Shown here in pieces: positions 1 through 32,425 of a stretch of DNA of 32,425 bases. This stretch comes from Candidatus Hydrogenedentota bacterium. GTDB lineage: Bacteria > Hydrogenedentota > Hydrogenedentia > Hydrogenedentales > CAIZGN01. The notes under the pieces are model-generated. The model was not told where the DNA came from. It saw only the letters and a program-made list of their open reading frames with translations, and searched no databases. The translations under genes and the position numbers were made by a program. How positions within the stretch are numbered: position 1 is the first letter of the stretch; the number at the start of each line of letters is the position of its first letter. The stretch lies in contig CAIZGN010000235.1 of the NCBI GenBank assembly GCA_903932505.1, forward strand, positions 1 through 32,425. The letters are read 5' to 3'.

Positions 1-59
1 AAAGCCCCTGCTCCTGTGCGAACGTCCATTTGAGCGCGCAATACGATTGTTAAGCATGT

Positions 60-620
60 TCATTGTCCCTGACCTCCCGGTTGCCGTTGTCCTCCGCCTC
101 GCGGACCCCGTTTATCGCGCATATCCTGTAGGCGCGCGTCCAACCTCGCCTGCTGATCAGGCGTCATCTTGCTGCGTACTTCTTCCATCCGTCCACCGCC
201 CATGCCGGGAGGGCCTCCGCCCGGACCACCCGGGCCTCGGGGGCCACCGCCACCGGGGCCGAAGCCCGGAGCCGATTCCAGTTTCGCGAGTTGTTCGGGT
301 GTGAGAATCTTGGCCAGTTCTTCGCGCATGGCCTCGCGTCGGCCGCGAAAACCACCCTGGCCCGGATCGCCCATGGATTGCAGCAATTGCGCGATCTGTT
401 GCGTCTGTTCTTCGCTCAGCCCCAGTCGGTCCCGCATTTCCTCGGCGCGTTGACGGGCAAGAATCTCATCTTGCCGCTCCGGATGGGCCTCAAGTTCTGA
501 GGGGCCGGACGGGCGGGTGTTCTTTAGTCCCATGTAGGCGAGATAGCCGACGAACAGCACCAGATAGACCACCCCGAGTCCGGCCAAGACTTGCTTGATT
601 CCAATTTTCTTTGTTTTCAT
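60..620 (-). CDS. Spy/CpxP-like membrane-anchored protein with LTxxQ-type repeats
   Basis: A 186-residue protein with one N-terminal hydrophobic segment (about residues 10-33), best read as a signal anchor that puts the rest in the periplasm. The soluble part is charged and helical. It has three helix-start motifs of the Spy/CpxP LTxxQ kind: LSEEQ near residue 68, LTPEQ near 107 and MTPDQ near 152. A glycine/proline-rich linker (about 120-143) separates the second from the third, and the tail is rich in Gly, Arg and Gln. Family knowledge: Spy/CpxP proteins are periplasmic chaperones or metal/stress sensors. Here the protein is tethered instead of secreted, so a sensor role is equally possible. 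The ATG is preceded by an AAGGA box. It diverges from the phosphoesterase gene. The assignment rests on motif spacing and composition only. Confidence 0.6.
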   Translation of the reverse strand: MKTKKIGIKQVLAGLGVVYLVLFVGYLAYMGLKNTRPSGPSELEAHPERQDEILARQRAEEMRDRLGLSEEQTQQIAQLLQSMGDPGQGGFRGRREAMREELAKILTPEQLAKLESAPGFGPGGGGPRGPGGPGGGPPGMGGGRMEEVRSKMTPDQQARLDARLQDMRDKRGPRGGGQRQPGGQGQ

Positions 621-698
621 GAGCCCCGTTCCTTATAGTAACTCTTGCAACAATGTGGACAGTGTGCGGGAATTTGTTACACGGAGCGACGGCAGGCC

Positions 699-1214
699 AT
701 GCGAATAGGCGTCATGAGCGATACCCACGGCAACCTTGAATTCATGTTTCATGCGACAGACGCCTTGGTGCGTGAGCATGGGGCGACGGTTCTGTTCCAC
801 CTGGGTGATGATTATCGGGACGCGGAATCCCTGCGCAGGGCCGGGCATGAGGTGCGGGCGGTTCCGGGCTTGTGGTGTCCGGAATATGAGCGAAACCGGG
901 TTCCAAGGCGGTTGCTGGAACATTTCGACGGGGTTTCCATCGCCTGCGCGCACGCGCTGGAGGAGATCACCGGAAGCGACCGCCGATCGGACATCCTGCT
1001 ACACGGTCACACCCACCGCCCCGCCATTCAGGAGCGCGACCATTCAATCGTTTTCAATCCGGGGCACCTCAAGGAGCATCGGTCACGCGGCCAAATCGCG
1101 TCCTACGGACTGATCAACATCGAGGAAAAACACCTGTCCTTTTTCGTCTACCGGATTGACGGACTCATGGTGCAGCAACGCCGTCAACCGCGAAAGCCAC
1201 CGGTGGAAGAATAG
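699..1214 (+). CDS. YfcE/MJ0936-type calcineurin-like metallophosphoesterase
   Basis: A 171-residue single-domain phosphoesterase. Visible metal-site motifs are SDTHGN (residues 7-12), HLGDD (34-38) and HGHTHRP (102-108), followed by FNPGH (119-123). Family members hydrolyse phosphodiesters with two divalent metals, usually manganese, in the cytoplasm. The usual GN[CH]D block after the second strand reads PGLWC here, so the Asn metal ligand is not at its normal place, and the NPGS block is NPGH. The enzyme may have altered metal use or specificity. An open frame extends 18 codons upstream, but this ATG begins exactly at the conserved first strand and has a GGAG about 12 bases before it. It converges with the ABC permease, leaving about nine bases between the stops. 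The substrate cannot be read from context. Confidence 0.8.
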   Translation: MRIGVMSDTHGNLEFMFHATDALVREHGATVLFHLGDDYRDAESLRRAGHEVRAVPGLWCPEYERNRVPRRLLEHFDGVSIACAHALEEITGSDRRSDILLHGHTHRPAIQERDHSIVFNPGHLKEHRSRGQIASYGLINIEEKHLSFFVYRIDGLMVQQRRQPRKPPVEE

Positions 1215-1223
1215 GGTGGGCGG

Positions 1224-2186
1224 CTACAGATCCTTGAGCAGACCGGCCTTGCGTTTGCGGTAGTTGTCGTAGAAGACCAGCAGCACGACCAGCACCCCCA
1301 CATAAACCTGCTGCCAATTGGTGTCGAAATTCATGAGGTTGCAGAAGTTGCGCAGCACCATGATGATGAGCGCACCGGCGAGTGCAGCCGCCGCACCGCC
1401 TTCTCCGCCCATCAGGCTTGCGCCGCCAATCACACAACCCGCGATGGCGTCCAGTTCCATCATTTCGGCACCGGTGGGGTTGCCAATGCTGGTGCGTGAT
1501 GCCAGCACCACCCCGCCCACACCCACGAGCATCCCGCATAGTGCATAGGCCCCCGTGCGTACCCGATCAACGGGGATACCGGACAGTCGGGCCGCCTGCA
1601 GGTTTCCGCCCAAGGCATAGATTGACCGCCCGAAACCGGTGAAGGTAAGCATGACGGAGAAAAAGATCGTGATTGAAACGGCGAGAAGAACGGGTACCCA
1701 CCACGCCGTGCCACCCCCCTCCAGCACCTTCGAACCACCCAGCCACTGGAAGGACTTCACGAGCACAACGATGGGGCAGGATTTGGCGATCAGCAGGGCC
1801 GCGCCACGTGCGGCCATCATCGTGCCCAAGGTCGCGATAAACGGGGGAATGCGGCCCTTCGTCACCAGAAGACCGTTGATGGTGCCGCAGAAAAGGCCCG
1901 CCAGAATGCCAAGCAATACCCCCACTGGCACAGGCAGACCCCAGTCGGTCATGGCTTTCGCGGCGATGACGCCCGCAAGAGCCGCCACACTGCCCACGGA
2001 CAGGTCAATACCCGCCGTCAGGATCACGAGGAGTTCGCCGACCGCGATGATGCCGGTCACACAGGTGCGCCCGCCCACATCCTGAAGATTGTTCAGGCGA
2101 CGAAAATCTTGGGAGACGACCGCCATGGCCAGACAAAGACCAGCCAGAATGATCAGGGGAGAATGACGCGCCAGAAACCTCTTCAT
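1224..2186 (-). CDS. Ribose/simple-sugar-type ABC transporter permease (RbsC-like)
   Basis: A 320-residue polytopic inner-membrane protein of the BPD_transp_2 family (RbsC, XylH, AraH). The signature ILTAGIDLSVGS lies near residues 53-64, and the cytoplasmic coupling loop GGNLQAARLSGIPVDR matches the family block that contacts the ATPase. About eight to ten hydrophobic segments are visible. The start was placed at ATG 2186 because AAGGA lies about six bases upstream; a longer frame adds 11 residues that look untranslated. It is the last gene of a same-strand group after a Gfo/Idh dehydrogenase (29-base gap) and a fucose-isomerase-like gene, which suggests import of a monosaccharide or polyol. 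Neither the RbsA-type ATPase nor a periplasmic binding protein is adjacent, so those subunits must be encoded elsewhere. Confidence 0.9.
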   Translation of the reverse strand: MKRFLARHSPLIILAGLCLAMAVVSQDFRRLNNLQDVGGRTCVTGIIAVGELLVILTAGIDLSVGSVAALAGVIAAKAMTDWGLPVPVGVLLGILAGLFCGTINGLLVTKGRIPPFIATLGTMMAARGAALLIAKSCPIVVLVKSFQWLGGSKVLEGGGTAWWVPVLLAVSITIFFSVMLTFTGFGRSIYALGGNLQAARLSGIPVDRVRTGAYALCGMLVGVGGVVLASRTSIGNPTGAEMMELDAIAGCVIGGASLMGGEGGAAAALAGALIIMVLRNFCNLMNFDTNWQQVYVGVLVVLLVFYDNYRKRKAGLLKDL

Positions 2187-2215
2187 GCATGTCCTTTCAG
2201 TAGATGCGGGTGCGC

Positions 2216-3244
2216 TCAACCCAAAGGCAATGGCACCGGTTTTCCCGTTTCTCCGGAAAGGTCCGCCGCGTAACAGATTTCATGCGTCTTGAAGGCGTCG
2301 GCCACGCTGACGAAGGACTCCTGATTCGTGTGGATGCACTCCACGAGATGAGCAATCTCGCCCACAAAGGGGTGATGGCTCACGTCCCCGCTGTCGGGAA
2401 GAATCGTCGGCACCTCCACCCAGGTGCTTTGTCCCGGATACTTCTTCTTCGACCAAATCTTGTTGTTTCGGATGGTGCCGTGCGTTCCCAGCAGATTAAT
2501 ATGGAAGACGTAGGGCTGAATGCACTCGATGCTGGAGGTCACTTTGCCAATCCGGCCATCGGCGAATTTGCACAAGGTGCAGGTGGTGGGTGCGTATTCG
2601 TAGTCGGAGAAATCGACCCCGCCGCCCGAGGTCGCATATTGCATCACCTCGGCCACATCGCCCCCCATGAACCAACGCAGGGCATCCACCGCATGTACAC
2701 CGGCCGAAAGCAGCGAACTCACCCCGACCTTCTTCTTCACGTTCCACGCGTACTGCTTGTACCAGGGACCTATACCGTGAAAATAGTCGATCTCACCCAT
2801 GAAAACCGAACCGATGGCATCGTCCGCCAGTTGGGTCTTGATAATCTGAAACAGGGGGTTCCAGCGCAACACAAAGCTCACCACCGTCTTCACCTTCGCC
2901 CGGGCCACCGCATCACGAACCTTGCGCGCCTCTTCGATATCCACCGCCATGGCTTTCTCGAGCAGCAGATGCTTGCCTGCCTCGGCAGCTGCCACCGCTT
3001 GCGCACAATGGCCGTCAGGCAGCGTGGCGATGGCCACAATGTCCACCCCGGGATGCGCCAGCATCTTTTCGTAGTCCGTGAAAATCTCGCAGCGGATGTT
3101 GGCGGCGAGTGCGCACGCCTTGGTGCGCGCCTCATTGCGGCCACACAGCGCCACGACCTCCACGTGCGGGTTGCCATAGAAGGCCCGGAGATGTTCTCCG
3201 GCCACCCAGCCTGTTCCGATTATGCCAACGCCCAACTTGTTCAC
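2216..3244 (-). CDS. Gfo/Idh/MocA-family NAD(P)-dependent sugar dehydrogenase
   Basis: A 342-residue cytoplasmic oxidoreductase. The N-terminal Rossmann fold is shown by GIIGTGWVAGEH (residues 8-19). The usual EKP cofactor/active-site motif reads LLLEKAMAVD, keeping the lysine but replacing proline with alanine. The C-terminal domain has the substrate-side helix GVHAVDALRW, whose histidine and aspartate match the family GiHxxDxxrw block. Known members oxidise or epimerise sugars, inositols and sugar derivatives; the substrate here is unknown. The start is GTG, with AAGGG about nine bases before it; a nearer ATG just upstream is out of frame and soon meets a stop. It lies 37 bases after the isomerase-like gene and 29 bases before the permease, so the three are probably one transcript. 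Confidence 0.88.
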   Translation of the reverse strand: MNKLGVGIIGTGWVAGEHLRAFYGNPHVEVVALCGRNEARTKACALAANIRCEIFTDYEKMLAHPGVDIVAIATLPDGHCAQAVAAAEAGKHLLLEKAMAVDIEEARKVRDAVARAKVKTVVSFVLRWNPLFQIIKTQLADDAIGSVFMGEIDYFHGIGPWYKQYAWNVKKKVGVSSLLSAGVHAVDALRWFMGGDVAEVMQYATSGGGVDFSDYEYAPTTCTLCKFADGRIGKVTSSIECIQPYVFHINLLGTHGTIRNNKIWSKKKYPGQSTWVEVPTILPDSGDVSHHPFVGEIAHLVECIHTNQESFVSVADAFKTHEICYAADLSGETGKPVPLPLG

Positions 3245-3281
3245 GACACCATCCCTTCACGCAAACCGCGCGTCAGACCGC

Positions 3282-4700
3282 CTATCCCTTGTGCCAGTAG
3301 ACATCCCAGTCGAGATAGTTTTCCAGCGCTTCGTTGATGATGGAGCCCACATGACTGAGATTGACGGCGACATGGTGCTCGAAGCCGTTCTCGCAAATGT
3401 AGCGCAGCAGGTTTTGCATGTCTGGAATTTCCAGCACACCAAAACCGCCAAACGTTTCCAGCGGATCCTTCGTGAAACGGCCTTCGCCCACATACGCGGC
3501 AATCATGCCCTCTTCGTCCGCCGTGGTGATGCGCAGATAGGTCGCCGGGCCCGGCTTCACCCGGCCCGTCACCGTGCCGAAGGTGTTGTTCTTCCCGACC
3601 GACCCCGCGATGATGTCTTGGAAGGACATTTTTGGGTCTTGCAGGAAGGATTTCGGCCAGTTTGAGCAGTGGAAATTGACGCATTTGTCCGGATTTCCGC
3701 CGTAATTGTTGTTCCAGTCATGCAGGGCACTGGGTGTCTGCGAGGCCAACGCCAATGCGTGCATACCCACCGCACCGCAAATGTCGACTTCGCAGGCGGA
3801 CGAACGCAGCGATTCGCTCATCATGCTCATCACCGTGCAGGGAACCACGCCGAAATACTCTTCCATCGAAGTCCAGCACTGGAACGCGGTGATGTCGAGT
3901 CCGGAGGACTCCATCCAATCATCCACCACGATGGCCAGCTTGGCCATTTTCACAAGCGGGTCTTTCGCGACACCCTTGCAAGGCACATAGTTGCTGATCA
4001 GCTTGAGACGTTCCAGCGTCTTGGGATCCGTGTCCTTGATACGACTGGCACGACCGAAGGCTTCGGAGAGATCCAGCGTCTCCACGGTGATACCGGATTG
4101 CTGCAGCAGCTTTTCGCTGTAGCGAACGGTGTTAAAGGCGGCCGGACGCGCACCAAGCGCGCCCACGCGGCAGTTCTTTAGCCCACGTACCACGCGGCAG
4201 ACACCCGCGAACCAAAGCAGATCGGCCTTGAACTCCTTGGTGGTGGGATCCATCGTGTGCTGCGAGGTCAGCGAGAACTGAATGCCATATTGTACAAGAT
4301 TGTTGCAGGCGCTCATCTTGCCGCAGAACGAATCCCGACGGCGTTCGAGCGACATTTTCTTGGGGTCGTCCTCCCACGCATGCACCAGCACCGGCACATC
4401 CAGTCCGGCCAGTTTCAACGTATCCGCAATGCCTCGCTCGTCACCGAAATTCGGCAGCGTGATAATCACGCCATCGATCTCGTCACGATGGCTGCGGAAC
4501 AGACCCGCGCATATTTTCGCGTCTTCCCATGTTTCGACCGTGCCGAACTTGGTGTCCTTGTCGGAAAGAACCACTACGCCAAAACCGAGTTTCTTGAGCA
4601 GCGCGGTCATCACCGCGTGCCCGTCCTTCGCCAGCTTGTCCGGGAAGAAGCCGCGATTACCGACGATAAGACCGAAAGTCACTTTGGGATCCGTAGCCAT
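3282..4700 (-). CDS. L-fucose/L-arabinose isomerase-like protein
   Basis: A 472-residue cytoplasmic protein related to the FucI/AraA ketol-isomerase superfamily. N-terminal alpha/beta features include VTFGLIVGNRGFFP at the start, DGVIITLPNFGDERG around residue 75 and the DVPVLVHAWEDD strand. The middle carries EYFGVVPCTVMSMM and CEVDICGA, which match the region holding the metal-binding acidic residues. The C-terminal part (HCSNWPKSF, GRVKPGPATYLRI) resembles the FucI C-terminal barrel. Many members interconvert aldoses and ketoses with manganese, but a large share of this family is uncharacterised, so the substrate is open. The start at ATG 4700 was chosen because homology-like sequence begins there and GAAAGG lies about 11 bases before; 41 extra upstream codons overlap the intergenic promoter region. 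It is the first gene of the sugar cluster. Confidence 0.8.
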   Translation of the reverse strand: MATDPKVTFGLIVGNRGFFPDKLAKDGHAVMTALLKKLGFGVVVLSDKDTKFGTVETWEDAKICAGLFRSHRDEIDGVIITLPNFGDERGIADTLKLAGLDVPVLVHAWEDDPKKMSLERRRDSFCGKMSACNNLVQYGIQFSLTSQHTMDPTTKEFKADLLWFAGVCRVVRGLKNCRVGALGARPAAFNTVRYSEKLLQQSGITVETLDLSEAFGRASRIKDTDPKTLERLKLISNYVPCKGVAKDPLVKMAKLAIVVDDWMESSGLDITAFQCWTSMEEYFGVVPCTVMSMMSESLRSSACEVDICGAVGMHALALASQTPSALHDWNNNYGGNPDKCVNFHCSNWPKSFLQDPKMSFQDIIAGSVGKNNTFGTVTGRVKPGPATYLRITTADEEGMIAAYVGEGRFTKDPLETFGGFGVLEIPDMQNLLRYICENGFEHHVAVNLSHVGSIINEALENYLDWDVYWHKG

Positions 4701-4761
4701 GGGGCGATACCTTTCATGTTTCCGCAGGGTATGACGATCAGGCCTGCGGCGGGTTGTGGCA

Positions 4762-4790
4762 ATTGTAACCAGACCTGTTTCCCCGCGCAA
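4762..4790 (-). promoter_or_regulatory. Candidate sigma-70 promoter for the sugar-isomerase cluster
   Basis: On the minus strand TTGCGC (-35) and TACAAT (-10, five of six consensus bases) are separated by exactly 17 bases. The predicted start is about 55 bases before the isomerase ATG. It lies in the 126-base gap after purD and would let the sugar cluster be transcribed apart from the purine genes. The -35 match is weak; this is pattern matching only. Confidence 0.42.
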
Positions 4791-4826
4791 CTTTCCGCAC
4801 GATATTCGCGGGAAAAAGTACACCGC

Positions 4827-6110
4827 CTAAGCCATGCGGCGCAAGGCTTTTTGGCCGATATCCGACCGGAAATGGGCACCCTCAAACTGAATCTTACCGA
4901 CGGCCGCATAGGCACGCTGGATGGCTTCGGGAAGATCCGTGCCGTGGGCGGTGACATTGAGAACCCGGCCGCCGTTGGTCACCAAGGTCTCTCCCTCAAG
5001 CTGTGTGCCTGCGTGATACACGGCTACCTGATTATCCGTTTCGGCAGCGTCGATGCCGGTGATGGCCTTGCCTTTCGCGTAATCCTTCGGATAGCCGCCA
5101 CTCGCCATCACCACGGTGACGCACGGGCCGCTGATATATTCTATGTTGACCGCGCCCAGCGCTCCAGCGCAACACGCCTCAAACACGGGCACAATATCAG
5201 ACACCATGCGTGGCAACAGTACTTGGGTTTCCGGATCGCCAAAGCGCACGTTGAACTCGATCACCTTCGGCCCGTCCGCCGTAATCATCAACCCGGCATA
5301 AAGAATGCCCCGATAGGGTGTGCCTTCCTGCGCCATGCCGCGAACGACCGGCCAAAGCACTTCGGACGCAATCACATTTTCCAGTTCGGGCGTCACCACA
5401 GGGGCTGGGGAATACGCGCCCATCCCGCCGGTATTCGGTCCACGGTCGCCGTCATACACCGCTTTGTGATCCTGACTGCTGGGCAGCGGCGACACCGTGT
5501 TTCCATCGCAAAAGGCGAGTATCGAGGCCTCCTCGCCGACCAGACACTCCTCAATCACCACCTTGGCCCCCGCCGCGCCGAAAACCCGATCCACCATCGC
5601 CTCGCGAATGGCTTCTTCCGCTTCGGCCACGCTTTGCGCCACGGTCACACCCTTGCCCGCCGCCAGTCCGTCGGCCTTGATGACAATCGGAGCGCCCTGC
5701 GCTCGCACATAGGCAATGGCGGATTCCGCATCCTCAAATTCCGCATAACGCGCTGTGGGGATGCCGTATTTGTCCATGAAAGCCTTGGCAAAGGCCTTGC
5801 TTCCCTCCAGTTGCGCAGCTGCAGCACTGGGCCCAAAGGCGGCATTACCCCGGGCACTCAAACGATCCACCAGACCCCGCACCAGCGGGTCTTCCGGACC
5901 GACTACCGTCAACGACACCCCGTGCGCATCAATAAACTGCTCAATGGCATCAAAATCATTCACCCCGATGGCCACGCATTCGCCCTTGTGCAAACGGGCG
6001 ATACCGGGATTGCCCGGCGCACAATAGACCTTGTCCACCCGGGGGCTTTGTGCGATTTTCCAGGCCAGTGCATGCTCGCGGCCACCGCTGCCAATCACCA
6101 AGACATTCAT
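4827..6110 (-). CDS. purD: Phosphoribosylamine-glycine ligase (GAR synthetase)
   Basis: A 427-residue ATP-grasp enzyme joining phosphoribosylamine and glycine with ATP in purine synthesis; the length is normal for the family. Motifs in order: [19 protein letters not shown] at the N-terminus, [12 protein letters not shown], the ATP-grasp loop [54 protein letters not shown] and the metal-binding [12 protein letters not shown]. The ATG at 6110 starts the glycine-rich strand and has AAGGAAG about six bases upstream, so the 42 extra upstream codons of the open frame are not coding. The stop of the IMP cyclohydrolase gene is ten bases before this start, so the two are surely co-transcribed and perhaps translationally coupled. 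Confidence 0.97.
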
Positions 6111-6120
6111 GACACTTCCT

Positions 6121-6726
6121 TTACACCGCCGGAGGCTGCTTTTGTTCCAAATAGTCCGCCAGCGCGCGATCATAATCGGCCGTACATGCAAAAGCCTCCT
6201 GTGCGAGACGATAGCGCGTTTCATAGGAAACGTCACCGTCCAGCGCGCGCATGTCGTGAATAATCGCGGGATAACGCGAAGGATTCACCGTCACCGTCAC
6301 ATAGCGGAAGTTTTTCGCGGCGGAACGAATCATCGCGCAACCACCGATGTCGGTCTGCTCAATGACTTCCTCGAGCGTGATGCCTGGCTGGGCAATCAAT
6401 TGATCCACGGGTTGCAGGTTTGCCACCAGCAGGTCAATCCACTGAAAATCATGCGCTTGCATCTGCTCGACATGCACCTTGTTGTCGCGCAGGCCGAGAA
6501 GCCCCGCATGCACCTTCGGATGCAAGGATTTCACCCTTCCATCCATCAATTCGGGCACACCGGTAAAATCCGCGATGCTGATCGCCTCGATCCCCGCCTC
6601 ATGCAATACTTTCAAGGTGCCGGATGTCGACACCAACTCAACGCCGTATTCCCGCAACACACGGGCCAGTTCCACCATCCCCGTCTTGTCGTGACAACTC
6701 AATAAAGCACGTTCGATTCTTGGCAT
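6121..6726 (-). CDS. Stand-alone IMP cyclohydrolase (PurH N-terminal domain only)
   Basis: A 201-residue protein covering only the MGS-like IMP cyclohydrolase half of bifunctional PurH, which is normally about 520 residues. Recognisable blocks are [16 protein letters not shown] near the start, the phosphate-binding STSGT (usually STGGT), [20 protein letters not shown] (the substrate/catalytic core), VANLQPVD (usually VNLYPF) and [16 protein letters not shown] (usually NIDIGGPxMxRAAAKN). It ends after the [13 protein letters not shown] helix, where a linker to the AICAR formyltransferase domain would begin; purD follows ten bases later. Function: ring closure of FAICAR to IMP. The formyl transfer must come from a separate protein not in this window. 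The ATG is preceded by GGAGGAG at nine bases. Archaeal split forms (PurJ/PurV) set a precedent, so I read this as a natural split and not a truncation. Confidence 0.9.
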
Positions 6727-6786
6727 TTTCTGGTTCTCCTCCCCCCCGCGAAGACACACACCGCGTCCCCGGCGAAAGGGAAGAAA

Positions 6787-6815
6787 ATAATACGCGATTC
6801 GGGACGGAATGTCGA
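6787..6815 (-). promoter_or_regulatory. Candidate sigma-70 promoter for the IMP cyclohydrolase-purD operon
   Basis: On the minus strand TCGACA (-35, five of six) and TATTAT (-10, five of six) are spaced by exactly 17 bases. Transcription would start near 6779, giving a leader of about 53 bases before the ATG at 6726. I see no obvious PurR-type palindrome in the leader. Confidence 0.55.
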
Positions 6816-6935
6816 ATTGTTTTGGGCAATACCAAACCAAGCGGTCATCCCCCCGATTTCGGTCTGTCGGCTGCTGTTGCCACCCCCCCACTTCCCCGGG
6901 AATTCCGCCCCTGTTTTTCTTGTTTTAATAAAGGC

Positions 6936-6965
6936 TTGGAAAAGATCGACGGTGCGGGGTATGAT
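6936..6965 (+). promoter_or_regulatory. Candidate sigma-70 promoter for the CooC-like gene
   Basis: TTGGAA (-35, four of six) and TATGAT (-10, five of six) are separated by 18 bases. The predicted start near 6972 leaves a leader of about 40 bases. It is divergent from the purine promoter in the same 286-base gap, which otherwise holds nothing I recognise. Confidence 0.45.
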
Positions 6966-7012
6966 GCTGCGTCAAACAACCTGGGCAGGCAATATCGAAA
7001 GGACTCATACAA

Positions 7013-7780
7013 ATGAAGATCGCGGTTTCGGGAAAAGGTGGAACGGGGAAGACAACGTTGTCGTCGCTGCTTGCGCGAACCTTGGCAAGCGACGGGCGGC
7101 CCGTGATTGCCGTCGATGCGGATCCCGATGCGAATCTGGCGTCGGCACTGGGCTTGGCCCCCGCCGATACCCCTGAGGCCATCGGCAATATGCGCGAGTT
7201 GATCCGTGAGCGAACGGACTCCAAGGACGGTTACGGCACCTATTTCAAAATCAATCCCGATGTGCGCGACCTGCCCGAAACCTATAGTCGGCTGGTTCAT
7301 GGCGTGCGCCTGTTGAATCTGGGCGGGGTTCCTGCGGGTGGTAGCGGGTGCATCTGCCCCGAGAGTGCCCTGCTCAAGGCACTCGTCACCCATTTGCTGC
7401 TTCGTCCCGGTGAAGTGGTCATTATGGACATGGAAGCCGGCATTGAGCATCTCGGTCGCGCCACCGCGCAGGCGGTGTCGATGATGGTTGTCGTTATTGA
7501 ACCCGGACAGCGCAGTGTCCAAACCGCGCAGACCATCCGCCGCCTCGCCGATGAAATCCACATTCCGCGAATAGGGGTGGTCATCAACAAGGTGCGCCCG
7601 GGCATGGATTTGAGTGGACTCATCAGCGGACTCGGCGATTTGCCACTGCTTGGTACCCTCTCACTCGACCCGAAGGTCGCCCAAGCCGATCTGGATGGAC
7701 GCTCCCCCTATACGGGGGAGGAACCCCAGCGCACCGAGGTGCGCGCAATTCTGGATGCTATCACCGAACGGATGGGCTAG
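7013..7780 (+). CDS. CooC-type ATPase (CO dehydrogenase nickel-insertion accessory protein)
   Basis: A 255-residue SIMIBI/MinD-class P-loop ATPase. The deviant Walker A GKGGTGKTT lies at residues 7-15 with the signature lysine K8, and switch I DADPDANLA at 35-43. A CxC motif (C113, C115 in GCICPES) is followed by DMEAGIEHLGRA at 139-150. In characterised CooC1 the equivalent Cys-x-Cys binds nickel or zinc between the two subunits of the dimer, and ATP hydrolysis drives nickel loading of carbon monoxide dehydrogenase; AcsF-type paralogues serve acetyl-CoA synthase. No CODH or acetyl-CoA synthase gene is in the window, so the client is unknown and could be another nickel enzyme. The next plus-strand gene starts 63 bases later. 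The family call is firm; the role is inferred. Confidence 0.88.
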   Translation: MKIAVSGKGGTGKTTLSSLLARTLASDGRPVIAVDADPDANLASALGLAPADTPEAIGNMRELIRERTDSKDGYGTYFKINPDVRDLPETYSRLVHGVRLLNLGGVPAGGSGCICPESALLKALVTHLLLRPGEVVIMDMEAGIEHLGRATAQAVSMMVVVIEPGQRSVQTAQTIRRLADEIHIPRIGVVINKVRPGMDLSGLISGLGDLPLLGTLSLDPKVAQADLDGRSPYTGEEPQRTEVRAILDAITERMG

Positions 7781-7843
7781 GCCAGCGTGCCCGAGTATTC
7801 CTCGTTCCATTGGTGATGGGTTATTGTGTGGGAAGGGTTCCGC

Positions 7844-8668
7844 ATGGGGTGGTTTGTAGCAACGCTCTTGTTGTCTTCCGTGTGTTTTTCTGCGGAGGAG
7901 GATACGGGCTTGACGCTGCACGGCGTGACCGATGAAGCCGAGGAGGCGCGTCCCTACTACTGGGGCATCGGCTTGGTCAACACCTACCCCGGGCTGGCCT
8001 CCGAAGACATCATCGACCGCGTGGTCGAGCCCGCGCTCAATGTGCTCGCGCCGGGCTTTGGCGGACTGGACACCTTCGGAGACTTGCGGGACGAGCATCT
8101 CTTCCTGCCACCGCAGATCACGCTCGGGAAGGTGTTCGGGAAACATTGGGCGGTGGGCGGACACCTCGGCTATTCCGAAGGCACTGTGCGCAACGACAAG
8201 GAACAGCGAAGTATTCTGTTCCTGCTTCCCTTTCATCTGGATCTTCAGGTCAAGCGTCTCGCGTGGTATGGCGGTGTGGACATCGACTATTACCCCTTCG
8301 GCAGACCCGAACTCCGCGAGTACCAAGGCCTCCTTGATCGCGTGAAGGAGGCCAAGTTCCGCGTCGGAGCCACCGGCTCGCTGACCTACTCCGGGTACAA
8401 CGCCAAGATACAGACCGGTCTCCTGCCTCTGGGGAGCCTCATTAAATTTGAGCTGCGCGACCGTTGGCGCCTCATGGGCCTGTGCCCCAACGTGGGCTTC
8501 GACCTGCCGCTCGGCCCGAGAGACATGCTTTCTGCCACGACCGGCTACACCCTGTTCAACAATCAAAAGCAGGACTTCGAAGGCTGGAACGTCACGGTAA
8601 ACTGGCGGCACTTCTTCTCCTCATTCGGGAAAAAGAAGAGCAAAACAGGCCCCTTGCCCACGCCATAG
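7844..8668 (+). CDS. Unrecognised exported protein, possibly a small outer-membrane beta-barrel
   Basis: A 274-residue protein I cannot place in a family. It begins with a short signal peptide (hydrophobic residues 3-13, likely cleavage after CFSA near 17). The mature part has many stretches of alternating polar and hydrophobic residues (AVGGHLGYSEG, LAWYGGVDIDYYPF, FRVGATGSLTYSGYN, LSATTGYTLF, NVTVNWRHFF), as in beta-barrel strands, and aromatic residues close the last strands. The final twelve or so residues are basic and proline-rich after the last strand, which is unusual for a barrel C-terminus. The ATG at 7844 has GGAAGG seven bases upstream, so a slightly longer frame was rejected. It follows the CooC-like gene by 63 bases on the same strand, but no functional link can be read from sequence. 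Confidence 0.7.
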   Translation: MGWFVATLLLSSVCFSAEEDTGLTLHGVTDEAEEARPYYWGIGLVNTYPGLASEDIIDRVVEPALNVLAPGFGGLDTFGDLRDEHLFLPPQITLGKVFGKHWAVGGHLGYSEGTVRNDKEQRSILFLLPFHLDLQVKRLAWYGGVDIDYYPFGRPELREYQGLLDRVKEAKFRVGATGSLTYSGYNAKIQTGLLPLGSLIKFELRDRWRLMGLCPNVGFDLPLGPRDMLSATTGYTLFNNQKQDFEGWNVTVNWRHFFSSFGKKKSKTGPLPTP

Positions 8669-8694
8669 CCGCAGCCTGTGGCTGATGCAATCCG

Positions 8695-10089
8695 TCAGTC
8701 CCCCCCGTTTTCCTTCGCCCCCACACCCCGATTCGACCACACCTTGATGCTGTGCTTGGCCAGTTTATCGCGAAAAGTGGACAGTTTCATGCCGATTGCC
8801 GCCGCAGCCTTGCTTTGATTGCCGCCCGCCATGTCCAGCGCATTGGCCAGGAGGGTCTTTTCGTTGGCCTCTATGACGCCCCGAAAGGAAGAGGGATCGC
8901 CCGAAGGAGCCTGTCCTTGACGTGCGCTTCTCCGGATTTCCGGCGGAACATCGTCCAAGACAACCGTCTGTCGGCCAGCCATGCCGACCAGAATCCGCCG
9001 CACCACATTCTGCAGTTCCCGCACGTTGCCCGGCCACGTGTAATCCTGAAAGCAGGCGATAACCTTCTCATCCAAGTCGAACACCTGCTTTCCGCCCCCG
9101 TAAATTTTAAGGAAGTGCTCCAGCAGGGGCGGTACATCATCGATTCTCTCGCGGAGGGGTGGTAGCCAGATCGGGAACACACTGACGCGGTAAAACAAGT
9201 CCTCGCGGAATTTACCCTCGGCGACGCGCTTGCGCAAGTCCACCTTCGAGGCCGCAATAAACCGCACATCCACTCGCAGCGACTTGATGCCACCAACGCG
9301 CTCGAATGGATAGCCTTCGATCACACGCAACAATTTCGACTGCACTTCCAGCGGGATGTCGTCGATTTCATCGAAGAAAATGGTGCCGCCGTCCGCAATT
9401 TCGAAACGCCCCGGCTTTCCGGTCAATGCGCCGGTAAATGAGCCCTTCTCATGGCCGAATAGCTCGCTCTCCATCAACTGGGGTGACAGCGCCACGCCGT
9501 GAATGGTGATGAAGGGCTGCGTGGCTCTTGAGCCGCCCCCGTGAATGGCATTGGCGACCCGCTCTTTCCCCGTGCCGGTCTCGCCGAATATCAGCACCGG
9601 AACCTCGGAGGTCTTCGCGAGTTCCATGGCCTCGAAAACGCTTTGCATGGCCGCGCTTTGCCCAACCAGACCGCCTTGCCCCGCCGCCATGGGAAGACCG
9701 GCCTCCAGACGGCTATTCGCCGCCTGCACGGCGTGGAGCTTGGCGATTTTCTTGAGCACGTCGATAAGGCGTCCGCTCTCGAAAGGCTTGGTCACATAGT
9801 CGAAAGCGCCCAGCTTCATGGCTTCCACCGCATTGTCCACGGTGGCATAGGCTGTGATCATCACGACTTCGATGCCGGGCCAGTTTTCCTTGATCCTCCG
9901 AAGAAAGGAGATTCCATCCATACCGGCCATCCGTAAATCGGTGACCACGACATCTACCGTCTCCACCTCCAGGAAATGCAGACCCTCATCGGCGCACGAG
10001 GCGATGAAGGTCTGATATCCCGCATCGACGAGGTCATCGCGAAGCGCGGTACACTTGATCTTTTCATCGTCCACCACAAGAACTTTCAC
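8695..10089 (-). CDS. NtrC-family sigma-54-dependent response regulator
   Basis: A 464-residue cytoplasmic activator with the classic three-part layout. The receiver domain (1-120) has the acidic pocket D7/D8, phospho-acceptor D51 in VVTDLRM and conserved K101. The AAA+ sigma-54-interaction domain (about 142-375) has Walker A GETGTGKE (169-176), the sigma-54-contacting loop GSFTGA (216-221), Walker B GTIFFDE (235-241) and arginine-finger region FREDLFYR (294-301). A Fis-type helix-turn-helix ends the protein (about 415-445, NQSKAAAAIGMKLSTFRDKL). Two departures are visible: the GAFTGA loop has Ser for Ala, and the usual NCAA before it reads IHGVA. The stretch RFIAASKVDL also lacks the usual ATNxDL asparagine. 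The start overlaps the kinase stop by four bases, so the pair is translationally coupled. Target promoters are unknown. Confidence 0.95.
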   Translation of the reverse strand: MKVLVVDDEKIKCTALRDDLVDAGYQTFIASCADEGLHFLEVETVDVVVTDLRMAGMDGISFLRRIKENWPGIEVVMITAYATVDNAVEAMKLGAFDYVTKPFESGRLIDVLKKIAKLHAVQAANSRLEAGLPMAAGQGGLVGQSAAMQSVFEAMELAKTSEVPVLIFGETGTGKERVANAIHGGGSRATQPFITIHGVALSPQLMESELFGHEKGSFTGALTGKPGRFEIADGGTIFFDEIDDIPLEVQSKLLRVIEGYPFERVGGIKSLRVDVRFIAASKVDLRKRVAEGKFREDLFYRVSVFPIWLPPLRERIDDVPPLLEHFLKIYGGGKQVFDLDEKVIACFQDYTWPGNVRELQNVVRRILVGMAGRQTVVLDDVPPEIRRSARQGQAPSGDPSSFRGVIEANEKTLLANALDMAGGNQSKAAAAIGMKLSTFRDKLAKHSIKVWSNRGVGAKENGGD

Positions 10090-11342
10090 AGCGCAGGTTC
10101 TCCGTAACGTTTTTCAGGCTTGGATCCGTGGCCCGCCACAGGGTGGTCCGAAAATTCTTCCACAGGAGGGGTGGGCAGGGACGGGGACAGGGGTGCCGTC
10201 GGCAGGAAAACCCGCACGGTAGCCCCGGCCTGCGGCGCGGAGTCTACGCGAATTCTGCCGCCATGCTCCTCGACAATGTGCTTCACAATCGCCAGGCCCA
10301 ATCCCGTTCCTTTTCCCGGGCCCTTCGTGGTAAAAAACGGCTCAAAAATACGGGGCAAATCTTGGGGCTGAATCCCCGCGCCGTTGTCAATCACATCGAT
10401 CTCCACCAGACTGGTCAGGCTGCTCTCCTCCGGGGCGAGGCGCGTCCGGAAAGTCAGGGTGCCACCGGCGGTTGTGGCGGCCATGGCGTTCGAGGCCAGA
10501 TTGAGAAAGGCCTCACTGAGATAGTAGCGATCCGCGAGCACAAGCGGCACGTCGCGCCCGAATTCCAGTCGGATGGAGAGGGCGTTTTGTCGCGCCGATG
10601 CCTTTACCAAAGGCACCATGTCCTCAATCACCGCGTGCACGTCCACTGGTGCGAGGTTGGGATCGCGACGGCGGGAATACGCCAAAATATGTTGCACCGC
10701 CGCCGCCATGCGCTCAAGCGCTTCCCGCATAAGATTGAGATACTCAATGTTCTGGCGCAGATTCGCAGGGTCACGCTCCAGTCGGGACAGACAGCTCACG
10801 ATGCCATCCAGGGGGTTATTGATTTCGTGTGCGATACCTGCTGCGAACTCACCCAAGGTGGCAAGCTTCCCGGCTTGTTCCGCGCGCCGCTCGGAATCCG
10901 CCAACCGGACACGGTCGCGCTCCAGAAGCGACATGATCGTACTCAGTTGCTCAAGGAGATTCCACACCGCGTCGGGCCGGGCGCGACGATAGACCTCACA
11001 GGACGCGCACTGTTGAAGTCGGACGCCAGAGGGAGCACCCTCCTCCCCTTGACGCGGTTCCTTGGTCAACAACCAACAGCGCAAGTCTGAATTCCCGTGG
11101 GCCGGGCAGTCCTTTCGCTCGCAATTCAAGGTCTGCCAGCAAGCCGCAAGGTACGGATTCTCTGGACGGGGAGACGAGGGTGGTCGCTTTTCTGCCTGAC
11201 GCAGGACTTTCGTCACGTTGCTGATGGCAACGCTTAAACGGCGAAAATCTTCATCGGCCTTCGCAATGCGCAGGTGTTGAAACACACACACCACGCATAG
11301 CGTTACGCCCGCTATCGAAAGGGCAATAATTGTGGGCAACAC
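10086..11342 (-). CDS. Sensor histidine kinase with cysteine-rich CW module
   Basis: A 418-residue kinase. A single N-terminal transmembrane segment (about 3-21) is followed by a short linker and a cysteine cluster: C68-W, C74, C79, C89-W, C112 and C115. This repeated CW pattern resembles the two-CW modules next to signalling proteins and is a plausible metal- or redox-binding sensor. A coiled helix (125-160) leads to HisKA with phospho-acceptor H172 in AHEINNPL. The ATPase domain shows N box NLASNAMAA (281-289), DNGAG (319-323), FEPFFTTK (333-340) and GKGTGLGLAI (343-352). With so short a periplasmic part, sensing is probably cytoplasmic. The start is GTG; no in-frame ATG precedes the kinase core. 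The final 40 residues are a low-complexity tail. Its stop overlaps the NtrC-type regulator's ATG by four bases. Confidence 0.93.
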   Translation of the reverse strand: MLPTIIALSIAGVTLCVVCVFQHLRIAKADEDFRRLSVAISNVTKVLRQAEKRPPSSPRPENPYLAACWQTLNCERKDCPAHGNSDLRCWLLTKEPRQGEEGAPSGVRLQQCASCEVYRRARPDAVWNLLEQLSTIMSLLERDRVRLADSERRAEQAGKLATLGEFAAGIAHEINNPLDGIVSCLSRLERDPANLRQNIEYLNLMREALERMAAAVQHILAYSRRRDPNLAPVDVHAVIEDMVPLVKASARQNALSIRLEFGRDVPLVLADRYYLSEAFLNLASNAMAATTAGGTLTFRTRLAPEESSLTSLVEIDVIDNGAGIQPQDLPRIFEPFFTTKGPGKGTGLGLAIVKHIVEEHGGRIRVDSAPQAGATVRVFLPTAPLSPSLPTPPVEEFSDHPVAGHGSKPEKRYGEPAL

Positions 11343-11423
11343 GCCTCAGGTATCCCTTCAAACAAATCCGGTGTCCCCCGAAAAACACAAGTCAGCAAAA
11401 ACCAATACTATCACTAAAAACCG

Positions 11424-11432
11424 ATTATAGCA
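11424..11432 (-). promoter_or_regulatory. Extended -10 promoter for the kinase/NtrC-type operon
   Basis: The minus strand reads TGCTATAAT, a perfect TATAAT with the TGn extension that can replace a good -35. No convincing -35 is seen 16-18 bases upstream. The start would fall near 11417, giving a 75-base leader before the GTG. Confidence 0.5.
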
Positions 11433-11524
11433 CACCGCCCCAAGACCATTATCTCGGTAGATGGCGGACTTGTGTCGACGCTCGCAGCAGCCGAATCGAG
11501 ACCATGTTTTTTGCATTTTTCTTG

Positions 11525-11554
11525 TTGACCCTGACCCCTATTACAGGCTATGAT
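11525..11554 (+). promoter_or_regulatory. Strong-looking sigma-70 promoter upstream of the sulfotransferase
   Basis: TTGACC (-35, five of six) and TATGAT (-10, five of six) are spaced by 18 bases. Transcription would begin near 11561, leaving a leader of about 165 bases that contains the inverted repeat described next. The 385-base gap between the kinase and sulfotransferase genes holds only this promoter, the divergent one and that repeat. Confidence 0.5.
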
Positions 11555-11587
11555 AAATACAAGAAGATTGGTGGGAAATAATTAAAT

Positions 11588-11637
11588 AGGGACGGATGTC
11601 GGTTATGGAAGCTAGGTTTGGCATCTGAACCGTCCCT
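11588..11637 (+). repeat. Bulged palindrome (REP-like or MITE-like hairpin) in the sulfotransferase leader
   Basis: Perfect 8-base arms AGGGACGG and CCGTCCCT enclose 34 bases. Inside the arms ATG pairs with CAT and further wobble pairs extend the stem, leaving a five-base bulge (CTGAA) on the right side. This bulged form resembles REP-type palindromes mobilised by IS200-like transposases. A copy count in the genome would be needed to confirm that. No run of T follows, so it is not a typical terminator. Confidence 0.45.
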
Positions 11638-11727
11638 CGCGCATGTGGTCGTTCAAGGACGGATCATCCACGCTGGCCGAGGCGGGGTTGTATGTGCCCG
11701 GATCTTGCAGGGGATGAGGAGAAGTCA

Positions 11728-12957
11728 ATGCGCCTCTTTATAGATAGTTACCTTCGTTTGTTTCGGGTGGTCTTCAAGACCTTCACTTCCACGGGTTCCA
11801 CGGTCGCACCCCTGACCCGCCGCCGCCTGGTTTTCCTCGCCTGGTTCATTCCTTTCCTCTTTTTCGGGCAGTTGCTCCACTGGATAGGGCTCATGCTCGA
11901 CCATGTCTTCTTCCCCGGATTCCGTAAGATTAAGGTGCGGGATCCTTTGTTTGTCGTGGGCATCCCCCGGAGTGGAACCACCTTCTTGCAGCGTCTGCTG
12001 ACTGCAGACACGAGCCGCTTTACCACGATGACCCTGGGGGAAATCACGGTGGCCCCCTCCATTACTGAGCGCGTGGTATGGCGTGCCCTCGGGCGCATTG
12101 ACGCCGCGATTGGCGGTTTCGGGCGGCGTGTGGCCAATCGCTTTGATAAACGCCTCTTCCAGGAAGTCAGCAAGATTCATCCCTTGAGCCTTTTCGAGCC
12201 TGACGAAGACGAATTGGTGATGTTGCCCACTTTCACAAGTCCTAATCTTGCCTGGATCTTCCCGGTGGAAGAGGAACTGTGGAAATACACCAATTTTGAC
12301 GAGGATACTCCCCCTGCGGAGCAACGCCAGCTTATCGAGTTCTACAAAGGATGTGTCCAGCGGCACTTGTATTTTCACGGCCCTGAAAAGCACTATTTCG
12401 CGAAAAACCCCAGTTTCAGTGTGAAACTCGAGGCCCTTAGAGCGGTATTTCCCGACATGAAAGTCATTTGCACGTCCCGAACCCCCTACGAAGCGGTACC
12501 CTCAACCATCAGTCTTGGTGCGTTTTATTGGAAAAGTTTTGGCAATGATGACGAAGGCCGCACCATGATTGACCCGATGACCCGGCTGGCTGGCTCTTAT
12601 TATCGCCACCCCATCAAGGTCTTGCCGCAATGGCCAGAAAATTCCCACGCGTTCATGCGCTATACGGAACTGGTGGAGCGTCCCATGGAGTCCGTGCTCC
12701 AGGTCATGGACCGCCTCGGCATCGAGTTGAGCGACGTGCACCGGGCGCATCTGTCCAAGCGGCAGGAAAAGGCGCGCGGATGGAAAAGCACGCACCATTA
12801 TTCAATGGGCAGTCTGGGAATTGATGAGAACTTCATCCGGGACAACTTCCGCGATGTCCTCGAGTATTTCGATTACCCCATCCATGAAGAGGAAACGGGT
12901 GCCAAACTGCACCCAAGCCCGAAGTCCGGCAATGCAAAGGAACCCACTGTCGCCTGA
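11728..12957 (+). CDS. PAPS-dependent sulfotransferase family protein
   Basis: A 409-residue protein of the broad bacterial sulfotransferase group. The 5'-phosphosulfate loop GIPRSGTTFLQRLL lies at about residues 78-91. The 3'-phosphate site is CTSRTPYEAVPST (248-260), with R251 and S259 in the expected places. A strongly hydrophobic stretch (34-60) before the catalytic domain suggests membrane association, so the acceptor may be a lipid or lipid-linked glycan; this is inference. The family moves sulfate from PAPS to a hydroxyl or amine. ATG 11728 was chosen over an upstream frame extension because GAGGAG sits about seven bases before it. It converges with the phosphopantetheinyl transferase, with only 11 bases between stops. 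No PAPS-making genes are nearby. Confidence 0.85.
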   Translation: MRLFIDSYLRLFRVVFKTFTSTGSTVAPLTRRRLVFLAWFIPFLFFGQLLHWIGLMLDHVFFPGFRKIKVRDPLFVVGIPRSGTTFLQRLLTADTSRFTTMTLGEITVAPSITERVVWRALGRIDAAIGGFGRRVANRFDKRLFQEVSKIHPLSLFEPDEDELVMLPTFTSPNLAWIFPVEEELWKYTNFDEDTPPAEQRQLIEFYKGCVQRHLYFHGPEKHYFAKNPSFSVKLEALRAVFPDMKVICTSRTPYEAVPSTISLGAFYWKSFGNDDEGRTMIDPMTRLAGSYYRHPIKVLPQWPENSHAFMRYTELVERPMESVLQVMDRLGIELSDVHRAHLSKRQEKARGWKSTHHYSMGSLGIDENFIRDNFRDVLEYFDYPIHEEETGAKLHPSPKSGNAKEPTVA

Positions 12958-12968
12958 GGACGCACAAG

Positions 12969-13727
12969 CTATCCCGAATGTGGATGCCAAGTGAATTCCC
13001 GCCAAGAAAGATCGGTTCGGCGCACTGCGCAAATAGCGTCGTAGTCTGTCCCCGCCGGAATGGCCCGTAGTTGCCAGGCTGCCGCTTCTTCCGGTTGGTC
13101 ATGCACAGCGATCAGGGCGGGAGATTTTCGCGGATCAGGTTCCACCTCAAACGACCCGAGATGCCCCGCCAATCCTTGGCTGCCCGCCTTGAGATAGGCC
13201 TCCTTGCTGGTCCAGCACCGGAAGAATCCCGCTGCTTGCAGCGATTCAGGAAGTCCGCGAATGGCCTCGTATTCCCCCGTTGTAAAGAAGCGACGTGCGA
13301 TGCCATCCCGCGCTGCCACATCGGCGTTCTGCTCGATATCAACACCAATTGGACAGTCGCGAACCAGTCCGCAAAGAAGCCGCCCCCCTGAATGCGAGAG
13401 GTTGAACTGTAAGTCATCCTGGGCAAGATAGGGCCGCCCGCGCTCCGTATGCAGCAAGCTCACCCGCGCGGATGGACACCCCAAGTATGAGGCCAGCAGC
13501 GCGCGCAACCAAAGGCGACCAAAGGCAAAGTCTTGGCGCTTGCGGTCAATGCGAAAACGCGCGTACCGCTCGCGCTCCTCCTCCGAGAGCCACCCCAGCG
13601 GCCACGGAATCTCTTCGGCATCGTCGGGATACCGGGCATGCCAGACATGCACCGTGCCGACGGACAACGGTTCGTGGATATCAAGAGAGGTTTTGTGCTG
13701 GAATTCGGTCATGCTTAGGACTGCCAT
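12969..13727 (-). CDS. Sfp-type 4'-phosphopantetheinyl transferase
   Basis: A 252-residue enzyme that moves phosphopantetheine from CoA to a serine of a carrier protein. It has the two-domain Sfp layout. Motifs: FGRLWLRALLASYLG, the CoA-binding QFNLSHSGGRLL, the metal-binding PIGVDIEQ, and the second-half RCWTSKEAYLKAGSQGL (WxxKEAxxK). Sfp-size enzymes usually serve polyketide or peptide synthetases, sometimes the fatty-acid carrier protein as well. No carrier-protein or synthase gene is in the window. The start is uncertain: ATG 13727 is used, but ATG 13712 is equally possible because neither has a clear ribosome-binding site; the longer frame (to 13856) would overlap the divergent ligase gene. 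It diverges from that ligase across about 110 bases. Confidence 0.9.
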   Translation of the reverse strand: MAVLSMTEFQHKTSLDIHEPLSVGTVHVWHARYPDDAEEIPWPLGWLSEEERERYARFRIDRKRQDFAFGRLWLRALLASYLGCPSARVSLLHTERGRPYLAQDDLQFNLSHSGGRLLCGLVRDCPIGVDIEQNADVAARDGIARRFFTTGEYEAIRGLPESLQAAGFFRCWTSKEAYLKAGSQGLAGHLGSFEVEPDPRKSPALIAVHDQPEEAAAWQLRAIPAGTDYDAICAVRRTDLSWREFTWHPHSG

Positions 13728-13838
13728 TTTCCGCGAGCCACACCCACAGTATGCGCTCGCTGGAATTTCTCTGCGTAGCATGCCACAATCCAAGCCTGAC
13801 ACGCACCCTCGGAACTTGGCAACTATGGAATAGGCTTG

Positions 13839-15275
13839 ATGGACTGTCCGATACACGAAACCGCACAGCGCTTCCCCGATGCGATTGCTGTCACCAGCCC
13901 GGAGGGTTCATGGACCTGGCGGGAGTACGATGCGCAGGTGACGTCGAGCCGCATGGCCTTGTCGGCTTCGGGTGTGCTTCCCGGCGACCAGGTGGCCTTC
14001 CATCCAGCGCCCACCCTCGCCACTTGCGTCCTTCTGCCCGCGCTGTTCCGATGCGGGGCTGTGGCCATGCCGATCAATCCGCTTTTTCCTGCGTCCTACA
14101 CCGCGCCGCTGCTTCAGCAGGCGCGATGTTCGGTGTGGCTCGACACGGATGGAGAAGAGCCCCCGCCCCTGCCGTGTGGGACACGGCACATACGTCTGGA
14201 TATGGCCTGCACTCCGGCAGAAGAACCCGGAAAGCTCTTGGATGGGCAGAAGTCGGATCGCCCGGTTACCATCGTGTTTACCTCAGGCAGTCGGGGCATG
14301 CCAAGAGCGGCCCTTCACAGCATGCGCAACCATCGGGCCAACGCCGTGCATTCCAACCGGAACATTCCCATGGTGCCGGGCGACCGCTGGCTGCTCTCTC
14401 TGCCGCTCTTTCATGTTTCAGGCTTGGGCGTTTTGTTCCGCTGCTGGGAATCGGGCGCGGCCATTGCCCTGCCCGCACCGGGGGAATCACTATCCCAAAG
14501 TATCGAACGCGCGCAGGTCACTCACCTCTCACTGGTACCGCTCCAGTTGCACCGTCTCCTGCAGGAAGCAGAGGTCGTGTACTCACTCGGCCGATTGAAG
14601 GCGATTCTGCTCGGTGGCGCGGCGGCACCGGAGGCTCTCGTTCGTCAGGCGCATGCGATGGGACTCCCTGTCTGCCCGACCTACGGGCTGACGGAAACCG
14701 CGTCTCAAGCTACGACGGTGCCTCCCGGTGCCTCCCTTGAGGAATGCCTGAGCTCGGGGCGACCCTTGGTGCCGGACATGGTGCGTATCGCGGAGAACGG
14801 GGCGATCGAAGTGGGCGGGCCGACTCGTTTTTTGGGTTATGTCGGGCCGGACGGACTGGATACGCCATTTCGTGACGGATACTTCGTCACCGGCGACCGT
14901 GGGCATTTCGATGCGCGGGGTTGCCTTCATGTGGAGGGTCGTATGGATTGCATGTTCGTGGTGGGGGGGGAGAATGTGCAACCGGAGCGCATTGAGGCCC
15001 AGCTCATGACCCTCGACGGCATGGAACAGGCCGTGGTGGTACCGGTGCCTGATGTAGAATATGGCGCAGTCCCCGTGGCGATAGTCCGAAGCAATGGCCC
15101 CTTGGACGAAGAGCTATGGCGTGCTGCGCTTGCGGTGTCGCTTCCGAAATACATGATTCCGCACCGGTTTCTATCCTGGCCAAAACAATTCGCCGACAAC
15201 CTCAAGCCCCCCCGTCTGGCCCTGGCCGAATACGCCCGAAAGCAATGGGCCGAGGCCGGTACGGGTTCTATTTGA
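13839..15275 (+). CDS. MenE-like acyl-CoA synthetase / AMP-dependent ligase
   Basis: A 478-residue member of the adenylate-forming superfamily, short like MenE (o-succinylbenzoate-CoA ligase). Motifs: phosphate loop VFTSGSRGMPRA (147-158, with Arg where the family has Lys), LPLFHVSGLG (188-197), YGLTETASQAT (282-292), TGDRG (351-355), hinge and ribose-binding GRMDCMFVVGGENVQPERIE (367-386), and a C-terminal DNLKPPR giving a candidate catalytic lysine K456. The ATG (a TTG lies one codon earlier) follows GGAATAGG. It diverges from the phosphopantetheinyl transferase, which may mean that it loads an acyl group onto CoA or a carrier protein. No other menaquinone gene is present, so MenE itself is not established. 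The 3' end overlaps the opposing glycosyltransferase end by eight bases. Confidence 0.85.
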   Translation: MDCPIHETAQRFPDAIAVTSPEGSWTWREYDAQVTSSRMALSASGVLPGDQVAFHPAPTLATCVLLPALFRCGAVAMPINPLFPASYTAPLLQQARCSVWLDTDGEEPPPLPCGTRHIRLDMACTPAEEPGKLLDGQKSDRPVTIVFTSGSRGMPRAALHSMRNHRANAVHSNRNIPMVPGDRWLLSLPLFHVSGLGVLFRCWESGAAIALPAPGESLSQSIERAQVTHLSLVPLQLHRLLQEAEVVYSLGRLKAILLGGAAAPEALVRQAHAMGLPVCPTYGLTETASQATTVPPGASLEECLSSGRPLVPDMVRIAENGAIEVGGPTRFLGYVGPDGLDTPFRDGYFVTGDRGHFDARGCLHVEGRMDCMFVVGGENVQPERIEAQLMTLDGMEQAVVVPVPDVEYGAVPVAIVRSNGPLDEELWRAALAVSLPKYMIPHRFLSWPKQFADNLKPPRLALAEYARKQWAEAGTGSI

Positions 15276-17133
15276 GTGCTGCAGCCGCCTGTTTTTCAAG
15301 ACATTCCTGCAGGCTATCCCGGAACGGCCCGTCCCATTCCAAGGTAGTTTGAAGCAGGAACCGGTATTCGTGCGCGGCCTCAAAATAGCGTCCCAGCTTT
15401 TCATAACACACAGCAAGGTCTCCGCGAATCTCTCTGGAAAACGGTGTGATGCGCCGGTGCCATTCGAGTCGGCGGGCGGCCTCCTCCCAATACCACGCCG
15501 CCGAATGGGCGTCCACCGGGGCTTGTTGCGCGATTTCGCCCAACTGCATAAACAGGGATGCGAGATTGTTCGAATTGTACGACAGGGCATCTTGAAGCAA
15601 GGAACGCTCCAGCTCAACGCGTTTTTCGGCGGGCATTTGTTTGTCCGGCCACACGAGCAGCACGCACGCCAACGGCTGTGCGGTGTGCAGAAACATCTGG
15701 GGATAGCCTTCCTCGCGCAACCCGCTGCATCTTTTTGGTGGAATATTCGAAGGGGAGAAGATCCAGACTTTTTTTCCCCGAGCCAACGCATCCGACACCC
15801 CTTGCCAGTCCGCACGCGGCAGAAACGTGACACGAGATTCCAGGCCGGGCGCGTACCGCGCAAAGGGATAGTTCGGCGCGTACTTCGCCATCGTAAAGAC
15901 GGCATCTTCCTCTTGGACATTGTGCTGCATCCAACCTAGCAGTCCGCGAAAGTTTTGAAAGGTTGGCCCCGTGTGAATCTCCGCCACCACGCTTAGATTC
16001 CACACGAACAAGGTTCCGAAACAGAGCCATCCCGCCATAGGCACCAGGAAAAAACGGTTTCGGCAGGAAGTGCAGGAGCGCACCAGCCCTTCCAGCGCCA
16101 AGCCGCCCAGCAGTGCCAAGGCAAGCAGAAATCCCATCATATAGCGACCGTTCACAAAATAACCGAAGTGCCACGAAGCAGCCACCGGCCCGATGATGCT
16201 CATGAGCAGGCACATCGTAAAAAGCAGGGATCGCCGATGGGCCATACCGGCCCAAAGGGCCATCGCCATCACGGGCAGGAACGCAAAGGGAGCCCAAGGT
16301 GGCACCATGGCATTGAGAAGGTTGGCGTCACGCCATAGGGCACCCGCCAAAGACAGCAGCACACTGGGGCGCATGAGCGCCTCGGGAAAAAAGGGGAAGT
16401 GTACGTCCAGGCGAAAGGTGGAGTCTGCGGGATGCCAAAGCAGCCAGGGAAGATAAAGGATAGCGGCACTGCCCATGGCCAGAACCAACAGCGCCATGCG
16501 CCGCCAACACCGATAACGCAGGATCCAATCCAAGCACAGCGCGCCCGCCATCATGCCGAGGGGAAAGACCGAGTAGATATGCGCATACATGGACGCAACC
16601 GCAGCCAGCGTCACCCCGAGCCAGTAGCGGTAACGGTTATCCTCCCATGCCCTCAATAACGCCAAGGCAAACAGGGTGATGCACAGCACCTGAAGGGTAT
16701 ATGGCTCGACTTGGCGTGACAAAGAAATATGAAGCGGAGCAAGAGTGAGAACGATGGCGGCACCCAATCCGGCCAGACGACTGAACAATTGCCTGCCCAG
16801 AAGATAAAGCACGGGGATGTTGAGAATGCCAAACAAGGCGGCGGGTAATCGAACAAAGGTGTCGTTGGCTATGAGTGCGGGAAACGGCTGAAGGAAAAAG
16901 CAAAAGAAAGGCGAATGCGGAAATGCCACCGCATGAACGACCTCCTGGAGGGTGGCTTGTTTGGCCCAATCCGCCCAAATGAGTTCGTCCTGCCACAGGC
17001 TTTGTCGACCAATGGCCCACAGGCGCAATAGCGCAGCAAGCAGGCAAAGCAAGCCCACGGGAAGCCATTCGCGCCAAGGCGAGGCTTCCGTCGTGTTCTC
17101 GTGGCCATTCCGCTGCACTTCTTGGGACGGCAT
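15268..17133 (-). CDS. Family-39-like membrane glycosyltransferase with C-terminal helical extension
   Basis: A 621-residue inner-membrane protein with about ten or more hydrophobic segments between residues 20 and 405. The first extracytoplasmic loop holds SLWQDELIWADWA, the acidic DE motif typical of PMT/ArnT-like transferases that use polyprenyl-phosphate sugars. QVEPYTLQVL, SRLAGLGAAIVL and NGRYMMGFLLALALLGG fit the conserved membrane core. After the last membrane helix comes a periplasmic domain and a helical, TPR-like tail (about 515-615, AHSAAWYWEEAARRLEWHRR and AVCYEKLGRYFEAAHEYRFL). ATG 17133 was chosen because AGGAAAGGGA lies about ten bases upstream; 29 extra upstream codons would overlap lptG. 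It follows lptG by 68 bases. It probably adds a sugar to lipid A, a glycan or a protein outside the membrane; the acceptor is unknown. Confidence 0.83.
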   Translation of the reverse strand: MPSQEVQRNGHENTTEASPWREWLPVGLLCLLAALLRLWAIGRQSLWQDELIWADWAKQATLQEVVHAVAFPHSPFFCFFLQPFPALIANDTFVRLPAALFGILNIPVLYLLGRQLFSRLAGLGAAIVLTLAPLHISLSRQVEPYTLQVLCITLFALALLRAWEDNRYRYWLGVTLAAVASMYAHIYSVFPLGMMAGALCLDWILRYRCWRRMALLVLAMGSAAILYLPWLLWHPADSTFRLDVHFPFFPEALMRPSVLLSLAGALWRDANLLNAMVPPWAPFAFLPVMAMALWAGMAHRRSLLFTMCLLMSIIGPVAASWHFGYFVNGRYMMGFLLALALLGGLALEGLVRSCTSCRNRFFLVPMAGWLCFGTLFVWNLSVVAEIHTGPTFQNFRGLLGWMQHNVQEEDAVFTMAKYAPNYPFARYAPGLESRVTFLPRADWQGVSDALARGKKVWIFSPSNIPPKRCSGLREEGYPQMFLHTAQPLACVLLVWPDKQMPAEKRVELERSLLQDALSYNSNNLASLFMQLGEIAQQAPVDAHSAAWYWEEAARRLEWHRRITPFSREIRGDLAVCYEKLGRYFEAAHEYRFLLQTTLEWDGPFRDSLQECLEKQAAAALK

Positions 17134-17201
17134 ATACGCAATTCCCTTTCCTACTGCCACTGAAACCGGCGGGAGGTCTGCACGCCGTGGTCGCCCCGTC
17201 C

Positions 17202-18290
17202 TTAGGTCGGCGTCCGCCAAAGAAGTCCGACCCCCGCTGTAAAGAAGATCAGGTTCGCGGTCCAGGCGGCGAGAACGGGCGGCATCTTGCCCAGATGTCC
17301 CAGCCCGACCGTGGCGAAGAATAGAAGCACATACGCAATCGCGATGGCCACGCTCAGCCCCAATCCTGCGCTGCGCCCGCCCTGTTTAAGGCGCATGGAG
17401 AATGGAATGGCGAGCAACATCATGATGAAGCACAGCGCGGGCCGCGCATACTTCACATGATAGTCCACCCACAGCCCGTTGGTGGGCACACCGAGTTGTT
17501 CCGCCCGGTGCAAATCCCGGGCCAATTCGGAGGCCGTCTTTTCGCTCGAGGCGACTTCCAGCGCAAACAGGTCGTCCGGCGTTTCCGAAAACGGTGCGGG
17601 AACCTGCGTGATCCGCGTCACGCTTTGCGCCCACTCCTGCTTTGGATACAACTTGCACCAGATGCCGTTTTCAATCAACCACCGCTGCGTCTCGCTGTCC
17701 CAATAGATGCGTCCCGCCCGGATTTCCTGTATCTCGTCCTTGTCGAGGTTGTGGAGATAAACATTCTCTCCGCTCAACGCCGTGCGGTTGAATTTGAACA
17801 CATGGCAAACCCATCCACCACCCAGATGCGCCCAACTCGCCCCCGCGCGGTTACCGCCGGTGTAGCGCGAGAAGTATTCATCGCCCAGCCAGCGGATGGT
17901 CTGCGCGGCACGAGGCCCCACCGCTTCGCCTGTGAACAACGCGGTTATGGCCAGCAGCAGGGCGATGCACAGCGGCGCACGAACCAGTCGCCGCAGACTC
18001 ACCCCACCTGCCAAGGCTGCGGTGACCTCCCGATCCTGCACCGCCTTGCCCAAGGTTAGCAGGCCCGCCACAAGAATCGACATCGCCGCCGCATGGTATT
18101 CAAAAAGGATGGCCGGTATCAGGCACAGGTAGTAAAGCCCGATCATGGGCCAGGGCGTCTGGTACTTGTCCGCGCTGTCATGGGTTCGGGTGAGGAAATC
18201 AACGACAATGACCAACAGCACCATGGCCAGCATCGTCTTGAGCGTGGTGAAAAGCACTCGCTTTCCCAGATAAAGGTCGAGCAGTTTCAT
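17202..18290 (-). CDS. lptG: LptG-like permease of the LPS export complex
   Basis: A 362-residue YjgP/YjgQ-family protein, close to the E. coli LptG length. Topology is as expected: hydrophobic segments near residues 12-33, 55-80 and 100-125, a large periplasmic beta-jellyroll region (about 130-270), then three C-terminal membrane helices (PALCFIMMLLAIPFSM onward). The N-terminal MKLLDLYLGKRVLFTTLK matches the family start. The first of two overlapping family genes; the upstream paralogue's stop overlaps this ATG by four bases. LptF and LptG form the membrane core that, with the LptB ATPase, lifts LPS onto the Lpt bridge. LptB, LptC and LptA are not in the window. Which of the two is F and which is G rests on order and similarity only. 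Confidence 0.85.
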   Translation of the reverse strand: MKLLDLYLGKRVLFTTLKTMLAMVLLVIVVDFLTRTHDSADKYQTPWPMIGLYYLCLIPAILFEYHAAAMSILVAGLLTLGKAVQDREVTAALAGGVSLRRLVRAPLCIALLLAITALFTGEAVGPRAAQTIRWLGDEYFSRYTGGNRAGASWAHLGGGWVCHVFKFNRTALSGENVYLHNLDKDEIQEIRAGRIYWDSETQRWLIENGIWCKLYPKQEWAQSVTRITQVPAPFSETPDDLFALEVASSEKTASELARDLHRAEQLGVPTNGLWVDYHVKYARPALCFIMMLLAIPFSMRLKQGGRSAGLGLSVAIAIAYVLLFFATVGLGHLGKMPPVLAAWTANLIFFTAGVGLLWRTPT

Positions 18291-19420
18291 AGACGATCGA
18301 CCCGGCCGAGCATAATCGCGCCCACGAGGCCGATGGTCAGATTGGGGACTTGCCTGAGCAGTATCATGGCGGAGACCGGAAGCGGAACCATCGGCTCCAC
18401 GCTCTTGCGCAGGATAAAATAGGCCCCGACCAGGATCAGGCATCCGGCGAAGGCAAAGGAACGCCCGGCCCGGCGACTATTCGCGCCCATGGCCGCACCG
18501 GCGATCGACATCGTAAGGCACATCAGCGGAAACGAAAGCCGGTCGCCGATTTCAATCCCCGTCTTGTACCACTCGACCCCGGCGGCAAACTTGCCCATCG
18601 CGCCTTCGTCTGACGTTTCAAAGTGCTGTCGGTTGGCCCGTTCTGCATCGAATAGCGCGGTCAGCGTCATGCTCTTGCGATCCGCTTGCGGTGGCGGGGC
18701 GGGCAGTGCGGGAATGGGCATCTTGAGCTTGTCGAAAGGTATCCGCACCAGTTTCTCGCCTTGTTGCGAAGGCTTGATGAAAAATCCCTGCCTCAATTCG
18801 ATCCAGCGCTCGCCGTTCTCCGACCGAAGTCCGGCCGCATCGGCGTAGAACGAATTCACCTGCCCGTCCTCTTGCGGTTGGACAATCACAATGTCCCGAA
18901 GGTCGCCGGAGGGATCGCGACCACCCACATACACGCGCCATCCGCCGTATTCATGCACCGCCCCTGTTGGAAGCATGTCAATCGTAATGCGCAGCGGCAG
19001 TTCGCTCGAAAACAGGCGGCCGATGCTGCGATAGGCCCAGGATTGCCCCTGATCCTGCACCACGAAACAAAATGCGCTGAGTACCGCACCAAGCACAATC
19101 ACCGGCGCGGCAACCCGTTTCAGGGGAATCCCCGCAGCCTTCATCGCGGTCAGTTCGCTTTGCTCGGCCATGCGGCCAAAGGTCAGCATGATGCCAATAA
19201 GAAAGGTGATGGGCACAACGTATCCGGTGATGGCGGGCAGGGAATACACCGACAAGCGCGAGATGTCCCACAGCGTGACTTGCGCGATGGGGAAATCCTT
19301 GAGGAGTTCGTGCACCTGCTGCTGAATCGCACCACCAACCACCACCACTGCAATCACCAGTGACGCCAGCACAGCAGGCAGCCAAATCTGCCCCAACACA
19401 TATCGATCCAATCGCCGCAC
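18287..19420 (-). CDS. lptF: LptF-like permease of the LPS export complex
   Basis: A 377-residue YjgP/YjgQ-family protein. MRRLDRYVLGQIWLP starts the first membrane helix. GRMAEQSELTAMKAAGIPLKRV is the conserved cytoplasmic coupling segment that contacts LptB and is split across residues of helix 2-3. A periplasmic beta-rich region spans about 135-260, and three C-terminal helices begin at DRLSFPLMCLTMSIAG. It starts 31 bases after the aroA stop and overlaps lptG by four bases (ATGA), so the pair is translationally coupled. Context: O-antigen ligase-like, aroA, lptF, lptG and a membrane glycosyltransferase in one direction make an envelope-assembly run. Confidence 0.87.
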   Translation of the reverse strand: MRRLDRYVLGQIWLPAVLASLVIAVVVVGGAIQQQVHELLKDFPIAQVTLWDISRLSVYSLPAITGYVVPITFLIGIMLTFGRMAEQSELTAMKAAGIPLKRVAAPVIVLGAVLSAFCFVVQDQGQSWAYRSIGRLFSSELPLRITIDMLPTGAVHEYGGWRVYVGGRDPSGDLRDIVIVQPQEDGQVNSFYADAAGLRSENGERWIELRQGFFIKPSQQGEKLVRIPFDKLKMPIPALPAPPPQADRKSMTLTALFDAERANRQHFETSDEGAMGKFAAGVEWYKTGIEIGDRLSFPLMCLTMSIAGAAMGANSRRAGRSFAFAGCLILVGAYFILRKSVEPMVPLPVSAMILLRQVPNLTIGLVGAIMLGRVDRL

Positions 19421-19451
19421 AAATTCCTTTCAAGAAACGGCTGCGCCGTCC

Positions 19452-20732
19452 CTACTCGTTTTCTTCCCGTGCCAGTCCGCCGAGGGCTATCAGGGCTTCT
19501 GTAAAGCCCGGATAGGTGACCGCCATTGCCTCGCTTCCATGAATCACTGTTTCACCCGCCACCTGTCCCGCGCCGATGGCCAACGCCATCACCACGCGGT
19601 GGTCACCGTGGCCCTCGACTTCGCCCGCATGCAGGGGGCGACCGCCAATGACCAGTCCATCCGGCAATTCCCTGATTTCTGCGCCCAGCTTCGACAACTC
19701 CGCGCGCATGACCGCGATGCGGTCGGTCTCTTTCAGACGCGCCTGCGGCACATTGACGAGGCGGGTCTCGCCCTCGGCAAAGCACGCCAGCACCGCCATC
19801 ATCGGCAGCGCATCCGGCGTGGCGTTCATGTCTATTTCACAGCCGCGTAGCCCCTTCGCCGACACCCGAACGCCGTCCGGCTCGACCGAGACATCCGCCC
19901 CCATCTGCACCAGATAGTCCACCACGGCCTTGTCGCCCTGGGTGTCCGTCATGTCCAAGCCACGGCACATCACCGCATTGCCCGACAAGGCTCCGCCCGC
20001 AAGAAAGAAGGTCGCCGATGAAAAGTCACCCGGGATGCGACCGCGCACCGGTTGATAGGACTGCCCACCGGGGATCCTGAATTCCGTGTAATCCTCGTCG
20101 TGCTCGATGCGCACCCCCTGCCGCCTTACCCAGTCCAGCGTAATGCCCACATAGGGCTTTTCGTTGAGCAGGGGCACATGCAGAACGGTGTCCCCGCTCG
20201 CAAGCGGAGTGCTGATAAGCAGCGACGATACATATTGGCTGGTGACGGCCTCGATGGAGGTTTCACCACCACGCAGTCGGCCTTCCACCACGACGGGCGG
20301 ACATCCATTGCCGCGCGTCGACACGACCCGCGCACCGAGGGCCGTGAGGGCTTGCGCAAGAGGGCCGCAGGGACGTCGACGTACCTGCTCGTCGCCCGTC
20401 AACACCGCCACACCGTCTTTCAACAACGAGGCCGCGCCCATGACCAGTCGCATGGTCGTGCCGGAGTTCTGCACATCAACGATGTTATCTGGCACCTGCG
20501 GCGCACCTGCCAAACCGGTCACGCGCCACACGCCACTCTCTTCCACAATGGGCGCACCCAAGGCGCGGCACGCCTCCAGGGCCGAACGACCGTCTGCCGA
20601 TTCCAGCGGTTGCTCAATACGGCTCTCGCCCGTTGCCAGTGTCGCTATCACCGCCGCGCGAATGGTATGGGATTTTGAACCCGGAATATCCACCGCACCA
20701 CGAAGATCTGATTTTCCAACCACCAATTTCAT
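19452..20732 (-). CDS. aroA: 3-phosphoshikimate 1-carboxyvinyltransferase (EPSP synthase)
   Basis: A 426-residue cytoplasmic enzyme of the shikimate pathway that joins PEP and shikimate 3-phosphate. Visible motifs: IPGSKSHTIRAA (16-27, with K20, S21 and R25), QNSGTTMRL (88-96), GDEQVRRRP, the S3P-binding TSQYVSSLL, FSSATFFLAGG, the catalytic ATPDALPMMAVLA block, RLKETDRI and GEVEGHGDHRVVMA. The NSGTT form is more like class II (glyphosate-tolerant type) than the NAGTA of class I, but no sensitivity claim is made. The start has GGAG about eight bases upstream. It lies between a polymer ligase and the lptFG pair, 69 and 31 bases away, an unusual place for aroA; no other shikimate gene is present. 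Confidence 0.97.
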   Translation of the reverse strand: MKLVVGKSDLRGAVDIPGSKSHTIRAAVIATLATGESRIEQPLESADGRSALEACRALGAPIVEESGVWRVTGLAGAPQVPDNIVDVQNSGTTMRLVMGAASLLKDGVAVLTGDEQVRRRPCGPLAQALTALGARVVSTRGNGCPPVVVEGRLRGGETSIEAVTSQYVSSLLISTPLASGDTVLHVPLLNEKPYVGITLDWVRRQGVRIEHDEDYTEFRIPGGQSYQPVRGRIPGDFSSATFFLAGGALSGNAVMCRGLDMTDTQGDKAVVDYLVQMGADVSVEPDGVRVSAKGLRGCEIDMNATPDALPMMAVLACFAEGETRLVNVPQARLKETDRIAVMRAELSKLGAEIRELPDGLVIGGRPLHAGEVEGHGDHRVVMALAIGAGQVAGETVIHGSEAMAVTYPGFTEALIALGGLAREENE

Positions 20733-20801
20733 ACGATCTACTCCTGCAAAAGGGGGGCAAAGCTAGCACAGCATACGGCCCAAGCCCGGGAAATGCAAAA
20801 T

Positions 20802-22319
20802 CTAGCCCTGCAAGGGCATCTTGGGCGAATTCTCGCCACCATCCGACGCAATGATTCCCCCCGTGCGCGCCACCGCCACAAACACACAACCGAACAGGCA
20901 CACCAGCACCAGCCCGATGGGATAGACGAGGCGCGGCATGGTCAACGAGGCGGCCAATTGTCCCACAAAAGCGGCCCAAAGCCCGCGCATAAGCACACGA
21001 TCATCGGGCAGTGGCATCCGCTCGGCGATGTAATGAGCCCGCACGGTGATGCCGCCCAGACCGATCAACACGAAGCCCATGCCAATCAAACCGCCCTTAT
21101 AAAGGTAGTATAACCACACGTTGTGCACCATCTGATAGGTCGCGGGTGCCACGCTGAACTGCGTGGTCTTAGACACATAGCCCATCGCCTCGAAAGTGCT
21201 CCCCAGACCCGTGCCGAGCAAAGGATGGGCGGCAAAAAGTCCCAGCCCACCCTCCAGTTCGACAAAGCGCCCTTTCAGCGAAGCACCCAGCGCCGGAAAC
21301 CAGGACGCGAAGGCACCGGAATACAACAGTCCGGCCAAGACCACTGCAACGACCAGCCCTGTCAATCCCAGCATCGCGGACAGATACTGGATTCGTCGCG
21401 GCGCACGGAGCAAGGCCAGCGCCATCAGCGACACAAAAACGGCCAGGTACGCGGTGCGCATGGCCGTGATGAGAATGGCAAGAGCCAACAGCAGCATCAA
21501 GCTCCCGTGGACAAATCGCTGACGGGTGGAAAGCCGTGCACCAAAGAACCGCGCAGTCAGCACCACGAACACAATCTCAATAAAGACATGACCATTGGCC
21601 CGCACCGATTGAAAATGGAAAGTTCCGACTTGCCGTTCCACAAATTCACCCAGCGCGTTCTGGGTTCCCGTAAAGTTGCCCGAGATCTGCGCATACGCGA
21701 AAAAAGCCAGCGAAAGAACGGCGATCAACACCGTCAAAGCCAGGATCATCAACAGCGGATAGCGCAGCGATCGAGCGGTGGGCATCGCCAGGACCAACAC
21801 AGGATACGCGGCAAGAAAAATTGCGTAGCGACATTCCCCGACAATCAAGGCAGGACTGTTGCCTGCCCAATATCCCCGCACCGCCGCATAAAGATAAAAA
21901 ACGGCCACGAGGTAGAGACCATAGTGGATGGGATCAAAATGGAACCGGGCGTGTCCCCGCATCCACCGCACCGCTCCATGCATGAGTAGAAACGCGAGCG
22001 CCATCTCCACCGGACGCCATTCCACACCACCCAGCGGCAGCACGGCAAAAGGACGCGAAAAATGACTCGCCACCATGAACAGCAGAAAGAGGCTGACCGC
22101 CAAGCCGGACGGCGCGAATACATAGGCCGTGGCAAGACCCACACCCAACCAGAGCACCGCACCGGCGACCCAATCTAAAGATGCATGACCGAAAACGGCG
22201 GCCCATTGCGCACACAAGGCGACGGACAAACCCACCACCAGCGCCGCCCCCGCAAGCCCCCAGTCCAACCATGGGGCCGTCGGATGGATGCCTTCCTCAC
22301 GCACCGGCTCAGAAATCAT
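20802..22319 (-). CDS. O-antigen ligase/polymerase-type (Wzy_C) membrane protein
   Basis: A 505-residue polytopic inner-membrane protein with about 11-13 hydrophobic segments. The family hallmark is the long periplasmic loop followed by helices. Here HPLLGTGLGSTFEAMGY and VHNVWLYYLYKGGLIGM match the conserved WaaL/Wzy_C blocks (GxG...HN..l..l...G), and FEVERQ-like basic residues occur in the loop before them. Family members join O-antigen or other polymers to lipid A, or polymerise repeat units from undecaprenyl carriers; sequence alone does not decide which. It is the first gene of a minus-strand run leading to aroA and lptFG. The ribosome-binding site is weak: an AAGGA lies about 17 bases upstream. 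The SPFH hairpin separates it from the upstream operon. Confidence 0.85.
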   Translation of the reverse strand: MISEPVREEGIHPTAPWLDWGLAGAALVVGLSVALCAQWAAVFGHASLDWVAGAVLWLGVGLATAYVFAPSGLAVSLFLLFMVASHFSRPFAVLPLGGVEWRPVEMALAFLLMHGAVRWMRGHARFHFDPIHYGLYLVAVFYLYAAVRGYWAGNSPALIVGECRYAIFLAAYPVLVLAMPTARSLRYPLLMILALTVLIAVLSLAFFAYAQISGNFTGTQNALGEFVERQVGTFHFQSVRANGHVFIEIVFVVLTARFFGARLSTRQRFVHGSLMLLLALAILITAMRTAYLAVFVSLMALALLRAPRRIQYLSAMLGLTGLVVAVVLAGLLYSGAFASWFPALGASLKGRFVELEGGLGLFAAHPLLGTGLGSTFEAMGYVSKTTQFSVAPATYQMVHNVWLYYLYKGGLIGMGFVLIGLGGITVRAHYIAERMPLPDDRVLMRGLWAAFVGQLAASLTMPRLVYPIGLVLVCLFGCVFVAVARTGGIIASDGGENSPKMPLQG

Positions 22320-22352
22320 AGGGGACCACGGTGTCCTTCTTAAGTAGCAGCG

Positions 22353-22375
22353 GCCCCCGGATAAAATCCGGGGGC
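22353..22375 (-). terminator. Hairpin terminator-like element after the SPFH operon
   Basis: A perfect 10-base stem (GCCCCCGGAT / ATCCGGGGGC) with an AAA loop lies about 26 bases past the stop of the lipoprotein SPFH gene and before the O-antigen ligase start. No U-tract follows on the minus strand, so it may be a weak intrinsic terminator or a 3'-end stabiliser that separates the two transcription units. Confidence 0.55.
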
Positions 22376-22400
22376 ACGCAAGGATTCATTTCACAGATAC

Positions 22401-23501
22401 CTACTTCTTCTCATCCTCAGGAGCAGCGATTGACACGTCCTCTTCCGGCTTGTCCTTGTTCCCGGCGGCCTTGGACTTCGGGGCCGCCAAGGCCTGAATA
22501 CCATAGGTTTTCAGCAAGGCGTTGATGTCAGTCGTGCGCAGATCCAGTCCGCCGTCGCCCATGGGAATCATGATAATCCGCTTGCCCGTCAGGGCCTCCG
22601 CGACCTTCATTTTCACCATGGCCTCGCCGCCCGAACCGGACAACGCTTCGTTCATTTTCATCATGCCTTGGGCCTCGGCGGTACCTTCTGCAATAATGGC
22701 CTCAGCAATGCGTTGCTGCTTGGCAAACACGGCGTCCGCCTCGATGACCGCGCGACGATATTCACCGTCTGCCTTCTCTCGCATCTTGGCGACATCGGCC
22801 TTCGCCGTCTCCACCAAGGTCTCGAATTCGGCAAATTTGGCCGCTGTTTCGGATTTTGTTTTCTCAGCCTCTTGGTCGGCCACCTTCTTGTCCTCGATCG
22901 CCTTTTCATACTCGGGCTTGAACTTGTAGTTGCCCAGATTGATGCGGTCGATCACAATCCCGTAGCTGCTCAAGATATCGTTCAGCACCTTTTTAACCTC
23001 TTCCGCCTTTTCCAGCCGCTTTTCACTGACGTAGAAGTCTTCCGTGCGCAGTGCGCCGAAGATGTCGCGTGGCTTGCTTCTCGCTATGCCGCGCATGATG
23101 TGCTCCTTCAACTCCTCATCATCACGGGCGATCGTTTGCAAAATCATGGGGGCCTTTTCGGGCACCACCCGGTATTGCACCGTCAGATCAAGGCCGATGT
23201 CATTGCCATCGACCGTCTTGAACATCAATTCGTCATTGCCCGGTCGATCGCCTTTTCCCATGATGGCGGTCATCTCGAGCTTTTCCAAACGGGTGTCAAA
23301 TGTGTTCCAATCGGTGATGAACAACGGCAGAAAGACGGTCTGCCCCGGAGGCGTGATTTCCTGCTGAACGCCTTTGTTGCCAAAGGGTGACCATTTGATC
23401 GTACGCACGCCCACTTCCGTCGAACCCGTCGAATACGGCATGCAACCGGAAAGGAGCGAAGTCGTCAGCAATGCGCCGAATAACGCGCTAATGGGCTTCA
23501 T
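22401..23501 (-). CDS. SPFH/prohibitin-domain lipoprotein
   Basis: A 366-residue SPFH-domain protein that starts with a lipoprotein signal peptide: MKPISALFGALLTTS then lipobox LLSGC with C20 as the lipidated residue. The next residue is Met, not Asp, so by the enterobacterial rule it would not be held in the inner membrane. The SPFH fold covers about 28-235 (ITPPGQTVFLPLF, DGNDIGLDLTVQYRV, YGIVIDRINLGNYKF), followed by a long Lys/Glu/Ala-rich coiled helix (210-290) and a charged tail. Its end (LDLRTTDINALLKTYGIQ) is similar to the matching region of its upstream neighbour, so the two are paralogues. Most SPFH proteins are anchored by a membrane helix or hairpin, so a lipid-anchored periplasmic form is odd. 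Its ATG overlaps the upstream SPFH stop by four bases. Confidence 0.85.
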   Translation of the reverse strand: MKPISALFGALLTTSLLSGCMPYSTGSTEVGVRTIKWSPFGNKGVQQEITPPGQTVFLPLFITDWNTFDTRLEKLEMTAIMGKGDRPGNDELMFKTVDGNDIGLDLTVQYRVVPEKAPMILQTIARDDEELKEHIMRGIARSKPRDIFGALRTEDFYVSEKRLEKAEEVKKVLNDILSSYGIVIDRINLGNYKFKPEYEKAIEDKKVADQEAEKTKSETAAKFAEFETLVETAKADVAKMREKADGEYRRAVIEADAVFAKQQRIAEAIIAEGTAEAQGMMKMNEALSGSGGEAMVKMKVAEALTGKRIIMIPMGDGGLDLRTTDINALLKTYGIQALAAPKSKAAGNKDKPEEDVSIAAPEDEKK

Positions 23502-24826
23502 TGGACCACCTCCTTCACTTCGCCTTCGACGATGACAATGGCTTCGCCTTCGGTAGCGACTCCACCTTCTGGCTTATATTCCGCAGGTGGCGTGTCGCTG
23601 CCCGGCGGTGGCACAAACTCAGGGAAGACCTCGGGAACGGCCGGCGTCACGGGTTTATCCAACGCGGCTGCGCTCTCCGGTAAAGGAGGCAGAATCATGG
23701 CCGCTTGCGGTGTTCCCGAACTGCCATCCAGGCCGGCCCCAAACATCTTCAGCATCGCCGTCAAATCGAGCGGATTCAGATTCGACGAACCACCGGCCGG
23801 CACCAGAATGGTGTCCAGGCCGTCCAGCACCTCCGCCATCTTCATCGCCACCGACCGCGCCGACCCTTGGGCCTGCATCGCCGCATTGGCCATTTCCGAC
23901 CGCTTGGCCTCCGCCAGCTTCACCAGCAGATCGCCTTCCGCCTTCTTCTTGCGCGTGTACAGGTCGGTCGCCGCCTTCTTTTCCACCCCGTAGGCCCGGC
24001 CCTGCTCCAGGGTAATCTGCACCTCCATCTCGCCCTTGGTGGTGACGCGATTGAGCCCCTGCTGCTGAATAGCGGCCTTGCGCATTGAGTGGTTTGTGAA
24101 AACCAGCTGATCCTGCAATTTCTTCTTCTCTATATTGTTTTGAATCGCGTCGCTATAGCGGAAATAGCGCACCAGCACCTGCTCTACCGCAATGCCCTTG
24201 TTCTGCATCTCCAGATTGAGCCGTTCCTTCGCCATCTCCGCCTTGCCCACCCGCAAAGTGCTGTCGTAGAACTCTTCCGTCGTCAACTGCCCCAACGTTT
24301 CCTTCAAGATCGGCTCCGCTTTCGGCAGGATACCCTGTTGCAGATAGCGATCCCCCGAGCCCAAACTGGTGATCACCAGATAGGGGTCGCTAATGCGATA
24401 AAGGATCGTCGCATCGATTGAAACCGAAAAACCATCCGACGTTTGAATCTTCACCGCAGGCCCATGAAACACCGACGGCCCCAACCGAACGCTTGTGGTT
24501 GTGTCGGCCGTCAGTTCAAGCACCTGTACCGTGCGCGGCAGATGATGCATCCGCTGAAAACCGAACGGCATCACAAAGGCCAACCCGGGCGGATAAACCT
24601 CCTTCTGAATACCGCGATGGCTCTCACCAAGCGCAATCTTGGACTCCATGATCCCGAATTCATAGGGCTTCACATACTCCAGGAACGTGACGTAACAACC
24701 CGCCACAACGGCAAAGCCGACCACGCCCAGAAACAAAAGCGCCTTGAGTTTACCCGGCAACATGGACCACACCGCATGGACGCGACCACCCGCGCCACCC
24801 ACAAACTCCGGACCCCGCATTGACAT
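23498..24826 (-). CDS. SPFH/prohibitin-domain membrane protein
   Basis: A 442-residue protein with one membrane helix (about 28-49, ALLFLGVVGFAVVAGCYVTF) and an SPFH domain (about 50-250). Blocks include EYVKPYEFGIMESK, EVYPPGLAFVMPFG, SDGFSVSIDATILYRI and EQVLVRYFRYSDAI. A coiled stretch (255-345, KKAEGDLLVKLAEAKRSEM) is followed by a proline-rich acidic tail (380-442). It is similar in layout to HflK, stomatin or flotillin scaffolds that order membrane proteases or lipid domains. ATG 24826 was picked among three near starts because GAGGAGG is at a proper eight to nine bases; the first ATG is only two bases from it. Upstream TATACT (minus strand, 24869-24874) may be a -10 box but no good -35 fits. 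It is coupled to the lipoprotein SPFH gene by a four-base overlap. Confidence 0.87.
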   Translation of the reverse strand: MSMRGPEFVGGAGGRVHAVWSMLPGKLKALLFLGVVGFAVVAGCYVTFLEYVKPYEFGIMESKIALGESHRGIQKEVYPPGLAFVMPFGFQRMHHLPRTVQVLELTADTTTSVRLGPSVFHGPAVKIQTSDGFSVSIDATILYRISDPYLVITSLGSGDRYLQQGILPKAEPILKETLGQLTTEEFYDSTLRVGKAEMAKERLNLEMQNKGIAVEQVLVRYFRYSDAIQNNIEKKKLQDQLVFTNHSMRKAAIQQQGLNRVTTKGEMEVQITLEQGRAYGVEKKAATDLYTRKKKAEGDLLVKLAEAKRSEMANAAMQAQGSARSVAMKMAEVLDGLDTILVPAGGSSNLNPLDLTAMLKMFGAGLDGSSGTPQAAMILPPLPESAAALDKPVTPAVPEVFPEFVPPPGSDTPPAEYKPEGGVATEGEAIVIVEGEVKEVVQ

Positions 24827-25004
24827 AACCATTTCCTCCTCGGCATCCCGATGGGCCGATTTCCATTCAGTATACACTTTATGCGAGAAAAGATATCGAA
24901 AAAATCCAAGCCTGAGCATGAAATGCGCCGCCCCCGATTTTCTTGGACACAGCGTGTTTGCACGACCTGTCGATTTCCCGGTTCCACCCTGTATACCAGC
25001 GACA

Positions 25005-25142
25005 AAGGGCCGCACAGCCCAGGCCCAAGCCAACGAGCACAAGGGGACGATCGTAACGCAAGGTCCCAACGAGATGTGGGGCGTGGACGGAAGCCGCGTG
25101 TTTACGGCGGACGACGGTTATGTTTGGAGCTTTACGGCAGGC
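25005..25142 (+). pseudogene. Fragment of an IS3-type transposase (integrase core)
   Basis: Translating this stretch gives ANEHKGTIVTQGPNEMWGVD and then GSRVFTADDGYVWSFTAG. These correspond to the start of the rve/DDE integrase core of IS3-family OrfB transposases, where the pattern HxGTI...PNxxWgtD...T.xxGwvwlF.a is typical and the WGVD aspartate would be the first catalytic residue. Upstream codons in this frame do not resemble the transposase and the homology ends soon after. The remaining catalytic D and E are missing, so it is a remnant. No terminal inverted repeats or target duplication are seen. It fills the 399-base gap between the SPFH operon and the PP2C regulator, which otherwise holds nothing recognisable. 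Confidence 0.65.
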
Positions 25143-25225
25143 AGGAGATTTGAGAGACGGGTTCCGTTAACAAAAAGACCAACACCAAAGCACTGTCCAA
25201 AAGCGCGGATCATATTCGCGGCATC

Positions 25226-26851
25226 TTAGTGTTCTTTGGTGGATAGGAATATGGTGTTTCTTCCCGCGTCGTCGGTGTCGTAGAGAACTTCGTCCACGGC
25301 CTGCTTGATTATGCTAAGGCCGTATCCGCTCTCTTCCAGCGAGCCTTCCGGTGGGCGCACCACCGGTGACGGACTGTAACGGGTGCCATTATGCACCACC
25401 ATGGCTTCCATGCGGCCGGCGCAGGCGCATAGATTCAGGATGAATTCCCGGTCTGCGGCCTCGGCAAAGGAATGGCGAATCACGTTGGAAACGACTTCAT
25501 TCAGCGCCAACTCGAACCGGTCCAATTGCTCCACGCTCAACCGCAAGTCCCCCTTGGTTTGGCAGAAGTGCCGGAAGAAACGCCGAACTTCGGCTAGCTG
25601 GGCAAGTTGTGCCGGAAAAACGCGCTCCGATCGGCATCCGCCGGGATTCTTGCAGGTTTCAACGATCCGCACGGCCACGCAAGATATGTCGTCATGCGCC
25701 TGATCATCTTTTATGTATTCGAAAAAATCCGTCCGCAATTGGCCAATGATGGCTTTTGCGGTTTTCTTATGGTTTGGAGTGACGCATTCGACCAGACGGT
25801 CTTTGCCAAAGCGTTCGCCCTCGGGATTCTCTGCCTCGGTCAAGCCGTCGGAGTAGAATAGGAAGAAATCCCCTTTTTGAAAGGGAACTACGACCTCCTG
25901 GATGTTGTCCAACTCGGAGAAACCAACAGGCATATTGTTTCCCTTGAGATAGATGGGCGCGTCTTGGTCAGAATTCCAATGAACAGTCGGCGTGTGTCCG
26001 CAATCCACGAAGGTCATGGTGCTTCGAAAGAGATCGAAACGGGCGTAGCACAGCGTTACAAACGCCTCCAGTTTTGCCAAGCGGGCGGCGATATTGGCGA
26101 CAACGAGGGAAATTACTTTTTGGGGCGAGGGAAGATCATTCATGGTGCAGCCGCGGTTGAGTTCAAATAGCGCGCGGAAGATTTCCGAGATCAGAGCGGA
26201 TCCCGTGAGCGCGGCGGAAACCCCCCGCCCCATCACATCGCCGACGATGACATCAATGCACTTTGGTCCATGGTGGATAAAGTAGCAAATATCCCCGTTG
26301 ACATACATCGAAGGAACGGCGAACGCGCCAATATCCAAACCGGCTATATTTGCCGGGGGATTGCGAAGGAGTAGTGTTTTTTGAACATCAGCGGCAATCT
26401 CATGCTCGCGCTGAAGCAGCTCAGCAAGGCTCCGCTCTGCATTGCGGAGTCGGCGGGCTTGCAGGGTGGCCTTGGCGGCCCGGTCCACATGCGTCAGGAA
26501 CAATTCGATGTCTATGGGTTTAATAATATAGTCGAAAGCGCCCTTCTTCACGGCCTCCACAACGGTGCGCACATCGCTGATGGCCGTCACCACGATGCAG
26601 GAAATTTCCGGGTGGTAGGTCTGAACGTACTCCAGGCATTCAATGCCGCCGCAGCCTGGCATGTTGAGATCGAGCAGCACGACCGTCACATCATCGGAGA
26701 GCCGACTAATCGCGTCAATGCCATTATCTACGGCGATGGTTCGGTAGCCTTCCTCGGTAAGGTTATATTCCAGGAGCATTCTGACATGCGGATCGTCCTC
26801 AGCGATTAGCGCAATGTGTTCTGCGGTCTTATTAGGGCGATCACCGGGCAT
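25226..26851 (-). CDS. Receiver-PP2C phosphatase-serine kinase regulator (CrsR/HsbR-like)
   Basis: A 541-residue cytoplasmic protein with three output-linked domains. The receiver (about 12-130) has acidic pocket E18-D20, phospho-acceptor D61 in LLDLNMPG and K111. A short coiled linker precedes the SpoIIE/RsbU-type PP2C domain (about 170-397), with NGDICYF (185-191), GDVMGRG (204-210), FYSDGLTEA (332-340) and HDDIS (386-390) supplying metal-binding aspartates. A RsbW-like ATPase domain ends the chain (about 410-538), with FELALNEVVSNVIRH (446-460) as N box and ESGYGLSIIKQAVDE. The same order is known in Shewanella CrsR and Pseudomonas HsbR, which switch a STAS-type anti-sigma antagonist. No STAS or sigma gene is in the window. 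It follows the large kinase by 68 bases; the kinase is its likely phosphodonor. The ATG has GAGGAGAG at about eight bases. Confidence 0.93.
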   Translation of the reverse strand: MPGDRPNKTAEHIALIAEDDPHVRMLLEYNLTEEGYRTIAVDNGIDAISRLSDDVTVVLLDLNMPGCGGIECLEYVQTYHPEISCIVVTAISDVRTVVEAVKKGAFDYIIKPIDIELFLTHVDRAAKATLQARRLRNAERSLAELLQREHEIAADVQKTLLLRNPPANIAGLDIGAFAVPSMYVNGDICYFIHHGPKCIDVIVGDVMGRGVSAALTGSALISEIFRALFELNRGCTMNDLPSPQKVISLVVANIAARLAKLEAFVTLCYARFDLFRSTMTFVDCGHTPTVHWNSDQDAPIYLKGNNMPVGFSELDNIQEVVVPFQKGDFFLFYSDGLTEAENPEGERFGKDRLVECVTPNHKKTAKAIIGQLRTDFFEYIKDDQAHDDISCVAVRIVETCKNPGGCRSERVFPAQLAQLAEVRRFFRHFCQTKGDLRLSVEQLDRFELALNEVVSNVIRHSFAEAADREFILNLCACAGRMEAMVVHNGTRYSPSPVVRPPEGSLEESGYGLSIIKQAVDEVLYDTDDAGRNTIFLSTKEH

Positions 26852-26919
26852 ATGGGATACTCTCCTCTAGATTCATACAGGCACTGTGCATAACGCGCAG
26901 CACTTGTATGCGCATATTT

Positions 26920-29900
26920 TCATTGAAGATCCGATAAATTCAAGTTCGCGGGCAGGCGAACGGTAAAGATGGTTCCTTTGCCGACTGTACTCTCAACCTC
27001 AATGCCTCCGCCTTGAAACTCAACCAGTTCCTTGGCAATGGCAAGTCCCAGACCGGTTCCGCCGACTCGAGCGCCGGGATACTGGCCCCGGAAGAAGCGC
27101 TCAAAGACATGCGGCAGGTCGGCGGGGAGAATACCCACGCCCGTGTCACTGACTCGAAAGACCATCCAATGGTCATCTTGGTGTACCTCCACTTCGACCG
27201 TGCCCCCGGAGACAGTAAATTTCAGGGCGTTGCCCAGAAGATTGAGCAGGATGGCGCGCGTTTTTCCGGGATCGCAGTAAAAGGGCTGCAGATGGGCGGC
27301 CACACTTACATTGAGCGTGATATTTAGACGCTCTGCTTCCAGACGCATACCGGCCAACATTTGGCGCACAAAAAGCTCGGGAGTCACGCGCACGGAATGC
27401 AATACGATTTTCCCTGATTCGAGGCGCGAGATTTCCAGAATATCTTCCACGAGCAGGTGCAAATGGTTCGCTTCCTCCGCGATGATGTCCAGAAAAGAAG
27501 CGCGCCGTTCGGGGAGCATATCGGGGTCGCGAAGGAGTGTTGCGGCAAATCCCTTGATTGAGGTGAGCGGCAAACGGAGCTCATGGGAAACGGATGACAC
27601 GAAGTTGGTCTTCATCCTGTCCACCTCGCGCTCCTTGGTAATGTCGTGGAAAATGAGGACATGGCCGGCATGCCGCCCGGATTCATCCGCATAGGGACTG
27701 CTGGTGACCCGCAAGGTGCGTGGCGCTGGGAAGGATAATTCCCAAATACGGTCTACGGCCTGCTCTTGTAATACCGCCAACAAGTCGGCCTTAGGGAGAA
27801 TTTCTTCGTCGAGGAATTCTTCCAGTGTAACGGTTCCTGTCTGGGGTGTTTTTGCAAACAACAAGTCTTCTGCCACATCGTTGGTCAAGAGGATGGTGTG
27901 GTTCAAATCTATCACAATGATACCGTTGCCTATGCCTCTCAGGATAAGTTCCCTCTGAATGGCTTCGGTTCTAATCCGGGACTCGATTTGCTTGCGTGCG
28001 GTAATATCCCGCATGGTTCCCACTACCTTGATTAGGCTGCCAGCTTCACCTGACAAGGGCCGCATATTGAGGGAGCATACAACCGCCCGGCCCTCGGCGT
28101 GCTTCAGGGTGATTTCATAGTCCGCAACGTGCTTTCCGGGTGACAGGGCGTCGGGGCTTGGTGTTTGTTTTGGGGCAAGAAACCAGGCGTCGGTCATGGC
28201 TTTCCCGATCACCGATTCCCGGGCGTAGCCGAGCATATCGCTCACCGAGGGCGAAACCTCCACCACAATACCCTCCGGCGATGTCTCAAAATATACATCG
28301 AGCATGCTCTCAAATATTGAACGGTAGCGTTCCTCGCTCTTGCGCAACGTCTCGGCGGCCAGAATCCGAGCGGTGATGTCAATGTGCATTCCAGTCATAC
28401 GCATCGGCTCTTCCGTGGCAGATCGGTGTGTGATACGTCCCCGGTCGTGAACCCACACCCATGATCCGTTTTTGTGCATCATCCGGTATTCACAATCGAA
28501 TTGAGGGGAATGTCCGCTGAAATGCAGCTCCAATAACCGGTTAAGGTGCGCCAGATCGCCAGGATAGCAAAACTGCAGCCAAGTGTCGACAGTGGTCGGC
28601 GCCAATTCCTCCAGGGCGCATCCGACGATTTCGGCCCAACGGGCATTGAACGTGGTTTCTCCGGTGAGAATGTTCCATTCCCAAGTGCCGGCATTGGTGC
28701 CCGCGATGATGTCGCCAAGCGTCGCTGTGCGGTTTCGTAATGTTTCTTCCGATTGTTTGCGTAGCTGAATATTGACCAGCATCTGCGCGAATATGCCGAG
28801 CAAATTCAACTCATCCTCGGAATAGAGGTGATGGTGGAGCACGGAATCGAAACCGACAAACCCGATACAACTGTCATTGACCCGCATGGGAACAGCCAAA
28901 AGGCTCTTGATGTCTTGCGGGGCGAGAATATCGCGCAATCGGCACTTTGGAAGCGCCAACACATCGGGAATATACATTGGCTCCCCGCGCAGGTGGGTTT
29001 CCACCCAATCGGGCACTGCGGCAAGCGGCACCTCCTGCAATAAGTCAATCTGCGGCGTCACCCTATCGTTGTACCATTCGTGGGTATTGGAGCAGGTCTC
29101 ATTCTCAAAATCGTACTGAAAAATGTAGGCGCGGTCAGCCCCCACGAAACTTGCCATTTCACCCAGGGAATCCTGAATCGCGGATTCCAGCGCACCGACA
29201 GGCAGGTTGATGTATTTTGAGGATATCTCCATCATCAACTTTCGCAATTGCAACTGGAGTTCCAGCGCTTCTTCGGCGCGTTTCCTTTCCGTACAATCGC
29301 GAACAACGCAGGTCCAGGCCGTACCCCGCCTTTCCACGTCCTCGAAACATGTCACGCTCAATTCAAGCCAACGCGGTTGTGCGGGGGAATCATGATGGAA
29401 TTCCACGGTGGACATATCGCCAGCGGTGGCCGCTTCGCTCAACGCGCGCCGCAGGGCACCGTGAGCGTCCTCTGGTAATCCGACCTCATCCATATGTTTT
29501 CCCAGCGGGCTTTCGTCCATCGGTAATAGGGTCGCCTTCGGAGGGTGGTAATACCGAAGAAAGAGGCCGTCTTGGTCCAGAACGAATACGACATGATTCA
29601 TGCTCTGAATAATCAAGCGCAGCCGCTGTTTGCTATCCTGGAGCGAGAGGGTTCGCCGGACAATCAGCCGTTCCAACCTGCCCCGATGCGCGGTGGTCAT
29701 GGAGACCAACCATGAGACGACAAGGGTGACCAAGATGCCCGCGCCAAATACAATCCAGGGCAAACGTACCGGATAGGCGCTGACAAATGCTGGCGCAGGT
29801 CTCGCCACAAGGAGAAAGGACTGACTGAACTCCAAAATGGGGAAGGAAAATGAAAATAGCGGCTGGGGCGAGTCGCCGGTGGATAGTCTGGGGGATGAAG

Positions 29901-31308
29901 CCAGGAGTTCACGGGGGTCTTGCTCCATCACGCGGAATAGTTGGAGCGAAATGGTGTGCTGTTCGGGCTGCGCCCTTTTCTCAAATTCGAGGGCATTTCC
30001 AAGATGCAAGACTGCGGCCACTAGACCACGCGGGCGGTGCGGATCGAGCTTCTCGAACACCGGCCGGAAAACCAAAATGCCCGCACCCGGGTCTTGCCCG
30101 CGCAGCACGGGAGGTGGCTCCGCGCTAGTCACAAGTCCGGTCGCCATGGCCCTGTCAATCGCCTGTCGTGTCTCGGATTCCGAACCAAGGTCATAGCCAA
30201 TGGCCTCTTCGTTTCTGTGGATTGGTTCCGCCGTGAACACTGGGTATGCGATTTCGTTTGCAGGCACGGGCACACGCTGGCCGTCTGCACCCGTCCTCCA
30301 TATTCCAAATCCTGAAATACCCTGCGCTTGGGCGTCTTGTTCAACACGGGCGCGGTCTTCGGGGGGAACGTATGGAATCCACACCAACGCTTGGATCCCC
30401 GAGTTGCCTCTCAATGCCCCTGAATAGTTGGCTATTGCACTTCGGGATGCCGTTGGAGACTCTTCCAAAAGCAACCCCAAGCCCTCCAGCCAACTATGCG
30501 CCATCCCGCCAAAGATTTTACCGATTCCCGCAGCATAGGAATGCGCCAATTCATAAAACACGTTCTGCCGATCCACCCTATCATGGATATGGACGATCCA
30601 AGTGGCGGTCAGCGTCAATATTAACCCTGCGACCCCTACCGTCCATGCTTCGAGGGATTCAAAGCGTTTGGTGCGCTGCCGAATAACAAAGAACCCTGTG
30701 GTAAGTGCGACCAAAAGGGCCGTCAACACAATCACTGGAAGCGCGAAAGGCAACAAGAGTTGGATCCGCACGGTTGCGTCCAGATCAACGCCTAGTACGG
30801 CCTGGGGGGTATTGGTTTGCGGATCCATGATGGGGACAAAGGCAGAGATCCAAGTGCCCCAACGGTCCGGAATAGGGCCCTCAAGACTCTCCTCGCCGGA
30901 GTCAAAAACATGTTGAATCGCAGCTGAGGCTTCCTCATAGGGCTGACCTGGATAGGAATAGCTCGGAGAGTCGGCAGGTTCACTGTCAACGTAGAAAAAA
31001 ACGGTTTCCGCATCCCGTCGGCCCATGAGGTAGATGAAACGCCACTTAGGGGCCGCCCGCCGTATCGCAATAAACTGGGATTTCAGCGTTTGATAGCCCG
31101 GTGAATCGAGATCCCCTTTGCCCCCGGACAGCCCCCGGATTTGTTCGCAATCCAAGGCCAGCGACAGCAGTTGCGCCTGACGCATCAAATCCTCGCGCGT
31201 TTGCCGTTGCGCCATATCGGCCAAATGCCAGCCACAAACGGTGCCCACGGCCACGATCAGGGCGTTAAGCGCCACAAGCATCCAGAATCTTGGAAACGAA
31301 CGTAACAT
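26920..31308 (-). CDS. Multi-sensor histidine kinase (Cache-like, CHASE, PAS, GAF, PAS x3)
   Basis: A 1462-residue membrane kinase. TM1 (9-30) and TM2 (183-208) flank a Cache-like extracytoplasmic domain with RFIYLMGRRD and DSEPADSPSYSYPGQPYEEA. TM3 (222-241) and TM4 (515-537) flank a CHASE domain (about 245-505, with YPVFTAEPIHRNEEAIGYDL). In the cytoplasm follow PAS (562-680), GAF (690-850, DRAYIFQYDFE and LLAVPMRVNDSCIGFVGFDS), PAS-type repeats (865-985, 995-1115 and 1120-1225), HisKA with H1242 in SHELRLPLTS, and the ATPase domain with NLLGNALKF (1356-1364), DTGVG (1388-1392) and GGTGLGLAIA (1416-1425). There is no receiver domain. Two tandem extracytoplasmic sensors suggest integration of several ligands with cytoplasmic redox or small-molecule cues. 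It precedes the receiver-PP2C gene. The ATG has only a weak ribosome-binding site. Confidence 0.93.
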   Translation of the reverse strand: MLRSFPRFWMLVALNALIVAVGTVCGWHLADMAQRQTREDLMRQAQLLSLALDCEQIRGLSGGKGDLDSPGYQTLKSQFIAIRRAAPKWRFIYLMGRRDAETVFFYVDSEPADSPSYSYPGQPYEEASAAIQHVFDSGEESLEGPIPDRWGTWISAFVPIMDPQTNTPQAVLGVDLDATVRIQLLLPFALPVIVLTALLVALTTGFFVIRQRTKRFESLEAWTVGVAGLILTLTATWIVHIHDRVDRQNVFYELAHSYAAGIGKIFGGMAHSWLEGLGLLLEESPTASRSAIANYSGALRGNSGIQALVWIPYVPPEDRARVEQDAQAQGISGFGIWRTGADGQRVPVPANEIAYPVFTAEPIHRNEEAIGYDLGSESETRQAIDRAMATGLVTSAEPPPVLRGQDPGAGILVFRPVFEKLDPHRPRGLVAAVLHLGNALEFEKRAQPEQHTISLQLFRVMEQDPRELLASSPRLSTGDSPQPLFSFSFPILEFSQSFLLVARPAPAFVSAYPVRLPWIVFGAGILVTLVVSWLVSMTTAHRGRLERLIVRRTLSLQDSKQRLRLIIQSMNHVVFVLDQDGLFLRYYHPPKATLLPMDESPLGKHMDEVGLPEDAHGALRRALSEAATAGDMSTVEFHHDSPAQPRWLELSVTCFEDVERRGTAWTCVVRDCTERKRAEEALELQLQLRKLMMEISSKYINLPVGALESAIQDSLGEMASFVGADRAYIFQYDFENETCSNTHEWYNDRVTPQIDLLQEVPLAAVPDWVETHLRGEPMYIPDVLALPKCRLRDILAPQDIKSLLAVPMRVNDSCIGFVGFDSVLHHHLYSEDELNLLGIFAQMLVNIQLRKQSEETLRNRTATLGDIIAGTNAGTWEWNILTGETTFNARWAEIVGCALEELAPTTVDTWLQFCYPGDLAHLNRLLELHFSGHSPQFDCEYRMMHKNGSWVWVHDRGRITHRSATEEPMRMTGMHIDITARILAAETLRKSEERYRSIFESMLDVYFETSPEGIVVEVSPSVSDMLGYARESVIGKAMTDAWFLAPKQTPSPDALSPGKHVADYEITLKHAEGRAVVCSLNMRPLSGEAGSLIKVVGTMRDITARKQIESRIRTEAIQRELILRGIGNGIIVIDLNHTILLTNDVAEDLLFAKTPQTGTVTLEEFLDEEILPKADLLAVLQEQAVDRIWELSFPAPRTLRVTSSPYADESGRHAGHVLIFHDITKEREVDRMKTNFVSSVSHELRLPLTSIKGFAATLLRDPDMLPERRASFLDIIAEEANHLHLLVEDILEISRLESGKIVLHSVRVTPELFVRQMLAGMRLEAERLNITLNVSVAAHLQPFYCDPGKTRAILLNLLGNALKFTVSGGTVEVEVHQDDHWMVFRVSDTGVGILPADLPHVFERFFRGQYPGARVGGTGLGLAIAKELVEFQGGGIEVESTVGKGTIFTVRLPANLNLSDLQ

Positions 31309-31390
31309 TACGGCTCTACGCCAAACGGCAACAACGCCATTCTTTGTCAGGAACCCGCCTAAAAAGCCCGGATTTCACCATTCATGAACA

Positions 31391-31406
31391 CGGCAGCCGG
31401 TTTGCT
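31391..31406 (+). promoter_or_regulatory. Candidate sigma-54 promoter upstream of the Wzz-type gene
   Basis: CGGCAG, five bases, then TTGCT reproduces the -24/-12 layout (TGGCAC-N5-TTGCW), with the invariant GG and GC at the correct ten-base spacing. The predicted start near 31418 gives a 30-base leader. Only four of six -24 bases match. It overlaps the sigma-70-like -35, so at most one of them may be real. An enhancer-binding NtrC-type activator is encoded at 8695-10089, but any link is conjecture. Confidence 0.35.
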
Positions 31407-31430
31407 CCGAATCGGCCCCCGCGATATACT
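31402..31430 (+). promoter_or_regulatory. Candidate sigma-70 promoter for the Wzz-type gene
   Basis: TTGCTC (-35, three of six) and TATACT (-10, five of six) are separated by 17 bases. The start near 31437 would give a very short leader of about 11 bases before the ATG at 31448, consistent with the lack of a ribosome-binding site there. Confidence 0.4.
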
Positions 31431-31447
31431 AGTACCAATGTCGACCC

Positions 31448-32425
31448 ATGTTCGATTCCCTAAGCACGGGAACAAGGGAAAGCAGAGTATGGCGCACTAT
31501 TTGGGGTAAACGCAAGCCCATAGAGAAGGAGCTGGTTATTCTGCCCGAGGGATCCAGATCAGATAAACGCAATGAGCGGCTTTCCTTTGACCAAGAGTGG
31601 TCTTCGGAAAAAGCACCCGGAAATGACCGTCCCCGGCCCGTTCATGAAGGATTCCCCTTTGACTTGCGAACCAAGTTCGTCTGCCTCTTTCGCTGGAAAT
31701 GGCTCTTGCTGGCGGGGATGATCGTGAGTTGTGCCGCTGGCTTGGCCACCAGCGCTTACTTCGGGAAGCGCACCTACGTTGCCGAGGTTGCACTCTTGCT
31801 GGACTTAACTAAGGAGAGTCCGGGCACCGGCCCCCGCGCGCTGCCCTCGCTTGCGACCCAACTGCTTCTCGTAAAGCTCCCGGCAAACATTGAAAAGGTC
31901 AAAGAATCTCTCAGCCTTAGCGACAGCCTGCCATCCCTCACATCCAGATTTGAAGTGGCCACGCAAAAAGACACATCGCTAATGCGTATCACCGCCAGTG
32001 GCGAAACTCCCGCGCTTGCTGCAGATTTGGCCAACGCACTTGGCCGTGTCTTTCTCGAATCCCTTGATGAACTGCGGCAAACAGAAACAAAAGATTATAT
32101 CGAACCTCGCCAACGCCAGCTTGAACGGGTCAAGAACGACTTGACGGCCGCCGACGATGCACTAGAGGCCTTCTTGCGGGAAACGGGAGTCATTGGCCTC
32201 GAACGAGAAAGAACCGACCTGGAGCAAAAATACATCAGCACCGATCTCCTATACGAAGAAGCCAAGATGGAAACCAGCGCGGCGGAAACGCGCATAACCG
32301 AATACACCGACGAGATCACGCAGATCAAGAGTGACATAGGAAAGGCGGCTTTGGTTGAACAAGGCCTTGCAGATGCCAAGGCGCATATCGGCGAACTCAA
32401 AGAATCCCTGAAAACGGCCGAAAAA
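31448..32425 (+). CDS. Wzz/GumC-type polysaccharide chain-length determinant (3' end beyond window)
   Basis: 326 codons are open from ATG 31448 to the window edge. An N-terminal cytoplasmic tail of about 80 polar residues precedes one membrane helix (about 86-108, WLLLAGMIVSCAAGLATSAY). It is followed by KRTYVAEVALLLD, the start of the Wzz periplasmic domain, and then a long charged coiled region (about 190-326, rich in Glu, Lys and Ala: RQRQLERVKNDLTAADDALE, TDLEQKYISTDLLYEEA). Such proteins set the length of, or help export, O-antigen or exopolysaccharide; some are fused to a tyrosine kinase, which cannot be judged because the C-terminus is missing. A stop codon lies shortly upstream of this ATG in frame, so the start is the earliest possible ATG. 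No clear Shine-Dalgarno is seen. It diverges from the large kinase. Confidence 0.78.
   Translation, partial: MFDSLSTGTRESRVWRTIWGKRKPIEKELVILPEGSRSDKRNERLSFDQEWSSEKAPGNDRPRPVHEGFPFDLRTKFVCLFRWKWLLLAGMIVSCAAGLATSAYFGKRTYVAEVALLLDLTKESPGTGPRALPSLATQLLLVKLPANIEKVKESLSLSDSLPSLTSRFEVATQKDTSLMRITASGETPALAADLANALGRVFLESLDELRQTETKDYIEPRQRQLERVKNDLTAADDALEAFLRETGVIGLERERTDLEQKYISTDLLYEEAKMETSAAETRITEYTDEITQIKSDIGKAALVEQGLADAKAHIGELKESLKTAEK

Follow-up and report, generated by a model that had tools for sequence, protein, structure and literature searches.

A conserved pair of SPFH genes in Hydrogenedentota encoding a helix-anchored protein and a predicted lipoprotein, with a probable link to FtsH

In the heteromeric SPFH complexes whose structures have been solved, two paralogues occupy alternate positions (PMC12624060). 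The E. coli example is a cage of 24 subunits, HflK alternating with HflC, with FtsH hexamers inside; current structural work is still asking how membrane substrates get through to the enclosed FtsH (PMC12048511). HflK and HflC (TIGR01933, TIGR01932; PDB 7VHQ, 7WI3, 9CZ2) resemble the two genes described here, designated A and B, in being adjacent SPFH paralogues that face the periplasm by prediction, in the glycine-rich cytoplasmic tail of the first protein, and in their linkage to ftsH; they differ in the second subunit, which has a helix where B has a lipobox. Prohibitins PHB1 and PHB2 (PDB 8RRH, 9O9Z) likewise assemble into a heteromeric cage, which is associated with m-AAA proteases of the FtsH type, but they are helix-anchored, mitochondrial, and about 20% identical or less. 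Flotillins FLOT1 and FLOT2 form an SPFH cage on the membrane with the help of lipid modifications (PMC12624060), although on the cytosolic leaflet, with palmitoyl and myristoyl groups attached by other enzymes and no transmembrane partner. An SPFH domain behind a lipobox, as in B, is found in phage proteins (phrog_200; Stenotrophomonas phage Piffle gp89 and a protein of Desulfovibrio phage ProddE, with MLFLTAC and ITTGC), which are shorter, about 22–26% identical to B, and placed in a different clade. One of these two proteins is annotated as an SP-II lipoprotein, and no second SPFH gene is annotated beside them in the stretches L137 (Piffle) and L140 (ProddE). In a literature search of open-access papers, no description of an SPFH pair with a lipid-anchored partner was found; the word lipoprotein is absent from a survey of prokaryotic SPFH proteins from 2009, which covers 12 subfamilies, and an SPFH protein acting through TLR1/2, published in 2022, is not called a lipoprotein in the excerpts of that paper (PMC9872710).

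The stretch of DNA analysed here (the window, 32,425 nucleotides) is one whole contig of the genome of a Candidatus Hydrogenedentota bacterium. Gene A (positions 23498–24826, minus strand) encodes a helix-anchored SPFH protein of about 442 amino acids, and gene B (22401–23501, minus strand) a predicted SPFH lipoprotein of 366 amino acids, with matches to PF01145 at E-values of 1.7e-25 and 3.2e-26, respectively. Three ATG codons could serve as the start of A (24832, 24826, and 24820), the one at 24826 having the best Shine–Dalgarno sequence. The start codon of B lies on the stop codon of A in an ATGA overlap at 23498–23501 (minus strand), an arrangement that points to translational coupling, so that the earlier description of two paralogous SPFH genes with a four-base overlap was correct. 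Upstream of the pair and also on the minus strand, the window contains a response regulator–SpoIIE phosphatase–HATPase fusion (25226–26851) and a 1462-aa histidine kinase with CHASE, PAS, and GAF domains (26920–31308), a neighbourhood that is not conserved. An operon of A and B with these signalling genes or with the window's O-antigen ligase gene was rejected for the same reason.

Both proteins score above the Pfam cut-off for Band_7 and are modelled as an SPFH fold followed by a long helix. The AlphaFold2 model of A begins with a roughly 25-residue tail, continues with a helix at residues 27–50 (numbered in a 444-aa form), the SPFH domain, and a first coiled coil, CC1, at residues 228–321, and has a proline-rich end. 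The predicted cytoplasmic tail (24757–24826, minus strand) carries a GPEFVGGAGG motif common to the canonical HflK proteins of the phylum, and the transmembrane helix (approximately 24678–24755, minus strand) is seen both as a hydrophobic stretch and as a helix in the model. For B, the model (pLDDT 81.7) shows the SPFH domain behind a type II signal peptide and followed by a CC1 helix of 93 residues, compared with 94 residues in A. The two proteins end in related segments, NPLDLTAMLKMFG in A (approximately 23715–23780, minus strand), kept in all A proteins, and TTDINALLKTYG in B (approximately 22470–22535, minus strand), kept in all complete B proteins, with the conserved motifs NPLDLxxxLxLFG and TTDINxLLxxYG. 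The earlier note had suggested that this shared segment may be an assembly interface; it is real and conserved. It follows CC2 and a strand, at the place where the dome of heteromeric SPFH complexes is capped, but since this is the general cap region of SPFH proteins, it is not peculiar to the A/B pair.

The N-terminus of B, MKPISALFGALLTTSLLSGC-MPYSTG, passes the PROSITE lipoprotein rule PS51257, with a type II signal peptide at 23442–23501 (minus strand) and the lipobox LLSG-Cys20. The structure models show no second hydrophobic helix in B, in agreement with the original claim of a canonical lipobox and no membrane helix. No lipobox was found in A, and neither the 70 A rows of two overlapping alignments nor the 41 rows of canonical HflK/HflC contain a sequence that passes the rule; therefore, the lipobox of B is no chance by-product of SPFH N-termini. 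Gly19 and Cys20 are invariant in all 19 genomes of the window's order that have the pair, while the remainder of the signal peptide varies. The possibility that a shifted start site would remove the lipobox was also considered, and the start proved to be fixed, since B begins 20–26 residues before the Cys in 19/19 relatives, usually with a Shine–Dalgarno-like stretch. Among the wider set of homologues, the lipoprotein signal is kept as well: the Cys is present at 73 of 80 loci kept from a profile scan, 65 of the 80 B proteins pass the strict PS51257 rule, and all B proteins of a further 21 regions, which partly overlap with the 80 loci, have the lipobox Cys. LspA and Lnt are both encoded in the window's genome. 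With a type II signal peptide, a lipobox, a conserved Cys, and LspA in the genome, B has the attributes of a bacterial lipoprotein, and we infer from the sequence that it is lipidated at Cys20. A canonical HflC at another locus (L159, genome G036), with the N-terminus MNAKNVIAVVFLVTVIVLVFVFLGCTFVVDE, passes PS51257 and may itself have turned into a lipoprotein.

B homologues with about 51–62% identity are present in 19 of the 60 genomes of the window's order (its own included), each adjoining an A homologue, and the A–B overlap is exactly four bases in all 19. The genes flanking the pair vary between these genomes, which indicates that A and B travel as a unit. A single-protein scan of genome contigs for relatives of the pair returned nothing, while a profile scan based on the alignment did find them, at 171 related places, 80 of which were kept as named loci. 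These belong to Hydrogenedentota, Thermodesulfobacteriota, Omnitrophota, Nitrospirota, Spirochaetota, and others. A lies upstream of B at 75 of the 80 named loci, and four of the other five begin at a contig end; an overlap of four bases was observed at 51 of the 68 scorable loci and of one base at nine more. With the Cys at 73 and A at 75 of 80 loci, a lipobox SPFH gene next to a helix-anchored one, sought across genomes, is a recurrent arrangement. The pair could have turned out to be rare or poorly conserved; it is conserved across several phyla, though patchy, occurring in about 20 of 68 genomes of the window's phylum, 27 of 194 in the order of Desulfosarcina alkanivorans, and 4 of 146 in the order of the genome carrying locus L121. 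At one locus (L104) an intact B is preceded by just the last codons of an A-like gene, which suggests that A has been disrupted or displaced there. At four related loci (L063, L067, L072, and L073), a conserved rhomboid protease gene (PF01694) is located near the pair, upstream on the minus strand.

The phylogenetic analysis suggests, tentatively, that A and B constitute a separate subfamily outside HflK and HflC. In a quick tree that takes in A, B, HflK, HflC, and the phage proteins and has long branches, so that its deep joins are tentative, A and B are sister clades (support 97), each monophyletic (100 and 99), and HflK (99) and HflC (92) of the same phylum form clades apart from them, with neither A nor B falling inside either. 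Neither protein reaches the model cut-offs for HflK and HflC (TIGR01933, TIGR01932), B scoring 34.8 bits against a cut-off of 159.4 for HflK, and A having no match. In HflK/HflC both subunits have an N-terminal transmembrane helix, in place of which B has the lipobox; the idea that B is an HflC whose helix was swapped for a lipobox gained no support from the tree or the cut-offs. The best fold matches of the A and B models are the prohibitin, HflK/C, erlin, and stomatin cages. Prohibitin is the top profile match of B and the top fold match of both proteins, with HflK/C close behind by fold. Full-length superposition of the models on the cages is poor (rmsd above 10 Å), as is usual when isolated chains that each contain one very long helix are superposed.

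In Hydrogenedentota, the pair and HflKC nearly exclude each other. HflK or HflC scores over the cut-off in 22 of the 60 relatives and the A/B pair is found in 19, both occurring together in only one genome (G054); the association has a Fisher p of 0.00046, uncorrected for kinship. Three families (f3, f4, and f10) each hold both states. FtsH is present in 57 of the 60 relatives, and the window's genome encodes the A/B pair and FtsH, with no HflKC over the cut-off. In G054, an atypical HflKC-like cluster consists of three consecutive HflK/HflC-like SPFH genes (L164). The N-terminal tail of A was compared using a strict pattern of PE, then F/V/I/W, then V/I, followed by a glycine-rich stretch; it occurs in 12 of the 19 A proteins of the window's order and in 12 HflK rows of the phylum, compared with 1 of 40 A proteins of other phyla, and of eight matches among 150 long open reading frames of the regions all but one are A. 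This motif, common to A and the HflK of the phylum, suggests that A occupies the HflK position. In other phyla, 27 of the 46 pair genomes reached through their loci also keep HflC. Since the pair and HflKC often co-exist there, replacement of HflKC would be lineage-specific; a general replacement was rejected, and the pair is not simply HflKC under another name. On contig 396 (positions 374–2377, locus L055), the window's genome has two further SPFH genes, divergent in sequence and arranged in tandem, opposite an AAA gene that we take, by eye from its sequence, to be MoxR-like. This second pair was considered as a candidate HflKC and dismissed, as the genome has no HflC match, the first gene of the pair has no NCBIfam match, and its neighbour is the MoxR-like gene.

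A connection to FtsH is indicated by gene order. At six loci (L089, L114, L121, L165, L166, and L178), ftsH lies directly downstream of the pair on the same strand, and at two of them, L114 and L121, the ftsH start lies on the B stop with a four-base overlap, as does the B start on the A stop; the FtsH proteins of these two loci match TIGR01241 at 827 and 832 bits. The order to which L121's genome belongs yielded four carriers of the pair, and every one shows the A–B–ftsH arrangement. Adjacency of ftsH was seen at about six of roughly 100 loci, in genomes that are partly related and so not independent, and these genomes carry several ftsH copies, which makes chance adjacency more likely. Nevertheless, chance would not easily produce overlapping genes and a recurrence of the arrangement in two orders. 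In the window's genome, the single FtsH match is on another contig than the pair. On this basis FtsH is a probable client of the A/B pair, and binding of FtsH by A and B is predicted from genomic data. A divergent double-AAA FtsH-like gene, encoding a 1025-aa frame with two AAA modules and two peptidase M41 matches, accompanies a Cys-less A/B pair in Omnitrophota (L134, positions 1–2214, minus strand, genome G104, contig 13).

We consider it rather probable that A and B form an inner-membrane, periplasm-facing cage around FtsH, one subunit of which is held by a lipid. A and B would alternate in a large, dome-shaped SPFH cage that sits on the inner membrane at its periplasmic side. A would be held by its transmembrane helix, with a short tail into the cytoplasm, and B by the lipid on its Cys, inserted in the outer leaflet of the same membrane. 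Such a cage would enclose FtsH hexamers and control the access of membrane proteins, like HflK/HflC in E. coli. It could stand in for HflKC in Hydrogenedentota, and in Thermodesulfobacteriota be an extra FtsH-linked cage beside it. Assembly of A with B and gating of substrates are proposed by analogy with the known cages. The matching CC1 lengths would be expected if A and B run in one cage; a published length rule for subunit number (0.1782 × length + 10.22, good to about two) gives a ring of about 27, which makes 26 the probable number of subunits, provided that the models delimit the helices correctly. Tentatively, and with somewhat less confidence than in the cage itself, one could go further and see in A/B another family of SPFH cages associated with FtsH, in addition to HflK/C and the prohibitins, with one transmembrane and one lipid-anchored subunit, displacing HflKC in part of Hydrogenedentota.

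The same cage might instead organise lipids or other proteins without FtsH, in the manner of flotillins or stomatins, its ftsH neighbours being incidental. The patchy spread of the pair, the majority of loci without an adjoining ftsH, and the many genomes that have both the pair and HflKC would agree with this, but it leaves the overlap of B with ftsH in two genomes, ftsH downstream at six loci, and the near-exclusion with HflKC in Hydrogenedentota unaccounted for, and the predicted periplasmic orientation is unlike that of flotillins; we regard it as unlikely. Still less credible is that A and B are separate homo-oligomers merely encoded in one operon. Single-protein SPFH rings such as QmcA and stomatin do exist; however, the pairing and the overlap are kept across phyla, and sister paralogues with equal CC1 length are what the known heteromeric cages have.

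The earlier note also raised the possibility that B reaches the outer membrane, its lipidated Cys being followed by Met, which would make A and B a trans-envelope complex with A in the inner membrane. Indeed, in the B rows passing PS51257 the Cys is followed by V, M, I, L, F, A, W, H, or T and never by Asp, and Lnt is present. However, the rule by which Asp after the Cys directs lipoprotein sorting is established for enterobacteria only, and it was not relied on. Cys is the majority state among B proteins, and seven lack the lipobox Cys: five belong to one Omnitrophota/Spirochaetota group with a plain hydrophobic stretch, L128 has Thr in its place, and in L120 either a helix or an ordinary signal peptide could account for the hydrophobic stretch present. 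In the Omnitrophota/Spirochaetota group, the B of L101 has a Cys with no small residue before it, and that of L129 is cut at its start. A tree of B built without the N-terminus implies about three changes between the Cys and a hydrophobic N-terminal segment; being unrooted, it gives no direction, and the three may mix gains and losses. The switched B genes are still paired with the same A, so the lipid and the hydrophobic segment look interchangeable by sequence, which fits a position at the inner membrane. In addition, the SPFH domain of B begins a few residues past the Cys, as in SPFH subunits that lie on the membrane. Together with the ftsH linkage, the anchor exchanges favour the inner membrane and speak against bridging to the outer one, which we regard as very improbable.

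The earlier observation holds, and it extends beyond the single window: the pair does have two anchoring modes, and assembly of A with B is plausible. A probable role can be proposed for a conserved gene pair for which no published function was found, present in several phyla and in the completely sequenced Desulfosarcina alkanivorans. If the proposed inner-membrane cage around FtsH is correct, a lipid on every second subunit would leave half of the ring without a part in the membrane core or the cytoplasm. Because of this lipid-held half, substrates may be able to slip beneath the cage and reach FtsH, or the cage may open more easily. A cage with one lipid-anchored subunit, together with lineages that switch anchors, would allow the purpose of the helices in such cages to be addressed directly.
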